Shown here: positions 1 to 64,000 of the stretch, piece by piece
Layout of the letters: every line of letters begins with the position of its first letter
How positions within the stretch are numbered: position 1 is the stretch's first letter
Made by a program: the position numbers and the translations under genes
Source of the DNA: Thermodesulfovibrionales bacterium
GTDB taxonomy: Bacteria > Nitrospirota > Thermodesulfovibrionia > Thermodesulfovibrionales > Dissulfurispiraceae
Assembly (NCBI GenBank): GCA_026415695.1
Contig: JAOAGP010000088.1
Location: forward strand, 1 to 64,000
DNA: 64,000 nucleotides
Direction: 5' to 3'
Notes under the pieces: generated by a model
Database searches by the model: none
Told to the model about the DNA's origin: nothing
The model's input: the letters and a program-made list of their open reading frames with translations, nothing else

Positions 1-26
1 CCGCCTACCATTTCTATCTCAACTCT

Positions 27-100
27 GGGGCGGTAGTTCAGCCGGTTAGAACGCATGCCTGTCACGCATGAGGCCGCGGGTTCGAGCCCCGTCCGCCCCG
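27..100 (+). tRNA. tRNA-Asp (anticodon GTC)
   Basis: A 74-nt cloverleaf can be folded by eye. The 7-bp acceptor is GGGGCGG (27-33) with CCGCCCC (93-99), followed by discriminator G100. The anticodon stem is CATGC/GCATG around the loop CTGTCAC, giving anticodon GTC (Asp). The T arm carries the GTTCGAG core. The 3' CCA is not encoded. It sits alone upstream of the biotin carboxylase gene; positions 101-327 are AT-rich and hold no other gene I can recognise. Confidence 0.95.
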
Positions 101-327
101 TCTTTAAATCATTTCCCTATAAATTTACCGTCTATTTCCTATTAGCAATGTCAGGTATTAGGTTTTGTAATGGCTATTATATTGACTTTTAAGGCTTGTA
201 AATAATAGACTTCTTAAATACCTATCAAAAAACTGTAAAGATAGTATCAAACTCTTATTTTTATAAACAAAGCGGGACGAATTCTTTAATAAACCAAATC
301 GTTTCGCTCTTATGTGGGGGATGAAAG

Positions 328-1785
328 ATGAACAGAGAGATTAAGAAGGTATTAGTTGCAAATAGGGGAGTCCCTGCTGTAAGGATTATGCATACTTGCA
401 GAGATAGGAAGATACCAACAACCGCTGTTTATAGCACTCCAGACAGACTGTCCCATCATGTATTTATGGCTGACACAGCAATGCATATTGGTGAGGCACC
501 ACCAAATGATTCTTACCTCAACATGCAAAAGATGATAGATGCTGCCATAAAAAGTAAGGCTGATGCAATACATCCGGGGTGGGGTTTCCTTGCAGAAAAT
601 GACAAGTTTGCCCAGATGGTTATTGATGCAGGGCTAATCTGGATTGGTCCCTCTCCTCGTGTTATTAGGCTTATGGGTGATAAGATTCAATCAAAAGAGA
701 TTGCCAAAAAGGCGAATGTCCCTACAATACCCGGCATAAGTCATGTAACCAACACAGACCAGATTAAGAAATGGATTAAAGATGAAAACATCTCATTCCC
801 TATAATGATAAAGGCATCTGCTGGGGGTGGTGGAAAGGGGATGGTAAAGGTTGAAAGGATGGAACAGATTGAACAGGCATTTTCTCAGGCACGGTCAGAG
901 GCTAAAAAGGCATTTGGTGATGATACTGTGCTTGTTGAAAGATACATAGAACGTGGCAGACATATTGAGGTGCAGATTGTAGGAGACGAATATGGCAATA
1001 TCATTCATCTCTTTGAAAGGGAATGCACTTTACAGAGGAGAAACCAGAAGATTATTGAGGAGGCACCTTCTCCAAGTCTTACTGATGACTTAAGGGGTGA
1101 AATCTGTTTTACTGCAGTAAGACTTATGAGAGAGATTGGCTATACATCTGCAGGGACGGTTGAATTTATCTTTGATGCCCCTGCAAAAAAATTCTACTTT
1201 CTTGAGGTCAATACAAGGCTGCAAGTAGAACACGGCATAACTGAATTGATAACAGGGCTTGACATCGTTGACCTCATGCTTGATGTGGCAATGGGGAAGA
1301 AACTACCTTTTAGACAGGCTGATATAAGGCCAAACAGATGGGCTCTTGAGGTGCGGTTAAATGCTGAGGACCCCAAGACCTTTAGTCCCTCATTTGGCAC
1401 AATAACAAGGCTTGAGATACCTCAAGGTCCCGGTGTAAGAATCGCATCTGGTATATATGAAGGGGCAGATATCCCGCCATATTATGATTCACTGTTTATG
1501 CTCCTAATGACCGCTGGTGCAGACAGAGAAGACGCCGTAAGAACTATGGATAGGGCATTAAGCAGAAATCTTAGGATTGAAGGCATCAAAACCCTTGCAC
1601 CTTTGTTATTAAGCATTATCAGGCATCCTGCCTTTATAAAAGGTGAGTTTTCAACTCGTTTCATAGAAGAGCATATGGAAGAACTCATCTCAATGTTTAA
1701 AGAAAAGACAGGAGAGGATGAGGCTCTCAAGGTCGCAAGGTATGTTGCAGAGATATCTGCATTAGGACCACAGAAATGGATGTAG
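328..1785 (+). CDS. pycA: Biotin carboxylase subunit (pyruvate/acyl-CoA carboxylase subunit A type)
   Basis: ATP-dependent carboxylation of biotin, the first half-reaction of a two-subunit biotin carboxylase. The 485 aa match the stand-alone AccC/PycA size. Visible are the N-terminal biotin-carboxylase domain (VLVANRG at 8-14), an ATP-grasp glycine-rich loop GGGGKG (166-171), RRNQKIIEEAP (238-247) with the conserved Lys and Glu residues, and the active-site block EVNTRLQVEHGITE (293-306) with Asn and Arg kept but Gly where Pro is usual. The start ATG follows a GGGGGATG stretch. The carboxyltransferase/biotin subunit follows after 11 bp, so the pair forms one enzyme. Pyruvate is the most likely acceptor, but 2-oxoglutarate or another acceptor is possible because the partner is divergent. 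Confidence 0.9.
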   Translation: MNREIKKVLVANRGVPAVRIMHTCRDRKIPTTAVYSTPDRLSHHVFMADTAMHIGEAPPNDSYLNMQKMIDAAIKSKADAIHPGWGFLAENDKFAQMVIDAGLIWIGPSPRVIRLMGDKIQSKEIAKKANVPTIPGISHVTNTDQIKKWIKDENISFPIMIKASAGGGGKGMVKVERMEQIEQAFSQARSEAKKAFGDDTVLVERYIERGRHIEVQIVGDEYGNIIHLFERECTLQRRNQKIIEEAPSPSLTDDLRGEICFTAVRLMREIGYTSAGTVEFIFDAPAKKFYFLEVNTRLQVEHGITELITGLDIVDLMLDVAMGKKLPFRQADIRPNRWALEVRLNAEDPKTFSPSFGTITRLEIPQGPGVRIASGIYEGADIPPYYDSLFMLLMTAGADREDAVRTMDRALSRNLRIEGIKTLAPLLLSIIRHPAFIKGEFSTRFIEEHMEELISMFKEKTGEDEALKVARYVAEISALGPQKWM

Positions 1786-1796
1786 GGGAGGCATAC

Positions 1797-3893
1797 ATGA
1801 AACAATCTAAAAATACCGTAAAAACTCAAGATTCAACAAAAGATATGTGTATCATTTCTGAACTCTGTTCTAAAAGCCCTGTGTTTGTAAAACCGGGAAT
1901 GGCACCAAAAGAGATTGTCAATGCTGTAAAATCACTGCAGGGTGTGTGTTTCACATCAGTTGGAATGAGGGATGCTGGTCAGTCTGACTTCAAGAATCGC
2001 CATAGAATATATGATTTAAAGACCCTTGCCCCTTATTACAACAATATGGGTCTTTTTAGTGCGGAAATGCACGGTGGGGCAAGATGGCATGTTGGGATTA
2101 TGAACAGAAGAGAGGATCCCTTTGAAGAATGCAATATCCTCCGAGAACTCATGCCAAATGTATTACTTCAAACCCTGATAAGAGAGACAAACCTCTGGGG
2201 TTACAGACCATATCCCAAAAATGTGATTGAGTATGTGGTAAGCAGGGTTGATATTGATGTGTGGCGTTGTTTTTCCTTTTTAAACGATGTTCGTAACATG
2301 AGAACCGTTGCTGAGGTAGTAATGAAAAGAGGCAGGTTATTTGAACCCACCATCTCATTTACAGTGGCTGATTGGGCTACAAATGAGTATTATCTCAAGG
2401 TCGTTGATGATATTGTGGATTTATGCGGTGGGGTTGATGAAATAGTGTTGTGTATCAAAGATATGGCAGGAGTTGGTAATGTGACGAGGATTTACAACCT
2501 AATTGATGCTATAAAACAGAGATATCCTGAGTTAGTACTTAACTACCATAGACACATAACTGATGGACTTGCAATACCCGCACTGCTTTCAGCAGCAAAG
2601 GCTGGAGCAAAGATATTTGATGTTCAAGAAGACTCCCTTGTCAGATTCTACGGTCACTCACCGATCTTGAGTGTTCATGCTATTTTTGAGGAGTCAGGCA
2701 TACCTGTTCATATAAACAGGGCAGAGGCAGAGGGTGCTGTGCAAAAGGTTCGTGAATGGATTAATCACTACGATTGGGCTGAATCACCGTTTAAAGGACT
2801 TGACCATAATGTAACCCACCACAAGATGCCCGGTGGTGCATTCCCAAGTTCATTTGAACAGGCTCAAAAATCAGAGTTTCTTCATCTCATGCCATACATT
2901 TTAAAGATGATGTCTCTTTACAACAGGATTGTTAAGTATTTTGATGTAACCCCTGGTTCACAGATTACATGGGTTACATGTAGTGGGATTATAAACAAAT
3001 ATGCAAAGGAGATGGGTGATAGAGGGGTTAGACATGTTATTGATCTGATGACCAAGTTCGTAGAACAAAAACAACAAAACATTGATGACATGACCAAAGA
3101 AGAGCAGGAAGAACTTCTTCAACTCTTTAGGACTGCACCTACTGATTTCAAGAATCTCCTGCTTGGTAATTATGGTAAACTCCCTGTTGGCTGGCCTGCA
3201 GAGTGGGTTTACAAAAGCACATTTGGAGATGAATGGCAGGAAAGGATTAAACAGAGGAAAGAAGTATCCCCTCTTGACAGTATTCCACCTGATAATCTTG
3301 AGAAACTAAGAGAGGATCTGTCCGAAAAGATAAACAGAAAGCCAACTGAACAAGAGTTTATCCTCTATCTGATGCATCCAAAGGACGCCCTTGACTTCAT
3401 TGAATTTAGGGAAAAATACGGAGATGCCCCCCTTGTGTTACCCACTGATGTATGGAGAGAGGGTTTGAAAAAGCCGGGGGATAAGGTTGACTTCGAACTG
3501 TTTGGCAAACCTTATACGATTGAATTAGTTTCCATAGGTGCCGAACATGAGGGTATTATCCATGTTGTGATGAGGGTAAACAATAAGACCAGAGTATATA
3601 AGGTTGAGACCCCTCGTGCAAAGAAGTCAGAGATAAGGATCGCAAAAGGGCATAACGAGATTGGTTCACCTATCAATGGCAATGTATGGAGGTTAGGCAA
3701 TCCGTCAAGAGGACCGATTAAGGTTGGCGATATCGTTCGCAAGGGAGAAGAGATACTAAATCTTGAGGCTATGAAGATGGAAAACGCAATCGTTGCCCCG
3801 TTTGATGCACAGATTGTTGAGGTGTGTGTAAAACTAAACGATACCGTTCAAGAAGGACAGCTACTTTTTGTGGTTGAAAAGGTTCATAAATGA
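1797..3893 (+). CDS. pycB: Carboxyltransferase plus biotin-carrier subunit (PycB/OadA-like, divergent)
   Basis: Transfers the carboxyl group from biotin to an organic acid. I chose ATG 1797 (698 aa) because a strong GGGGAGG lies 6 nt upstream; an in-frame ATG at 1776 lacks this site and overlaps pycA. The TIM-barrel metal ligands are present: RDAGQ (58-62), Lys in IKDMAG (K221), and HRH (H251, H253). The C-terminus is a biotinyl domain with EAMKMEN and the biotin Lys at K660. Oddities: the usual HTHDTSG block reads HRHITDG, and the usual PGGQ(Y)TN block reads PGGAFPSS, so the catalytic Thr of classical pyruvate carboxylase is not at its usual place. It is probably a pyruvate carboxylase-like enzyme whose substrate is not proven. 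Confidence 0.82.
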   Translation: MKQSKNTVKTQDSTKDMCIISELCSKSPVFVKPGMAPKEIVNAVKSLQGVCFTSVGMRDAGQSDFKNRHRIYDLKTLAPYYNNMGLFSAEMHGGARWHVGIMNRREDPFEECNILRELMPNVLLQTLIRETNLWGYRPYPKNVIEYVVSRVDIDVWRCFSFLNDVRNMRTVAEVVMKRGRLFEPTISFTVADWATNEYYLKVVDDIVDLCGGVDEIVLCIKDMAGVGNVTRIYNLIDAIKQRYPELVLNYHRHITDGLAIPALLSAAKAGAKIFDVQEDSLVRFYGHSPILSVHAIFEESGIPVHINRAEAEGAVQKVREWINHYDWAESPFKGLDHNVTHHKMPGGAFPSSFEQAQKSEFLHLMPYILKMMSLYNRIVKYFDVTPGSQITWVTCSGIINKYAKEMGDRGVRHVIDLMTKFVEQKQQNIDDMTKEEQEELLQLFRTAPTDFKNLLLGNYGKLPVGWPAEWVYKSTFGDEWQERIKQRKEVSPLDSIPPDNLEKLREDLSEKINRKPTEQEFILYLMHPKDALDFIEFREKYGDAPLVLPTDVWREGLKKPGDKVDFELFGKPYTIELVSIGAEHEGIIHVVMRVNNKTRVYKVETPRAKKSEIRIAKGHNEIGSPINGNVWRLGNPSRGPIKVGDIVRKGEEILNLEAMKMENAIVAPFDAQIVEVCVKLNDTVQEGQLLFVVEKVHK

Positions 3894-3912
3894 TCGTGTA
3901 AAAGTGTTAACC

Positions 3913-3942
3913 TTTACATAACCAAACACATGTTTTTATAAT
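3913..3942 (+). promoter_or_regulatory. Sigma-70-type promoter for split transketolase (near-leaderless)
   Basis: TTTACA (3913-3918), 18-bp spacer, then perfect TATAAT (3937-3942). The predicted start is near 3949, five bases before the ATG at 3954, which has no Shine-Dalgarno. Confidence 0.7.
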
Positions 3943-3953
3943 ACACAACTAAC

Positions 3954-4799
3954 ATGATTGTAAATTCAATTACCTCAAAAAGGGACATAGATTTTCTCAA
4001 ACAAAAGGCTCGGGAGGCAAGAATAGAGATACTTAAGATGCTACACCGAGCAGGTTCGGGTCATACAGGTGGTTCACTCTCTGCTACTGATTTAGTAACA
4101 GCACTCTATTTTTATAAGCTGAAACACGACCCGATAAACCCCTCTTGGAATGAACGAGACAGATTTATCCTCTCAAAAGGACATGCCGCACCACTTTTGT
4201 ATGTAATGCTTGCAATGTCAGGATACTTTGAAAAAGACCTACTCATGACATTAAGAAAGATTGGTAGTCCGCTACAAGGGCATCCATCATCAAAGTTGTT
4301 GAAGGGTGTGGAGGTTTCTACAGGTTCTTTAGGACAGGGACTCTCTATTGCCAATGGATTAGCATTAGGATTAAGGATACAGGGGATAAGTAGCAGGGTT
4401 TATTGTTTGTTAGGTGATGGAGAGATGCAAGAAGGTCAGATTTGGGAAGCAGCCATGACAGCTGGGCACTACAAGGTTGATAACCTTTGTGCTATCGTTG
4501 ATAACAATGGTTTGCAGATAGATGGCTCATGTGCTGATGTAATGAAGATTGAGCCAATCTTTGATAAATGGCGTGCCTTTGGCTGGAATGTGATAGAGAT
4601 AGACGGTCACGACATGAATGCAATTGTGTCAGCTTATGATTTGGCTCAGACTATAAAAGGAAAACCTACAGTAATAATTGCCCATACTGTAAAAGGTAAG
4701 GGGGTTTCTATATTTGAAAATAAGGTTGAGTATCACGGGGTCTCACCAAATGATAAGGAGTTAGAGACTGCCCTAATGGAGTTAGGTGCAAATGGCTAA
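3954..4799 (+). CDS. Transketolase, N-terminal (thiamine diphosphate-binding) subunit
   Basis: N-terminal half of a two-gene transketolase of the non-oxidative pentose phosphate pathway. It has GSGHTGGSLSATDL near residue 36, GHPS and STGSLGQGLSIANGLALG, and the diphosphate-binding motif GDGEMQEGQIWEA followed by NNGLQIDG. At 281 aa it has the normal length for the split form. The start has no ribosome-binding site but lies just downstream of a consensus promoter, consistent with a near-leaderless mRNA. Its 3' end overlaps the gene for the C-terminal subunit by 8 bp, which suggests coupled translation and equal amounts of the two halves. Confidence 0.93.
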   Translation: MIVNSITSKRDIDFLKQKAREARIEILKMLHRAGSGHTGGSLSATDLVTALYFYKLKHDPINPSWNERDRFILSKGHAAPLLYVMLAMSGYFEKDLLMTLRKIGSPLQGHPSSKLLKGVEVSTGSLGQGLSIANGLALGLRIQGISSRVYCLLGDGEMQEGQIWEAAMTAGHYKVDNLCAIVDNNGLQIDGSCADVMKIEPIFDKWRAFGWNVIEIDGHDMNAIVSAYDLAQTIKGKPTVIIAHTVKGKGVSIFENKVEYHGVSPNDKELETALMELGANG

Positions 4800-5790
4800 T
4801 AGACCATCTGATATTGAGTTACAAAATATTAAAGATACAAACCCTGAAGACACACTTGCAGGTAAGTCCATTGCTACAAGAGACGCATACGGTGCAGCCC
4901 TATATGAATTAGGGATGAGGGATGAAAGAATAGTGGTATTGGATGCTGATCTGTCTTGTTCAACAAAAACGATTAAATTCGCAAAGGCGTTTCCAAACAG
5001 ATTTTTCAATGTTGGTATATCCGAACAGGACATGGTTTGCACTGCTGGTGGTCTTGCTCTATCAGGTTTAATACCATTTGCCTCTACATTTGCAATATTT
5101 GAAACCGGAAGGGCATGGGAGCAGGTCAGACAAACGATTGCATATTCATTCCTGAATGTAAAACTTGCAGCTACGCACTCGGGTATTACTGTAGGCGAAG
5201 ATGGTGCATCTCATCAGGCTTTAGAAGACATAGCGTTGATGAGGGTAATTCCAAATATGACTATAATAGTGCCTTCCGATGGCTATGAAACACAGCAGTT
5301 TGTAAAACTTGCAGCAGAGTATTACGGACCGGTTTACATAAGGTTAGGAAGGGCAAAGGCCCCTGCTGTGATGCCCTCTAACTACAAGGCTGATATAGCA
5401 AAGGCATATCAGTTTTCAAAGGGTAGTGATGTCTGTATTATTGCTACTGGGATAATGGTCAGTGAGGCATTGAAGGCATCAGCATTGTTAGCAAATGATG
5501 GCATAAGCACAGGAGTATTGAATGTGCCTGTTATCAAACCCCTTGATAAAGAGACCATCTTATCTGCGATTGAAGGTTGTAGATTGGTAGTAACTGCAGA
5601 AGAGCATTCAGTCATTGGCGGTCTTGGTAGTGCGATTGCAGAACTCCTTTCGGAGATAAAACCAATCAAGATGATTAGAATAGGCACACAAGATACCTTT
5701 GGCTGCTCTGGTAAACCTGATGAATTGTTACAAAGTTTTGGTCTTACTTCTCAACACATAACCAATAAGATTAAAAGCACCCTTGAGTAA
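4792..5790 (+). CDS. Transketolase, C-terminal (pyrimidine-binding) subunit
   Basis: Second half of the split transketolase. It shows the pyrimidine-binding domain (FFNVGISEQDMVCTAGGLALSG with the catalytic Glu, then FAIFETGRAWEQVR and THSGITVGEDGASHQ) and the C-terminal transketolase domain (VVTAEEHSVIGGLGSA). The 332 aa from ATG 4792 are typical. GGAG at 4778-4781 lies inside the upstream gene 10 nt before this ATG; an in-frame GTG at 4786 is a weaker alternative. A 1-deoxyxylulose-5-phosphate synthase reading is excluded because that enzyme is one longer chain and the partner subunit is next door. Confidence 0.92.
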   Translation: MANRPSDIELQNIKDTNPEDTLAGKSIATRDAYGAALYELGMRDERIVVLDADLSCSTKTIKFAKAFPNRFFNVGISEQDMVCTAGGLALSGLIPFASTFAIFETGRAWEQVRQTIAYSFLNVKLAATHSGITVGEDGASHQALEDIALMRVIPNMTIIVPSDGYETQQFVKLAAEYYGPVYIRLGRAKAPAVMPSNYKADIAKAYQFSKGSDVCIIATGIMVSEALKASALLANDGISTGVLNVPVIKPLDKETILSAIEGCRLVVTAEEHSVIGGLGSAIAELLSEIKPIKMIRIGTQDTFGCSGKPDELLQSFGLTSQHITNKIKSTLE

Positions 5791-5805
5791 CATTGAAACA
5801 CCCCT

Positions 5806-6468
5806 ATGATATCCTTCAGTAATGTCTCAAAATTCTATGACTACCATACTGTCTTAAGATCAGTAAATTTTACCGTTGAAAAAGGGGAGATGGTTTTTAT
5901 CACCGGACCAAGTGGTGCTGGCAAATCCACACTATTAAAACTCATCTACAGGGCTGAAGACGCCGATGAAGGTGAGATAATCGTAGGTAAGTTTAATGTT
6001 ACATCCATTAAATCATCGGATGTGCCTAATTTAAGGAGACAAATAGGGGTTGTCTTTCAGGACTTTAGATTACTTAAAGGGCTTTCTGTATATGAAAATG
6101 TTGCAATAGCCTTGAGGATAAGGGGACTTCCAGAAAAAGAGATTAAATCAAGGGTATTTGATGTTCTCAAAAGGGTCAACATCAGGCATTTAGCAGACAG
6201 CAATCCAAAGGCACTTTCAGGAGGTGAACAACAAAGGGTTGTCATCGCAAGGGCAGTTGTTGCAGAACCACAGGTAATCCTTGCGGATGAACCAACAGGC
6301 AACCTTGATCCCAACACTGCAATAGACATAATCAATCTTCTTAAGGATATAAATATCACTGGCTCAACTATCATCGTTGCAACCCATAATAAAGAACTGT
6401 TTAGGGGCACAGGCAAGAGGGTTTTGAGGATTGACTCCAATACCATTGCAGGAGAGGAAATCGGCTGA
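5806..6468 (+). CDS. ftsE: Cell division ATP-binding protein FtsE
   Basis: ATPase of the FtsEX complex, which sits at the division septum and transmits ATP hydrolysis through FtsX to periplasmic cell-wall hydrolase activators. The 220 aa carry Walker A GPSGAGKST (34-42), a Q-loop at VVFQDFRLL (82-90), the signature LSGGEQQR (137-144) and Walker B VILADEP (157-163). The QDFRLL stretch is characteristic of FtsE rather than LolD-type ABC proteins. No clear Shine-Dalgarno precedes it; it lies 15 bp after the transketolase gene and one base before ftsX. The downstream EnvC-like gene supports the assignment. Confidence 0.95.
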   Translation: MISFSNVSKFYDYHTVLRSVNFTVEKGEMVFITGPSGAGKSTLLKLIYRAEDADEGEIIVGKFNVTSIKSSDVPNLRRQIGVVFQDFRLLKGLSVYENVAIALRIRGLPEKEIKSRVFDVLKRVNIRHLADSNPKALSGGEQQRVVIARAVVAEPQVILADEPTGNLDPNTAIDIINLLKDINITGSTIIVATHNKELFRGTGKRVLRIDSNTIAGEEIG

Positions 6469-6469
6469 T

Positions 6470-7345
6470 ATGTATATTGGGTATGCACTTAAGACCGCAT
6501 TGAAAGGTATGTATCAAGAGAAATGGATAAACCTACTTAGTGCCTTCACCGTTGCATCAAGTTTGTTTATAGTATTACTCATAGGACTCATCTTGTTTAA
6601 CATTGAGTTATTTGCTGGAACAATACATGAAAGATATGGCTTGGTTGTTTTTTTAAAGGATAATCTCAGTGAGTTAGAAACCCAGAGTGTAATTACAGAA
6701 ATACACAAAAAAGAAGGGGTCATATCAGCCAGATACATCTCTAAAGAAGACGCCCTAAAAGAGATCAAGGACAAACTAAAGGATGTGAGCTATGTCTTTG
6801 AAGGTTTAGACACAAACCCTCTTTCTGCCTCAATAGAATTGCGTCTAAAGAAGGACTTTATCACCCCTGAAAAGGTTAAAACTCTGTCAAAGAACATCAA
6901 GGAAATCAGTGGCGTTGATGAGGTATTTAGTGCTGAAAAGATTGCAGAGACAATAGATTATTTCAATCGTTCACTTTCTAACATGAGTTTAATCGTACTG
7001 ATAGCACTTATATCAGGTGTAATATTTGTGATTTACAGCACTGTAAAAATACTATTCTATAGACGCAAAGAGGAGATCGAGACTGTTAAATTATTAGGGG
7101 CAACAAGGGCATTTATAAGATTGCCCTTTCTGATTGAAGGGGCAACGATTGGCTTCATTGGGGGCTTAATCTCTACTGCTGCAACATTAGTCATATACTT
7201 TGCCATTACATACAGATTATCAAATGTATTCCCCATACTGCAAAACCTTGTCTTTCCAAATGAGGTGATCGTGGTGTTTCCAATTGTTGGACTAATCCTC
7301 GGTGTATTAGGTGCCTTTGTGGCTGTAGGAAAACTTAGATTTTAA
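6470..7345 (+). CDS. ftsX: Cell division membrane protein FtsX
   Basis: Integral-membrane partner of FtsE. I use ATG 6470 (291 aa), one base after the ftsE stop codon, with purine-rich GGAGAGGAAA at 6451-6460. There is a short cytoplasmic N-terminus, TM1 (about 20-43), a periplasmic domain of about 120 residues that in this family contacts the hydrolase activator, then three C-terminal membrane helices with the intervening RRKEEIETVKLLGATRAFIR loop typical of FtsX. FtsEX usually acts on EnvC or PcsB-like coiled-coil proteins, and such a gene follows directly. Confidence 0.94.
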   Translation: MYIGYALKTALKGMYQEKWINLLSAFTVASSLFIVLLIGLILFNIELFAGTIHERYGLVVFLKDNLSELETQSVITEIHKKEGVISARYISKEDALKEIKDKLKDVSYVFEGLDTNPLSASIELRLKKDFITPEKVKTLSKNIKEISGVDEVFSAEKIAETIDYFNRSLSNMSLIVLIALISGVIFVIYSTVKILFYRRKEEIETVKLLGATRAFIRLPFLIEGATIGFIGGLISTAATLVIYFAITYRLSNVFPILQNLVFPNEVIVVFPIVGLILGVLGAFVAVGKLRF

Positions 7346-7359
7346 AAAAGTCAAACAAG

Positions 7360-8535
7360 ATGATAAGACATGTTTTCATATTCCTTCTGATTATCTTAAC
7401 AACCATTTGTCATGCTACCGATCCAAAAGACGAATACAAGAAGATTCAGAAAGACCTCAATCTGCAGAAAAAAAAATTAGAAAATGTCCAAAAGAAAGAA
7501 TTATCCGTGATAAACGAGCTTCGCAAGGTTCAGTCTGATCTGTCTGAAATAGAAAAACAACTAACAGCACAGAGGAAGAAGATACAGGGGATACAGGCAA
7601 AAATATCAGCGGTTGAAAAGGATATGAAGACATACAGCCACAACCTTTCAACCCAACAACATAGACTAAAGATGCGTTTGCGTGCAATACAAAGACAAGA
7701 CCATCAGAAGGATATGATTTTAATACTCCTCAGTGGTTCAGATATTCAGCAGACAGCAAGATACACCAAATACCTTCAGGACATATCAGAAAGAGATTAC
7801 GCATTGATAAATACATACAAAAACAGCCTCAAGACCCTTTCTATTGAGCAGTCAGAACTCAAAAGACTTCATGAATCATTGCGGGCAGAGGAGAAAAAAC
7901 TTGCACAATTAGAAAAAGACCTCAATGAAAAGAAAAAGGAAAGGGAGCAGTTGTTACTAAATGTAAGAAAGGAAAAGAAGACTTATGAAAAGATGATTGC
8001 CGAACTTCAAGAGGCATCTGCACGACTGAAAAAACTAATAGAGGAGACCGAACGAAGAGAACGAGAGGCGAGGCAGAAGAAAAGACAACAGGCAAAACCC
8101 GGTGACAAAGACGATATTGATGAAGATACAAACTTTGCAAGATTCAAGGGCAAACTTCCTTGGCCTACGCAAGGCACTGTTGTGATTAACTACGGCAGTC
8201 AAGTTGACCCCATCTTTAATCTCCCTGTTTTTAGAAGCGGGATTCACATCAAAACATCCACTAATGCACCAGTAAAGGCAGTTCACGAAGGCAGGATTGT
8301 ATATGCAAGTGAGTTTAAAGGATATGGTAAACTGGTAATCATAAGTCATGGAGGAGGATATCATAGTCTTTATGGTAATCTATCAAAGATAACTATAAAA
8401 AACGGTGCAGATGTCAAAGAACAGCAGATGGTGGGTGAGGCAGGCGATTCATCAACCATAGGTTCCACTGGCATCTATTTTGAGATAAGATACAAAGGTA
8501 AGCCACTTGACCCACAACAGTGGTTAAAGAGGTAA
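7360..8535 (+). CDS. envC: EnvC-like murein hydrolase activator (coiled coil plus degenerate LytM domain)
   Basis: Secreted protein of 391 aa with a signal peptide (about 1-19, ending after CHA), a long coiled-coil region (about 22-245) rich in Lys/Glu/Gln, and a C-terminal LytM/M23 domain (about 270-391). The zinc-binding residues of active M23 peptidases are lost: the HxGxD position reads RSGIH, the YxH position reads LYGN, and HFE reads YFE. E. coli EnvC is degenerate in the same way; it activates N-acetylmuramoyl-L-alanine amidases rather than cutting peptidoglycan itself. Its place directly after ftsEX makes it the likely FtsX-controlled activator. No Shine-Dalgarno is evident, so translation is probably coupled to ftsX. 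Confidence 0.88.
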   Translation: MIRHVFIFLLIILTTICHATDPKDEYKKIQKDLNLQKKKLENVQKKELSVINELRKVQSDLSEIEKQLTAQRKKIQGIQAKISAVEKDMKTYSHNLSTQQHRLKMRLRAIQRQDHQKDMILILLSGSDIQQTARYTKYLQDISERDYALINTYKNSLKTLSIEQSELKRLHESLRAEEKKLAQLEKDLNEKKKEREQLLLNVRKEKKTYEKMIAELQEASARLKKLIEETERREREARQKKRQQAKPGDKDDIDEDTNFARFKGKLPWPTQGTVVINYGSQVDPIFNLPVFRSGIHIKTSTNAPVKAVHEGRIVYASEFKGYGKLVIISHGGGYHSLYGNLSKITIKNGADVKEQQMVGEAGDSSTIGSTGIYFEIRYKGKPLDPQQWLKR

Positions 8536-8574
8536 TAAAATAATTGTAAGTGTGAAAATAAATGGAGGAGAAAA

Positions 8575-9876
8575 ATGTCTAAAAGAAAGATTGTTGCCTT
8601 AAGCGTTTCAACTTTGTTTGCCATCGGTATTATTATCTATGCCGTGTGGGCTGCCACTGGTGTTAGTGCCCAGTCTCAAAGTGCTTATGAGGATCTAAAG
8701 ATATTTACCGAGGTGTTGTCATTAATCAAGAAAAACTATGTTGAGGATGTAAAGACCAAAGACATAATTCAAGGTGCTATAAAGGGCATGGTTTCATCCC
8801 TTGATCCCCATTCCTCATATTTGACACCTGAAGCATACAAAGAATTACAGGTTGAGACAAAGGGTGAATTTGGTGGTATTGGAATTCAGATTGGTATCAA
8901 AGACAATGTCTTGACCGTGATTGCACCAATTGAAGATACCCCTGCCTATAGGGTGGGTATCAAGGCAGGAGACAAGATACTTAAGATAAACAACGAATCT
9001 ACTAAAAACATGTCAATCCATGATGCAGTATCAAAGATGAGAGGGAAAAAGGGGACATCCCTCACCCTAACGATATACAGAGAAGGAATGAAAGAGCCAA
9101 AGGATTATACGATAATCAGAGACATCATCAAGATTAAAAGTGTGAAGTCAAAGATGCTACAAGACAACATCGGATATCTCAAACTGACACAATTTCAGGA
9201 AGCCTCTGCACAAGATATGGTAAAGGCATTGGACAAACTCAAAAAAGATGGTATGGTTGCCTTGATACTTGATTTAAGAAATGACCCCGGTGGTCTATTA
9301 AACAGTGCTGTTGAGGTTGTGGAGCATTTCCTGCCGCCAAACAAACTGGTGGTATCTATAAAAGGTAAGAAGGGTGAAAAGACCGAATATTTTACAGAGA
9401 AGGAAAGACCCGGTTTTACTGATATCCCAATGGTTGTTTTGGTAAATCAGGGAAGTGCAAGCGCATCAGAGATAGTAGCTGGTGCCCTTAAGGATTGGAA
9501 TAGGGCTGTGATAGTGGGTGTTCAAACCTTTGGAAAGGGTTCTGTTCAAAGCCTAATACCACTTTCTGATGGTTCAGGCTTAAGGCTAACAACTGCTAAA
9601 TACTACACCCCTAAAGGCACAAGTATTCAGGGTGTAGGTATTACTCCAGACATAGTTGTAAAGTTAGAATCAAAAGATACAAAGGAAATCCCAGTTATAA
9701 GAGAAAAAGACCTTGATAGACATCTAAAAGGGGACCAAAAAATAGATGAAAAGATTGAACGGGAAACAGCACCATATGAGGTAGATGAAAAGGATGATGT
9801 CCAACTTCAAAGGGCTATTGATGTGATTAAGACATGGAATGTCTTTACTAAAATGATAAGTGATACAAAGAAATGA
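8575..9876 (+). CDS. ctpA: C-terminal processing protease CtpA/Prc family (S41)
   Basis: Periplasmic serine protease that trims or degrades envelope proteins. The 433 aa comprise an N-terminal membrane anchor/signal (about 6-28), a PDZ domain (GGIGIQIG... to about 175) and the S41 catalytic domain. The Ser-Lys dyad is visible: Ser296 in GSASASE and Lys321 in TFGKGSVQ, 25 residues apart as in E. coli Prc. GGAGGAG sits just before the ATG. It follows the ftsEX-envC genes by 39 bp, so the whole set looks like one cell-wall remodelling operon. Confidence 0.94.
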   Translation: MSKRKIVALSVSTLFAIGIIIYAVWAATGVSAQSQSAYEDLKIFTEVLSLIKKNYVEDVKTKDIIQGAIKGMVSSLDPHSSYLTPEAYKELQVETKGEFGGIGIQIGIKDNVLTVIAPIEDTPAYRVGIKAGDKILKINNESTKNMSIHDAVSKMRGKKGTSLTLTIYREGMKEPKDYTIIRDIIKIKSVKSKMLQDNIGYLKLTQFQEASAQDMVKALDKLKKDGMVALILDLRNDPGGLLNSAVEVVEHFLPPNKLVVSIKGKKGEKTEYFTEKERPGFTDIPMVVLVNQGSASASEIVAGALKDWNRAVIVGVQTFGKGSVQSLIPLSDGSGLRLTTAKYYTPKGTSIQGVGITPDIVVKLESKDTKEIPVIREKDLDRHLKGDQKIDEKIERETAPYEVDEKDDVQLQRAIDVIKTWNVFTKMISDTKK

Positions 9877-9877
9877 T

Positions 9878-10540
9878 ATGGGCAGGATAATATTAGATAT
9901 TGAAACATCAGGATTTGACTTTGAGCATTTTGATAAAACAACCCAAGAATACCTGATGAAGTATGCAAACTCCGAAGAGGAAGAAACCAAGGTCATAGAG
10001 AGTTTAGCATTTTATCCCCTAACTGGTGAGGTGGTAACAATCGGTATGTTAAACCCTGATACAGACAAGGGGGTGGTCTACTTTCAGTCTAATACTGAGC
10101 GCATGGTCTTTGAGGAAGATGGTATTGTATTTGAGAGTGGATCAGAGGCAGAGATACTTCAAAGGTTTTGGGAAGTGGTAAACAAGTATGAAGGGATTAT
10201 AACCTTCAATGGAAGGACATTTGATGCCCCTTTTCTCATCATTCGCTCGGCTGTTCATAAGATTAAACCAACAAGAAATCTGCTGCCAAATCGGTATAGT
10301 GATGAACATATTGACCTGTTAGATAGATTGACTTTCTATGGTGCAATGAAAAGAAGGTTTAATCTTGACACTTGGTGTAAGACATTTGGGATACCAACCC
10401 CCAAAGATGATATTAATGGATACATGGTATCAGATATGTTCAAAAGTGGTAAGGTTGAAGATATAGCACGATACTGTGTTAAAGACCTAAAGGCAACCAA
10501 AGAACTATTCTTTGTTTGGCAGGAGTATATTAAAATTTAA
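9878..10540 (+). CDS. DEDDy-type 3'-5' exonuclease (RNase H-like fold)
   Basis: Predicted 3'-5' nuclease of 220 aa. The three exonuclease motifs are visible: DIETSG near residue 5 (ExoI, Asp/Glu), [10 protein letters not shown] near 116 (ExoII, Asp) and [10 protein letters not shown] near 204 (ExoIII with the Tyr-x3-Asp spacing of the DEDDy class). It resembles the family called predicted DNA polymerase B-like exonuclease or YprB-type RNase H-like. ATG 9878 starts one base after the ctpA stop; an upstream GTG (9860) in frame is less likely. Natural substrate is unknown. Confidence 0.8.
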
Positions 10541-10568
10541 CAACATCTTAAAAAGACAGGAGATAGCA

Positions 10569-12023
10569 TTGGATATAGCAAGGTTAAACATAAATGAATT
10601 GAGACTACTATTAGACAAAAAAGAGGTGAGTGTTAAAGAGGTATCTGAATATTATCTTGACAGGATTGACAAACTTAACCCAAGGCTCTGCGCCTATCTT
10701 ATTACCACAAATAGTAATGCAGAAAAGATGATTGATAAAGCACAAAAAAGGATTGACAATAAACAATCTCTAAATCTAACAGGCATCCCCCTTGCAATTA
10801 AAGACAATATCTGCACAGAGGGGATATTGACAACCTGTGCGTCAAGGATATTGTATAACTTCATCCCCCCTTATGAAAGCACTGCTACGAAAAGGTTATT
10901 AGAACAGGACTACATATTATTAGGGAAGACAAATCTTGATGAATTTGCGATGGGTTCTTCAACAGAAAACTCCGCCTTTTGTGTGACAAAAAATCCTTGG
11001 GATTTAGAGACAGTGCCCGGCGGCAGTAGTGGTGGTTCTGCGGCGGCTGTGGCTGCAGATATGTGCGTTGCAGCATTAGGGTCAGACACAGGAGGCTCAA
11101 TACGACAACCTGCATCATTTTGTGGTGTAGTGGGGCTAAAGCCTACTTATGGAAGGGTTTCTCGTTACGGTTTAGTTGCCTTTGCATCATCACTTGACCA
11201 AATAGGTCCAATAACCAAATGCGTAAAGGACTCAGCAATCATCCTTAAGACCATAAGCGGCAATGATGCAAGTGATTCTACTTCTGCACCTGTTTCTGTG
11301 CCTGACTACGAGGACTCGTTAGGTAGGGACATCAAGGGTATAAGAGTAGGCATTCCAAAAGAGTATTTTATTGATGGAATGGATAAAGAGGTTGAAAAGG
11401 TCATAAAGGATGCAATTAATCACCTTATCTCATTAGGTGCAGAACCCATTGAGATATCTCTACCTCATACAGAGTATGCAGTGGCAACCTATTACATAAT
11501 TGCAACATCGGAGGCATCATCAAACCTTGCGAGATTTGATGGGGTGAAATATGGTTTTAGAAGACACGGTAAAGACCTAATGGATATGTATTTAAAGACG
11601 AGATCAGAAGGCTTTGGTGCAGAGGTAAAAAGGAGGATAATGCTTGGAACCTATGCACTTTCATCAGGTTATTATGATGCATACTACAAAAAGGCTCAAG
11701 AGGTTAGGACACTATTAAAGACAGACTTTGAAAAGGCGTTTAAGAATGTTGATCTTATCCTTACACCTACATCCCCCACCGTTGCATTTAAGATTGGGGA
11801 AAAGTCAAACAACCCCCTGCAGATGTATCTTTCAGATATCTTTACCATTTCAATAAACCTTGCTGGTTTACCTGCTATTTCAATACCATGCGGGTTTGCA
11901 CACGACATGCCAGTAGGACTTCAGATTATCGGCAGATATTTTGAAGAACCCTTAATACTACAAGTTGCATATGCATACGAACAATCAACAAATTGGCATC
12001 AAAAAAGACCAATCCTTGATTAA
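10569..12023 (+). CDS. gatA: Asp-tRNA(Asn)/Glu-tRNA(Gln) amidotransferase subunit A
   Basis: Amidase subunit that releases ammonia from glutamine for transamidation of mischarged Asp-tRNA(Asn) and/or Glu-tRNA(Gln). I place the start at TTG 10569 (484 aa): ACAGGAG at 10556-10562 lies 6 nt upstream, and the longer TTG start at 10512 would overlap the exonuclease gene without a binding site. The Ser-cisSer-Lys triad is present as Lys78 (AIKDN), Ser153 (GGSSGGS) and Ser177 (DTGGSIRQP). Partners gatB and gatC are not in the window, so the complex genes are dispersed in this genome. Confidence 0.94.
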
Positions 12024-12120
12024 CTAAAGACCTCCCAGCAATCAAAAATCTAATATTACGGCTTAAAAACTTCTTGATATATTAGGACATTAATTGTAAC
12101 AGTTGCAACTCATTTACCGC

Positions 12121-12160
12121 TTGACATATTATTTAATATATGTAACAATAGTTACATATA
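12121..12160 (+). promoter_or_regulatory. Promoter with palindromic operator upstream of PiT-type transporter
   Basis: Consensus TTGACA at 12121-12126 is followed after 17 bp by AACAAT (12144-12149). Superimposed on this -10 box is a perfect 10-bp inverted repeat: TATATGTAAC (12137-12146), spacer AATA, GTTACATATA (12151-12160). A related imperfect palindrome, TTGTAAC-A-GTTGCAA, lies at 12094-12108. A repressor bound to the main palindrome would block the promoter. The regulator is not identifiable from the window. Confidence 0.72.
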
Positions 12161-12179
12161 AAAACGGAGGTGAAATGAA

Positions 12180-13142
12180 ATGGAAACCTTTTATGTTGTT
12201 GGGATGATTATTGCGGGATTGTTTTTTGGATGGACTATCGGTTCGCATTATACCGGTGCGGTAATGGGGACAGCCTATGGTGCAAAGATATTTGACATTA
12301 AAAAGGCAACAATACTAATGGCAGTATTTGCCCTATTAGGTGCAACCTTTCAAAGTCATGAGGTAATTAAAACGGTTGGTGTGGGGATTCTGCCCATTGA
12401 GTATCTTACTCCTTTTAGGGCAATGATAATGATGCTTAATGCAGCATTGGTCACTGCTGTAAACACATGGCTAAAGCTTCCTATATCTACGGCTCAATTA
12501 GCCTGTTTCTCCATTGTTGGGGTAGGACTTGCCGTAGATGCCCCGATATCATGGGAAAAGACGATGCTACCGCTTGTAATCACATGGGTCGGCACACCGA
12601 TTGTGGGTTGTATATTTGGCTTTGTATTTACAAAAGGGGTGGGTGCTGTGAAATCAGAAAAGATTGAGAAACTCAAAAAATCCATGCTTATCATTGCGTG
12701 CTGTTATGCATCCTTCACATTAGGTGCTAACAACTCTGGATTAGCCGTCAGCGTTCTTTATGGAAGTGGCACAGTGCAATCTCTATTGCTTGCTGGGTTT
12801 ATTGGTGGAGTAGTTGTGGCAATTGGTGCGCTGACATGGGGCAGACCCCTTCTTGAAAAAGTAGGATTACATATTGTTCAGCTTGAAATCAATAGTGCTA
12901 TAGGCGCACAGTTTGGACAGGCAACTACGGCATACATTGCAGCATTACTTGGCTATCCTACATCTATGAATCAGGCAATCGTAGGTGCAATTGGTGGTGC
13001 AGGACTCGCAAGAGGCGTGCAATACATTCAGATTAAGGTAGTAAAGGAGATCGTTATAAACTGGGCTGTATCACTCATAGTTTCAGGATTTACGGCGTAT
13101 ATCTTATACAAGGTGTTTTCAATGCTATTAGGTGTCAAATAA
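12180..13142 (+). CDS. PiT-family anion permease (phosphate or sulfate)
   Basis: Integral-membrane transporter of 320 aa, close to the CysP sulfate-permease size and shorter than PitA of E. coli. The inverted-repeat PiT architecture is visible: the first family motif is degenerate (GSHYTGAVMGTAYG, near 20-33) and the second reads LGANNSGLAVSVLYGSG (near 181-197), with Asn in place of the usual Asp of GAND. About nine to ten hydrophobic helices can be drawn. GGAGG is near 12166-12170. It is directly followed by a universal stress protein gene and preceded by a strong operator, so it is regulated separately. In a sulfate reducer, sulfate uptake is an attractive role, but phosphate cannot be excluded. 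Confidence 0.75.
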   Translation: METFYVVGMIIAGLFFGWTIGSHYTGAVMGTAYGAKIFDIKKATILMAVFALLGATFQSHEVIKTVGVGILPIEYLTPFRAMIMMLNAALVTAVNTWLKLPISTAQLACFSIVGVGLAVDAPISWEKTMLPLVITWVGTPIVGCIFGFVFTKGVGAVKSEKIEKLKKSMLIIACCYASFTLGANNSGLAVSVLYGSGTVQSLLLAGFIGGVVVAIGALTWGRPLLEKVGLHIVQLEINSAIGAQFGQATTAYIAALLGYPTSMNQAIVGAIGGAGLARGVQYIQIKVVKEIVINWAVSLIVSGFTAYILYKVFSMLLGVK

Positions 13143-13158
13143 GAAAGGAGGCAAAAAA

Positions 13159-14007
13159 ATGATTACAAAGATCCTTTATCCAACCAAATTTGATGAGTTT
13201 TCGCTACCTATTCTAAAAAGCCTCGTGTGTCTAAAAGCAACAGGCTTAAAAGAGGTAGTATTACTTCATGTTATAGACGAAGATGCTATTTATTTAGCAA
13301 AGGAATCTGGATTACCTGTTGATCTTAAAAAGGTTAAAAAGAGTGCTGAATTAAGACTTCAAGAATACACAGAATACCTCAAATCAGAAGGATTACAATC
13401 AAAAACAAAAATATCATCTGGTAATGTTGTAAATGAGATTATCAAGGAGTCAAACAACGATAATATCTCTTTGATTGTTACCGGAAGGCATAAAAGACAT
13501 CTCATTGATGAGTTATTTATTGGTTCTACTACAGATGGAATTGTTAAAAAATCTTCCCTGCCTGTGCTGATTATAAAATACCATTCAATTCGTATGATTG
13601 AGGGCAAATCATCAGAACATTTCTGCCAAAATATCTTTAGAAAAGTCCTATATGCTACAGACTGGTCAGGGCATTCCGAGAAGGCAAAACCCTACCTCAC
13701 ATTTTTATATAGTGCAGGGGCAAGGGAGATAGTAGTTGTTAATGTTTTGGAGAACGGAAGCGAAGAAGACGACTCACATAAAATGAACTCATTGAAAGAC
13801 TACTGTGAGGCGATAGGTTTTAAGGTTACATACCATATAACCCATGGTAAACCATACAATGAGATTATAAGAGTGGCTGGTGAGGAAGATACATCACTTA
13901 TTTTAATGGGTTCTCATGGTAAAGGATTCATAAAAGGCATACTCATCGGCAGTGTCTCCCAGAGGGTCATAGAATACAGCGACCGCTCTGTGTTTATCAT
14001 CAAATAA
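13159..14007 (+). CDS. Tandem universal stress protein (two UspA domains)
   Basis: Cytoplasmic 282-aa protein made of two UspA-like Rossmann domains (about 1-143 and 155-282). The C-terminal half carries an ATP-binding signature of the form G-x2-G-x9-G-S (GSHGKGFIKGILIGS), while the N-terminal half has a partly changed version (GRHKRHLIDELFIGS). ATG 13159 is chosen because AAAGGAGG lies just upstream; the longer GTG start would overlap the transporter gene. It is co-transcribed with the transporter, a pairing seen for transporters whose activity is adjusted by Usp proteins. Function beyond nucleotide binding is unknown. Confidence 0.88.
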   Translation: MITKILYPTKFDEFSLPILKSLVCLKATGLKEVVLLHVIDEDAIYLAKESGLPVDLKKVKKSAELRLQEYTEYLKSEGLQSKTKISSGNVVNEIIKESNNDNISLIVTGRHKRHLIDELFIGSTTDGIVKKSSLPVLIIKYHSIRMIEGKSSEHFCQNIFRKVLYATDWSGHSEKAKPYLTFLYSAGAREIVVVNVLENGSEEDDSHKMNSLKDYCEAIGFKVTYHITHGKPYNEIIRVAGEEDTSLILMGSHGKGFIKGILIGSVSQRVIEYSDRSVFIIK

Positions 14008-14069
14008 AGATGAGTCTTGCAACCTTTTTCCGTCTTGCTTATATTTGTTGATAGTTTTTTAAGATACCC

Positions 14070-14099
14070 TTGCTTATGAGGGCAAAAAAAGTTTACACT
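14070..14099 (+). promoter_or_regulatory. Promoter of ChrB-N gene (leaderless type)
   Basis: TTGCTT (14070-14075), 18-bp spacer and TACACT (14094-14099). The predicted start near 14106 is two bases before the ATG at 14108. Confidence 0.5.
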
Positions 14100-14107
14100 A
14101 TGATGAA

Positions 14108-14641
14108 ATGAAATGGCTTTTTATATCATATACCGTTCCTTCTCATCCCTCAAAGGCAAGGGTATATGTTTGGCGAGAGTTAAAAAAGATTGGTGCGATA
14201 AATTACCAAACCATTTGGGTCTTACCCTATTCAAAGGATTCATTAGAAAAGGCTCATGCCCTTGAAAAGATTATAGAAAAATATGGCGGTCAGGCACTCT
14301 TGGTTGAAGGCAAGGTATTAAACAACGATGATGAAGGCAAGATCATCAATGCCTTTATTGACGCAAGGAATAAGGAGTATCTTGAATTGATTGATAAATG
14401 CGAGGATTTTTTCAAAGAGATATCCTTTGAGATAAAGAGAAAAAATTTCATATTTGCAGAGGTCGAAGAAAACGAAGAGGAACTTGACAAACTCAAAACA
14501 TGGCTTAAGAAGATAGAAAAAAGGGATTTTATCAATGCACCTCTTAGAAAAGAGGCTATTGAAAAGATAAAGAAATGCAGTAAACTTTTTGAGGAGTTTT
14601 CAACAACAGTCTATAAAGAAACACAAGGTAAAAAGACCTAA
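14108..14641 (+). CDS. ChrB N-terminal-domain protein (chromate-resistance-related, stand-alone)
   Basis: A 177-aa protein resembling the N-terminal domain of ChrB: it starts with WLFISYTVPSHPSKARVYVWRE, followed by the KKIGAI..TIWVLPYS block and a GGQALLVEG strand, then a charged helical tail (about 90-170) rich in Lys/Glu. ChrB regulates the chromate efflux gene chrA, but neither chrA nor the ChrB C-terminal domain is present here, so the name describes the fold and not a proven role. No Shine-Dalgarno; a promoter ends just upstream. It converges with tlyA after 17 bp. Confidence 0.72.
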   Translation: MKWLFISYTVPSHPSKARVYVWRELKKIGAINYQTIWVLPYSKDSLEKAHALEKIIEKYGGQALLVEGKVLNNDDEGKIINAFIDARNKEYLELIDKCEDFFKEISFEIKRKNFIFAEVEENEEELDKLKTWLKKIEKRDFINAPLRKEAIEKIKKCSKLFEEFSTTVYKETQGKKT

Positions 14642-14658
14642 TCAAGATCTTTGTATTA

Positions 14659-15387
14659 TCAAACCTTCTTTGCGTAGATAAAGTATTCCACATTGCCATC
14701 ATGTCCCTTTATAGGTGATGTCATTGTATCAATAACATTTAAACCAAATCCCTCAAAGACTTCACACATATCATGAAGGGCATTGACCCTTTTAAACTCA
14801 TCTCTAACAATACCGCCTTTGCCCACATCCTGTCTTCCAACCTCAAATTGAGGTTTAAACAGAGCAATAACCTCACCACCCGTAACAAGTAAAGGTATGA
14901 TAGCAGGTATGATCTTTTTAAGTGATATGAATGAGACATCAATTACACATATTTCCACAGGTTCAGGGATGTTTTCTTGAGATATGTATCGTGCATTTAG
15001 CCTTTCTAATACAACCACCCTGCTATCCTGTCTAATCTTCCATGCAAGTTGACCATATCCAACATCTACTGCATATACCTTTTTTACACCATTTTGCAAT
15101 AGGCAATCAGAAAATCCCCCTGTAGATGCTCCTACATCCATTGCTATCTTATTCTCAACATCTATACCAAATCTATTTATTGCTGCCTCGAGTTTTATAC
15201 CGCCCCTACTGACATATTTAAGATCCTCAACCCTACTGATGTTTACATCAATATCCACCATTGTTGAAGGCTTTAAATCAATCAATCCATCAATCTCAAC
15301 CTTGCCTTCTTGTATTAACCTTTGGGCAGTCTCTCTGCTTGATGCAAAACCTCTCTTGACCAAGACCTTATCCAATCTCTGTTTCAT
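14659..15387 (-). CDS. tlyA: TlyA-family rRNA 2'-O-methyltransferase (S4 domain plus FtsJ-like domain)
   Basis: Predicted 16S/23S rRNA cytidine 2'-O-methyltransferase of 242 aa, historically called hemolysin A. The N-terminal S4 RNA-binding domain (RLDKVLVKRGFASSRETAQRL, from residue 3) is followed by an FtsJ-type methyltransferase domain with the SAM-binding motif MDVGASTGGFSDCLLQNG (about 83-100) and VIDVSFISLKKIIP (about 148-161). Lys and Asp residues of the K-D-K-E tetrad are at the expected places. It follows tonB after a 5-bp gap on the same strand. A haemolytic role is not supported by the sequence. Confidence 0.92.
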   Translation of the reverse strand: MKQRLDKVLVKRGFASSRETAQRLIQEGKVEIDGLIDLKPSTMVDIDVNISRVEDLKYVSRGGIKLEAAINRFGIDVENKIAMDVGASTGGFSDCLLQNGVKKVYAVDVGYGQLAWKIRQDSRVVVLERLNARYISQENIPEPVEICVIDVSFISLKKIIPAIIPLLVTGGEVIALFKPQFEVGRQDVGKGGIVRDEFKRVNALHDMCEVFEGFGLNVIDTMTSPIKGHDGNVEYFIYAKKV

Positions 15388-15392
15388 AAACT

Positions 15393-16202
15393 CTATCTCA
15401 AATATATGCCATATATGGAATAAACAAAGTGTCCTGTTATCGTAAATGATTCCTTACCAAGTTCATCAGGCAATGGCCAAAATGGGTCTGCGTCTCTTAG
15501 TGCCTTTAGTGCTGCCTCATCAAGAAGCCGATGACCTGATGTCCTTAAAAGTTCCACTTCACCGAGCCTGCCGTTTTTCTTGATTGTAAATTTTATGTAT
15601 AGGTCTCCATAAATACCCCTTTCGGCTGCCTCTTGGGGGTATCTCCATACACCTTCAATCCTGTCCTTTAATCTCCTTAGATAACCATGATATTTAAACT
15701 CTTTGGTGTCAAATGTAATAGAGTCATCCTGTTTTGTTTCAGGCCTATTTGCCTTAGCAATGTCACGGATTATCTTCCTGTCAAAAAGCCTATCACGAGG
15801 GATATCCTCTTTTTTAGGTTGAGACAATGATGGATCGGATGGCAACACAGGGGCAGACCTTTGAGGCAGAGAAGGGGTCTGCATGCTACCATCTGATGTG
15901 TTATCCCTTTTAGCAACATCTGGGTATGTTTTTTTAGTATCCCTTTGTCTTTCGGTTTTTATGTCTGGCTTGGGTTCTTTAGGTATTACTTTTTTAGACT
16001 GCGGTTTGTAAGGTCGTGTATCCCTTTTGGTCTCTGATGCGCTCTCCCTGTCATATCCCTTTAACATATCAGGTCTTACTATATCTGCATAAAAAAAGTC
16101 TTGCTTTTTGGTTTCTTTTTTTATGTCAATCATCTGTATGCTTACCAAAATGATAACAATGTGTAGTATTATTGATAATGTAAATGCCTTTTTCATCCCC
16201 AT
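15393..16202 (-). CDS. tonB: TonB-family energy transducer
   Basis: Inner-membrane-anchored periplasmic protein of 269 aa coupling the proton gradient to outer-membrane transport. It has a short N-terminus, one membrane helix (about 6-24), a long Pro/Lys/Arg/Asp-rich linker (about 40-175) and the C-terminal TonB domain (VWRYPQEAAERGIYGDLYIKFTIKKNG onward). No exbB/exbD lie next to it. The ATG at 16202 is preceded 6 bp upstream by TATAAT on the minus strand, giving an essentially leaderless start; a second in-frame ATG at 16196 is possible. Confidence 0.87.
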   Translation of the reverse strand: MGMKKAFTLSIILHIVIILVSIQMIDIKKETKKQDFFYADIVRPDMLKGYDRESASETKRDTRPYKPQSKKVIPKEPKPDIKTERQRDTKKTYPDVAKRDNTSDGSMQTPSLPQRSAPVLPSDPSLSQPKKEDIPRDRLFDRKIIRDIAKANRPETKQDDSITFDTKEFKYHGYLRRLKDRIEGVWRYPQEAAERGIYGDLYIKFTIKKNGRLGEVELLRTSGHRLLDEAALKALRDADPFWPLPDELGKESFTITGHFVYSIYGIYLR

Positions 16203-16208
16203 ATATCA

Positions 16209-16255
16209 ATTATAAAACTATATGTTTCTTGAAATAAAACAATTCATGCTATAAT
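16209..16255. promoter_or_regulatory. Divergent leaderless promoters for tonB (minus) and nfeD (plus)
   Basis: Minus strand: TATAAT at 16214-16209, six bases before the tonB ATG. Plus strand: extended -10 TGCTATAAT at 16247-16255, eleven bases before the nfeD ATG at 16267, with TTGAAA at 16229-16234. Neither gene has a Shine-Dalgarno. Confidence 0.65.
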
Positions 16256-16266
16256 CAATTTTACAT

Positions 16267-17562
16267 ATGAAAATGCTATACAAATTACACATCCTTATTA
16301 TCTTGATAATCATAAGCATTTCTGTAGTTTCCTCAGCAGATGACAGCAAGGGCAGGATTGTGTATGTTGTAAAAATAAGTGGCACTATCAACCCTTCAGC
16401 ATCAGAATTCGTCACAGCCTCATTGAAAAAGGCAAACGATTTAAAGGCAGAGGTCGTTATCATAGAGTTAGACACACCCGGCGGTCTTGACACCTCAATG
16501 CGTCAGATAGTCAAAGACATAGTCTCAAGCCCAATACCTGTAGTTGTGTATGTATCACCCTCTGGGGCAAGGGCTGCCTCTGCAGGTGCATTCATTACCA
16601 TTGCTGCCCACATTGCAGTAATGGCACCGGGAACTAACATTGGTGCAGCACACCCTGTAGCAGTTGGAGAAAAGATGGACAAGACTGTTGCTGAAAAGGC
16701 AGAAAACGACGCCGCTGCATACATTAGGTCTCTTGCTGAAAGCCACAATAGAAATGCAGACTGGGCAGAAAAGGCAGTAAGACAGAGCGCCTCAATTACA
16801 GAAACAGAGGCTCTGAGATTAAAGGTAATTGACTTGATATCAGAGGATATCAATACACTCCTTAAGGCAATTGACGGTAAAGAGGTAAAGACTGCTGTTG
16901 GACAAAAAAAGATAAACACAGCTGGTGCAACGATTGTAAGAAATGAGATGGGGGTCAGACACAAGATATTAGACTTCATAAGCGATCCTAATGTGGCATA
17001 TATGTTGATGTTGATTGGATTTTATGGGATTTTCTTTGAGTTAACAAATCCGGGGTCAATCTTTCCGGGCGTTATAGGTGCAATCTGCTTAATACTTGCC
17101 TTTTATTCATTTCAGACATTACCAGTAAATTATGCAGGTCTTCTACTGATATTAGTCGGTATTATTCTTTTTTTGTTAGAGATAAAGGTGGTTTCCTACG
17201 GGCTGTTAACAGTGGGAGGTATCGCATCTATAATATTAGGTTCACTAATGCTTTTTGATTCACCTGACCCTTTAATGAGGGTTTCCCTCTCAATAATTAT
17301 ACCCTTTGCCATTGTAAGTGCCTTGTTTTTTATTTTGACCTTTAGACTTGCATATAAGGCATACAAGAGAACCCCTGTAACAGGTATGGAGTCTATGATA
17401 GGTGCTGATGGCATCGCAAAAACGAACATAAATGATAAAGACGGACTTGTTTTAGTGCAGGGAGAGATCTGGAGTGCAAGGTCAGATGAGGCAATACAGG
17501 AAGGTAGTAATGTTACTGTTATTGGGTCAAAGGGGATGGTTTTGAAGGTCAAGAAGGCATGA
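16267..17562 (+). CDS. nfeD: NfeD-family membrane serine protease (ClpP/SppA-like domain plus C-terminal OB fold)
   Basis: Membrane protein of 431 aa with a signal sequence (about 6-23), a ClpP/SppA-like protease domain, four hydrophobic helices (about 235-365) and a C-terminal NfeD soluble OB domain (about 375-431). The likely catalytic Ser is S105 in ARAASAGAF, aligned with the archaeal PH1510 protease, with a Lys candidate at about 144. This is the long NfeD1b form, normally encoded next to a stomatin/slipin gene; no slipin follows here. Instead its stop overlaps the ATG of a CerR-like gene by 4 bp, placing it at the head of a predicted ceramide operon. The upstream promoter is of the near-leaderless type. 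Confidence 0.9.
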   Translation: MKMLYKLHILIILIIISISVVSSADDSKGRIVYVVKISGTINPSASEFVTASLKKANDLKAEVVIIELDTPGGLDTSMRQIVKDIVSSPIPVVVYVSPSGARAASAGAFITIAAHIAVMAPGTNIGAAHPVAVGEKMDKTVAEKAENDAAAYIRSLAESHNRNADWAEKAVRQSASITETEALRLKVIDLISEDINTLLKAIDGKEVKTAVGQKKINTAGATIVRNEMGVRHKILDFISDPNVAYMLMLIGFYGIFFELTNPGSIFPGVIGAICLILAFYSFQTLPVNYAGLLLILVGIILFLLEIKVVSYGLLTVGGIASIILGSLMLFDSPDPLMRVSLSIIIPFAIVSALFFILTFRLAYKAYKRTPVTGMESMIGADGIAKTNINDKDGLVLVQGEIWSARSDEAIQEGSNVTVIGSKGMVLKVKKA

Positions 17563-18533
17563 AGGTACTTATTACAGGTGCGACTGGTTTCATCGGCAGC
17601 CACCTTGCAGAGAAACTACTTGAAATGGGATGGGAGATAACATGTATTGTAAGAGACCCATCCAACCTCAAAAACATCAAAGGTAAGGATATAAAAACAA
17701 TAAAAGGAGATTGTTCAGATATCAACTCACTGCAAGGCATACCAGCAGACTTTGATTACATCTTTCATTTAGCAGGACTTACAAAATCGTCATCCCCACA
17801 AGATTATTATGTAGCAAATACAACTGGCACTCAAAACATAGTTGACATTACCTTAAAAACCCAACAAAATCTTAAGAGATTCTTACATCTTAGCAGTCTT
17901 GCAGCGGTTGGTCCTGCAAAAGACAACACACCATTAAATGAGGCAGATAAACCAAATCCAGTCTCTGATTACGGCATGTCAAAGTTACTTGCAGAACAAT
18001 ATGTCTTTGAAAAACGCAATGATTTACCAGTAACAATAATCAGACCACCTATAGTCTATGGTCCTCGTGATAGGGATCTCTTTATATTCTTCAAGATGAT
18101 AAATAAGGGGGTCGCAATCTATTTGCAGGATTGCCTATATTCAATTATCTATATTGACGACCTAATAAATGGTATAATACAATCCACGATGAGTGAGAAG
18201 ACAGCAGGTAATATCTTTTTCTTATCAGAAGACAGATTTTACAGCCAATTAGATATAATAGATGCCATATCATTAGCACTTGGGAAAAAAACGGTTAAGA
18301 TTAGATTGCCTCACAATGCACTTAGCCTTGTAGGTTTTGTGGTTGAAAAACTTAAATCAAAAAACATTATAAACACAGACAAGATTAACGAGATGAAACA
18401 AAGAAGATGGATCTGTAGCAGTAACAAAGCCGCTGAAACCTTTGGTTTCGGTTGTAAGGTTACAATTAGAGAGGGGATGAAATGGACAGCGAACTGGTAC
18501 ATAACTCAGAATTGGCTTCAGACAACAAAATAG
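17559..18533 (+). CDS. cerR: NAD(P)-dependent extended SDR, probable 3-oxosphinganine reductase (CerR-like)
   Basis: Extended short-chain dehydrogenase of 324 aa with the Rossmann motif [10 protein letters not shown] (7-16) and catalytic YGMSK (near 142-146) after LSSLAAVGP. By sequence class it is an NAD-dependent epimerase/dehydratase. I infer the CerR role (reduction of the 3-keto sphingoid base) from the neighbours: the next two genes are a serine palmitoyltransferase-like enzyme and a YghO/bCerS-like acyltransferase, the set defined for ceramide synthesis in Caulobacter. ATGA overlap with nfeD upstream and a 52-bp overlap with spt downstream. Sugar-nucleotide epimerase or threonine dehydrogenase activity remains possible. 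Confidence 0.75.
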
Positions 18534-19708
18534 ATCTATTTGAGAAGTGTTACAGGTTTAACACTGCAAAACAACTTCAGAGTGCGGGGATTTATCCTTT
18601 CTTTAGGGTTGTTCAAAGCCCTCAAGAACCAGAAGTCATTATGAACGGTAAGAGAATGATTATGATTGGCTCAAACAACTATTTAGGGCTAACTAATCAT
18701 CCAAAGGTCAAAGAGTCTGCAATCAACGCAATCAAGAAATACGGCACTGGTTGTGCAGGTTCAAGATTTCTTAATGGCACACTGGATATACATGTTGCAC
18801 TTGAGGAAAAACTTGCCCGTTTTATGAGAAAGGACGCAGCCCTTGTGTTTTCAACAGGGTTTCAGGTAAATCTCGGTGTCATATCTGCACTTGTAAATAA
18901 AGATGATATTGTGATTATAGACAAGATGGATCATGCAAGTATTGTAGACGGCTGTAGGCTTTCATTTGGAGAGGTAAAGAGATATAAGCACAATGACATG
19001 GCAGACCTTGAAAGGATACTCACTGAAAACAACGGTAGAGGGAAGTTGATTGTAGTAGATGGTGTGTTTAGCATGGAGGGTGATATCGTTGACTTGCCAA
19101 AGGTCATTGAAATTGCCAAAAGGTTTAAGGCAAGGCTCATGGTTGATGATGCACACGGTATTGGTGTCTTAGGTAAAACAGGTAGAGGCACTGCAGAACA
19201 CTTTGATTTAGAAAAAGAAACGGATTTACTCATGGGGACATATAGTAAGTCTTTAGCATCAATAGGTGGATTCATTGCTGGTGATGCGGATGTAATCCAT
19301 TACATAAAACACATGGCTCGTTCACTTATCTTTAGTGCAAGTCCGCCTCCTGCATCCATTGCTGCGGTAAGTGCTGCACTTGATATAATTGAAACAGAAC
19401 CAGAGAGGATACAAAATCTTTGGAAAAACACAAACAAGATGTTAAAGGCATTTAAAGAGTTGGGATTTGACACTGGTCCAAGCCAGACACCAATAATACC
19501 AATAATAGTGGGTGATGACCAAAAGGCATTTACCTTTGTAATGATGCTTCAGGAGGAGGGGGTATTTGCAAATGTTGCAGTATCTCCTGCAGTGCCACCC
19601 GGTAAGGCGCTAATAAGAACGAGCTACATGGCAACCCACACAGACGAGCATCTTGATAAGGTCATTGATGCGTTTAAAAAGGTGGGCAAGAAACTCAATA
19701 TGATCTAA
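18482..19708 (+). CDS. spt: Serine palmitoyltransferase-like alpha-oxoamine synthase
   Basis: PLP-dependent enzyme of 408 aa that joins an amino acid to an acyl thioester. It has [14 protein letters not shown] (60s), the aldimine-stacking His in [21 protein letters not shown], and the PLP Lys at 256 in [16 protein letters not shown]. That motif matches serine palmitoyltransferases better than BioF (TFGKA) or Kbl (TLGKA). The ATG at 18482 has GAGGGG 5 nt upstream, inside the end of cerR. It is flanked by a CerR-like reductase and a bCerS-like acyltransferase, which supports sphingoid base synthesis. BioF or glycine C-acetyltransferase is the alternative, but no biotin genes are nearby. Confidence 0.82.
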
Positions 19709-19717
19709 TCTCATATC

Positions 19718-20821
19718 GTGGAAATAATCAAGGTAGCATCTCGCAATGACTTAAAGGAATTTATCCAACTTCCTTACAGACTTTATAGATCAGATACAAA
19801 CTTCGTTGCACCACTTATAATTGAACAAAAAAGAAGGTTTAGCCCTAAAAATCCGTCATTTCGTTACAACAATATAAATCTTTACCTCGCAGTAAAAGAT
19901 GGTAAGACAGTAGGCAGGATTGCATCCATAATCAATCACAACCACAACACCTATCATAAAGACAGAACTGGTTTTTTTGGTTTCTTTGAGTCTGTAAATG
20001 ACATAAATGTTGCAGAGGGATTGTTTCAGCAAGTTATTAAAGACATGGCATCAAACGGTATGGATAATCTCATAGGACCTATGAACTTTTCTACCAATGA
20101 GGAGTGCGGTTTTTTGGTTGAAGGATACGATGAACCACCAATGATCATGATGCCATATAATTTCCCCTACTACAATGATTTGTTGTTGGCATCTGGTTTT
20201 GAAAAGGTAAAAGACCTTTTAGCATTTATTTACACATTACAGACAACGCTTCCTGATAAGGTATATCGTGTAGCAACAATCGCTGAAAAAAGGGGTGTGA
20301 GGGTCAGATACATAAACAAAAAAACATTCCACAAGGATTTAAAAGACTTTCAAGAGATTTATAATGATGCATGGGCAAATAATTGGGGGTTTGTTCCAAT
20401 AACCGATGAAGAGATAGACTTTACTTCAAAGGAACTAAAACCAATTGCAGATGAAAAGATCATTGCCATTGCCGAGGTTGATAATCAACCAGTCGGTTTT
20501 TTAGGTGTAATCCCAGACATCAATCAGGTCTTAAGACTTCTCAATGGCAAACTCAACCCTTTTAAGTTACTAAAGGCATTATACCACATGAAAAGAATAT
20601 CACAAGGCAGACTACTGCTTTTTGGTGTAAAAACAAGGTTTAGAAACAGAGGGATAGATGCCTTGCTTTACAGGGAGGTTCATAAAGGGCTCTTACAGAC
20701 AAGGATTAGGAGGATTGAGTTTTCATGGATACTTGAAGACAACATTGATACAATAAACTTAGCAGAACTCTTTGGTGGAAGACCCTATAAAAGATACAGA
20801 CTTTACCAAAAAAAAATATGA
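19718..20821 (+). CDS. bcerS: GNAT-superfamily acyltransferase, probable bacterial ceramide synthase (bCerS/YghO-like)
   Basis: 367-aa protein of the large GNAT-fold family that includes E. coli YghO and the Caulobacter ceramide synthase. Characteristic stretches are FIQLPYRLYRSD..FVAPL near the N-terminus, GPMNFSTNEECGFLVEGYDEPPMIMMPYN (about 125-153) with NFPYY just after, and the C-terminal GNAT half around FGVKTRFRNRGIDALLY (about 306-322). Proposed role: N-acylation of the reduced sphingoid base made by the two upstream genes. It starts at GTG 19718, nine bases after the spt stop and without a visible Shine-Dalgarno, so translation may be coupled. It is the last gene of the operon; 20822-21001 hold no gene. 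Confidence 0.75.
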   Translation: MEIIKVASRNDLKEFIQLPYRLYRSDTNFVAPLIIEQKRRFSPKNPSFRYNNINLYLAVKDGKTVGRIASIINHNHNTYHKDRTGFFGFFESVNDINVAEGLFQQVIKDMASNGMDNLIGPMNFSTNEECGFLVEGYDEPPMIMMPYNFPYYNDLLLASGFEKVKDLLAFIYTLQTTLPDKVYRVATIAEKRGVRVRYINKKTFHKDLKDFQEIYNDAWANNWGFVPITDEEIDFTSKELKPIADEKIIAIAEVDNQPVGFLGVIPDINQVLRLLNGKLNPFKLLKALYHMKRISQGRLLLFGVKTRFRNRGIDALLYREVHKGLLQTRIRRIEFSWILEDNIDTINLAELFGGRPYKRYRLYQKKI

Positions 20822-21001
20822 CAATGCCTGTCTTTTTTATTACGAGTTTTACCACTTAAAGGAAAAAAAATCCGTTCTTCTGGAAAGAAATTCCTTTTTA
20901 TTTGATTTTTATTGACTGAAGAAGCAGCACATTCTCATTATAATCCTTTAACACATATCCAAACCCCTTTTATGTATTCATCAAACCATCTCAATTTTTA
21001 C

Positions 21002-21017
21002 TGGCATATCTCTTGCT
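21002..21017 (+). promoter_or_regulatory. Sigma-54 promoter of motAB
   Basis: TGGCAT-ATCTC-TTGCT matches the -24/-12 consensus TGGCAC-N5-TTGCW with exact spacing. GG is at 21003-21004 and GC at 21015-21016. The predicted start is near 21028, about 20 nt before the motA ATG, with CAGGAGG between. It implies RpoN and an enhancer-binding activator. Confidence 0.82.
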
Positions 21018-21048
21018 AATTATTAAGAAAAAACAGGAGGGATTATAT

Positions 21049-21849
21049 ATGGGCGTTGTAATTACTCTATTAGGCATTGTTATCGTTACAGGGATGTTAT
21101 TGACCATATTTAAAGGGGTTCCCCTATCTACCTTTTTTAATTGGGAGGCAATCATCATAATATTTGGTGGCACATCCTGTGGATTGCTTATTAGTTATCC
21201 ACTTGAAAGGATAAAAGATACCTTTAATGCACTCAAAAAGGCATTTAACACACAATCCGACAAGGATACAACAATTCAAAACATATTGACGATATCCCGA
21301 CTTTATAGAAAATCCGAGATAAAAAGTCTTGAGAGACTTGCAGGCTGTATGGACAACAACTTTTTGAAGTTGGGTGTTTACCTGTTGATAAATAATCATA
21401 AACCTAATGACATAAAGGCGATATTAGAAAGGGAGATGAATGTGAGGATGATATCACTTCAAAGCAATCAAAATCTACTGAAAACAGGGGCAAGGCTCGC
21501 ACCATCACTCGGACTTGCAGGCACTGTGATTAGCCTAATAAAGATGTTTAGCAACATGACTACTATTGAGGCTATGATGCCAATGATGGCTGTTGCACTG
21601 ATGTCAACATTTTACGGTGTGGTCTTTTCAAACTTGTTATTCATGCCCCTAAGTGTGAAGATAAAAGACATGAGCGATGCCGAAGAAACTGAAATGTTGT
21701 CAATCATTGAAGGGATATTGCTGATATCTCATGGTGAACATACACTTAAGATTGAGGAAAGATTGAGAAATGACTGGATTAATAATGAAGAGCCTGTTGC
21801 TATTAAACACCCTTATCTTTCAACCGCTATGGCAAAAGGTAGGATATAA
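21049..21849 (+). CDS. motA: Flagellar motor stator protein MotA
   Basis: Ion-conducting stator subunit of 266 aa. ATG 21049 is chosen: CAGGAGG lies just upstream and the longer TTG start would begin inside the sigma-54 promoter. Four membrane helices are visible (about 4-22, 32-50, 155-177 and 187-207), with a large cytoplasmic loop between helices 2 and 3. The family motif TGARLAPSLGLAGTVISLIKMF carries the conserved Pro that takes part in torque generation. The adjacent motB confirms MotA rather than TolQ/ExbB. Confidence 0.94.
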   Translation: MGVVITLLGIVIVTGMLLTIFKGVPLSTFFNWEAIIIIFGGTSCGLLISYPLERIKDTFNALKKAFNTQSDKDTTIQNILTISRLYRKSEIKSLERLAGCMDNNFLKLGVYLLINNHKPNDIKAILEREMNVRMISLQSNQNLLKTGARLAPSLGLAGTVISLIKMFSNMTTIEAMMPMMAVALMSTFYGVVFSNLLFMPLSVKIKDMSDAEETEMLSIIEGILLISHGEHTLKIEERLRNDWINNEEPVAIKHPYLSTAMAKGRI

Positions 21850-21854
21850 ACCCG

Positions 21855-22535
21855 ATGAGTAATAAAATATCACCGACAAAAAGAGGGTTTCTATACAGAA
21901 AGTCTGATGATGGTGAGCACATTTGGTTAATAACCATGAGTGATTTTCTTACACTCCTATTGGTGTGTTTCATCATGTTTTTTATGATGTCTAAAGGAGG
22001 AGGCAAGGACCTCATACTTCAAGAAAGGCAACAAATTACAGATGACAAAAAAAATCTATTAGAAACAAAAAGTGCAAACAAGATAAAGACAGTCATAGAT
22101 GAAATCAACAGCACCATTACATCTATGAACCTCAAGGATGAGATATCTGCTATATCCACAAACAACGAGATTGTAATCACACTTAAAGAAAAGGTTGTAT
22201 TTAGACCTGCTGAGGCAAGGCTTCTTAATAGTGCTTATGAACCACTAAACAAGATTGCAGGCATTATCAAAGAGCATCAAGAGTTTGCAGTCGAGATAGA
22301 AGGACATACTGACAATATACCAATAAACAACAAGTTTTTCGCATCAAACTGGGAGTTATCCATGGCAAGGGCTATAACTGTGCTCAGATACTTCACAGAC
22401 AATGAAGGTATTAGTCCCTCAAGGTTTTCCATCAAAGGTAACGGTGAATTCAGACCTGTCAATTCAAACACCACACCTGAAGAGAGATCACAAAATCGTC
22501 GTGTTGAGGTAAGACTGAGATTGCCAAATGGGTAG
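21855..22535 (+). CDS. motB: Flagellar motor stator protein MotB
   Basis: Stator subunit of 226 aa that carries protons or sodium and anchors MotA to peptidoglycan. The N-terminal helix contains the essential ion-binding Asp at D30 in MSDFLTLLLVCFIMFF. A plug/linker region follows, then an OmpA-type peptidoglycan-binding domain (about 125-226) with EGHTDNIPI, SNWELSMARA and NRRVEVRL. It starts 5 bp after motA and shares its sigma-54 promoter. No flagellin or basal-body gene is nearby. Confidence 0.94.
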   Translation: MSNKISPTKRGFLYRKSDDGEHIWLITMSDFLTLLLVCFIMFFMMSKGGGKDLILQERQQITDDKKNLLETKSANKIKTVIDEINSTITSMNLKDEISAISTNNEIVITLKEKVVFRPAEARLLNSAYEPLNKIAGIIKEHQEFAVEIEGHTDNIPINNKFFASNWELSMARAITVLRYFTDNEGISPSRFSIKGNGEFRPVNSNTTPEERSQNRRVEVRLRLPNG

Positions 22536-22595
22536 TGATATTCTTTAGAAACAAATTAGCATTTTTTTCTTTGGATGTTTGTCTAATAGCAAGGC

Positions 22596-22624
22596 TTGAA
22601 AGATTTTTCTAATTAGTTTATATT
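22596..22624 (+). promoter_or_regulatory. Sigma-70-type promoter of SprA-like gene (leaderless)
   Basis: TTGAAA (22596-22601), 17-bp spacer and TATATT (22619-22624). The predicted start coincides with the ATG at 22631. Confidence 0.68.
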
Positions 22625-22630
22625 AGAAAC

Positions 22631-23194
22631 ATGAAGGTTCAAGCAAATCTATTATCTCAACAATATCTGCCTTTACTGTCAAAGCAATACCTCCCTTTGC
22701 TTTCAAAACAACAACTACCTTTATTGTCTAAAGAAAACCTACCCCTGCTTTCAAAAGAAACCCTTCCAACTGTATCAGGGGGTCAGGCAACATTAAGGTC
22801 TGGGATGCTTAAAAACCAAGACTCAACTGGTATGGTTGAGATGCTTGAAAGCGTTGAGACAACGGTCAAAAATCATGAATTGTCTCATATGGTAGCGGGA
22901 GGTGCACATTCAGGTGCAGCTACATATGATTACAGAAGAGGTCCTGATGGTAGTCTTTATGCGGTAGCAGGTGGCGTAAACATTGACATGACAGTAACAG
23001 GTTCTTATGAACAGGTAATTGAGAAGATGAGGTTGGTTAAAAGGGCAGCCCTTTCACCTGCAGGTCCGTCGTTTCAGGATTATGTGATTGCAGCAAAGGC
23101 AATACACATAGAAAAGTTTGAAGAGTCAAAAAAGGTATTTAGGGACTTCATCTCAAAAGAAAATTCCGATAGCACAATCTCAATATATGCCTAA
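22631..23194 (+). CDS. SprA-related putative metalloprotease with N-terminal octapeptide repeats
   Basis: 187-aa protein. Residues 11-50 are five tandem octapeptides of the form (Q/E)xLPLLSK, the last one degenerate. The C-terminal half matches the SprA-related (putative metalloprotease) family: a zinc-protease-like HELSH at 82-86, followed by MVAGGAHSGAATYDYRRGPDGSLYAVAGGVNIDM. The substrate is unknown and no signal peptide is seen. It has its own promoter with the predicted transcription start at the ATG and no Shine-Dalgarno. It converges with trkH with no gap between the stop codons. Confidence 0.8.
   Translation: MKVQANLLSQQYLPLLSKQYLPLLSKQQLPLLSKENLPLLSKETLPTVSGGQATLRSGMLKNQDSTGMVEMLESVETTVKNHELSHMVAGGAHSGAATYDYRRGPDGSLYAVAGGVNIDMTVTGSYEQVIEKMRLVKRAALSPAGPSFQDYVIAAKAIHIEKFEESKKVFRDFISKENSDSTISIYA
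22661..22780 (+). repeat. Five in-frame 24-bp tandem repeats inside the SprA-like gene
   Basis: Each unit encodes (Q/E)(Y/Q/N/T)LPLLSK; units start at 22661, 22685, 22709, 22733 and 22757. Wobble positions differ between units (CTGCCTTTACTGTCAAAG, CTCCCTTTGCTTTCAAAA, CTACCTTTATTGTCTAAA), so the peptide is conserved more than the DNA, which points to selection on the protein repeat rather than a recent slippage event. Confidence 0.92.
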
Positions 23195-24643
23195 TTACTT
23201 CCTCCAGTAGTTTGGCACCAATAGTATAAGCACCGTATAGACCTCAAGCCTACCAATCAACATACAAAAGGTCAATATCCACTTACCTAAAGATGGTATG
23301 CTTGAATAATTTTCTGCAGGCCCTGCCTCCCCTAAAGCAGGACCAACATTGCTCATTGCAGACAAGACAGTTGAAAATGATGTAATCAAATCCACACCGC
23401 ACATCGCCATACCAATAGTTGCCACTACACACATAGCCAAGAAAAGAAAGACAAAACCCCAGATACTACCAAGCACCTCTTTGGTCAAAAACTTTTCATC
23501 CAATTTTATACTCGTTACTGCATGGGGATGTATGAGTTGGTATAACTCACGATATCCTTGTTTTAACATTAGCAATATCCTAACTTGTTTTACACCGCCA
23601 GCCGTAGAGCCAATCATCCCGCCAAAAAACATACACACGAGCAGTAAAACAATTGCAAAGGAAGACCATCTCTCAAAGTCAGCAGTGGCATAACCAGTGG
23701 TAGTCATGACAGAGGTTACCTGAAAAAAGGACAATCTCACAGATTCCTCAATCGTCATGCCTTGTCTTAGACACAAATCCGTAGCAATGCACAAGGTAAC
23801 CAATACTGTAATAAATAGATAAAATCTAAACTCATTATTTGTCAGTAGTCTTCTCTGCTGTCGCCTAAAAAGGTCAAAGTAAAGAGAGTAATTGATACTG
23901 GCAAGGAACATAAAAATTGCGGTTGCATATTCCAAAAACGGATTCTTGAAGTGTGCAAGACTTTCATTCTTTGTAGAAAATCCCCCTGTGGCAAGGGTCG
24001 TAAAGGCATGGCTTATAGCATCATAAAAGTTCATTCCCCCAAGATAATACACAACCGTTGCCATAAGGGTTATACCAACATAGATGAGCCAAAGGGCCTT
24101 TGCGGTATCAATAATCCTTGGTCGTAGTTTGTCAACGCTTATTTCTGGCACTTCTGCCTTAAACAACTGCATCCCGCCTCCACCAATCATCGGCAGTATT
24201 GCAAGTGCAAAGACTATTATCCCCATACCACCTATCCATTGTGTGAGGCTTCGCCAAAAAAGCACACCTAAGGGAACCTTCTCAACATCTTTAATTACCG
24301 ATGCCCCTGTAGTGGTAAAACCCGACATTGACTCAAAATACGCATCGGTTAATGAATGTAAAACCCCGCTAAAGATGTATGGCAAAGAACCAAAAAATGT
24401 GACAGTAAGCCATGTTATCGTAACAATAAAAAATGCCTCTCGGTGTTTTATCTCCTCTTTAACAGAAGACCTTGAAAAAACAAAACCTGCAACACCGAAA
24501 ACTAATGTGATGCACATTGAAAGCACAAGTGCATGTGTATCATCCCCTCCATAATAAATCGATACCAATATAGGCACAAGCATAAGGATACCAATAAAGA
24601 TTGTGGCTACAGAGAGGATGTGTATGATGAGTCTTTTGTTCAT
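23195..24643 (-). CDS. trkH: Potassium uptake protein TrkH/KtrB
   Basis: K+-translocating membrane subunit of 482 aa built from four M1-P-M2 repeats. Pore-loop signatures are visible, for example SMSGFTTTGASV (about 105), FTTLATGGFSTKN (about 214), TSVMTTTGYATAD (about 313) and LSAMSNVGPALG (about 430), each with the selectivity-filter Gly. It follows trkA by 7 bp on the same strand, so the channel and its regulatory subunit are co-expressed from the trkA promoter. Confidence 0.94.
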   Translation of the reverse strand: MNKRLIIHILSVATIFIGILMLVPILVSIYYGGDDTHALVLSMCITLVFGVAGFVFSRSSVKEEIKHREAFFIVTITWLTVTFFGSLPYIFSGVLHSLTDAYFESMSGFTTTGASVIKDVEKVPLGVLFWRSLTQWIGGMGIIVFALAILPMIGGGGMQLFKAEVPEISVDKLRPRIIDTAKALWLIYVGITLMATVVYYLGGMNFYDAISHAFTTLATGGFSTKNESLAHFKNPFLEYATAIFMFLASINYSLYFDLFRRQQRRLLTNNEFRFYLFITVLVTLCIATDLCLRQGMTIEESVRLSFFQVTSVMTTTGYATADFERWSSFAIVLLLVCMFFGGMIGSTAGGVKQVRILLMLKQGYRELYQLIHPHAVTSIKLDEKFLTKEVLGSIWGFVFLFLAMCVVATIGMAMCGVDLITSFSTVLSAMSNVGPALGEAGPAENYSSIPSLGKWILTFCMLIGRLEVYTVLILLVPNYWRK

Positions 24644-24650
24644 TTATATG

Positions 24651-25991
24651 TCAGACTAAGATGCTTTCAAGGGATTTGATAGACTCCTTAAGTGTAAAGA
24701 CAACAAGGCGGTCATCTGTTTGTAATGTATCATCACCAGTGGGGATAATTATCTTTTGCCCCCTTATAATAGCACCAATCACGGTTGATTTTGGCATATC
24801 AAACTCCCTAAGAGTCCTACCCACTAAAGGAGACATTGAACTTATCCTTGCCTCAATAATCTCAGCCTTTGCATCTGCAATGGCCGTAAGTGAGAGTATA
24901 TCACCTTTTCTAATGTATCTCATGATACTACTTGCAGTAATCATCCTTGGAGACAGTAATGACTGTAACCCCAAACTGTGTGCAAGTGGAATGTAGTCAT
25001 TTCTATTTACAAGGGATATGGTCTTTCTTGCCCCCATCTTCTTTGCAAGTAGTGCAGACATGATGTTAAGTTCGTCAATGTTTGTAACCACCACAACTAC
25101 ATCCATTTCTGATATGTTTTCCTCATCAAGCAGTTTTTGGTCAGCACCATCACCGTGTAAAATAAGCGTCTTACCCAAATACCTGCTAAGATATTTGCAT
25201 CTTTCAGCATCCTTTTCTATTATCTTGACATTTGATTTAGGCTCCATGGACGAGGCGATATAGTATCCAATCTTACCCCCTCCAATTATCATTATGTCTT
25301 TTGATGGTTTAACAGGTAGGGCTAATACCATAGCAATATCGGGAATATCCACCTTTCTTACTGGTAAATATACAATGTCACCAGCCTTGAGTTTATCATC
25401 ACCAGTTGGAATAATAGCCTTTTCATCCCTTATTATCAAGCCTATAAGAAAGCGGGTTTTTAGGTTTAATCTGATGTTTTTAAGTGGCTTACCGATAAGA
25501 GGGGATTGCTCTGATAGTTTTACAGCGATAACCTTTATAGCCCCATTTTCAAAATCCTCAACCTCTGATGCAAAAGGCACCTCAAGGAGCCTCGTGACCG
25601 CCTTTGCTGCCTCTAATTCTGGGTTTATAACAGGGTCAATATCAAGGTTGTCCTTGTTCATTATCTCCTTGTTAAAATAGTAGTCAGGATTTCTTATGCG
25701 GGCAATCTTACGAGGTATTGAAAACATCGCCTTTGCAAGTAAGCAGGCAATCATGTTGGTCTCATCACTGTTTGTTACCGCAAGGAGCATGTCTGCCTTC
25801 TCTGCTCCCGCCTCTTTTAAAACAGAGGAGTCTCCACCCTCCCCTTCTACGACAGCTACATCAAGTTCCTCTGATATCCTCTTGAGTTTATCAGTATCTC
25901 GGTCAATGACTACTACATCAATTGACTCTGATGATAGAAACCTTGCTATCTGGTAGCCAACCTCACCTGCACCTACAATGATGACATGCAT
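24651..25991 (-). CDS. trkA: Trk system potassium uptake protein TrkA
   Basis: Cytoplasmic NAD(H)-binding regulator of the TrkH channel, 446 aa with the duplicated RCK arrangement: RCK_N (VIIVGAGEVGYQIARFL, from 3), RCK_C (about 145-220), a second RCK_N (DIMIIGGGKIGYYIASSM, about 232) and a second RCK_C at the end. The start ATG lies exactly 7 bp downstream of a TATAAT on the minus strand and has no Shine-Dalgarno, so the message is probably leaderless. It is divergent from pdxA with only about 40 bp between the genes. Confidence 0.95.
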   Translation of the reverse strand: MHVIIVGAGEVGYQIARFLSSESIDVVVIDRDTDKLKRISEELDVAVVEGEGGDSSVLKEAGAEKADMLLAVTNSDETNMIACLLAKAMFSIPRKIARIRNPDYYFNKEIMNKDNLDIDPVINPELEAAKAVTRLLEVPFASEVEDFENGAIKVIAVKLSEQSPLIGKPLKNIRLNLKTRFLIGLIIRDEKAIIPTGDDKLKAGDIVYLPVRKVDIPDIAMVLALPVKPSKDIMIIGGGKIGYYIASSMEPKSNVKIIEKDAERCKYLSRYLGKTLILHGDGADQKLLDEENISEMDVVVVVTNIDELNIMSALLAKKMGARKTISLVNRNDYIPLAHSLGLQSLLSPRMITASSIMRYIRKGDILSLTAIADAKAEIIEARISSMSPLVGRTLREFDMPKSTVIGAIIRGQKIIIPTGDDTLQTDDRLVVFTLKESIKSLESILV

Positions 25992-25998
25992 AGGGTAG

Positions 25999-26028
25999 AT
26001 TATATCATTAAGATTAAGGCAATATAAA
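25999..26028. promoter_or_regulatory. Face-to-face promoters of trkA (minus) and pdxA (plus)
   Basis: Minus-strand -10 TATAAT at 26004-25999, seven bases before the trkA ATG. Plus-strand -10 TATAAA at 26023-26028, eight bases before ATG 26037 of pdxA. The boxes are separated by 18 bp, so each lies where the other promoter's -35 would be. Confidence 0.62.
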
Positions 26029-26036
26029 CTATGCGA

Positions 26037-26990
26037 ATGAGAAAAAAATTGGCAATCACTATTGGTGATCCATCTGGTGTTGGTCCAGAGGTTCTCATCA
26101 AGGCATTAAACTCCAAAGGCTTACTATCAGCACTTTCGGATATTTTCATTGTAGGTGATAGTGCGGTTATTAAAAGGGCAATCATGTTAGTAAAACCTGA
26201 TTTTAATATCAATGCCCTCAAAATCATTGAAACAGGCATCATTACACATACTAACTTTAAGACAAACTCGCCCAATAAGCAATGCGGCGAGGCTGCTCTT
26301 TCATACATCAAGATGGCTGTGGACATTGCATTAAAAGGTGATGTGTCTGCAATTGTAACTGCACCAATATCAAAGACCTCTATATCTTTAGCAGGTTCAA
26401 CATTCAAAGGGCACACAGAAATGCTTGCGGATTTAACCAACACAAAAGACTATGCAATGATGTTTTATGGCAAACCCCTAAAAATAATCCTTGTAACCAT
26501 ACATGAAGCCATCAAGGATGTCCCCAAATTACTTGATAAAGAAAACATACTAAAAACAATTAGACTTGCACAAAAGGGATGCAAGATGTTTGGTATCAAA
26601 TCCCCAAAGATTGCAGTATCAGGGCTAAACCCTCATAACGGTGAGGGTGGCATCTTTGGCACCGAAGAGATTGATTTTATAATACCTGCCATACAGCAGG
26701 CAAAAATAGAAGGCATTGATGCAATAGGACCTATTCCCCCTGATGTAGTCTTTCATCATGCCTATAAAGGCGTTTACGACATTGTAGTATGTATGTATCA
26801 TGACCAAGGTCTTATACCCCTTAAAATGATTGCATTTGATAGGGGTGTAAATATCACCGTTGGATTACCATTTGTGAGGACTTCCCCCGATCATGGCACT
26901 GCATATGACATTGCATGGAAAGGCATTGCTGATCCATCAAGCATGATACAGGCAATCAAAACAGCAAGGAGGTTGAGGGTTAATACATGA
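26037..26990 (+). CDS. pdxA: 4-hydroxythreonine-4-phosphate dehydrogenase
   Basis: Vitamin B6 (pyridoxal phosphate) biosynthesis enzyme, 317 aa. Typical PdxA blocks are [18 protein letters not shown] at the N-terminus, [22 protein letters not shown] near 115, metal-binding [16 protein letters not shown] near 200, and [12 protein letters not shown] near 260 with the metal-ligand His. I prefer ATG 26037 over ATG 26031 because the predicted transcription start (about 26035) lies between them and the family begins shortly before ITIGDP. Its stop overlaps the queC start by 4 bp. Confidence 0.93.
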
Positions 26991-27673
26991 AAAACGCAGT
27001 AGTGTTACTAAGTGGCGGTGTTGACTCAACAACATCGGCATACATTGCAAAGTCAAGTGGTTATGGTATCTATGCCCTGAGTTTTGATTACAAACAAAGA
27101 CACCGCATTGAGATTGAATGTGCAAAAAAGATAGCAAGGCAATTAGAGGCAAAACAACATCTTATCATCTCATTTGATATGTCAAGCATAGGAGGTTCTG
27201 CACTGACATCAGACATAGAAGTACCAAAAAATCGCCCTAACAAAACAGGGGAAATCCCTGTCACATATGTCCCTGCAAGGAATACGATATTTTTGTCATT
27301 TGCTCTTGCATGGGCAGAGGTTTTATCCATAGAGGATATCTTCATTGGGGCAAATGCCATTGATTATAGTGGATATCCTGATTGTCGTCCACAGTATCTT
27401 GAGGCATTTGAATCAATGGCAAACCTTGCCACAAAGGTTGCAGTTGAGGGAAAGTTAAGATTTAGGATAAACGCCCCATTACTTAAACTAAAAAAGTCGG
27501 AGATAATCAAAAAAGGCAATGAGTTAGGAGTTGATTTTGCATCTACATGGAGTTGTTACAATCCTATATCAAAAGATGGTATAATATACGCTTGTGGTGT
27601 TTGTGATAGTTGCCTTTTTCGTATTGAGGCATTCAAATCCAATGATATAGAAGACCCAATAAGGTATCTTTAA
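26987..27673 (+). CDS. queC: 7-cyano-7-deazaguanine synthase QueC
   Basis: Converts carboxydeazaguanine to preQ0 with ammonia and ATP in queuosine synthesis. The 228 aa have the PP-loop [13 protein letters not shown] (9-21), [10 protein letters not shown], and the C-terminal zinc site with four Cys (CYNP about 190 and CGVCDSC about 205-211). ATGA overlap with pdxA. Other que genes are absent from the window. Confidence 0.95.
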
Positions 27674-27676
27674 ATA

Positions 27677-29158
27677 ATGTTGATATTCATATTCTTGCTT
27701 TGTTTTATACTCTTAAACAACGCTGTTGCGTCAGACATACAGATAGACATCTTTAAGACAGAGGGAAACATCTGTTCTATTGATGCACATAAAGACAACA
27801 AAAACGATCCATGTTCACCTGAAACTATTAAACAAGAACATCCTGATAAAAGAAACGATGCAACCTCTCAAAATACAAATAATGAAAAAATCATAAGAAC
27901 ACAAAAAAACTCGCCACCAATTGAAAATCTAAAGGTTCAGCAACATGATGTGGACATAGTCTTTTTTTATGGTGAGGAGTGCCCACATTGTAAACAGCAA
28001 AAACCATTCTTACAAGAACTCAAACACAGATACAAAACGATAAAGATACACAGTTTTGAGGTCTGGCATAATCGTGAAAATGCCGTGCTATTTGAGAGGT
28101 TTGCAAAGGCATACGGTGTAAAATCAAGCGGTGTCCCTATGACCTTTATTGGTAACAAGGTGATTATCGGTTTTTCAGAAGGCATAAAAAAAGACCTTCA
28201 AGATGTTGTATCAAGTTGTCTTAAAACAAAGTGTCCAAGTCCCTTTGAAATAATGTCACAAAACGGCTTATCAGCATCACAAGAGACAGGGCAAAAGGCA
28301 GAGTTTATTGACATACCATTTATTGGAAAAACCGATGTCTCAAAGATGGCATTACCATTAATGACAATTGTCATTGCAGGACTTGATAGTTTCAACCCCT
28401 GTGCATTCTTTGTTTTATTGTCCCTTCTTGGTTTGATGATACATGCAAGGTCAAGGACGAGGATGTTGATAATCGGCGGTATCTTTGTCTTTTTCTCTGG
28501 TTTTATCTACTTTTTATTCATGTCTGCATGGTTAAACTTCTTTTTAATCATGGGAGAGGTCGCCATCATTACAGCGATTGCAGGTATTGTGTCTATTATA
28601 ATAGCGTTAATCAATATAAAGGACTTCTTTGCATTCAAAAAAGGTGTGTCTCTCACGATATCTGATGAGGCAAGAACAAAACTTTTTGATAGAATGAGAA
28701 AACTCTTGAGGTCAACATCAATCATCTACATGGTCTTTGGGACTATTGTGCTTGCCATAGCGGCAAACGCATATGAACTACTATGCACCGCTGGATTTCC
28801 AATGGTCTTTACGAGGATACTAACACTGCATCATCTTACAACCATTCAATATTACCTCTACCTCATATTCTACAATGTCATCTACATCATACCATTAGGG
28901 ATAATAGTAATCATCTTCACAGTAACATTGGGCAAGAGACAACTTACAGAAAAGGAGGGGCGATTCCTTAAACTCCTGTCAGGTATGATGATGATGGGTT
29001 TAGGATTAGTCTTGCTCATCAAACCAGCCCTGTTAAACAATGTCCTTGTATCGGTTGTTATACTTTGCTGTGCTGTATTGTCATCAGTGCTTATATCTAC
29101 CATAAGTGCTTTTATAGAAAGAAGAAGGCAAATAAAAGTGCAGAGGACAACCTTATAA
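27677..29158 (+). CDS. Thioredoxin-like domain fused to a CcdA/DsbD-like membrane domain
   Basis: 493-aa envelope protein. Signal peptide (about 1-18), a polar linker (about 20-90), then a thioredoxin-like domain with active site C102-P-H-C105, followed from about 230 by six or more membrane helices. The membrane part has Cys242 in the NPC motif (DSFNPCAFFVLL) and Cys370 in a later helix (YELLCTAGFP), the two-cysteine pattern of CcdA/DsbD electron carriers. Likely role: moving reducing equivalents across the inner membrane to a periplasmic thiol acceptor. The thioredoxin domain precedes the membrane part, whereas in DsbD the thioredoxin domain is C-terminal. It starts 3 bp after queC. Confidence 0.78.
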   Translation: MLIFIFLLCFILLNNAVASDIQIDIFKTEGNICSIDAHKDNKNDPCSPETIKQEHPDKRNDATSQNTNNEKIIRTQKNSPPIENLKVQQHDVDIVFFYGEECPHCKQQKPFLQELKHRYKTIKIHSFEVWHNRENAVLFERFAKAYGVKSSGVPMTFIGNKVIIGFSEGIKKDLQDVVSSCLKTKCPSPFEIMSQNGLSASQETGQKAEFIDIPFIGKTDVSKMALPLMTIVIAGLDSFNPCAFFVLLSLLGLMIHARSRTRMLIIGGIFVFFSGFIYFLFMSAWLNFFLIMGEVAIITAIAGIVSIIIALINIKDFFAFKKGVSLTISDEARTKLFDRMRKLLRSTSIIYMVFGTIVLAIAANAYELLCTAGFPMVFTRILTLHHLTTIQYYLYLIFYNVIYIIPLGIIVIIFTVTLGKRQLTEKEGRFLKLLSGMMMMGLGLVLLIKPALLNNVLVSVVILCCAVLSSVLISTISAFIERRRQIKVQRTTL

Positions 29159-29189
29159 AAAAATCAACTTTAATCCCGTGTTGTGTTAA

Positions 29190-29220
29190 TATAATGCGTT
29201 TTGAATTTACATTGTAAATT
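29190..29220 (+). promoter_or_regulatory. Promoter and LysR-type operator upstream of the LysR gene
   Basis: TATAAT at 29190-29195 predicts a start near 29202. Immediately downstream is a perfect 7-bp inverted repeat, AATTTAC-ATT-GTAAATT (29204-29220), containing the T-N11-A core that LysR regulators recognise. Its position over the first transcribed bases suggests negative autoregulation. Confidence 0.6.
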
Positions 29221-29238
29221 AGATTTGGGGATGCGAAA

Positions 29239-30138
29239 ATGGACTTACATCAATTAAAGGTCTTTGTTTCAGTCTATAAAAACAGAAGTTTTTCAAAGGC
29301 ATCTGAAGAGATATACCTCACTCAACCAACCATAAGCGACCACATAAAGTCATTAGAGGAGGAGTTAAACTGCAAACTCTTTGACCGACTTGGTAGGGTT
29401 ACACTTCCTACACCTGATGCGGATAATCTATATCCGCATGTTGTTGATCTATTAGAAAAGGCAGATAATCTCAAGGAGATAATCCAGAAAGGCAGAAACG
29501 AGGTTGAAGGAGATATTATGATAGGGGCAAGCACTATTCCCGGCACATACCTACTACCACAAATCATGCTTTCCTTTAAAACAACACATCCCAAAGTCAA
29601 TTTTAATGTCATAATAGGTGATTCTTCTGGCATACAAGAGATGGTCAAAAAACAAGATATTTACATCGGTCTCATTGGGGCAAAAATGAACAGCGATAGG
29701 ATTGTGTATGAACCATTTACACATGATGAATTGGTATTGGTGGCAGCAAAAGACTACCCAGTGGCTGATAGTATCTCAAAGGATGACATAAGAAGCCTTC
29801 CTCTAATCATAAGGGAAAGTGGCTCTGGCACAAGAAAAGAAACCGAAGATTTCTTAAGCAAACTAAAGATAAAGATATCAGACCTAAATATTGTGATGAC
29901 ATTAGGCTCTACAGAGGCAGTTAAAGAGGCAGTCAAAGCAGGGCTTGGCTGTGCTGTGTTGTCTTCATTTGCAACCAGTGAATGCCTTCAATTTGGCGTC
30001 TTAAAGACTATCAATATTGAGGGATTACAAATGAGGAGAAACTTTTATATCATAACGCACAAAAAGAGGGAACTACCCAAAAGATATGATTTGATGAGGC
30101 AACACATACTAAAGACCTTTAAGGATAAACAGTCATGA
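29239..30138 (+). CDS. LysR-family transcriptional regulator
   Basis: 299-aa regulator: winged helix-turn-helix at 1-60 (MDLHQLKVFVSVYKNRSFSKAS...LTQPTISDHIKSLE) and a periplasmic-binding-protein-like effector domain (about 88-295). The N-terminus resembles the CysB/selenium-associated LysR subgroup, but no target is identifiable. TTGGGGATG provides a moderate ribosome-binding site before ATG 29239. It overlaps the following sensor gene by 4 bp, an uncommon arrangement for LysR proteins, which usually sense a ligand themselves. Confidence 0.9.
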   Translation: MDLHQLKVFVSVYKNRSFSKASEEIYLTQPTISDHIKSLEEELNCKLFDRLGRVTLPTPDADNLYPHVVDLLEKADNLKEIIQKGRNEVEGDIMIGASTIPGTYLLPQIMLSFKTTHPKVNFNVIIGDSSGIQEMVKKQDIYIGLIGAKMNSDRIVYEPFTHDELVLVAAKDYPVADSISKDDIRSLPLIIRESGSGTRKETEDFLSKLKIKISDLNIVMTLGSTEAVKEAVKAGLGCAVLSSFATSECLQFGVLKTINIEGLQMRRNFYIITHKKRELPKRYDLMRQHILKTFKDKQS

Positions 30139-31892
30139 AGAAGAGATCCAAAGGCATACTGTATAAAACTACCATTATTCCATCATTAATGTTTGTGGTT
30201 ATCTCTTTGGCAATACCGCTATTAGGTTACATCTTTTATAAACAAACATATTCGTTGAGTTTGCATGAAAAAAACATAAGTGATTCCATCAGTGCAAAAC
30301 AACACCAGATACAAATCTGGCTCGTATCTTCAAAAAAAGAGGTTGAAAACATTGCATCCACTAATACTATCAAATCAAGCCTTATATCTCACACCCCTAA
30401 AATGCACGAAAATAAGACCATTAAACCAAAAACAAAGGATGTAGGGAGTGATGATACAAAGACTAAAGTAAATATTTTCTTAGAGGCAAGGTTAACAGAT
30501 CCAAGATTTAGCCTCATATCAGTCATCTCAAAAGAAGGAAAGATAGTCTTTAGCACATCACAAGATTTAGTAAACCATTCAATCGCAGAAACAGACATAT
30601 ACAAGACACTTATTTCAAAAGGAGACAAAACACTCGTATTAGGGATGTGGGCAAATCATGATAATCAATATGTGATTGATATTATTACGCCAATAAAAGA
30701 CAGTAACCTTGAAATTAAAGGCTATCTGCACTGTGCGTTAAATACCAACGAGATAAAATCCATCCTTGCAGATAAGCCAAAACATGTCTCATCGTTTGAA
30801 TTGGTTGACAGACAAGGAAATATCTTGATGTCATCAGAAACAAACATTAAAGACAAGAAAAGATACAACCCACAGTTATTTGAAGGTGAAAAGACACAAT
30901 ACCACTTAGACACAATCATTAGTGTAAAAAATATAAAAGACATGGACTTGCTTATTATCCAAAAAAGCAAAACCCTTGAGGTTTTTTATCCCCTTGTTGA
31001 AATTGCTACTGTCTATACATTCATTGTCTTTTTTGTGATAATCATTTTCATAAAACAATCCATCTTCCTTAAGAAAAAGGTTGTAAGACCCTTGTCTTTG
31101 CTAATAAGCACCTTGAGATCTGCTTCTGCAGGCATCCAAACGGCATCAATAAAAGGTAAATATCCTTATGAGATTGATATGTTACTTCAAGAAATAAACA
31201 TGTTTTTAGATGGTATAGCCAAGAGCAAGACCTCTGTCGATATTGTCCAAAAAACAACCGAAACTGATGTTTCTAACAAGACATCACATCATGAGCCTTC
31301 AACAAAAAACCAAAAACTCACATTTTTACATGAAATCACCTCTATTGATAAGGACTATCTATATGAGACAATTAAAAGTATATTAGAGGATTGTGACGGA
31401 CTAAAGACCTTTAGCGAGATTAGAGAAGCGATGTTATTATTGGGATGTATAGTTCAGAATTACAATCTCTTAAGCGAAATCAAAAAAGATGACTCGCCTC
31501 AAAGATTCTCATTACAAGGGCTATTAACAGATATCAAAGATGAGGTTGCCCGTTTGATGTCTGTTACAAATACAGAGGCGATATTTGAACATGATGAGAT
31601 TTACCAAGACATACAGATAGAGGCAAGAAAAGATGTATTGCTGTTGGTTGTTTCCCTGATATTGCATCATTCTTTTATCAACACCCTTGAGAGAAGTATA
31701 ACTGTTTTTTGTAATATCTACGATGAACCCACAAAACACCTGCTGATACTGATATCAGACAACACGGTAAGGGATAAAGGAAACATACTAATAAGGATTG
31801 CTAAAAAGATCTCCGATGATATTGGGTTTGACCTATCAACAGAAACTATACAGGGCAAAGGGACAACATATTACCTAAAGATTCAACTCTGA
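30135..31892 (+). CDS. Membrane sensor with Cache-type periplasmic domain and degenerate histidine-kinase-like region
   Basis: 585-aa protein. TM1 (about 11-33), an extracytoplasmic region (about 34-282) with a Cache/PAS-like pattern (RLTDPRFSLISVISKEGKIVFST, YVIDIITPIKD), TM2 (about 287-310) and a cytoplasmic part. The C-terminus (about 500-585) looks like an HATPase ATP-binding fold: ISDNT at the G1 position and ETIQGKGTTYYLKI at the end, but the N-box Asn is missing (LILHHSFINTLE). A phospho-accepting His is uncertain (FLHEITS, about 398). It may be a pseudokinase or a very divergent kinase. No response regulator is adjacent; the coupled LysR gene upstream is the only candidate partner. 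Confidence 0.65.
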   Translation: MKKRSKGILYKTTIIPSLMFVVISLAIPLLGYIFYKQTYSLSLHEKNISDSISAKQHQIQIWLVSSKKEVENIASTNTIKSSLISHTPKMHENKTIKPKTKDVGSDDTKTKVNIFLEARLTDPRFSLISVISKEGKIVFSTSQDLVNHSIAETDIYKTLISKGDKTLVLGMWANHDNQYVIDIITPIKDSNLEIKGYLHCALNTNEIKSILADKPKHVSSFELVDRQGNILMSSETNIKDKKRYNPQLFEGEKTQYHLDTIISVKNIKDMDLLIIQKSKTLEVFYPLVEIATVYTFIVFFVIIIFIKQSIFLKKKVVRPLSLLISTLRSASAGIQTASIKGKYPYEIDMLLQEINMFLDGIAKSKTSVDIVQKTTETDVSNKTSHHEPSTKNQKLTFLHEITSIDKDYLYETIKSILEDCDGLKTFSEIREAMLLLGCIVQNYNLLSEIKKDDSPQRFSLQGLLTDIKDEVARLMSVTNTEAIFEHDEIYQDIQIEARKDVLLLVVSLILHHSFINTLERSITVFCNIYDEPTKHLLILISDNTVRDKGNILIRIAKKISDDIGFDLSTETIQGKGTTYYLKIQL

Positions 31893-31895
31893 TGT

Positions 31896-32822
31896 TTAGG
31901 ATGAGATTGAGTCAACAAGTTGCTTAATCCCTTTTGGGTCTTCAAGATTAAATATCCTGCAGTCCTTAACTATCCTTTTAATTAGACCTGAAAGCACCTT
32001 ACCGGGTCCTACTTCAATAAAGGTATTTGACCTTTCTGAAATAAGTCTAATCGTATCTTCCCACAACACAGGACAATACAATTGCCTAACAAGTGAATCC
32101 CTAATATCATCAACATCCTTAACATACATGGCATCGGCATTGTTTACAAAGTCAAAACTTGGAACCTTTATCTCCACATCCTTTAGGTGTTTTTCAAACT
32201 CCTCTGACATCTCCTTCATCATAAGACTATGTGATGGCACACTTACAGCAAGTGGCACCACCCTTAAGGCTCCCTCTGCAACTGCCTTTTTTGAGACCTC
32301 TGTGACCGCATCCTTTTCCCCTGAGATTACTATCTGTCCAGGGCAATTGTAATTTGCCGGTGCCACATATCCACTGACTGAAGCACAGATTGACTCCACC
32401 TTTTGCCTATCTAACCCCAAGACCGCAGCCATTGCCCCTACACCCATTGGCACTGCAGACTGCATAAGACTCCCTCTAATAGTCGTAATCTTAAGGGCTG
32501 ATGTAAAGTCAATACTTTTAGCACAAGTAAGGGCAGAGTATTCTCCAAGACTGTGTCCTGCCACAATAGATGGGCTTATACCTTCAGACTCAAGACATTT
32601 AAACATTGCGTAGGATACTGTAAGAATGCAGGGTTGAGTAACTGCAGTCTTATCTAATTCTTCTTTAGGACCATCAAAACACACCTTTGCAACATCATAA
32701 CCAAGTGTGTCACTTGCTAACTGGAATATCTCCTTGACGACTTGAAAACTATCAAAGAATGCCTTGCCCATCCCAACAGTTTGAGAGCCTTGCCCAGGAA
32801 AGACAAACACTATCTCCTTCAT
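31896..32822 (-). CDS. fabD: Malonyl-CoA:ACP transacylase
   Basis: Loads malonyl groups on acyl carrier protein for fatty acid synthesis. 308 aa from ATG 32822, which has AAGGAG 5 nt upstream; a GTG two codons earlier overlaps that site and is less likely. Family blocks: FVFPGQGSQTVGMGK at the N-terminus, the nucleophile elbow AGHSLGEYSAL (Ser near 90) and VSVPSHSLMM with the catalytic His near 198. It is not in a fab cluster; it is translationally coupled (ATGA) to etfA. Confidence 0.95.
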   Translation of the reverse strand: MKEIVFVFPGQGSQTVGMGKAFFDSFQVVKEIFQLASDTLGYDVAKVCFDGPKEELDKTAVTQPCILTVSYAMFKCLESEGISPSIVAGHSLGEYSALTCAKSIDFTSALKITTIRGSLMQSAVPMGVGAMAAVLGLDRQKVESICASVSGYVAPANYNCPGQIVISGEKDAVTEVSKKAVAEGALRVVPLAVSVPSHSLMMKEMSEEFEKHLKDVEIKVPSFDFVNNADAMYVKDVDDIRDSLVRQLYCPVLWEDTIRLISERSNTFIEVGPGKVLSGLIKRIVKDCRIFNLEDPKGIKQLVDSISS

Positions 32823-34009
32823 CTGCACTCCTTAATCTTCCTAATCAATATTGGCAGTATCTCATAAAGATCACCCACTATGCCGTAATTTGCAACATTG
32901 AATATAGGTGCATCAGGGTTTTTGTTTATAGCTATGATGATATCCGATGATGACATCCCTACAAGATGCTGAACTGCCCCTGATATACCACATGCAATGT
33001 ATATCTTTGGACATACCGTCTTGCCAGTCTGCCCCACCTGATGGCTATACTTTATCCAACCTTCATCTACTGCAGCCCTTGAGGCACCAACAGACCCTCC
33101 CAATAATGAAGCCAACTCCTCAATGATCTCAAAGCCCTTTGCATTACCAAGCCCCCTGCCTCCAGAGACTATGATCTCAGCCTCTTGTAGATTTACCTTA
33201 CAATGTGATGGCTCTTTCTGGCTTTCTAAAACTTTTGTCCTTGAGGAAAGCCCCGTTGGTATTATCTTTATAATCTCACCACTGCGGTTTGCATCATACA
33301 CACCACGCTTCATCACACGAGGTCTTACCGTTGCCATTTGAGGTCTGTGATTAGGACAAAGGATAGATGCCATGATATTTCCACCAAAGGCTGGCCTTAT
33401 CTGGATGAGATTACCCGTCTCCTTGTCTATCTCAAGTGCAGTGCAGTCTGCAGTTAATCCTGTTCGTAATCTTGCTGCAACCCTTGGGATGAATGAACGA
33501 CCAATAGGGGTAGCACCACATAGGATTATCTCGGGTTTGTATTGTCTTACAAGATTAACTAACTGCTCTTTATATGGTTCATCGTTGAATGTCTTAAAAA
33601 TTGGGTCATCACACCAATAGACCTTGTCAGCCCCCCATCTTATCAATTCCATTGCCTCAGATTCTGATGAGCCAAAGAGCACTGCAGAAAGTTCTGTGTT
33701 TAGTTGCTTTGCAAGTTTTCTTCCTTCCCCTAAGAGTTCATAACTAACCGATGCCACAAAACCGTCCCTTTGCTCTGCAAATACCCAAATCCCTTTGTAA
33801 GACTGTAAATCTGTATCTTCTTTTGCATCAGTTGTATCTGATTCTGAAATTATCGCCCCTTCAGGACACACCTCAAGACAAGCCTTACATAATTGGCAGT
33901 TATCATTTATTACTGCCTTTTCATCCTGTAGTTCAATGGCATTGTAGGGACAACTTTCTAAACAAATCCCACAGCCTATACACCTTGTAGCATCTATCAC
34001 TATACGCAT
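32819..34009 (-). CDS. etfA: Electron transfer flavoprotein alpha subunit with N-terminal 2[4Fe-4S] ferredoxin domain
   Basis: 396 aa. Residues 1-60 hold two clusters of the type CxxCxxCxxxCP (CIGCGICLESCP and CQLCKACLEVCP). An ETF-alpha N-terminal domain follows (about 72-250), then the FAD-binding C-terminal domain with GGRGLGNAKGFEIIEELA, GASRAAVDEGWI and GQTGKTVCPKIYIACGISGAVQH. ETFs with this extra ferredoxin module are known from bifurcating lactate dehydrogenase systems and other anaerobic complexes. Here no dehydrogenase or quinone oxidoreductase is adjacent. The start has AAGGAGG and overlaps etfB by 10 bp. Confidence 0.93.
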   Translation of the reverse strand: MRIVIDATRCIGCGICLESCPYNAIELQDEKAVINDNCQLCKACLEVCPEGAIISESDTTDAKEDTDLQSYKGIWVFAEQRDGFVASVSYELLGEGRKLAKQLNTELSAVLFGSSESEAMELIRWGADKVYWCDDPIFKTFNDEPYKEQLVNLVRQYKPEIILCGATPIGRSFIPRVAARLRTGLTADCTALEIDKETGNLIQIRPAFGGNIMASILCPNHRPQMATVRPRVMKRGVYDANRSGEIIKIIPTGLSSRTKVLESQKEPSHCKVNLQEAEIIVSGGRGLGNAKGFEIIEELASLLGGSVGASRAAVDEGWIKYSHQVGQTGKTVCPKIYIACGISGAVQHLVGMSSSDIIIAINKNPDAPIFNVANYGIVGDLYEILPILIRKIKECR

Positions 34010-34782
34010 TTAAGCCTCCTTAATTCCTCAAAGAGCGCATTGACCTGCTCTTCTGGTGTGCCTTCAAGCATCCTCCTGTCCTTTTTTGAAGACGGTGCAA
34101 AGATGTTCTTTACCATCGTTGGAGAACCCTTCAGCCCAACATCTTTTTCATCTGCCCCAATCATCTCTCGTGTGAGTTTGGTTATAACCGCCTTTTTAGC
34201 ATTCATCTTACCCCTTAATGATGGCAATCTTGGTTCATTGAGTTCCTTAACCACGGTGAGTAATACTGGTATGCTTGACTGCACTACATCGTATCCATCA
34301 TCCATCATCCTGTGGACTGTTATTGATGTATCATCTATATGGGTGATTGCACTAACATACGCTACATGTGGTATGTCAAGAAATTCTGCAACCGCAGGAC
34401 CTACCTGTGCTGTATCTCCATCTATCGCCTGCTTACCACATATAATTACATCATAACCCAATTTTGATATTGTCTTATAAAGTGTAAATGAGGTAGCCCA
34501 TGTGTCTGATCCTGCAAATGCCCTATCTGATATCAAGACCGCATCATCTACACCTAACGACAAGGCATCTCTTAAGGCAGCCTCAGCTTGCGGCGGCCCC
34601 ATAGTAATAACTGTTACCTTCCCTCCAACCTTATCCCTCAATGAAAGTCCTGCCTCAATTGCATGCATATCGTAGGGATTGATGATACTTGGCACTCCAT
34701 CACGGATAAGGGTATTGGTTTCAGGATTTATCCTTACCTCAGCAGTGTCTGGAACCTGCTTTATACATACTATAAATCGCAC
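34000..34782 (-). CDS. etfB: Electron transfer flavoprotein beta subunit
   Basis: 260 aa, the AMP/FAD-binding partner of EtfA. Typical blocks: CIKQVPDTAEVRINPETNTLIRDG.PSIINPYDMHAIEAGL at the N-terminus, VITMGPPQAEAALRDALSLGVDDAVLISD, CGKQAIDGDTAQVGP, and LPSLRGKMNAKK near 193. The GTG start at 34782 is supported by AGGAGG 4-5 nt upstream. It is the first gene of an etfB-etfA-fabD operon with a structured leader. Confidence 0.94.
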   Translation of the reverse strand: MRFIVCIKQVPDTAEVRINPETNTLIRDGVPSIINPYDMHAIEAGLSLRDKVGGKVTVITMGPPQAEAALRDALSLGVDDAVLISDRAFAGSDTWATSFTLYKTISKLGYDVIICGKQAIDGDTAQVGPAVAEFLDIPHVAYVSAITHIDDTSITVHRMMDDGYDVVQSSIPVLLTVVKELNEPRLPSLRGKMNAKKAVITKLTREMIGADEKDVGLKGSPTMVKNIFAPSSKKDRRMLEGTPEEQVNALFEELRRLKCV

Positions 34783-34825
34783 ATTGCCTCCTAAAAATTA
34801 TTTTTTGAACCTTATGAAATGGGAT

Positions 34826-34876
34826 GCCACTGTTATCAAATCATAAAGGATATGAAATCTTGATAAGAATAGTGGC
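34826..34876 (-). repeat. Imperfect hairpin in the etfB leader
   Basis: GCCACT (34826-34831) and TTATCAA (34833-34839) pair with TTGATAA (34860-34866) and AGTGGC (34871-34876), giving 13 bp in two blocks with a 1/4-nt internal bulge; TCAT/ATGA inside can extend it. The structure lies between the predicted transcription start (about 34887) and the etfB start, so it would be in the mRNA leader; it could also be a DNA operator. There is no U-tract, so it is not an intrinsic terminator. Confidence 0.55.
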
Positions 34877-34893
34877 TAAACTAAATGGTATAT

Positions 34894-34902
34894 ATTATAT
34901 CA
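34894..34902 (-). promoter_or_regulatory. Extended -10 promoter of etfBA-fabD
   Basis: Minus strand TGA-TATAAT (34902-34894), an extended -10 box. The predicted start is near 34887, about 105 nt before the etfB GTG. Confidence 0.5.
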
Positions 34903-34930
34903 CAACAAAACGGTTGATGATTTTAACACC

Positions 34931-35674
34931 TCAATGCCTTTCACATCTACCCTTTTTGTCCTCATAGGCACTAATTATCTTGTATATAAACAACAGTGGA
35001 TGTGTATTAAGCCTTACAGGTATCCGCCTCAAATCAAATAAGTCATCAGATAGATAAACGCTTCCCCTTTTTGTCCCAATACCAGATTTGTAATGAACAG
35101 CCCTTACAACATCCTTTACCCTTTCATTACAACCACCAAAAGGATAACAAAAGGTCTCAACAGGTATCTGTAATAAATCCTCAATCTGTTTCTTTGAGTC
35201 CATTATCTCTGTCTTTAGCCCATCATCATCTAAAAGGGTGAGGTCTTTATGGCTTAAGGAATGGGAACCAATCTCCACCCCCATTTGTTTTATCTCCTTT
35301 AACTGTTGAACATCCATTAATCTTTCTACAACCCCACCGTATCTTGAAACATCCCACTCATTTGTCTTGCCTATCAGAGATGAGACTACAAACACAGTTG
35401 CTGGATATCTGTATTGGGCTAAAATCGGCATAGCGTTTTTATAAAAATCCTCATATCCGTCATCAAAGGTAAGTGCAACAAGATTATCGGTATCGTTATT
35501 AGCATACATCTGCTCAACCAATGCCTTAACTGTAACTACCTTAAATCCCAAAAATTTCAACAACCACATCTGAACCTTAAACATTGATGGCAACACATAC
35601 AATCCCTTCATCTTTGCTCTATAAGGAGGGTTTGCAATGTTGTGATACATAAGGATGATCTTTTTGCCTTTCAA
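34931..35674 (-). CDS. Polysaccharide deacetylase (NodB-homology, CE4)
   Basis: 247-aa putative metal-dependent deacetylase of an N-acetylated glycan. CE4 motifs: LTFDDGYEDF (about 69-78) with the catalytic base and metal Asp, and EIGSHSLSHKDLT (about 131-143) with the H-x3-H metal site. A third block, CYPFGGCNERV, follows. No signal peptide, so either cytoplasmic or exported differently. TTG start at 35674 supported by GAGG 7 nt upstream. It is the last gene of the run that begins at greA and lies next to a glycosyltransferase, suggesting surface polysaccharide work. Confidence 0.85.
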   Translation of the reverse strand: MKGKKIILMYHNIANPPYRAKMKGLYVLPSMFKVQMWLLKFLGFKVVTVKALVEQMYANNDTDNLVALTFDDGYEDFYKNAMPILAQYRYPATVFVVSSLIGKTNEWDVSRYGGVVERLMDVQQLKEIKQMGVEIGSHSLSHKDLTLLDDDGLKTEIMDSKKQIEDLLQIPVETFCYPFGGCNERVKDVVRAVHYKSGIGTKRGSVYLSDDLFDLRRIPVRLNTHPLLFIYKIISAYEDKKGRCERH

Positions 35675-35694
35675 ATATTAACCTCTGATAAAGA

Positions 35695-36555
35695 CTATCT
35701 GACAAGTTTGAAGTGTTTTCTACTTAAGTCAACCCTAAAAAGTCTTTCAGCCATACTCTTTAGTCTCTGCCTTATGTCTTTTGTAGTTAGTCTGTAGTTT
35801 TTGTCAAGGATAAGAGGCTGTGGATCTTTTGGCAGCCAAGATGAAATAACCGCAGGATGTGTCCCTTTAAACTCCTTTACAATGAAAGGGTCAATGCTAC
35901 CATAGTTAAACTCCTCTGGCGGATGGTTCCAATACCTTGAGATAGCGTTTATCTTTGTAATAAACTTCTCCTCCTGCCTCATCCTGCCATAATGATAAAT
36001 CTTTGCGTTTGTAAGCGCAGCCTTTGGATACCTGCCCTTTCTGTTCTTATCTAAAACCAAAAAAAAGAGCCCATCTGGCGAGTAAACCCTCAAGGTGTTT
36101 CTTATTATCCTTGGAGCTCTCCTTAACCATCCTGGTCCTTCAAGAATCGTATTTTGATTGCAATAAAAGTGGATATAATCAAATACCAATGCCTCTACCT
36201 CTTTATCATCCAAATACCTTTGCATGCAGTCTATAATCTTTGGGAGGTCATCTTCATGAACAACCTCATCAGCCTCAAGGTAAAAAGCCCAATCACCTGT
36301 GCAGTTATAATGTGCAATCATCTTCTGTTGGGCATAGACAAACCCCTTTGTGACCATCTTTTCGTTCCATTGAGACCTTATTATCCTAATCCTTGAATTA
36401 TTTATAGATGCAACAATATCGTATGTGTCATCGTCAGAATCCCCTACATTTACAATAAACTCATCGCAAATAGGAAGTATTGATAAAATAGACTCTCTAA
36501 CAGGATATCCCAACAAAGAGGCATTTCTTATAAATGTAAAACCACTTACCTTCAT
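35695..36555 (-). CDS. Glycosyltransferase family 2-like protein
   Basis: 286-aa GT-A-type glycosyltransferase. The N-terminus MKVSGFTFIRNAS and FIVNVGDSDDDTYDI are typical of the family that scans for conserved sugar-nucleotide binding, and WAFYLEADEVVHEDDL (about 96-111) supplies the D-x-D-like metal site. A charged C-terminal tail has no membrane helices. The acceptor is unknown; the adjacent deacetylase suggests envelope or extracellular polysaccharide synthesis. Confidence 0.8.
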   Translation of the reverse strand: MKVSGFTFIRNASLLGYPVRESILSILPICDEFIVNVGDSDDDTYDIVASINNSRIRIIRSQWNEKMVTKGFVYAQQKMIAHYNCTGDWAFYLEADEVVHEDDLPKIIDCMQRYLDDKEVEALVFDYIHFYCNQNTILEGPGWLRRAPRIIRNTLRVYSPDGLFFLVLDKNRKGRYPKAALTNAKIYHYGRMRQEEKFITKINAISRYWNHPPEEFNYGSIDPFIVKEFKGTHPAVISSWLPKDPQPLILDKNYRLTTKDIRQRLKSMAERLFRVDLSRKHFKLVR

Positions 36556-36574
36556 CTTAATTTTTCCAGTTGTT

Positions 36575-37372
36575 TTAGATAAACCTCACCATAACAGTCT
36601 CTCCCTCTTTGATATCATACAATTGAGAGGCATTTGCTTTATATACAAACAACTCAAGAAAACCCGAGCTGTTGATTATACATGACAATCCTTTTTGTTG
36701 AGCCTCCTCGTAATAACTGACAAGGCCTAAAGGCTCATCCCTAAAAAACACCTCAAACTGTCTTCCAGAGGTATCAGCATCCTTAATCTCAGTAATACAA
36801 TTACCAAACCTATCTATAACTACCACCCTTCCTATTATCATGTTGGTATCAACTTGCGGTTTTTCTAAATTAAGGATAATAGGATCATCTACAACACTTC
36901 CAAACTCTTTGATATCAATGCCCTTTGATAACCACCCCGCAACAGATGCAAAAACATCCCTTCCATGAAATGTAGCACTATCAGATCTTAAGATATACTT
37001 TGGATTTGATATTGCTACAATAGTTTCATCATTACCACTACTTAAGATGTTTGTAAAGATTCCATTGTCAGGCCCAATGAAAAAATGCCCATTACTGAAT
37101 ATCACAAGCCCCCTCCTCATTGAGCCAACTCCAGGGTCAACAACGCAAATATGGATTGTCTTTAAGGGATAATACCTATAAAACTCCTGTATCAAAAAGC
37201 ACGCCTTACTTACTGAAAATGGCTCTATTTCATGAGTTATGTCAACAATATTAACCTTCTTGTTTATTGAAAGTATCACGCCCTTCATCTGACCAATAAA
37301 GGTGTCCTTTGTTCCAAAATCCGTTGTAAGTGTGATTACACCAGATGGTTTAGTTACAGGTCGTCCTTTCAT
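36575..37372 (-). CDS. S-adenosyl-L-methionine hydrolase (SAM hydroxide adenosyltransferase, DUF62)
   Basis: 265-aa member of the chlorinase/fluorinase fold family. Signature stretches are ITLTTDFGTKDTFIGQMKGVI (from about 13), VDITHEIEP, and VVDPGVGSMRRGLVI...GPDNGIF (about 77-106). In most bacteria this family hydrolyses SAM to adenosine and methionine with an activated water. The start codon overlaps the end of pyrD by 23 bp; the physiological reason for SAM cleavage next to pyrimidine genes is unclear. Confidence 0.87.
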   Translation of the reverse strand: MKGRPVTKPSGVITLTTDFGTKDTFIGQMKGVILSINKKVNIVDITHEIEPFSVSKACFLIQEFYRYYPLKTIHICVVDPGVGSMRRGLVIFSNGHFFIGPDNGIFTNILSSGNDETIVAISNPKYILRSDSATFHGRDVFASVAGWLSKGIDIKEFGSVVDDPIILNLEKPQVDTNMIIGRVVVIDRFGNCITEIKDADTSGRQFEVFFRDEPLGLVSYYEEAQQKGLSCIINSSGFLELFVYKANASQLYDIKEGETVMVRFI

Positions 37373-38282
37373 GGAGTTTAAGCGTCCCTATAAGAGAGTT
37401 TATGTCCTGAATCCCTTCATTTATAAGAAATGACTCCAATCCACTTATCACATCCAAAGTAGCCCTTGGATTTACAAAATTAGCAGTCCCTATGGCAACA
37501 GCCCTTGCCCCCACAATAAAAAATTCTATCGCATCTTGTGCGGTCATTATACCTCCCATACCAATAACAGGGATTCTAACAACCTGACATGCCTCCCATA
37601 CCATCCTGACTGCTATCGGTTTTATAGCAGGACCTGATAACCCCCCTGTATTGTTAGCAAGCACTGGTCTTCTCTTTTTGATATCTATACTCATACCTGT
37701 AATGGTATTTATCAAGGATATAGCATCTGCACCACATTCCTGTGATATTACCGACATCCTCTTTATATCCGAAACATTAGGAGATAGTTTGACTATGAGT
37801 GGTTTAGTAACAACCCTTCTGACTGCAATTATCACCTTAGACATTAACACCTCATCAGTGCCAAAATTAGACCAGCCTGCAGCCTTGTTTGGACAAGAAA
37901 CATTTAGTTCTAAAGCAGACACACCATCAGCATTGTTTAAGGCATTGGCAGTTTCTACAAATTCCTCAATACTATCACCAAAAAAGTTTACGATTACAGG
38001 GGTATCGTATTGCCTCAAAAATGGTAGTTTCTTTGAAATAAACTCCTCCACCCCCACATTTTGAAGCCCTATAGCATTGAGCATTCCGCATGGTGTCTCA
38101 TATATCCTTGGAGTAGGATTTCCTTCTTTTGGCTTTAATGAAATACCTTTTACCACAATAGCCCCTAACTTATTTAAATCCACAAACTCGCTATACTCCT
38201 CACCATAACCAAATGTCCCCGAGGCCGTCATAACAGGATTCTTTAAGGTAATGCCACATATATTTACACTTAGATTAACCAT
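37350..38282 (-). CDS. pyrD: Dihydroorotate dehydrogenase B, catalytic subunit
   Basis: 310-aa FMN enzyme of pyrimidine synthesis that oxidises dihydroorotate with electrons passed to PyrK and NAD+. Blocks: NPVMTASGTFGYGEEYSEF (about 15-33), NVSCPNKAAGW with the class-1 catalytic Cys (Cys130 in the ORF numbering, approximate), VKLSPNVSDI, and VIGMGGIMTAQDAIEF. The class-1B assignment is supported by pyrK immediately upstream; ATG 38282 directly abuts the pyrK stop. Confidence 0.95.
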   Translation of the reverse strand: MVNLSVNICGITLKNPVMTASGTFGYGEEYSEFVDLNKLGAIVVKGISLKPKEGNPTPRIYETPCGMLNAIGLQNVGVEEFISKKLPFLRQYDTPVIVNFFGDSIEEFVETANALNNADGVSALELNVSCPNKAAGWSNFGTDEVLMSKVIIAVRRVVTKPLIVKLSPNVSDIKRMSVISQECGADAISLINTITGMSIDIKKRRPVLANNTGGLSGPAIKPIAVRMVWEACQVVRIPVIGMGGIMTAQDAIEFFIVGARAVAIGTANFVNPRATLDVISGLESFLINEGIQDINSLIGTLKLHERTTCN

Positions 38283-39056
38283 CTACCAGACTATATCCTC
38301 ACTGTTAAAGACAGGGCCATCTTTACAAACCGATTTAAGACCATCGTTTGTCCTTACCACACAACTAAGACATGCCCCCACACCACACGCCATGTATTCC
38401 TCAAGCGAAACATAACACCTTAAACCCCTTTGTCTTGCCCAGTTTATAACAGCACTAAGCATCAGATGAGGTCCGCAGGCATAAACATCCATAGTTAGAT
38501 TATCAACTCTATCCAGTGCATCTATAACAGTGCCTTTTATTCCATAGCTACCGTCATCTGTGCTAAAGAAGGATTGATAAGACAGATTTTTTATAGAGTC
38601 TGTCATAATCAACTCCTCTACACTCCTTGCACCATAGAAAAGATATGCCTTTTGAGAAAATCTCTCTATCAAACCGTGTATGGATGCAACACCTGTTCCT
38701 CCTGCAATTGCAATAAACTCACCATTTGGAGTAGGGTATGGGATTCCCAACGGTCCAATCAATTCAATAGTCTCACCCAATGGTAATTTAGAAAGACATT
38801 CAGTGCCTCTACCAACAATCTTATATAAAAGATGAATACATTGGTCCTTAATACTAAAAATGCTCAAAGGTCTTTTTAGGAGCGGGTCAATGCCCTTGGA
38901 GACCTGTATCATATAAAACTGTCCTGGTTGAGGTAATTGAACCCCCTCTTTAGGACTAAAGGATATTACTGCAGTTGTGGGATTTACCTTATAATTACCT
39001 TTTATCTCTGCCTTGAAGTATCTATCCAAAGGTAATCTCAAGTATCTCGTATTCAA
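38283..39056 (-). CDS. pyrK: Dihydroorotate dehydrogenase B, electron-transfer subunit
   Basis: FAD and [2Fe-2S] protein that passes electrons from PyrD to NAD+. The 257 aa show a ferredoxin-reductase-like FAD domain ([15 protein letters not shown]), an NAD domain ([11 protein letters not shown]) and the C-terminal iron-sulfur Cys set [20 protein letters not shown]. The start is uncertain: all candidates are TTG (39056, 39041 or 39029), and the longest overlaps greA by 35 bp. The conserved FAD domain begins near residue 15 in this numbering, so any of them would keep it. Confidence 0.9.
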
Positions 39057-39495
39057 TATCCCTTGCAGGAGCCTTTACTTTAACTACATCTCCAACCTCT
39101 TTACCAATAAGCGCCCTGCCAACAGGGGATGTGACGGATATCTTTCCTGCTTTTACATCTGTCTCATCAGGACCAACAAGGATAAACACAAATTCGTCAT
39201 CAGCATTGCTGTCATAAACCCTAACCTTTGCACCAAATGCAACCTTGTCTTGATTGATCTTTGAAGGGTCAATCACCTCAGCAGAGGCAATCTTTGCCTG
39301 AAGTTCTTGGATCCTTCCCTCTATAAATGATTGTTTTTCCCTTGCTGCGTGATATTCTGCATTTTCTGACAAATCTCCATGAGCCCTTGCCTCTGCAATG
39401 GCTTGGATTATCTGGGGCCTTTCCACTGTTATTAGCCTTTCAAGTTCGTCTTTGAGTTTCTTTAAGCCTTCAGGTGTTATTGGCGTTCTCATCAT
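39022..39495 (-). CDS. greA: Transcription elongation factor GreA
   Basis: 157-aa factor that stimulates RNA cleavage in backtracked RNA polymerase. The N-terminal coiled coil contains the tip acidic residues in [20 protein letters not shown] (about 37-56), and the C-terminal FKBP-like domain ends with [26 protein letters not shown]. It starts with two Met codons (39495 and 39492). It heads the greA-pyrK-pyrD-SAM hydrolase-glycosyltransferase-deacetylase run; overlapping starts and small gaps throughout suggest one transcript. Confidence 0.96.
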
Positions 39496-39570
39496 CTTGT
39501 GCTCATACTCCTTCTTCGTGGTTTAGCAAAAATCTATCATGTAAACTTTAACCTAAAACTCTATGTAAAT

Positions 39571-39602
39571 AAAAAAGCCCTCTTTTAGTATAAAGAGGGC
39601 TT
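39571..39602 (-). terminator. Intrinsic terminator of the double-FlaF gene
   Basis: An 11-bp stem, AAGCCCTCTTT (39575-39585) with AAAGAGGGCTT (39592-39602), loop of six, followed on the minus strand by TTTTTTATTTA. It starts 18 bp after the stop codon of the FlaF-like gene. Confidence 0.88.
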
Positions 39603-39619
39603 ATTCAGCAAAACTACTA

Positions 39620-40324
39620 CTACTTATCAACAGGTATCCCTAAAAGTCCTGCAGCAATGTTTGTATTAATACTTATAATCTGTGTAATCGTATCCTTTGA
39701 AGGATTGGCAAGTGCTTCAAAGGTCTTTTTGTCTACAAAAAGGCTCAGATTCAAAAGATTATTCTTAAGGTCAAGCGGTAGGGGATTTTCTGGTTTAGAT
39801 ATTTCAGTCTGTAAAATCGTCCACACTCCTTGATTATACCTCAATGCCCTCTCGAGCCTTTCGTTAAAATCCTTTGCATCCCAGTTATCAATGCAATCCT
39901 TCAACATCAACGCACATTTGACAAGGACTGATGCCTCAAGCTCTCTGCCAGATTCAAACGATTCTGACTCTGGCACTGATATGCCTAATAACCCAGCAGC
40001 AATGTTTGCATTTACCCTGATGATAGGGGTCAGCTTATCTGGGGTTGGGTCTGCAAGTGCCTCCATAATCTTTTTATCAACAAAAAGGCTTAAGTTGAGG
40101 ATATTCTGTCTTATCTCAAGTGGAAGTGGGTTGTCTGGTTTTGAAAGTTCATCCTGAAGTATGCTCCATACAGATTGATTGTAATTCAACGCCTCTTTGA
40201 GTCTGCTCTCCCTGTTAAAATCATTCCAATTATCCTGACAACTCTTTAACATCTGCATTGCGGTTACCAATACAGATGCCTCCAATTCCCTACCTTCTAA
40301 AATCCTATTGCCTAAAGATATCAT
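39620..40324 (-). CDS. Tandem FlaF-domain protein (flagellin biosynthesis regulator-like)
   Basis: 234-aa protein made of two similar halves (about 8-115 and 125-232), each beginning GRELEASVLV, passing through a NQ(S/G)VW(S/T)ILQ block, then NPLPL(E/D).. and NLSLFVDK, and ending N(I/T)..NIAAGLLGI. The pattern matches FlaF, which in alphaproteobacteria works with FlbT to time flagellin mRNA translation; typical FlaF has one such domain of about 110 aa. The halves differ strongly at DNA level, so the duplication is old. GGGAGGA lies 6 nt before ATG 40324. Promoter and terminator frame it as a single-gene unit. No flagellin gene is nearby. Confidence 0.74.
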   Translation of the reverse strand: MISLGNRILEGRELEASVLVTAMQMLKSCQDNWNDFNRESRLKEALNYNQSVWSILQDELSKPDNPLPLEIRQNILNLSLFVDKKIMEALADPTPDKLTPIIRVNANIAAGLLGISVPESESFESGRELEASVLVKCALMLKDCIDNWDAKDFNERLERALRYNQGVWTILQTEISKPENPLPLDLKNNLLNLSLFVDKKTFEALANPSKDTITQIISINTNIAAGLLGIPVDK

Positions 40325-40354
40325 CTTTTATCCTCCCAATTTTTGAGATAATAA

Positions 40355-40384
40355 AGAATACAACTTTCCACAATAAGTTTTCAA
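40355..40384 (-). promoter_or_regulatory. Promoter of the double-FlaF gene
   Basis: Minus strand: TTGAAA (40384-40379), 18-bp spacer, TATTCT (40360-40355). Unlike the leaderless genes, it leaves a leader of about 25 nt with a Shine-Dalgarno. Confidence 0.5.
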
Positions 40385-40436
40385 TACTTCAATCATCTCA
40401 AAACCAAACCTATTATTTATATAAACTTATTTGGGT

Positions 40437-40442
40437 TATAAT
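40437..40442 (+). promoter_or_regulatory. -10 box of lpxB-waaA (leaderless)
   Basis: TATAAT at 40437-40442 lies seven bases before the lpxB ATG at 40450. The -35 region is weak (TATTTA near 40414). The spacing predicts an mRNA beginning at or one base before the ATG. Confidence 0.55.
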
Positions 40443-40449
40443 AAACCGC

Positions 40450-41646
40450 ATGAAGAAAATACTAATAGTTGCTGGCGAAAGTTCAGGCGAATTATATGGC
40501 TCACTACTTGCTAATGCCTTAAAAAAAAGAAAAAACAACATACTTATATCAGGAATTGGTGGTATTAGGATGCAACAAGCCGGTGTTGATATTATATCAC
40601 CAATATGCAGTGCCTTTGGTACAGTTGAGATATTAAAAAGCATCATACACATCAAACAGACACTAAAAAAAATCAATCAATATCTTCTACATTCAAGACC
40701 TGATGTAGTTGTATTAATAGATTACCCCGACTTCAACTTCAGGGTAGCTAAAATGGCAAAAAAACTTCACATACCTGTCTTATACTATGTAAGTCCGCAG
40801 GTCTGGGCATGGCGGAAAAACAGGATATTTACAATAAAAAAAATAGTTGATAAGATTGCACTAATCTTACCTTTTGAGGTAGATATTTACAGGTCAATAG
40901 GAGTCCCATGTGAATTTGTAGGTCATCCAGTATTAGATGATATTGAGAATTTTCTGATAAGACACAACCTTTCGCTAAAGTCTTTTGATAAGCAAAAACT
41001 TAAGATATACATGAAACAAATACTAAACATCAAAACAAGGTATGTAGTAGCATTACTTCCCGGCAGTAGAAGACATGAGATACTCTCGCTTATAAAGCCG
41101 ATGGTTGAATCAGCAGTTGAGATTATTAAGAAATACGAAGATGTCCATTTTTTATTACCAATTGCTCCAAATCTTGATGAAGAAACAACATCTATCCTTC
41201 ATCATTCGTTAGGCCCAATTAAAAATCATACAACCCTTATCAAAGAAAATCCCTTGATTGCCCTCTGCTGTGCTGATATCGGGATTATTGCATCAGGGAC
41301 TGCAACCTTTCAGGCAACTATGTTAGATGTGCCAATGGTTGTAATATACAGACTTTCAACTTTAAGTTATCTATTGGGTAAACTTCTTATAAAGGTCAAC
41401 TACATAACTCTCACAAACCTCTTGGTTGAAAAGACCTTAATGGATAATTCCCTACCAAAGATAAAAGAGTTAATCCAAGATGATGTTAACCCAGAAAACA
41501 TCTTAAAGGAGATCAATACCCTTTTAGACAATGAAACATACTACAAAAATATGCTATACACATTCAAAAAGATAAGGGAAATCTTTATAAATCACAACGC
41601 TTCTCAGCGTGTTTGTGATATAGTTTTAGACCTAATAGATAAATGA
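40450..41646 (+). CDS. lpxB: Lipid-A-disaccharide synthase
   Basis: Joins UDP-diacylglucosamine and lipid X in lipid A synthesis, peripheral to the inner membrane. 398 aa from ATG 40450 (MKKILIVAGESSGELYGSLL), the canonical N-terminus; a longer reading back to 40258 has no support. Motifs: VVLIDYPDFNFRVAK (about 94-108), YYVSPQVWAWR (about 114-124), FVGHPVLDD (about 157-165) and LLPGSRRHEI. Its stop overlaps waaA in ATGA. lpxK, often in between, is absent. Confidence 0.95.
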   Translation: MKKILIVAGESSGELYGSLLANALKKRKNNILISGIGGIRMQQAGVDIISPICSAFGTVEILKSIIHIKQTLKKINQYLLHSRPDVVVLIDYPDFNFRVAKMAKKLHIPVLYYVSPQVWAWRKNRIFTIKKIVDKIALILPFEVDIYRSIGVPCEFVGHPVLDDIENFLIRHNLSLKSFDKQKLKIYMKQILNIKTRYVVALLPGSRRHEILSLIKPMVESAVEIIKKYEDVHFLLPIAPNLDEETTSILHHSLGPIKNHTTLIKENPLIALCCADIGIIASGTATFQATMLDVPMVVIYRLSTLSYLLGKLLIKVNYITLTNLLVEKTLMDNSLPKIKELIQDDVNPENILKEINTLLDNETYYKNMLYTFKKIREIFINHNASQRVCDIVLDLIDK

Positions 41647-42884
41647 TGCAAGCACTCTATACACTCTTATATCTGATTGTTGTGCTTTTCTTATTGCCTT
41701 TTGAATTTTTAAAACGAAACAAATCAATAAGGGTTAAATGGTTAAAAGAAAAATTCGGTGTCATACATACAAACAGTCAAAAAGAAACCATCTGGATTCA
41801 CGCAGTATCAGTAGGTGAGGTAAACGCAATAGTCCCTTTAGTTAAAAAACTCCAAGACCAATTTAGTCAATACAACATATTAATTACCACAATTACTGAC
41901 ACAGGACAGGAGGTCTGCAGAAAACACCTTAATACATCTGTAAGCATATCTTACTTACCTTTTGACATCCCCATCACATTAAATAAGACAATAGATAGTA
42001 TAAACCCTAAATTGATTCTCATATGCGAGACAGAATTGTGGCCAAATCTCATGAAAATTGCTCACAAAAGGTCAATCCCTGTAATGCTTATAAATGGCAG
42101 GATATCAGAGAGGTCATTCAAAAGATATCAACTGATAAAATACTTCATGAAATCAGTCCTAAAACTTCTTGATTTCTTTATGATGCAAAATGATGTTTAC
42201 AAACAAAGGATAATCTCTTTAGGTGCGGATCCCTCAAAGGTTTGTATCATTGGTAACCTAAAGTTTGATATTGATATACCACAAAAATCTTTACAATGGG
42301 CTGAAGCCATATCAAAAAGGATGATCATTGCAGGTAGCACACACGAACCTGAAGAACAGATAATCCTTGAGGCATTTGTAAGTCTATCAAATCATTTTCA
42401 GGATATCATCTTGGTAATTGCACCAAGACACCCTCAAAGATTTAGACATGTTGAAAAAATCATATCAGATACAAAAATGCCATTTATAAATCGCTCTAAT
42501 ATCACCGAAGGTATCAACCTTAATCAATATTCAATAATTCTGCTTGATGTTATGGGTGAACTGTCTATTTTGTATAAATACTGTTATTTGGCTATCTTGG
42601 GTGGCTCTTTTATTCCACACGGAGGGCAAAACCCTCTTGAGCCTGCTTATTGGGGCAAGGCGATTGTTTGTGGTCCTCATATGCACAACTTCTATTTCAT
42701 TGATGATTTCTTAAAAGTCGGTGCTGCAATACAAACTACATCTACAGACCTGACAAATACATTATCAGAGATACTTGCAGATAAAATCAGAATACAGCAG
42801 ATGGGGAAGAATGCAAAGGCACTGGTTCAGCTAAATCGTGGTGCAGTTGACAGGGCTTTAGATATCATAAAGGGCTATCTTTAA
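41643..42884 (+). CDS. waaA: 3-deoxy-D-manno-octulosonic-acid (Kdo) transferase
   Basis: Transfers Kdo to lipid A from CMP-Kdo at the inner membrane. The 413 aa start with a membrane anchor (about 5-22), followed by the family motif IWIHAVSVGEVNAIVPLVKKL (about 50-70), ETELWPNLM (about 127-135), and the C-terminal nucleotide-sugar-binding block GGSFIPHGGQNPLEPAYWGKAIVCGPHM (about 320-347). The number of Kdo units added cannot be read from sequence. The gene ends in a strong hairpin. Confidence 0.95.
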   Translation: MMQALYTLLYLIVVLFLLPFEFLKRNKSIRVKWLKEKFGVIHTNSQKETIWIHAVSVGEVNAIVPLVKKLQDQFSQYNILITTITDTGQEVCRKHLNTSVSISYLPFDIPITLNKTIDSINPKLILICETELWPNLMKIAHKRSIPVMLINGRISERSFKRYQLIKYFMKSVLKLLDFFMMQNDVYKQRIISLGADPSKVCIIGNLKFDIDIPQKSLQWAEAISKRMIIAGSTHEPEEQIILEAFVSLSNHFQDIILVIAPRHPQRFRHVEKIISDTKMPFINRSNITEGINLNQYSIILLDVMGELSILYKYCYLAILGGSFIPHGGQNPLEPAYWGKAIVCGPHMHNFYFIDDFLKVGAAIQTTSTDLTNTLSEILADKIRIQQMGKNAKALVQLNRGAVDRALDIIKGYL

Positions 42885-42888
42885 TAAA

Positions 42889-42918
42889 AAACCCCGCCTA
42901 TTTTCATAGGCGGGGTTT
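42889..42918. terminator. Bidirectional terminator between waaA and hppA
   Basis: A 12-bp stem, AAACCCCGCCTA (42889-42900) with TAGGCGGGGTTT (42907-42918), loop TTTTCA. On the minus strand it is followed by TTTATTAAAG, and on the plus strand by a short T-rich stretch. It lies between the convergent ends of the two operons. Confidence 0.9.
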
Positions 42919-42936
42919 AACTTTACATCCTCTAAT

Positions 42937-45003
42937 TTAAAGTAGTGGAACTATTAGCAATGCAACGATGTTAATAACCTTAATCATTGGGTTAATAGCA
43001 GGACCTGCAGTGTCTTTATAAGGGTCACCTACAGTATCACCTGTAACAGCTGCCTTATGTCCATCACTACCTTTCTTATGCATAACACCCTTGTCATCAA
43101 CAACTCCGTCCTCAAATGCCTTCTTTGCATTATCCCATGCACCACCACCACTTGTCATTGCAATTGCTTGGAAAAGACCAGTGATAATGCTACCGATTAG
43201 CAAGCCACCAAGAGCCTTAGGACCTAATGTAAAGCCAATAATGATAGGTGCAACAACAGGTAGCAATGCAGGTATCATCATCTCTTTAATAGCTGATTTT
43301 GTGACGATATCAACACATTTACCATATTCAGGCTTACCAGTACCTTCCATGATTCCCTTAATCTCACGGAACTGTCTTCTAACCTCAATAACAACACCGC
43401 CAGCAGCCTTTCCGACAGCAAGCATTAGCCTACCGCCAAAGTAGTATGGTATTAAACCACCAATAAACAACCCTGCAAGAACATATGGATCGGAAAGATC
43501 AAAAGTTACACCAGTAAACTTCTTTGAAAGGTCACGAGCATATTCTGCAAAAAGAACAAGTGCTGCAAGTCCAGCTGAACCAATTGCATATCCCTTTGTG
43601 ACAGCCTTTGTGGTGTTTCCAACTGCATCAAGGGGGTCAGTTCTTTCACGGACTTCTGATGGGAGTTCTGCCATCTCGGCAATACCACCAGCATTGTCAG
43701 TAATAGGACCGTAAGAGTCAATTGCGACAACTATACCAGTCATCGAAAGCATTGAAACCGCTGAAAGTGCAATTGCAAAGAGACCTCCACCAACATTACC
43801 TGCAAAACCGCCACCTAATGCGTATGCTGCAAGTATTGAGGCAACGATCGTTATAACTGGAAGTGCAGTTGCCTCCATACTGACCGCTAAACCAGCAATG
43901 ACATTAGTTCCATGACCTGTAAGTGATGCCTTTGAGATAAGTTTAACTGGTCTGTATTCTTTAGCTGTATAGTATTCAGTAATCCAAACAATAAGCCCTG
44001 TAAGGATAAGTCCAATGAGGGCAGTGCCAAATACACTCAATGCAGTGAAGCCCTTTGCATCAAGACCGGGCATACCCATAAACCATGCCGTAACACCATA
44101 AAAGGCTATGGCAGCAAGTATTCCAGAAACTGCAAGTGCTTTATACAATGCACCCATTATGTAGTTGTTAGCACCTAATTTGACAAAGAAGGTTCCAATA
44201 ACAGAAGCAATGATTGACACACCGCCTAAAAGTAGTGGGAATTCTACCCATGGGCTACCACCACCAAATACTGATTTTGCAAGTAACATAGCTGCAACAA
44301 CAGTAACAGTGTAGGTTTCATAGAGGTCTGCAGCCATACCAGCACAGTCACCCACATTATCTCCAACATTATCTGCGATAACAGCTGGGTTTCTGGGGTC
44401 GTCTTCAGGGATTCCTGCCTCAACCTTACCCACAAGGTCTGCACCGACATCAGCGGCCTTTGTATAAATACCACCAGCGATACGAGCAAAGACACTCATC
44501 AGTGAGCACCCAAAACCAAGTCCTACTAATGCGTGAAACGCAGCATCACCAGCAATAGACTTTGCAATGAAATAGTAGCCTGCAATACCGATGATACCCA
44601 TTCCTACGACCATCAAGCCAGTAACTGAACCGCCTTTAAACGACAATGTAAGAGCATCTTGAAGGCTCTTTGATGCAGCCTGAGCAGTTCTCACATTAGC
44701 CCTAACGGTAACCCACATGCCAACAAATCCTGAAAATGCTGAACCAACTGTTCCGATGATAAAACCGATTGCTGTCCAGATATCCAAGAATACAATAAGT
44801 AAGACGACGAGAACGACCGCAACCATTGCAACGGTCTTATACTCTCTTGCAAGGAAGGCATATGCACCTTCTTTGACAGCGTTTGATATTGCCTGCATCC
44901 GCTCATTACCAGGGTCTTGTTTGCTAACCCATGATGCAGTAGCAAGTGCATAAGCAACACCTACTAATCCACAAAACAAAGCAAATAAGATGATTGTACT
45001 CAT
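42937..45003 (-). CDS. hppA: Membrane-bound proton-pumping pyrophosphatase (K+-independent type)
   Basis: Hydrolyses PPi and pumps protons out of the cell; 688 aa with about 16 membrane helices. PPi-binding signatures [11 protein letters not shown] and [23 protein letters not shown] are intact. The ion-type motif reads [15 protein letters not shown] near residue 465; Lys and Thr at these places mark the K+-independent H+-pumping class, while K+-dependent enzymes have Ala and Gly/Ala. Placed after qmoC on the same strand, it can recover the PPi made by Sat. A gap of about 106 bp with GGAGGAGAGGGG suggests strong translation and possibly its own promoter. Confidence 0.95.
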
Positions 45004-45109
45004 TTACCCCTCTCCTCCTTTTTTACTTTAAAATTATTTTATAAACATCCCCAAAACAAAAACTTTTTTTGCTCTTACTTCACCTCCTTTGCAATACTAA
45101 GATTATCAA

Positions 45110-46249
45110 CTATTGTCTCTTTGCCTGTCTTGCAAAAACCATGGCAGTGGTTCTATAAACCATGTGTGCCATCTTTGAAAATGGTGCATAGGCAAAGAGG
45201 AAAAATACAAACACAAGATGGATAAAGTAAATTGTGTATGCCAGTGGTGCTATATCTGCCAACCTTGTTAACTGAGCAAGGATACCAGTTACAGCAATGA
45301 CATATATAACCACAATAAACAGCCAATCGTAATAACCTCCCTTACCAGCCTTTAAGGCGTTTTTAAGTCTGTTGTTGGTCACAAGGGTGATACCAATTAA
45401 TAACCCAATCGCACTAATGTTACCAACTATCTTCATAGGGTCATACAATGGATAAGGTGAAGGGCGTCCCAAGATATACAGATAAAACACTGCCCATGTG
45501 GTAGTAATACCAAGTCCAATGAAGGAGAAAAACACAAGCATGTGAGCAGTTGATCTTTCTTTTGTTACATTACATTTTTTGAAGTTGTTATGAGATATAA
45601 TCTCCTTGATGGTTTCAACAAGGCTTGTTGTAGTATCAGAGCCGGGTGGTAACGGATAATTCTTTGCCATGTCAGCCCAATACTTCTTAATCCCCATCAC
45701 AAATGATACAACTGCAAATAAGGCAGCAGATATAAACACAGGGTCAATGTAAAATGTAGGATACAACATCTTTGAGAATGAAATCTTACCAAACTCATTG
45801 CGAGGTATCTCTCCAAAGAGATAACCCTGTATGTGTAGCAGGAACAGGAATATTATTGTGGGTATAGCAAGAAGAACTAACAGATATTTTGGATCATTGA
45901 CCATCTTTGCAAGAAATGAAGGGGGTGAGTAGTGCTGAATTGCCATTTTTCTAACTGCACCTAAAACCTCACCGGGCTTAGCACCTCTTGGACAATAGGC
46001 AGTGCAATCGCTGCATTGATGGCAAAGCCATATGTCTGGGTTGCTGATTAGCTTTTCCTTCATGCCCCATTGGGCATACAACATCTCCTTCCTTGGGAAA
46101 GGCTTGTCATCAGGTGTCATCCCACATACAACTGTACATGTTGAACACTGATAACACTTCTTGAGATCTCCGCCACCTGATGCAATAACATCCTTAACAA
46201 ATTCCAAATCAGGCTTGACTATCTCTTCAGTCCTTTGTTGTTCTGACAT
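45110..46249 (-). CDS. qmoC: QmoC: quinone-interacting membrane oxidoreductase, membrane subunit
   Basis: Membrane subunit of the Qmo complex, which passes electrons between menaquinol and APS reductase. 379 aa: an N-terminal HdrC-like domain with two Cys motifs for [4Fe-4S] clusters, CYQCSTCTVVCG (about 38-49) and CHQCSDCTAYCP (about 76-87), and a C-terminal cytochrome-b-like membrane region with six helices (about 120-365). It follows qmoB by 18 bp. Confidence 0.94.
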   Translation of the reverse strand: MSEQQRTEEIVKPDLEFVKDVIASGGGDLKKCYQCSTCTVVCGMTPDDKPFPRKEMLYAQWGMKEKLISNPDIWLCHQCSDCTAYCPRGAKPGEVLGAVRKMAIQHYSPPSFLAKMVNDPKYLLVLLAIPTIIFLFLLHIQGYLFGEIPRNEFGKISFSKMLYPTFYIDPVFISAALFAVVSFVMGIKKYWADMAKNYPLPPGSDTTTSLVETIKEIISHNNFKKCNVTKERSTAHMLVFFSFIGLGITTTWAVFYLYILGRPSPYPLYDPMKIVGNISAIGLLIGITLVTNNRLKNALKAGKGGYYDWLFIVVIYVIAVTGILAQLTRLADIAPLAYTIYFIHLVFVFFLFAYAPFSKMAHMVYRTTAMVFARQAKRQ

Positions 46250-46267
46250 TACATCCTCCTTATTACT

Positions 46268-48415
46268 TTAGAAGCCCTTGAAGGGGTTAGGGCCAATTTC
46301 TTTTACTCTCTCAACAAAATCACTTATTATCTTTGGCACTTGATTATATTCATCAATCGCAAGCTGAACCATCTGCACTCTTTCTGCTTCCAATTGCAAC
46401 CTACCAAGTGTCTCTTGCACCTTGCCTAATCTATAGTTTGCAAGTTCACTACCTTTAGCAAAATGGCACTGATAATTTTCACCATACTTACATCCTAAGA
46501 GCAACATCCCATCAACACCCCTTGATAGAGCATCAGCAATCCAGACAAGGTTGGTAGAACCTAAACACCTTAACTGGACAAACCTTACTGCCCTGTCAAT
46601 CTTTATCTTTGCAAAAGCAGCAGAGTCAAGGGCTGGATAGGCATCGTTTTCACACACAAGAACGATGAGTCTCGGATTATCGTCCTCTGAAGGAACCGAT
46701 ACATTCTTTAGCATTGTTCCAATCATATCTACATGATAATCCTTAAACGAGATAATCCTTTCAGGACATGCACCCATGCATGTTGCACACCTTCTACAAC
46801 GATTGGGTTTAAAGTAAGGAGTCCCTTTCTCATCCTCATCAATCGCACCAAAAGGACATTCCTCTGTGCATCTCTTACATGCTGTGCACTTCTGCATGAA
46901 TGGATCAGGATAAGTCAAATCCCATGCCCTTGGATGAACAGCCTGTCCTTTGGCAACATGCTCTGCACACTGTATTGCCTTTAAGGCAGCCCCTGTAGCA
47001 TCTTCTACCGCCTCTGACATGTTCATGGGTTGTCTGACACAACCAGCTGCATATATACCTGTTCTTCTGGTCTCATATTGGAAGCAAATAAAGTTTGAAT
47101 CTGCAAAACCATTGTATAAATCCAAATCAGGTAAGCCAAGGCCCTGCCTGTATTGTAGGTTTATTATTGGGTCATCAGCAGTTGCAGGCACTACCCCAAC
47201 AGCCAATACCACAAGGTCTGCCTCAACCTTTATCTTTTCACCAAGCAAGGTGTTTTCAGCCTCAACATACAGATTACCATTACCCGCATCTGATATGCCT
47301 GTAACATCTGCCTTTGTAAGCATCACACCTGCATCGTTTTGTGCCTCTTTGTAGTAGTATTCAGTCCTACCGGGTGTCCTAATGTCTTTATAAAAGATCA
47401 TTGCACAGGCACTATCATCTTGTCTTACATACCTTGCCTGTTTTAACGATGTTGCACAGCACATAGCAGAACAATATGGAAGGTGATTCGGATCCCTGCT
47501 ACCTGCACATTGTATAAACGCTACCTTCTTTGCAGGTTTACCATCAGATGGCCTGATAATCTTACCATTATTTTTCTTTGCAATCTCTTCAAATTCTATA
47601 CTTGTTACAACATCCTTAAATTGTCCATAACCTAAATGTTCAAGTTTTGTTGCGTCGTATGGTTTCCAACCAGCTGCAAGCACAATGGTACCAATCTTGA
47701 CCACCTCAGAAGAGCCATTAGTCGTTATGGTTACATCAAATGCACCCGGTTGTCCTTCAGTCTTTTCAACCTTTGAAGATTTGTAAACCTTTATCTTTGG
47801 ATGACTCTCTACAGTCTTTATCATTGACTGTATATCAGTATCCACAATAAGCGGTTCTTTATATGGAAGCGTAGTTGGTATCTGTTTGTATAGTTTATTT
47901 ACAAATCCACCAAGTTGTGCCTCTTTTTCAACGAGAACAACATTGTAGCCCATGTCAGCACATTTAAGGGCAGCAGTCATACCAGTGATACCACCACCGA
48001 TAACGAGAATATTCTTTACAGTCTCCATAATGTAAGGTTCAGGCAGTTCACTCTTCTGAGCCTTGATAATCCCCATCTTGATGTAATCTTCAGCTGCAAG
48101 TTGGATATCTTCTGGTGCCTCTAATAACCACAAAGCAAGTTCCCTTACCGCAACCCTTTCAACAATGCAGCCGGGGAAGTTAAAGACATCGGTCTTCACC
48201 CTGTTTGAGCAGGCAGCAATGATGATGGTATTGACACCTTCATTAGCCATGTCTGCCTTGATGAGATCAACTCCTTCTTGGGCACATAGTGCAAAATGGG
48301 ATTTTACAACAGGTATCCTTTGTGCATTTTTAGCAATATTTGAAATCTTCTCAATATTAACTGCCTCACCTATTCCACATCCACTACATATATACAATGC
48401 CAATTTTTTATCCAT
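46268..48415 (-). CDS. qmoB: QmoB: quinone-interacting membrane oxidoreductase, FAD/FeS subunit
   Basis: Soluble HdrA-like flavoprotein of 715 aa. The FAD-binding GGGITGMTAALKCADMGYNVVLVEK is at about 140-165, a second Cys-rich HdrA-type block has CAGSRDPNHLPYCSAMCC near 313-330, two ferredoxin clusters are at about 508-560 (CTACKRCTEECPFG and CRRCATCMGACP), and a C-terminal MvhD-like domain holds CLGSTN and GCKYGENYQCHFAKG. The MvhD part is known in QmoB of sulfate reducers. Spacing to qmoA is 5 bp. Strong Shine-Dalgarno sites mark this gene set. Confidence 0.94.
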   Translation of the reverse strand: MDKKLALYICSGCGIGEAVNIEKISNIAKNAQRIPVVKSHFALCAQEGVDLIKADMANEGVNTIIIAACSNRVKTDVFNFPGCIVERVAVRELALWLLEAPEDIQLAAEDYIKMGIIKAQKSELPEPYIMETVKNILVIGGGITGMTAALKCADMGYNVVLVEKEAQLGGFVNKLYKQIPTTLPYKEPLIVDTDIQSMIKTVESHPKIKVYKSSKVEKTEGQPGAFDVTITTNGSSEVVKIGTIVLAAGWKPYDATKLEHLGYGQFKDVVTSIEFEEIAKKNNGKIIRPSDGKPAKKVAFIQCAGSRDPNHLPYCSAMCCATSLKQARYVRQDDSACAMIFYKDIRTPGRTEYYYKEAQNDAGVMLTKADVTGISDAGNGNLYVEAENTLLGEKIKVEADLVVLAVGVVPATADDPIINLQYRQGLGLPDLDLYNGFADSNFICFQYETRRTGIYAAGCVRQPMNMSEAVEDATGAALKAIQCAEHVAKGQAVHPRAWDLTYPDPFMQKCTACKRCTEECPFGAIDEDEKGTPYFKPNRCRRCATCMGACPERIISFKDYHVDMIGTMLKNVSVPSEDDNPRLIVLVCENDAYPALDSAAFAKIKIDRAVRFVQLRCLGSTNLVWIADALSRGVDGMLLLGCKYGENYQCHFAKGSELANYRLGKVQETLGRLQLEAERVQMVQLAIDEYNQVPKIISDFVERVKEIGPNPFKGF

Positions 48416-48420
48416 GGTTT

Positions 48421-49677
48421 TTACCTCCTCTGCCCTGAAGTCAGCGCATTCATGGCAGCGCCTGTAGCATCTTGTGCTGATTTTGATACATCCATCGGGT
48501 TCTTACTACACCCAGCAACATACAAGCCTTTATCCTCAATGCCAAATCCTTCATCGGTATATTTAAAGCCTTGAACCTTTAAGGTAGCACCTGATGGTTG
48601 CATTCCTGTAGCCAGCACAACCATATCGTGTGTAGTTTTTATCTTTTTGAGAGATGCCATATCCTCAGCCTCAACCTCAACATCATCACCACTTGCCTGC
48701 TCAATCTTTGCAACCTTCCCCTTTATAAACTGAATGTTTGCGTCCTCTTTTACCTTCCAATAAAACTGCTCATACTTACCGGGTGTCCTTATATCAATGT
48801 AGTAGATGGTAACCTTTGAATCAGGATTTTGTTCCCTGATGTATTGAGCCTGTTTCAAGGATGCCATACAGCATATGTATGAACAAAACTCAAGGTGATT
48901 TTCGTCTCTACTTCCTGCACATTGAACAAACGCAATGTTATTCACAACCTTGCCATCAGAAGGCCTTTTTATCTGACCTGCTGTAGGACCATTGACTGAT
49001 GATAGCCTCTCCATCATCATATTTGTAATGACATTTTTGACCTTTCCAAAGGAGAGGTTATCCATCTTTGTTGCATCGTAAGGATTCCAACCTGTAGCAA
49101 GCACAACAGAATTCGCCTTTATCGTTATCTTTTCGGGTTTCATATTGAGGTCAATTGCGTTGTATTTGCATGCCTCTACACATTTTGCACATGATGCACC
49201 TTTGCAAACTGCTGTATCAATCACATACTTAAAAGGCATTGCCTGATTGAAGGGCAGATATATTGCCTTTGTCTTATCTAATCCAAAATTAAAATCATTA
49301 GCCCTTTCAACAGGACATACATCCACACATGCATTGCATGAAACACAATTGTCATTGACAAATGTAGGTTTCTTAACAATACTGACTGTAAAATCACCTT
49401 CTTTGCCACTGATTGACTCAATCTCAGATGCAACATGGTAGGTTACGAGTGGATTTGTCTTTATCCTTCTAAAGTTGATCTCTAATCCACACATCGGTGG
49501 GCACATCTTTGGAAAGTATTTATTTAGTTGGGCTACCCTACCGCCAAGATAAGGGTTTTTCTCAACAATAACCACTTCGGCACCTGTTTCTGCCGCATCT
49601 ACTGCCGCCGTCAAGCCACTGAAACCCCCTCCGACGACTACAACACGGCATAAAGAAGTCTCTGCCTGTTCAGCCAT
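48421..49677 (-). CDS. qmoA: QmoA: quinone-interacting membrane oxidoreductase, FAD subunit
   Basis: 418-aa HdrA-like flavoprotein that contacts APS reductase in the model of the Qmo complex. The N-terminal Rossmann motif VVVVGGGFSGLTAAVDAAETGAEVVIVEK (about 8-36) is split here for length reasons only. Cys motifs for [4Fe-4S] binding include CVSCNACVDVCP (about 114-125) and CAKCVEACKYN, and the HdrA-type CAGSRDENHLEFCSYICC near 258. It starts 144 bp after aprA with a terminator-like hairpin between, so it is likely made at a different level from AprBA. Confidence 0.93.
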   Translation of the reverse strand: MAEQAETSLCRVVVVGGGFSGLTAAVDAAETGAEVVIVEKNPYLGGRVAQLNKYFPKMCPPMCGLEINFRRIKTNPLVTYHVASEIESISGKEGDFTVSIVKKPTFVNDNCVSCNACVDVCPVERANDFNFGLDKTKAIYLPFNQAMPFKYVIDTAVCKGASCAKCVEACKYNAIDLNMKPEKITIKANSVVLATGWNPYDATKMDNLSFGKVKNVITNMMMERLSSVNGPTAGQIKRPSDGKVVNNIAFVQCAGSRDENHLEFCSYICCMASLKQAQYIREQNPDSKVTIYYIDIRTPGKYEQFYWKVKEDANIQFIKGKVAKIEQASGDDVEVEAEDMASLKKIKTTHDMVVLATGMQPSGATLKVQGFKYTDEGFGIEDKGLYVAGCSKNPMDVSKSAQDATGAAMNALTSGQRR

Positions 49678-49713
49678 GTCATTCCTCCTTTAAATTTTGG
49701 TGAGTTTAATGTA

Positions 49714-49779
49714 AACCCCTCTTTATTATCAGTTGAGCAGTTTAGATTAGCATCTGCACAACTAACACTAAAGAGGGTT
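49714..49779. repeat. Long-range inverted repeat upstream of qmoA
   Basis: AACCCCTCTTTA (49714-49725) and TAAAGAGGGTT (49769-49779) form 11 complementary bases apart from one extra C. They lie between the aprA terminator and the qmoA start, 43 bases apart. They may form an RNA stem in the qmo leader or act as an operator; no promoter is convincingly seen here. Confidence 0.5.
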
Positions 49780-49781
49780 AT

Positions 49782-49809
49782 AAAAAATGGAGGGGCTTGA
49801 TGCCCCTCC
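49782..49809 (-). terminator. Intrinsic terminator between aprA and qmoA
   Basis: An 8-bp GC-rich stem, GGAGGGGC (49789-49796) with GCCCCTCC (49802-49809), loop TTGAT, followed on the minus strand by ATTTTTTATAA. It starts 12 bp after the aprA stop codon. It separates aprBA from qmoABC within the sulfate block. Confidence 0.87.
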
Positions 49810-49821
49810 TTATCGTTCTGA

Positions 49822-51801
49822 TTAGTCTGGTATAATTTGGACATATGGGACTTTCTTGAATTCCCATTTTTGTGTTGCTGGATCATAAACTGAGTTTACA
49901 AAGCATCTCCAATCCTTATCGTTGATAGCTGGGAAATCACCTCTGTAGTAATAGCCAGGATACCTTGTCTCCTCTCTAAAGAGGATGTGTCTTGCATGAG
50001 CCTCTACTGAAAGGATTCTGTGGTAGTTTTCCCAACATCTCATAAGTTCATGGAGGTTCTTTGCTGCCATCATTGCTGAGTCTTCCTTAAGCATCTCTAA
50101 TTGCTTGAGTCCTTCTTCAAGCATGGTCTTTGATGTCATATACCATGTTGAAATACCGCCAAAGTACTCATCAGCAATCTTCTGGAGCCTTGCCTGTAGC
50201 ATTGATGGCTTGATGTAGTATGGATTGACCTCAGGGTCAGTTGAGTGGTTTTTGTATTTTTCATAAATCTCGTATGGAGCATAGAGTTCTGCTGCTATCT
50301 CATCGGCTGTCTCTTTTATTGTTGGTTTGTAGTTTGGCTCATCAAGTATTAATGCAAGGGCTGCCTTTGCTGCAATCCTTCCTTCAGCATGTGAACCAGA
50401 TGAGAACTTGTGACCTGATGCACCAACAACATCACCAGCCATAAAGAGTCCCTTAACTGTTGACATCCTGTTGTAACCCCAACTCCATTCTGTTGGTGTT
50501 CCGGGGATGTCGCCAGGACCACTGACCCAGAATCCTGCACAACCTGCGTGTGAACCTAAGAGGTATGGCTCGGTTGGCATGATCTCAGATGGCATCTTGT
50601 CTGGCTCAACATTCTTACATGCCCAAAGTCCAGCCTGTCCAATTGCCATGTCAAGGAAGTCTTCCCATGCCTCAGCCTCAAGGTGTTTAATCCTCTTAGC
50701 ATCCATCTTTGTTGCTAATTCCTGCATAGCAGTGTGGGTATTCATAAGGATTGGTCCCTTACCTGCCTTCATATCCATCATCATCATATGGTTTCTGATG
50801 GCAGTACCCATCTTCTCTGCATATGGGCTATAGAGTTTCTTTGTCTCCTCAATCCATGTTGCACAGTAGTCCTCACCAAGGGCGTTTGTTGCCTTTGCCT
50901 TGAAGAACAAGAACCATGCACCAACAGGACCATAACCATCCTTAAATCTTGCAGGTACGAACCTGTTTTCCATCATGGTGAGTTCTGCTCCGACCTGCAT
51001 ACCAAGTGCAAAGCCTGAACCAGCGTTCCATACTGGATACCATGCCCTACCTTGTCCTTCCTTAACAGATCTTGGTCTAAATACATTAACGGCACCACCA
51101 GCAGCGTTGATGATTGCCTTTGCCTTGAAGATGTAAACCTTGTTCTCTCTTACGCTAATACCAACAGCAGCTGCAACCCTCTTTGGATCATTAGCATCTT
51201 TTAAGAGTTTTACGATGAATACCCTCTCATAAAGGTTCTGAGGAACTCCAGTAGCCTTTCTGTTGTATTCAAGGGCTGCCTTTGCTGCCTCAGCAACTAC
51301 AACCTTGTATGACTCACCGTTGATCATTATCTGCCACTTACCAGACCTTACTGGTACACCACCATCCTTTAAAAGTGCCTTACCAGCATCCCTTGCCTGG
51401 AAACCGTCAAGTGAGAATCCATCATCAGCCTTCTTCCAAATAGGAAGTCCCCATTCTTCAAAGAGATGAACTGAATTATCAACATGCCTACCAAGGTCAA
51501 ATACGAGGTCTTCCCTGATGATACCCATCAAGTCACCTCTAACATACTTTACATAGTCTGCAACCTTATTCTCACCGATGTAGGTGTTGATTGCTGATAA
51601 GCCCATTGCAACTGCACCACTTCTGTCTGTTGCAGCCTTATCAACCATTGTTACCTTGATGCCTTTTGGTGTTGCCCAACGAGCCGCCTCGTATGCTGCA
51701 CCACAACATGCCATACCACCACCAACTAATAAGAGGTCTGTCTCAACCTCTATAATCTCTGGCTTTGCACAATATGAAAATGTACAGGTCTCTTTTTCCA
51801 T
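49822..51801 (-). CDS. aprA: Adenylylsulfate (APS) reductase, alpha subunit
   Basis: FAD subunit of dissimilatory APS reductase (APS to sulfite plus AMP), cytoplasmic. 659 aa, the normal length. FAD site: TDLLLVGGGMACCGAAYEAARWA near 21-43 and GDVVGASGHKFSSGSHAEGRIAAKA near 455-479. Substrate-site residues sit in RFVPARFKDGYGPVGAW and in GSHAGCAGFWVSGPGD. The start has GGAGGGAG upstream. It follows aprB by 21 bp. The set with Qmo fits the reductive (sulfate-reducing) direction, though the sequence does not prove direction. Confidence 0.97.
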   Translation of the reverse strand: MEKETCTFSYCAKPEIIEVETDLLLVGGGMACCGAAYEAARWATPKGIKVTMVDKAATDRSGAVAMGLSAINTYIGENKVADYVKYVRGDLMGIIREDLVFDLGRHVDNSVHLFEEWGLPIWKKADDGFSLDGFQARDAGKALLKDGGVPVRSGKWQIMINGESYKVVVAEAAKAALEYNRKATGVPQNLYERVFIVKLLKDANDPKRVAAAVGISVRENKVYIFKAKAIINAAGGAVNVFRPRSVKEGQGRAWYPVWNAGSGFALGMQVGAELTMMENRFVPARFKDGYGPVGAWFLFFKAKATNALGEDYCATWIEETKKLYSPYAEKMGTAIRNHMMMMDMKAGKGPILMNTHTAMQELATKMDAKRIKHLEAEAWEDFLDMAIGQAGLWACKNVEPDKMPSEIMPTEPYLLGSHAGCAGFWVSGPGDIPGTPTEWSWGYNRMSTVKGLFMAGDVVGASGHKFSSGSHAEGRIAAKAALALILDEPNYKPTIKETADEIAAELYAPYEIYEKYKNHSTDPEVNPYYIKPSMLQARLQKIADEYFGGISTWYMTSKTMLEEGLKQLEMLKEDSAMMAAKNLHELMRCWENYHRILSVEAHARHILFREETRYPGYYYRGDFPAINDKDWRCFVNSVYDPATQKWEFKKVPYVQIIPD

Positions 51802-51822
51802 TTATGTCTCCCTCCTTTTAAT

Positions 51823-52248
51823 TTATTCAGTTCTTGCTTCTTTATTGAAGAAGCCAGGACCTTTTAGTTTTGAGAAATCAGGCTCTGGTAATCCTTTGTA
51901 TGGGTCGTCACCGAGGTGCCCTTCTGGTGTAAGCCTGATAGGGAACTTAAATCTCTTGAGAGAGCCATTTCTGAATTTGATTGTCCACATAATTGAGTCT
52001 GAACCTCTCATCGGGATAACATTTCCACCAAGAGGTGCGAAATCCTGATATGCCCTTACTTCTATTGCCTGTTGTGGGCAAATCTTAACACAGTTGTAGC
52101 ATTCCCAGCACTGATCTGGCTCCTGATTGTAAGCCTTCATTAAATCCCTGTTAAGCACCATAAGGTCATTAGGACAGATATACTGACATGCAGTCTTATC
52201 CTGTGCCTTGCAACCGTCACACTTTTCAGTAATAACAAAACTTGGCAT
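51823..52248 (-). CDS. aprB: Adenylylsulfate (APS) reductase, beta subunit
   Basis: 141-aa electron-transfer subunit with two [4Fe-4S] clusters: Cys set 1 in CDGCKAQDKTACQYICPNDLM (about 10-30) and set 2 in CWECYNCVKICPQQAIEVR (about 47-65). The C-terminal extension (about 90-141) wraps the alpha subunit in known structures. Strong AAGGAGG before ATG 52248. Between sat and this gene is a 161-bp gap holding two inverted repeats. Confidence 0.97.
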   Translation of the reverse strand: MPSFVITEKCDGCKAQDKTACQYICPNDLMVLNRDLMKAYNQEPDQCWECYNCVKICPQQAIEVRAYQDFAPLGGNVIPMRGSDSIMWTIKFRNGSLKRFKFPIRLTPEGHLGDDPYKGLPEPDFSKLKGPGFFNKEARTE

Positions 52249-52353
52249 AAGAAATAACCTCCTTCTAATTTTTGTTTTTTGATATTAAATCTCTAAGATT
52301 AATAAATCTACTGACTTACCCCTCTTCCTTTCTCTCCTTTCTGCATCCCCCCT

Positions 52354-52396
52354 TTCCTTAATTTAAGGAAGGTGAGCATATTTGCCCACCTCGTCC
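52354..52396 (-). repeat. Two inverted repeats in the sat-aprB gap
   Basis: Symmetric TTCCTTAATTTAAGGAA (52354-52370) is an 8-bp perfect palindrome around a single base. Directly next to it, GGTGAGC and GCCCACC (about 52371-52390) can pair with one mismatch. Neither is followed by a U-tract on the minus strand, so they look like RNA-processing or stability hairpins, or an operator, rather than a terminator. Confidence 0.5.
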
Positions 52397-52409
52397 CTTA
52401 ATAGTAATT

Positions 52410-53630
52410 TTATTTCTTTTCCCCCTCAGCGTATTTGTGGAGTTTGATCTCAACCTTCTCAGTAAGTCCTTGATAGTATTCCTTGAGGATCTCTACTACT
52501 TCTGGTCTACTAAACTGGCTTGATACCTCTTCACCTTCTGAAAGCATCTTCCTCAGTTTTGTTCCGCTAAGCAGAACCCTATCGTCTTTTCCATGTGGAC
52601 ATGTTCTCATAGATGCCATGCCATCACACTTCCTGCAGTAGAATGTCCAGTCAATCTTTAGAGGTTTTGTCTCTAACGCATCTGCAGGGATTTCATCAAA
52701 TATCTTCTGTGCATCAAATGGACCGTAATACTCACCAACACCTGCATGGTCTCTACCAATTATCATGTCTGAACAACCATAGTTTTGCCTAAAGAGTGCA
52801 TGTAACAATGCCTCTCTTGGACCCGCATATCTCATATCAAGTGGGTATCCCGCTTGTATGCAAGTATTAGGGACAAAATACAATTCTACTAACTTATTGA
52901 TAGCCCTTACCCTAACCTCTGCTGGGATATCACCGGGTTTTAATTTGCCAAGTAATTGATGAATAAGGACACCATCGCAAATCTCGATAGCAATCTTTGC
53001 AAGAAACTCGTGGGAACGATGCATTGGGTTTCTTAATTGAAGTGCTGCAACCCTTTTCCATCCCATCTTCTTGAAAAGCTCTCTTGTCTGTGCTGGGGTA
53101 AGGAATAGGTCTGGGTATTGTTGTGGGAAACCACCTTGGCTAAGAACCTTTACAGGACCAGCAAGGTTTACATCTGCTTGCTCCATGACCATCTTGACAC
53201 CGGGGTGCTCTAAATCGTCTGTTTTATAGACGCTCTTGCACTCAAACACCTTATCAATGGTGTACTTTTCGGTAACCTTCATTGTTGCCATAATCTTGCC
53301 ATACTCATCGGAATAAAGGGCAATCTCCTCACCCTCTTTGATGGAGTCGGCATCAGCCTTTGAGGCTGAGACTGTGATTGGTATTGGCCAGAATGTTCCG
53401 TCTGCCATCTTAAAGTCTTTACATACGCCTTCCCAATCAGCCTTGGTCATAAACCCATCAAGTGGGGTAAAACCACCAATCCCCATCATTATGAGGTCTC
53501 CTGACTCACGAGAAGTAATGCTAATCTTTTTCAACTTCTCAGCCTTCTGTTTCTCCTCTTCCAACTCCTTGCCTGTCAGTAAGAGTGGTTTGAGTTTCTT
53601 CTCTTTACCGTGCGGATTTACTAATTCCAT
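52410..53630 (-). CDS. sat: Sulfate adenylyltransferase (ATP sulfurylase)
   Basis: Activates sulfate to APS with release of PPi. 406 aa, homo-oligomeric archaeal/bacterial type. Active-site blocks: ATP-binding [17 protein letters not shown] (about 195-211; HxxH kept), [20 protein letters not shown] (about 288-307), and a zinc-finger-like [15 protein letters not shown] near 327-341. It starts 66 bp after adk with AGGAGGGA. This is the first step of dissimilatory sulfate reduction and commits two phosphate bonds. Confidence 0.97.
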
Positions 53631-53696
53631 AAGTACATCCCTCCTTTTTATTATTGGTTTGTTTGGTCAATATTTATATTCTAAACATCTGACACA

Positions 53697-54344
53697 CTAC
53701 TTTGATTCTAAAGCCTTACACACATTGTTGAATATCTCATCAATGCTACCAGTACCATTGACTGATTTAAGGATGCCCTTCTTTCCATAGTAATCAAAAA
53801 GAGGTGCGGTTTGTGCGTTATAGACCTCAAGTCTCTTTTTTATAGTTTCTTCCTTGTCGTCATCCCTTTGAAACAACTCGCCATTACACTTATCGCAAAT
53901 ATTTCCTTTGCTTGATGGATTGAAGTAAATGTTATACATCTGACCGCAAGCCTTACATGTCCTTCTGCCTGTTAGCCTTTTCATAAGGTCATCAAAAGGT
54001 ACATCAACACTTAAGGCACATGTTAGAGGCATGTTTAGCTTTGACAACATCTGATCAAGCGCCTCTGCCTGTGCAGTATTGCGTGGAAAACCATCAAGTA
54101 TGTAACCGCTTTTGCAATCATCCTTTTGTAGTCTCTCTTCTACCATGCCGAGCACAACACTATCAGGGACTAATTCACCTTTATCCATATATGATTTAGC
54201 CTCTTTACCTAATGCCGTCCCTGCAGCAACTGCAGCCCTTAGTAGATCACCTGTAGATATCTGAGGTATCTTGTATTTTTCTACTAATTTTTTAGCCTGT
54301 GTACCTTTTCCTGCTCCGGGCGCACCCAATAAAACGATTCTCAT
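53697..54344 (-). CDS. adk: Adenylate kinase (zinc-LID type)
   Basis: Interconverts AMP, ADP and ATP. 215 aa: P-loop GAPGAGKGTQ (7-16), DGFPRN (about 85-90), and a LID domain with four Cys (CKACG near 130, CDKC near 150), the zinc-binding form. Placed upstream of sat with GGAGG before the ATG. In sulfate reducers the AMP from APS reductase must be rephosphorylated, so adk belongs functionally to this block. Confidence 0.97.
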   Translation of the reverse strand: MRIVLLGAPGAGKGTQAKKLVEKYKIPQISTGDLLRAAVAAGTALGKEAKSYMDKGELVPDSVVLGMVEERLQKDDCKSGYILDGFPRNTAQAEALDQMLSKLNMPLTCALSVDVPFDDLMKRLTGRRTCKACGQMYNIYFNPSSKGNICDKCNGELFQRDDDKEETIKKRLEVYNAQTAPLFDYYGKKGILKSVNGTGSIDEIFNNVCKALESK

Positions 54345-54514
54345 AAAGGAACCTCCGTAGATATTATTTTTGATAGGGGTTGAAAAAAAGACTTTATAAA
54401 TTAATCTATTAAGCTTTTAAATTCAAATTAAAAATAATAATCCTTTAATAAGCATATTTTATAAGAAAGATGAAGCCCTTTTTATAAAAAATAAAAACAG
54501 ATATCCAATTGATT

Positions 54515-55126
54515 TCATTGTGTTATATTGCATTTAACCCTTATGTATTCTTGCAATAATCTGAGTGCTCTACCCCTATGGCTTATACCGTCTTTTATTT
54601 GTGAAGGTAGTTCACCAAATGTCTCATTGAAACCTTCTGGGATAAACAATGGATCATATCCAAAACCACTACTTCCCCTAATATCTTCAGCAATCATACC
54701 CTCAACTACACCCTTGAATGTTTTTATAAGTCCTTCTTCAGTTACAAGAGCAATTACACAGACAAACCTCGCAACCCTTTCAGTATCCTTTAGGTCTTTC
54801 ATTGAATTTAACAGTTTTTCGTTGTTCATTAAATCAGTGGCATTTACTCCTGCAAACCGTGCAGAATAAACACCGGGCATGTTACCTAATGCATATACCT
54901 CAAGACCTGAATCATCTGCAATAGCATTCTTACCTGTGTAATGAGATACAAAGAGTGCCTTTTTGACTGCATTAGCCTCAAAGGTATGACCATCCTCAAC
55001 TACATCAGGACAATCAGGATAATTATTTAGGGTCTCAACAGATATGTTTAATCCATGTAATATTCTTACTAATTCTTCAGCCTTTTTCTGATTTTTCGTG
55101 GCAAGAACAATACCTTTTTTAAACAT
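54515..55126 (-). CDS. rdgB: XTP/dITP diphosphatase (non-canonical purine NTP pyrophosphatase)
   Basis: Cleans hypoxanthine and xanthine nucleotides from the pool. I start at ATG 55126 (203 aa, GIVLATKNQKKAEEL), as longer starts add residues without family match. Motifs: VEDGHTFEANAVKKA (about 45-59), AIADDSGLEV (about 67-76) with the acidic metal ligands, and SSGFGYDPLFIPEG (about 152-165), ending SHRGRAL. It diverges from cobO. Confidence 0.93.
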   Translation of the reverse strand: MFKKGIVLATKNQKKAEELVRILHGLNISVETLNNYPDCPDVVEDGHTFEANAVKKALFVSHYTGKNAIADDSGLEVYALGNMPGVYSARFAGVNATDLMNNEKLLNSMKDLKDTERVARFVCVIALVTEEGLIKTFKGVVEGMIAEDIRGSSGFGYDPLFIPEGFNETFGELPSQIKDGISHRGRALRLLQEYIRVKCNITQ

Positions 55127-55141
55127 GATAAACAAATTAAC

Positions 55142-55147
55142 ATTATA
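55142..55147 (-). promoter_or_regulatory. -10 box of rdgB
   Basis: Minus-strand TATAAT at 55147-55142. The predicted start near 55135 leaves a leader of about 9 nt with no Shine-Dalgarno. No clear -35. Confidence 0.45.
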
Positions 55148-55202
55148 TACAGCCATATTGCAAATCGGTTTTGATAAATGCTTAAATAACAATCTAATCT
55201 CC

Positions 55203-55724
55203 ATGTCAAAAAAAGGCTATATTCAAATTTATACAGGTGATGGTAAAGGCAAGACAACTGCCGCTATGGGACTTATAGTGAGGGCAGTAGGGGCGGGGAT
55301 GAGGGTTCTATTTGCCCAGTTTATAAAGTCACAGAAATGCTCTGAACACCATGCATTTGAGAAATATCTTCCCATGGTTGAGGTAAGGCAATATGGAAAG
55401 GGTTTTATTTCAAAAAAAAGACCCCCAAAATGTGATATTGAGCAAGCACAAATTGGGTTAAGTGAGTTAACAAAGGATGTATCATCAGGCAAGTATGATT
55501 TGATAGTTCTTGATGAGGTTAATGTTGCAACACACCTTGGTTTAATCAAGGTTGAAGACCTCATCAATTTAATTAAAAACAAACACATAAAGACAGAGAT
55601 TGTCATCACAGGAAGGTATGCAGATGAAAAGATACTACAAATTGCAGACCTTGTAACCGAGATGAAAGAGATAAAACATTACTTTAGTAAAGGGATAAAG
55701 GCTCGAAAGGGGATAGAGAAGTAG
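55203..55724 (+). CDS. cobO: Cob(I)alamin adenosyltransferase (CobO/BtuR type)
   Basis: Adds the 5'-deoxyadenosyl group to corrinoids. 173 aa from ATG 55203 (MSKKGYIQIYTGDGKGKTTAAMGL); the longer reading to 55098 overlaps rdgB in antisense. The modified P-loop GDGKGKTTAAMG (11-22) and LIVLDEVNVATHLGLI (about 101-116) are diagnostic, together with ITGRYADEKI. No cobalamin riboswitch was recognised upstream. It converges with the PAP2 gene with a 4-bp gap. Confidence 0.94.
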   Translation: MSKKGYIQIYTGDGKGKTTAAMGLIVRAVGAGMRVLFAQFIKSQKCSEHHAFEKYLPMVEVRQYGKGFISKKRPPKCDIEQAQIGLSELTKDVSSGKYDLIVLDEVNVATHLGLIKVEDLINLIKNKHIKTEIVITGRYADEKILQIADLVTEMKEIKHYFSKGIKARKGIEK

Positions 55725-55728
55725 GCAT

Positions 55729-56361
55729 TTAGCCCTTGACTTGTGATAGTCTTACAGATATATCCTTGTCTTTGTAGTAATGAAGTATAACCATCCCCAC
55801 CACAATCCCAGTGAATACGCCAGCAAATACATCAGATGGAAAGTGGGATATGTTATAAACCCTTTCAAAAGCCAACAATGAACTAACCGCATAAAACAAT
55901 ACAGCATACCTCTTAAAATAGTGTCCAAAGACATAAGCAAGGCAAAAAACAACGGCTGTATGCCCAGATGGAAACGAATCAAAACCACTCAACCAGCTCG
56001 GACCTATAAACACAACATCATCAGTAAGTCTCGGTCTTGCCCTACCTAAAAGATGCTTTAGTATCTGCACTGTAATACCAGCAGTAATATAGCAAATCAA
56101 TACCATCTTACCAATGAAAAATACCTGTAACCTCTTAAACACCTTCCCAAAGACTACTAAAACAAGACCGATGACTGCTATTGTTGCACCATGACCGAAA
56201 AAACTTGCTACAGGGATAAACAAGGCAAATATGTCTGTTAGAATCCCTGCGGATGCCTTGAAATCCCTCAATACCTTGACCATCGATGAATCAAAATGCA
56301 TGATTATAAATGGTATAACCGCAAGCAAAAGTAATAAAAACCTATCTTTCAAAAAGTGCAT
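55729..56361 (-). CDS. PAP2-family membrane lipid phosphatase
   Basis: Integral-membrane phosphatase of 210 aa with five or six helices. The acid-phosphatase motifs are visible: LLGRARPRL (about 103-111), PSGHTAVVF (about 131-139) and RVYNISHFPSDV (about 166-177). Substrates in this family include undecaprenyl pyrophosphate, phosphatidic acid and lipid A phosphates. Its ATG overlaps the end of the ArnT-like gene by 20 bp, favouring a role in lipid-linked sugar or lipid A phosphate metabolism. Confidence 0.88.
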   Translation of the reverse strand: MHFLKDRFLLLLLAVIPFIIMHFDSSMVKVLRDFKASAGILTDIFALFIPVASFFGHGATIAVIGLVLVVFGKVFKRLQVFFIGKMVLICYITAGITVQILKHLLGRARPRLTDDVVFIGPSWLSGFDSFPSGHTAVVFCLAYVFGHYFKRYAVLFYAVSSLLAFERVYNISHFPSDVFAGVFTGIVVGMVILHYYKDKDISVRLSQVKG

Positions 56362-57859
56362 AATCCCTTCCTAATTGCAATAATCTAAAACCCGTATTTA
56401 AGACCTCATCCTTGTATTTAAACTTTGTAATTAGAAGCCTATGCGGTGTGTTATTGATAAGGTCATCTGATGAACCCACACTGACAACCCTTCTATCAGA
56501 ATAAAACACTATGCTTGGTTGGTTGATCCTGTAAGCAATTATCCTTTCGTTTGGCTTTAGATGTTGTTTTGCAAACATGCTATATCTATGCAATTCTCCT
56601 TGAAGTCTTTCAGCTGCCAATGGCAACCCCTTTAATGAAATGACCATAAATACCAAAAACATGCAAAAGGCAATCCCTACATACCTAAAAGACTCATCCT
56701 TAATTCTTATTAGCAAAAAGACAACGCTTAACAAGTTTATAAGACCGATGAGATATAGCCACCCTGTTTCTTCTATGCCGTATCTATGCAATATCTTGCC
56801 AAACACAAATGTAAACAACACAAAAGAAATGATAGCCCCTGATAATAGTATGTATCTAATCATCTGCCCCTGATAATTTTTCATTGATATAGAGATTAGC
56901 ATTACAGCAGCAGGTATTGATGGTAGAATGTAGTTTGGCAACTTGGTTGTCGATAATGAAAAGAACACAAACACAAAGACAAACCAAATTAAAGCAAACC
57001 CAGAAAGTCCCTTTTTGTCAACAAGTCCATGTCTTATACCTACAGGTAAAAATACTACCCAAGGCAACATGCCAATCAATAGGCATACAAAATAGTAATA
57101 AAATGGACCCTTATGCCCTGAGATGACATCTGTGTATCTTTGAAAATGGTGTTTTAAGAAGAACTGCTCAATAAACTCCATCCCATTTCTCTTATACTGT
57201 GCAACATACCATGGCATTGCAATCACAAAAAAGACTAATATACCGATAGGATTGAATAAAAATCTTAACCTATCCCATTGCCTTGTAACGAGTATATAAA
57301 CGATACATACTCCATAAGGAAATACAACCCCTACCAATCCCTTTGTCAAAAAGGCAAGAGCACAAAACAGGTGGAAACAAACTATGCCTTTCATCCCTCT
57401 GTTAGAATAAAAACTCAACAAGGCAAGTGTGATAAAAAGTGTAAGCAACATGTCCGTAACTGCTGCACGACTATAGACAAAAAAATAGGTTGAAAATGAA
57501 AATGTAATGATTGCATATATACCAGATTTCTCATCAACCTGTTTTTTCATAAAAAGAAACAAAACCAGCGAAAGAACAACCGCAGCAATAGCCGAAGGTA
57601 GTCTTGCTGAAAATTCATTTATACCAAATATGCTGTATGAAAGAGACATGAGCCAGTATATGAGTATTGGCTTGTCATAGCGATTTATGCCATTGTATGT
57701 AGGGTTAATAAAATCCCCGCTTAACAGCATCTCCTTAGATGCCTGCGAAAACACTGCCTCATCTACATCAAATAAAAACACCCCGCCTAAATTTGTAAGG
57801 GTCATTACAAAAATGCAGAGGAGGATAAAAGGCAGAATATATCTTTTTTGAATTACCAA
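56342..57859 (-). CDS. ArnT-like glycosyltransferase family 39 membrane protein
   Basis: 505-aa GT-C-fold membrane glycosyltransferase that uses polyprenyl-phosphate sugars in the periplasm. After TM1 (about 6-25) comes the acidic loop FDVDEAVFSQASKEML (about 30-45) with the catalytic-type Asp/Glu, then PTYNGINRYDKPILIYWL (about 53-70), and about ten further helices followed by a soluble C-terminal domain. TTG 57859 is the only start that keeps TM1. Neighbours suhB (upstream) and PAP2 (overlapping) suggest lipid A or phospholipid sugar modification; the sugar is unknown. Confidence 0.82.
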   Translation of the reverse strand: MVIQKRYILPFILLCIFVMTLTNLGGVFLFDVDEAVFSQASKEMLLSGDFINPTYNGINRYDKPILIYWLMSLSYSIFGINEFSARLPSAIAAVVLSLVLFLFMKKQVDEKSGIYAIITFSFSTYFFVYSRAAVTDMLLTLFITLALLSFYSNRGMKGIVCFHLFCALAFLTKGLVGVVFPYGVCIVYILVTRQWDRLRFLFNPIGILVFFVIAMPWYVAQYKRNGMEFIEQFFLKHHFQRYTDVISGHKGPFYYYFVCLLIGMLPWVVFLPVGIRHGLVDKKGLSGFALIWFVFVFVFFSLSTTKLPNYILPSIPAAVMLISISMKNYQGQMIRYILLSGAIISFVLFTFVFGKILHRYGIEETGWLYLIGLINLLSVVFLLIRIKDESFRYVGIAFCMFLVFMVISLKGLPLAAERLQGELHRYSMFAKQHLKPNERIIAYRINQPSIVFYSDRRVVSVGSSDDLINNTPHRLLITKFKYKDEVLNTGFRLLQLGRDYALFER

Positions 57860-57868
57860 CGGATTATC

Positions 57869-58651
57869 TTAAAGATGCCTCTTGATGATGTCCTTCAAGT
57901 TTTGAAATATATACTTATTCCCTGAAACGATGTTACCAGTTTGATAGAGATCCTCATCCTCATAAAAGCCTGACACATATCCACCTGCTTCCTTTACTAT
58001 CAATGAGCCAGCAGCGATGTCCCAAACCTTTAGACCAAACTCAAAAAAACCGTCGCATCTACCGCATGCAACATACACAAGATCAATTGCCGCAGAGCCA
58101 GCCCTCCTTAAGTCTCCAACCTCAAGAAGCATTTCCTTAAATATTTCCACATATTTATCCACGATACCCTTTTGTCTAAAAGGAAAGCCTGTTGCAACAA
58201 GACTTTTTTTCATCTCTTTGGTCTTTGAGACATGTATCCTCTTTCCATTAAGAAACGCCCCTTTACCTTTTATAGCCTCAAACATCTCTTTTGTATTAGG
58301 GTCATACACCACACCTAAAACAAATTCTCCTCTGTGTTGTAACGCTATTGACACTGCAAAAACAGGAAAACCATGAATGAAGTTTGTTGTGCCATCTAAC
58401 GGGTCAACTACCCAACAATACTCACTGTCAGCAGATTTGCCTGATTCCTCAGCAAGAAAGGAGTGGTTTGGGTATCTGTTTCTTATCTCGTCAATTATCA
58501 TTGACTCCGATTCTTTATCTACATGTGTGACAAAATCACCTACTGTTTTTGTGTCTATGTCTTCATTTTTAACACTGCCACACATAGAGACGATGTATTG
58601 ACCTGCCTTTATGGCTGATGACCTTGCAACATCCATAAAATCATCAAGCAT
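57869..58651 (-). CDS. suhB: Inositol-1-monophosphatase family protein
   Basis: Mg2+-dependent sugar-phosphate phosphatase of 260 aa. Metal-site motifs: FLAEESG (about 59-65), VVDPLDGTTNFIHGFP (about 74-89), and KVWDIAAGSLIVKEAGG (about 204-220). I start at ATG 58651, with AAGAGGAG 8 nt upstream; the ATG shares one base with the diguanylate cyclase stop codon. Substrate may be inositol phosphate, histidinol phosphate or another; SuhB-type rRNA-processing roles are also known. Confidence 0.9.
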   Translation of the reverse strand: MLDDFMDVARSSAIKAGQYIVSMCGSVKNEDIDTKTVGDFVTHVDKESESMIIDEIRNRYPNHSFLAEESGKSADSEYCWVVDPLDGTTNFIHGFPVFAVSIALQHRGEFVLGVVYDPNTKEMFEAIKGKGAFLNGKRIHVSKTKEMKKSLVATGFPFRQKGIVDKYVEIFKEMLLEVGDLRRAGSAAIDLVYVACGRCDGFFEFGLKVWDIAAGSLIVKEAGGYVSGFYEDEDLYQTGNIVSGNKYIFQNLKDIIKRHL

Positions 58652-60543
58652 CAGTAAGACTCCTCTTGCCACATCGATGGTTCAAACCTAACTACCCTGT
58701 TTCTACCCATCTCCTTTGCCTTATAAAGTGCAACATCAGCGTATTTGATTGCCTCCCAGAAGTTTTCTGTATCCTTTGGAAACTCACTTACTCCAATGCT
58801 AATTGTCTTTTTCAATACCTCTGTCCTTATCTGTATCGTTGTTTCCTCAATCCTTTGTCTTATCTTCTCTGCCACCATAATTGAACTACCTATAGTTGTA
58901 TCAACCAAGATGATCAAAAACTCCTCGCCTCCAAAACGAATCACTATGTCAGCTCCTCTAACAGAATTTTTCAGAACATTTGCGGTCTCTTTGAGAATGA
59001 TATCACCTGCATCATGACCATACACATCATTTACCTGTTTGAAAAAGTCAAGGTCACACATCAAAAGACCAAGATTTGTACCCCTTCTGAATGTCCCTGA
59101 GACTAATTTATCGTAAGACTCCTCAAGGTATCTCCTGTTGTAAAGCCCTGTAAGAGGGTCTCTTATTGAAGACTCCTTCAACTCCCTCATCAACTTCTTT
59201 GCCTCTAATACTGGTTGCACCTCTCTGATAAACTGCTGTGCCCTGCTAATCTTATTACGCAAGATGTTAATATCGCAGTAGTTGAGTTTTCCGCATGTTA
59301 TCTGAATTATACATGCAACCTTACCGCTTACTATAACAGGGAAACATACATGTGTCATTTTTAAAGGCTCTAAGTAATATTTGCATATTTGTGGATACTC
59401 CGCCGAAGATACAATGTGCCCTGTTCGTTTGACTCTACATAGATCAGCCTCGCTAAAGATATCCTTTTTGCAGTACAACTCCATGCCCTCAGCACCCGGT
59501 GGATAAACAATACTTAATCCCTTCCCACTGTCAGTTATTTCATAGATAACACAGCTTTCTAATTTCAGATGTTCTATGAAAACATTACCCAGTCTTATGT
59601 AGATATCATAAACTGACTCGTCTTCTTCAATTACCCTCTTGAAATTTGTAATGCTCTGTATAGTGTCAATCAGATTATTAAACTCCTTTGTTAAGTCGCC
59701 TAACTCGTCTTTAGACATAACATCCAACTTTTTTCTTAAATCTACTTCACCTGCAGATAGGGACTTAATCTGCTCTGTTATACCATTGACAGCTGTAAAC
59801 AACACATTACCCATCTTGTATGACAGATAAAAAGACATTATCACTGAAGAAACTATAAAGATTACTATCAAAACCAGTGACAAAGCCAGTCTGCTTCTAA
59901 TCAGGTTGCTAAAGGTCTTCCATTCTCGTTCAAGGGTTAATGTGTAATCATTAATCAGAGTGACAGAATCTTTTACGAGCGAATCTATTTCCGATATTTT
60001 ATCTATTGCAGAGGTATCTTTTATATTGCTACTTCTGATTTGAACAATCTCATCCAATAAAACATCTATGGCATCTAAGTTTACATACAGTTCCTTTATT
60101 ACCTTTATCTTATCAGGGTCTGTAAGAGGCACTACATTAAACTCTGTGAATAGATGTCCTGTTGCCCTTGAATAATCAACAATGCTGCCACCATTTATTA
60201 GTTTATTTGCATATGAACGAACATCCTCCAACCTCGCCTTTGCCCTTAAATAATTTCCGTTTATTTCATCAATATCAGTTGCCAAAACCATCTTGTGAGC
60301 CGATATGCTTAAGCCTCTTATTTTTCTAACGATTATGTGTCCTGTCCTTTGGTGAGGTTCTATCACCTCAACAATCCGTTGTGATTTTGATTCCATCTCA
60401 ATCATCGTCACAAGACCAATGAAAGAAACTACAAGAAACATAAAAAGCATACACATGGAATAAAACAAAAACTTCTTTTTTATGGGGATATCCTTAAATA
60501 TCATGAGATTCAAGATTCTCTGAAGATACAGTTTGACAGTCAT
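58651..60543 (-). CDS. Membrane-bound diguanylate cyclase (HAMP-GGDEF)
   Basis: Makes c-di-GMP. 630 aa: TM1 (about 26-47), a periplasmic helical sensor region (about 50-220), TM2 (about 223-245), HAMP (about 246-300), a GAF-like domain (about 315-450) with Cys residues (SCVIYEI, LYCKKD, ADLCRV, CKYYLEP), and a GGDEF domain whose active site reads GGEEF near residue 538. The allosteric inhibitory RxxD is present five residues upstream (RGAD), so product inhibition is expected. First gene of the run with suhB, ArnT-like and PAP2 genes. Substrate signal unknown. Confidence 0.93.
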   Translation of the reverse strand: MTVKLYLQRILNLMIFKDIPIKKKFLFYSMCMLFMFLVVSFIGLVTMIEMESKSQRIVEVIEPHQRTGHIIVRKIRGLSISAHKMVLATDIDEINGNYLRAKARLEDVRSYANKLINGGSIVDYSRATGHLFTEFNVVPLTDPDKIKVIKELYVNLDAIDVLLDEIVQIRSSNIKDTSAIDKISEIDSLVKDSVTLINDYTLTLEREWKTFSNLIRSRLALSLVLIVIFIVSSVIMSFYLSYKMGNVLFTAVNGITEQIKSLSAGEVDLRKKLDVMSKDELGDLTKEFNNLIDTIQSITNFKRVIEEDESVYDIYIRLGNVFIEHLKLESCVIYEITDSGKGLSIVYPPGAEGMELYCKKDIFSEADLCRVKRTGHIVSSAEYPQICKYYLEPLKMTHVCFPVIVSGKVACIIQITCGKLNYCDINILRNKISRAQQFIREVQPVLEAKKLMRELKESSIRDPLTGLYNRRYLEESYDKLVSGTFRRGTNLGLLMCDLDFFKQVNDVYGHDAGDIILKETANVLKNSVRGADIVIRFGGEEFLIILVDTTIGSSIMVAEKIRQRIEETTIQIRTEVLKKTISIGVSEFPKDTENFWEAIKYADVALYKAKEMGRNRVVRFEPSMWQEESY

Positions 60544-60584
60544 TTTATCTTTCTACCTCGCTTTTGTTTTCATATAGAATAATG

Positions 60585-61814
60585 TTATGAGACTAATTTT
60601 TCAATATCTTGTCTCATGTATAGGATCAAAAAAAGTGCAGGGAGGGAAATCAAAAAAGTCATCACAAAAAAACCACTCCATCCAATACTTTCAACAACAA
60701 AGCCAGATGTAGGTGCAATGAGCACCCTGCCTAAAGATGAAAGAGAACTTAAAAGGGCATATTGAGTTGCACTAAAACGGACATTACAAAGTGACATTAT
60801 AAGTGCAACAAACGCAGATGTCCCCATACCTCCTGCTAAATTTTCAAAGGCAATAACAAACACCATCAAGGCATAGTCCTTTCCAAAGATGTCAAGTAAG
60901 ATAAATGATAGATTAGAAAATGCCTGCAATATACCAAAAAGTAGTAATGCATGGAAAAGCCTCACCCTTACCATCATTGCACCACCTATGAGAGAACCAA
61001 TAATGACGGATACAAGGCCAAAACCCTTGTTAATTGCACCAACATCTGTGGGGGTAAAACCTACAGCCCTTATGAGAAATGCAGTCGTTAGCGTTCCTAA
61101 ATAGGCATCACCCAATTTATACAAAACTATAAGCAATAAAAAAACAACGGCAAGGTTTTTACTAAAGAAATCCTTTAAAGGACCAATCACCGCCTCCTTA
61201 ATACTCCTCGGTGGTGCAGTTACTTTAGGTGGTCTTGGTGCAAGATAAGTGAATAACAGTGTCAAAGCCATAATAGTAGACATCACAAAATATGTCTTGT
61301 TCCATCCAATCCTATCTGAAAGTATAAGAGCCAATGCACCAGATACAAGCATACCTATCCGATAGCCTAAAACAAATACTGCAGACCCTAAACCCCTTTC
61401 TTGACTTTCAAGGATATCGGTTCTATATGCATCTATGACAATATCTTGTGAGGCAGAGGCAAAGGCAAGGAATAAGGCTAATAAACCTACCAATAGGAGT
61501 GCATTTGCTGGTTCTTGAAATCCTAAAATCCCTATACAAAGTGCAAGTAATACCTGACATATAGCAATCCAACCCCTTCGCCTATCAAAAAATGGTGGGA
61601 TGTATCTATCCATTAGTGGTGACCAAAGGAATTTTATGGTGTAAGGTATGCCTATTACAGAATAAAGTCCTATTGTTTTTATGTCTATACCTGAAACTGT
61701 TAACCATGCCTGAAGGGTAGCCCCTGAAAGTGCTAAAGGTAATCCTGATGAAAAACCTAAAAAAAGCATGACTACCATCTTTTTACTTCTAAATATCTCT
61801 AAATACCGTGCCAA
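60585..61814 (-). CDS. ampG: AmpG-like major facilitator permease (muropeptide transporter family)
   Basis: 409-aa MFS transporter with twelve helices. The N-terminus MVVMLFLGFSSGLPLALSG and the block WSPLMDRYIPP with GRRRGW-like FDRRRGWI match AmpG permeases that import anhydromuropeptides for cell-wall recycling. The start is TTG 61814: AGGAGG lies 4 nt upstream on the minus strand. It is divergent from the PEP-synthase-like gene. Drug or siderophore MFS roles are less likely. Confidence 0.88.
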   Translation of the reverse strand: MARYLEIFRSKKMVVMLFLGFSSGLPLALSGATLQAWLTVSGIDIKTIGLYSVIGIPYTIKFLWSPLMDRYIPPFFDRRRGWIAICQVLLALCIGILGFQEPANALLLVGLLALFLAFASASQDIVIDAYRTDILESQERGLGSAVFVLGYRIGMLVSGALALILSDRIGWNKTYFVMSTIMALTLLFTYLAPRPPKVTAPPRSIKEAVIGPLKDFFSKNLAVVFLLLIVLYKLGDAYLGTLTTAFLIRAVGFTPTDVGAINKGFGLVSVIIGSLIGGAMMVRVRLFHALLLFGILQAFSNLSFILLDIFGKDYALMVFVIAFENLAGGMGTSAFVALIMSLCNVRFSATQYALLSSLSSLGRVLIAPTSGFVVESIGWSGFFVMTFLISLPALFLILYMRQDIEKLVS

Positions 61815-61918
61815 GACACCTCCTCAACCTGTTTTTATACAGAAACACAAAACTTTAATCTTTACAAAGATGAAATTATATCTGAAAGACGCACATATTA
61901 CCATTTGTTTTTCCTACA

Positions 61919-61927
61919 TGATACAAT
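61919..61927 (+). promoter_or_regulatory. Extended -10 promoter of PEP-synthase-like gene (leaderless)
   Basis: TGATACAAT at 61919-61927, an extended -10 box. The ATG at 61935 is seven bases after the hexamer, so the predicted transcription start is at the ATG or one base before. Confidence 0.6.
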
Positions 61928-61934
61928 AGTATCC

Positions 61935-64000
61935 ATGAAAGGCATCTTTAACAAATTTCTACCTAAAAGACACTCACAAGATAATGAATTATTTGAAAAG
62001 TACCGTTTTTTCAAGACACTACTAAATCACAATAAAAGGGCTTTGAGCATTATAGCCGAAATGGAGCAACTTTATTACAGCGGAAAACCCTTCACCCTAA
62101 ATCACATCCGCATTTTCTATGAAGAACTATTAGAAAGTGTGACAGGTGTCGTCATCTGCTTAGAGAAGATGACCGGCAATACTTATAACGACTTACTTTC
62201 AAGGATAACAGAGATTGATGCAGTCTTATTTGAGAAGTTTCAAAGCACCTGCACTATACCACTTTCAGTAATGACCATTGATTTAGATGATGTTACACCT
62301 GATATGAGAAGATTAGTGGGCAACAAGTCCCTAAATCTTGCAATCATAAAAAACCAGTTAGGGATACAAACTCCAAGTGGTTTCGTGATTACATCATTTG
62401 CATTTGAAAGATTCTTGGAATTTAACAAACTCCACCACATAATCCATGGTCTTTTAGGTGGATTATCACCTGATGACTACGAAGAGATTGAAAAGGTAAG
62501 CAATACTTTAAAAAGGCACATACTACAAAGCGAGATACCACCTGAAATGGCTGATGAGATCAAGAGATGTTTGCACGCATTGAAACTGAAATCAAGTAAT
62601 CCCCTGATGACAGCAGTAAGGAGCAGTGCCGTTGGAGAGGACACAGAGGCAACATTTGCAGGTCAGTATGATACGGTGTTGAATGTAAGTGAAGAAAATA
62701 TATTGGACGCATACAAACAGGTAATAGCAAGTAAGTATTCTTCCCGTTCAATAACATACAGGCTCCTTTTTGGACTTGATGACAAGGACACTCCTATGGC
62801 AGTGCTGGTCATTGAGATGATAGATGCAAAGAGTAGCGGTGTTTTATACACTGTTGACCCTGCAATAGCACCTCGTTGTCCACTAAAGGTTACAGCCATC
62901 TATGGTGTTGGGGAACATTTAGTAAGTGGCAAGGCTGTATCTGATACATTCTTGTTAGACAGGATTGAAGACAGCATCATACACTCTGAAATCGTCAAAA
63001 AAGAAAAGAAACTCGTCCTAGATCCTGATGGAGGCACAAGATTAGTTGACATCCCAACTGATGAACAAAGTCAACCATCTATCAGTAATAGCACTCTCAT
63101 TGAATTAAGAAGAAAGGGATTACTGATAGAGGAGTATTTTGAGTCCCCACAGGATATAGAATGGGTTGTTGACAAAGACGACAAACTCTTCATACTGCAG
63201 TCAAGGAATCTAAATGTAAAGGTGATGAACATAGAAGACCAACAAGAAATAGAAGAAATCAAAGATGCAACTATACTCATTAAAGGTGGTGAGACTGCAT
63301 CATCAGGTGTATGTGCAGGAACGGTATTTATGCTCAAGAACTTACAAGACATAGCAAATCTAACTAATGATGTCATATTAGTAACCGAACAGGCTTTACC
63401 TGATATAGCAAAACACATCGGAAAGATTAAGGGGATAATCACTGACTACGGAAGTACTGCAAGCCACATGGCATCAGTAGCGAGGGAGTTTAGCATCCCA
63501 GCCCTCTTTGGCACAAAAAAAGCAACCTCTGTTTTACAACATGGTCAAACCATTACCCTTTGGGCAGAAAAGGGCATAGTTTATGAAGGTATTGTTGAAA
63601 GACTCCTAAAGGATGCTATCCCTACAAAGAAGATGATATTCCAAAGCACCGTCCACAAGAGGATGAGAGAGGTATTAGACCAAATCTCACCCCTTAACCT
63701 TGTTGATGCACATTCAGATGACTTCACCCCTCAAAACGCAATATCATTCCATGACATCATAAGATACACACACGAGATGTCAGTGAGAGATATGTTTGGT
63801 ATTAGTACGCAAAAAAGATCAGAGGCATTTAAACTCAATACCAACCTGCCTCTGACAATCTGGATAATACTACTTACCGATAAAAAATCAAGACAAGAAA
63901 GTAGAAAGATAGATATTGATGATATTACATCATTACCATTTAAGGCATTGTGGAATGGTTTTACGCACCCCGGTGTTAATTGGGAAGGAACGATGAGCCT
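61935..64000 (+). CDS. PEP/pyruvate-binding dikinase-like protein (partial, runs off window)
   Basis: Open to the window end (688 codons seen). Residues 1-120 are a helical N-terminal region, then a dikinase ATP-grasp: VGNKSLNLA (about 135-143), AVRSSAVGEDTEATFAGQYD (about 226-245), and PQDIEWVVDKDDKLFILQSRN (about 409-429). A phosphohistidine swivel domain follows with the catalytic His at 511 in GSTASHMASVAREFSIPALFG. Beyond about 550 there is no PEP/pyruvate TIM-barrel motif; instead DFTPQNAISFHDIIRYTHEMSVRDMFG, a block I recall from uncharacterised dikinase-like proteins of anaerobes. It probably phosphorylates its own His, but the final acceptor is not evident. It is neither a complete PEP synthase nor rifampicin phosphotransferase (different domain order). 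Confidence 0.8.
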   Translation, partial: MKGIFNKFLPKRHSQDNELFEKYRFFKTLLNHNKRALSIIAEMEQLYYSGKPFTLNHIRIFYEELLESVTGVVICLEKMTGNTYNDLLSRITEIDAVLFEKFQSTCTIPLSVMTIDLDDVTPDMRRLVGNKSLNLAIIKNQLGIQTPSGFVITSFAFERFLEFNKLHHIIHGLLGGLSPDDYEEIEKVSNTLKRHILQSEIPPEMADEIKRCLHALKLKSSNPLMTAVRSSAVGEDTEATFAGQYDTVLNVSEENILDAYKQVIASKYSSRSITYRLLFGLDDKDTPMAVLVIEMIDAKSSGVLYTVDPAIAPRCPLKVTAIYGVGEHLVSGKAVSDTFLLDRIEDSIIHSEIVKKEKKLVLDPDGGTRLVDIPTDEQSQPSISNSTLIELRRKGLLIEEYFESPQDIEWVVDKDDKLFILQSRNLNVKVMNIEDQQEIEEIKDATILIKGGETASSGVCAGTVFMLKNLQDIANLTNDVILVTEQALPDIAKHIGKIKGIITDYGSTASHMASVAREFSIPALFGTKKATSVLQHGQTITLWAEKGIVYEGIVERLLKDAIPTKKMIFQSTVHKRMREVLDQISPLNLVDAHSDDFTPQNAISFHDIIRYTHEMSVRDMFGISTQKRSEAFKLNTNLPLTIWIILLTDKKSRQESRKIDIDDITSLPFKALWNGFTHPGVNWEGTMS

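Follow-up and report, generated by a model that had tools for sequence, protein, structure and literature searches.

A conserved two-domain FlaF protein in one genus of Nitrospirota and a candidate leader element of FlaF-type flagellin genes

In most other bacteria the flagellin export chaperone is FliS. The protein described here belongs to a different family, FlaF, which is ordinarily a single domain encoded beside flbT and flagellin and is known from the FlbT/FlaF module of Caulobacter and other Alphaproteobacteria. According to the portion of PMC7591256 available to us, Caulobacter FlaF binds all six flagellins and directs their secretion, and FlmG is the enzyme that glycosylates Caulobacter flagellin, which it binds through a TPR domain. 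FlbT is described as the RNA-binding partner, with reported binding to the 5′ UTR of flagellin mRNA; the available portion of that paper (PMC4347634) leaves the mechanism unresolved and gives no motif.

The window studied here is a stretch of 64,000 nucleotides from a Thermodesulfovibrionales bacterium. Its double FlaF belongs to genome G000 (2.2 Mb, 99.7% complete), which was compared with two other genomes of the genus, G001 and G002. The original prediction, made from the letters of the window, was of a fused double FlaF protein with its own promoter and terminator, away from flagellar genes. The features of the locus are as follows.

39620 to 40324, minus strand: double FlaF gene, 234 amino acids (open reading frame list and translation; Pfam and NCBIfam FlaF)
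39989 to 40306, minus strand: first FlaF domain, residues 7–112 (PF07309, 100.4 bits against a cut-off of 23.6; four helices in the model)
39953 to 39988, minus strand: interdomain linker, about residues 113–124 (gap between the domain matches)
39644 to 39967, minus strand: second FlaF domain (PF07309, 97.7 bits; four helices in the model; FliS-like by VIA-align)
39575 to 39602, minus strand: terminator-like hairpin and T run between double flaF and greA (also in G001 and G002)
39022 to 39495, minus strand: greA, the conserved downstream neighbour, given for context only (Pfam GreA_GreB; same neighbour in G001 and G002)
40325 to 40449, no strand assigned: intergenic region common to the divergent lpxB, and leader of double flaF (from sequence)

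Architecture, origin and range

The open reading frame starts with ATG and holds two full FlaF domains. It matches Pfam FlaF PF07309 in two stretches (E 3.9e-58) and NCBIfam PRK12794, also FlaF, with an E-value of 1.6e-61; the two halves cover profile positions 11–113 and 9–113 of 113 and are 63% identical to each other. The motifs that had suggested a repeat, GRELEAS, VWSILQ/VWTILQ, NPLPL and NLSLFVDK, are each found twice in the frame. Both halves lie above the Pfam cut-off, which confirms the FlaF identity and two-domain make-up of the protein, and the possibility that its repeats are unrelated to FlaF is contradicted by the match of each to the family profile. As full domains, the halves resemble the Caulobacter FlaF family (PF07309/PRK12794): a set of 36 single FlaF proteins shows 25 near-invariant positions, and 21 of these carry the identical residue in every one of the six halves from the three species, the exceptions being the N-terminal Y and the conservative replacements F to Y, I to V and A to S. 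In contrast to ordinary FlaF, the double protein has two domains per chain, lies away from flbT and flagellin, comes in addition to two single FlaF proteins, and lacks in both halves the N-terminal AYxxxQK segment that is conserved in most single FlaF proteins.

When 33 FlaF domains were placed in an IQ-TREE tree, the first halves formed one group (100/97), the second halves formed another (99/95), and the two joined with support of 100/95. The joined halves fall outside both of the genus's single-domain paralogues, FlaF-A and FlaF-B, leaving derivation from either unsupported; the placement of the closest single-domain relative is uncertain (88/84). Because the halves group by position across species, the double FlaF arose by one intragenic duplication, before the three species diverged. 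Between species, each half of the double is 71–83% identical, compared with 62–64% for FlaF-A, 71–75% for FlaF-B, 64–66% for FlbT and 80–84% for greA. The halves are therefore no less conserved than single FlaF proteins (71–83% versus 62–75%), and both look to be under constraint.

The same two-domain frame adjoins greA in both G001 and G002, and the fusion is therefore genuine, neither chance nor an assembly artefact. Tandem duplications are frequent mutations, and these genomes are fragmented assemblies, yet the same architecture recurs in three species, with halves that are 57–64% identical to each other and separately conserved, and we consider it most improbable that the gene is a functionless chance or decaying duplication, or an artefact.

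Of the 395 genomes from the phylum, three have two FlaF domains in one frame, and each of them belongs to this genus; FlaF as such was found in 23. No double was found in 395 genomes from the phylum of Geobacter argillaceus (G404; FlaF in 23), in 398 from the phylum of a bin labelled Thiobacillus (G436; FlaF in 95) or in 45 genomes behind the loci that we collected, for which 45 of 80 loci were used and two double-bearing loci were left out; these genome sets overlap. Among the best 80 loci of a separate contig collection, only L077 and L078 hold doubles, and these are the G001 and G002 genes; L078 bears the label Nitrospirae, from which the phylum is named Nitrospirota here. A scan of the contig collection with a single sequence as query returned no relatives, and no double was found in 15 plasmid records, where no match covers 80% of the query. 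Among the genomes searched, the double FlaF is restricted to one small genus of uncultured bacteria. We found no mention of a tandem FlaF in titles or abstract openings of the literature searched, and the phrase “FlaF domain” occurs in no paper of that literature.

Other candidate doubles were rejected. In G641, two matches in one frame proved to be two parts of one domain, and G420 and G1112 each carry a pair of distinct flaF genes, spaced by about 2.6 and 3.6 kb, respectively. The 181-amino-acid FlaF frame of G641 (G641:C29:117036-117542) has its match split (positions 3–93 and 79–113), as if an insert had broken the domain. A bin labelled Thiobacillus denitrificans has two flaF genes separated by about 2.6 kb (L108:5956-6324 and L108:8554-8958); neighbouring paralogues of this kind are an arrangement from which a fusion could start.

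Predicted fold and genomic setting

AlphaFold2 predicted two four-helix bundles for the double FlaF (mean pLDDT 86.3, pTM 0.56), with residues 119–124 of the linker below a pLDDT of 50, and one bundle with an additional, ill-defined helix at the N terminus for a single FlaF of the genus (pLDDT 87.6, pTM 0.78). The eight best PDB entries by VIA-align were all FliS, both for the double (Z 12.4–13.7; next unrelated entry 10.9) and for the single protein (Z 11.7–14.0; next 11.4). Foldseek is less favorable, with E-values to FliS chains of only 0.4–1.0 for the double and mostly 0.025–0.14 for the single; helical bundles match widely in structure comparison, and these matches rest on models. By VIA-align, the predicted bundles of double and single FlaF are FliS-like. 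The double differs from FliS in having two bundles in one chain and in its sequence: Pfam FliS gave no match up to E 10, and hhalign of FlaF against five FliS proteins (probability 0.2) found no sequence homology. A sequence search for a solved FlaF structure gave none up to E 1. The two halves may form an intramolecular dimer, but the pTM of the whole model is only 0.56, so that their mutual placement in it is of low confidence.

FlaF matches in G000 fall at three loci: FlaF-A, which overlaps flbT at a contig end; FlaF-B, beside a TPR gene and hisC-ffh-trxA-like genes (gene names assigned by eye); and the double. G001 and G002 carry the same trio, and in both genomes flagellin, flbT and flaF-A stand in a row, like the Caulobacter module; the genus differs from that module in having a third, fused FlaF on top. 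It is FlaF-A, not the double, that has the usual FlaF setting. The TPR genes that follow FlaF-A in G001 and FlaF-B in G000 encode a glycosyltransferase-9 domain as well, and the one after FlaF-B in G002 encodes TPR only. The layout of the TPR and glycosyltransferase-9 proteins at L026:10201-12717 and L022:6216-7487 resembles that of FlmG-type flagellin glycosyltransferases, a likeness drawn from comparison with the description in the available portion of PMC7591256 and not from sequence.

The original prediction held that two FlaF domains in one chain could form an internal dimer that replaces pairing with FlbT, or could bind two flagellin messages, and proposed asking whether flbT is missing where the double occurs. 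It is not: each of the three double-bearing genomes has flbT, along with two ordinary flaF genes. Because flbT is found there beside its own single flaF, we reject the double FlaF as a replacement for FlbT. The binding of two messages found no support, since the available portion of PMC7591256 describes FlaF as a chaperone that binds flagellin protein, RNA binding is ascribed to FlbT (PMC4347634, available portion) and the halves are modelled as FliS-like. Neither version of this idea retains more than a very slight probability.

Judged by Flagellin_N, G000 contains only one flagellin, of 285 amino acids, and one FlgL-like protein of 377 amino acids, which we presume from its size to be FlgL. 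Three FlaF genes therefore stand against one flagellin and one FlgL-like protein, and FlaF-A sits with flagellin and flbT; this would fit a division of labour in which FlaF-A serves the filament flagellin and the double is dedicated to the junction or cap proteins (FlgL, FlgK, FliD). However, the double has no link to any junction or cap gene, and in two relatives (G014 and G023) a second FlaF gene occurs without any double. We regard such a division as rather unlikely.

Downstream of the double gene, on the same strand, lie greA, pyrK, pyrD and a SAM hydroxide adenosyltransferase gene; upstream and divergent are lpxB, then a kdotransferase gene, then an H+-pyrophosphatase gene. None of 20 neighbouring proteins scanned is flagellar, in agreement with the predicted position away from flagellar genes. 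Elsewhere in the window, a sulfur-metabolism cluster occupies 45110-53630 on the minus strand, with APS reductase beta subunit, ATP sulfurylase, a FAD-binding protein, and iron-sulfur/FAD proteins that we take to be of the Qmo or heterodisulfide-reductase type (the domains come from a domain search; the Qmo and AprA labels are our assumption).

The expectation that the gene has its own promoter and terminator was borne out for the terminator. One terminator-like hairpin was observed after double flaF (39602-39575) against 0.6 expected in shuffles, and because a hairpin with a T run lies at the matching place in both other species of the genus, double flaF probably ends its own transcript. The promoter did not fare as well: the leader contains one weak sigma-70-like site, compared with 4.3 in shuffles. 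No FliA-type promoter was found before double flaF by the patterns used, which are weak before the flagellin genes of the genus too.

With no flagellar genes around it, no FliA-type promoter by these patterns and its N-terminal segment lost, the double FlaF might have moved to a non-flagellar job with a different client. We think this improbable, even more so than the division of labour above: both halves keep the near-invariant residues of flagellar FlaF, and every genome that carries the double also has FlbT, FlhA and two further FlaF genes.

FlaF, FliS and flagellin leaders among relatives

Sixty relatives (G000 to G059) were compared, of which 41 have FlhA. Among these 41 genomes, eight have FlaF only, 28 have FliS only, one (G046) has both and four have neither (Fisher p 4e-5); within the family the corresponding counts are six, 18, zero and four (p 6e-4), and these tests ignore shared ancestry. 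The test on the 41 genomes supersedes one over all 60, which gave p 0.027. The four genomes with neither protein are G010, G020, G028 and G030; in G028 a partial flagellin is accompanied by a second, weak hit, and the other three show only one weak flagellin-domain hit each. Because flagellin hits in these genomes are weak or partial, assembly gaps likely explain them. One further genome of the family carries an flbT match at a contig end (L062, G011:C36:122-463) without FlaF, FliS or FlhA, and this may be a remnant, contamination or the result of incomplete assembly.

Flagellin itself differs between the two kinds of genome. The best PF00669 flagellin score is at least 126 bits in 24 of the 28 FliS-only genomes, the exceptions being G005, G006 and G029 (58–76 bits) and G021 (none), whereas in the nine FlaF genomes it ranges from 30 to 64 bits. 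Thus, flagellin type changes with the chaperone, as a module swap.

Flagellin genes of FlaF-type genomes are preceded, about 40 nt before the start, by a hairpin with the loop AGAA or AGAA plus one base. The stems differ and covary, with a closing pair of A-T, C-G, T-A or G-C across 54 leaders, a tally in which some of the short stems counted are other hairpins. By one fixed rule, an AGAA-loop hairpin is found in 31 of 55 FlaF-type leaders, where dinucleotide shuffles would give 0.3, and 54 of the 55 show, at the ribosome-binding site, a pyrimidine-AGAA-purine-GG box; because the AGAA rules were written after viewing the leaders, and the leaders are kin by descent, the shuffle control overstates certainty. 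In FliS-type flagellin leaders, both the AGAA hairpin and the AGAA box are absent (0 of 23 each). CsrA usually recognises GGA exposed in the loop of a hairpin, and a GGA-loop hairpin occurs in 20 of these 23 leaders against 2.4 expected (on GGA motifs, see the available portion of PMC4894983).

Within the genus, the AGAA hairpin is present before all three of its flagellin genes and absent before the FlaF-B genes and the double genes, including the leader at 40325 to 40449. The three are:

L047:1396-1470, plus strand: flagellin leader with AGAA-loop hairpin
L026:8445-8519, plus strand: flagellin leader with AGAA-loop hairpin
L029:2017-2091, minus strand: flagellin leader with AGAA-loop hairpin

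No Rfam family matched the AGAA leader element (seven loci searched at gathering thresholds, five with E up to 1). Since FlbT reportedly binds the 5′ UTR of flagellin mRNA and no motif is given (PMC4347634, available portion), these sites may be what FlbT targets. The AGAA element looks more novel than the double FlaF and may deserve more interest. Several Nitrospirota also have a AAGGAGGTGA-like box 80–130 nt before FlaF-type flagellin genes (upstream of L031:7135, L034:6433, L035:5916 and L026:8520), which resembles a second ribosome-binding site or a leader peptide.

Proposed role of the double FlaF

We favor, with some confidence, the reading that the double FlaF is an additional, tandem-fused FlaF paralogue acting as a two-headed flagellin-type export chaperone, with two FliS-like heads that would bind clients. 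This reading rests on the description of FlaF as a chaperone, the FliS-like model, the near exclusion of FliS by FlaF and the conservation of both heads. The protein would be cytosolic, with both heads in one chain; each head would probably bind flagellin or a flagellin-like late export substrate, such as a FlgL-, FlgK- or FliD-like protein, and keep it in an export-ready state for the flagellar type III gate. The two heads may act as a bivalent unit, and the protein would work alongside FlbT and the two single FlaF proteins without taking their place. The position away from flagellar genes, the lack of a FliA-type promoter by the patterns used and the missing AYxxxQK all count against this reading, as do the weak Foldseek E-values, the lack of sequence homology with the five FliS proteins, the presence of both FlaF and FliS in G046, the shared ancestry behind the exclusion counts and the uncertain closest single-domain relative.

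A more specific version of the two-headed chaperone is tentative, and we hold it with clearly less conviction. In this version the double FlaF would deliver to the export gate either two flagellin-type subunits or flagellin together with a junction or cap protein, and its lineage would earlier have swapped a whole FliS/GGA-CsrA-type module for an FlbT/FlaF module with AGAA-loop flagellin mRNA.

As a variant of a known family, the double FlaF is genuine and conserved, though modest and narrowly distributed. Being naturally fused, it offers a simple way to test whether FlaF acts singly, as a pair or on two clients. More broadly, the comparison suggests that FlaF takes the place of FliS in both structure and function, and that entire modules of flagellin control, FliS with GGA leaders on the one hand and FlbT/FlaF with AGAA leaders on the other, have been exchanged between lineages. 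If the reading of the AGAA sites as FlbT targets holds, what FlbT recognises in flagellin mRNA becomes directly testable.
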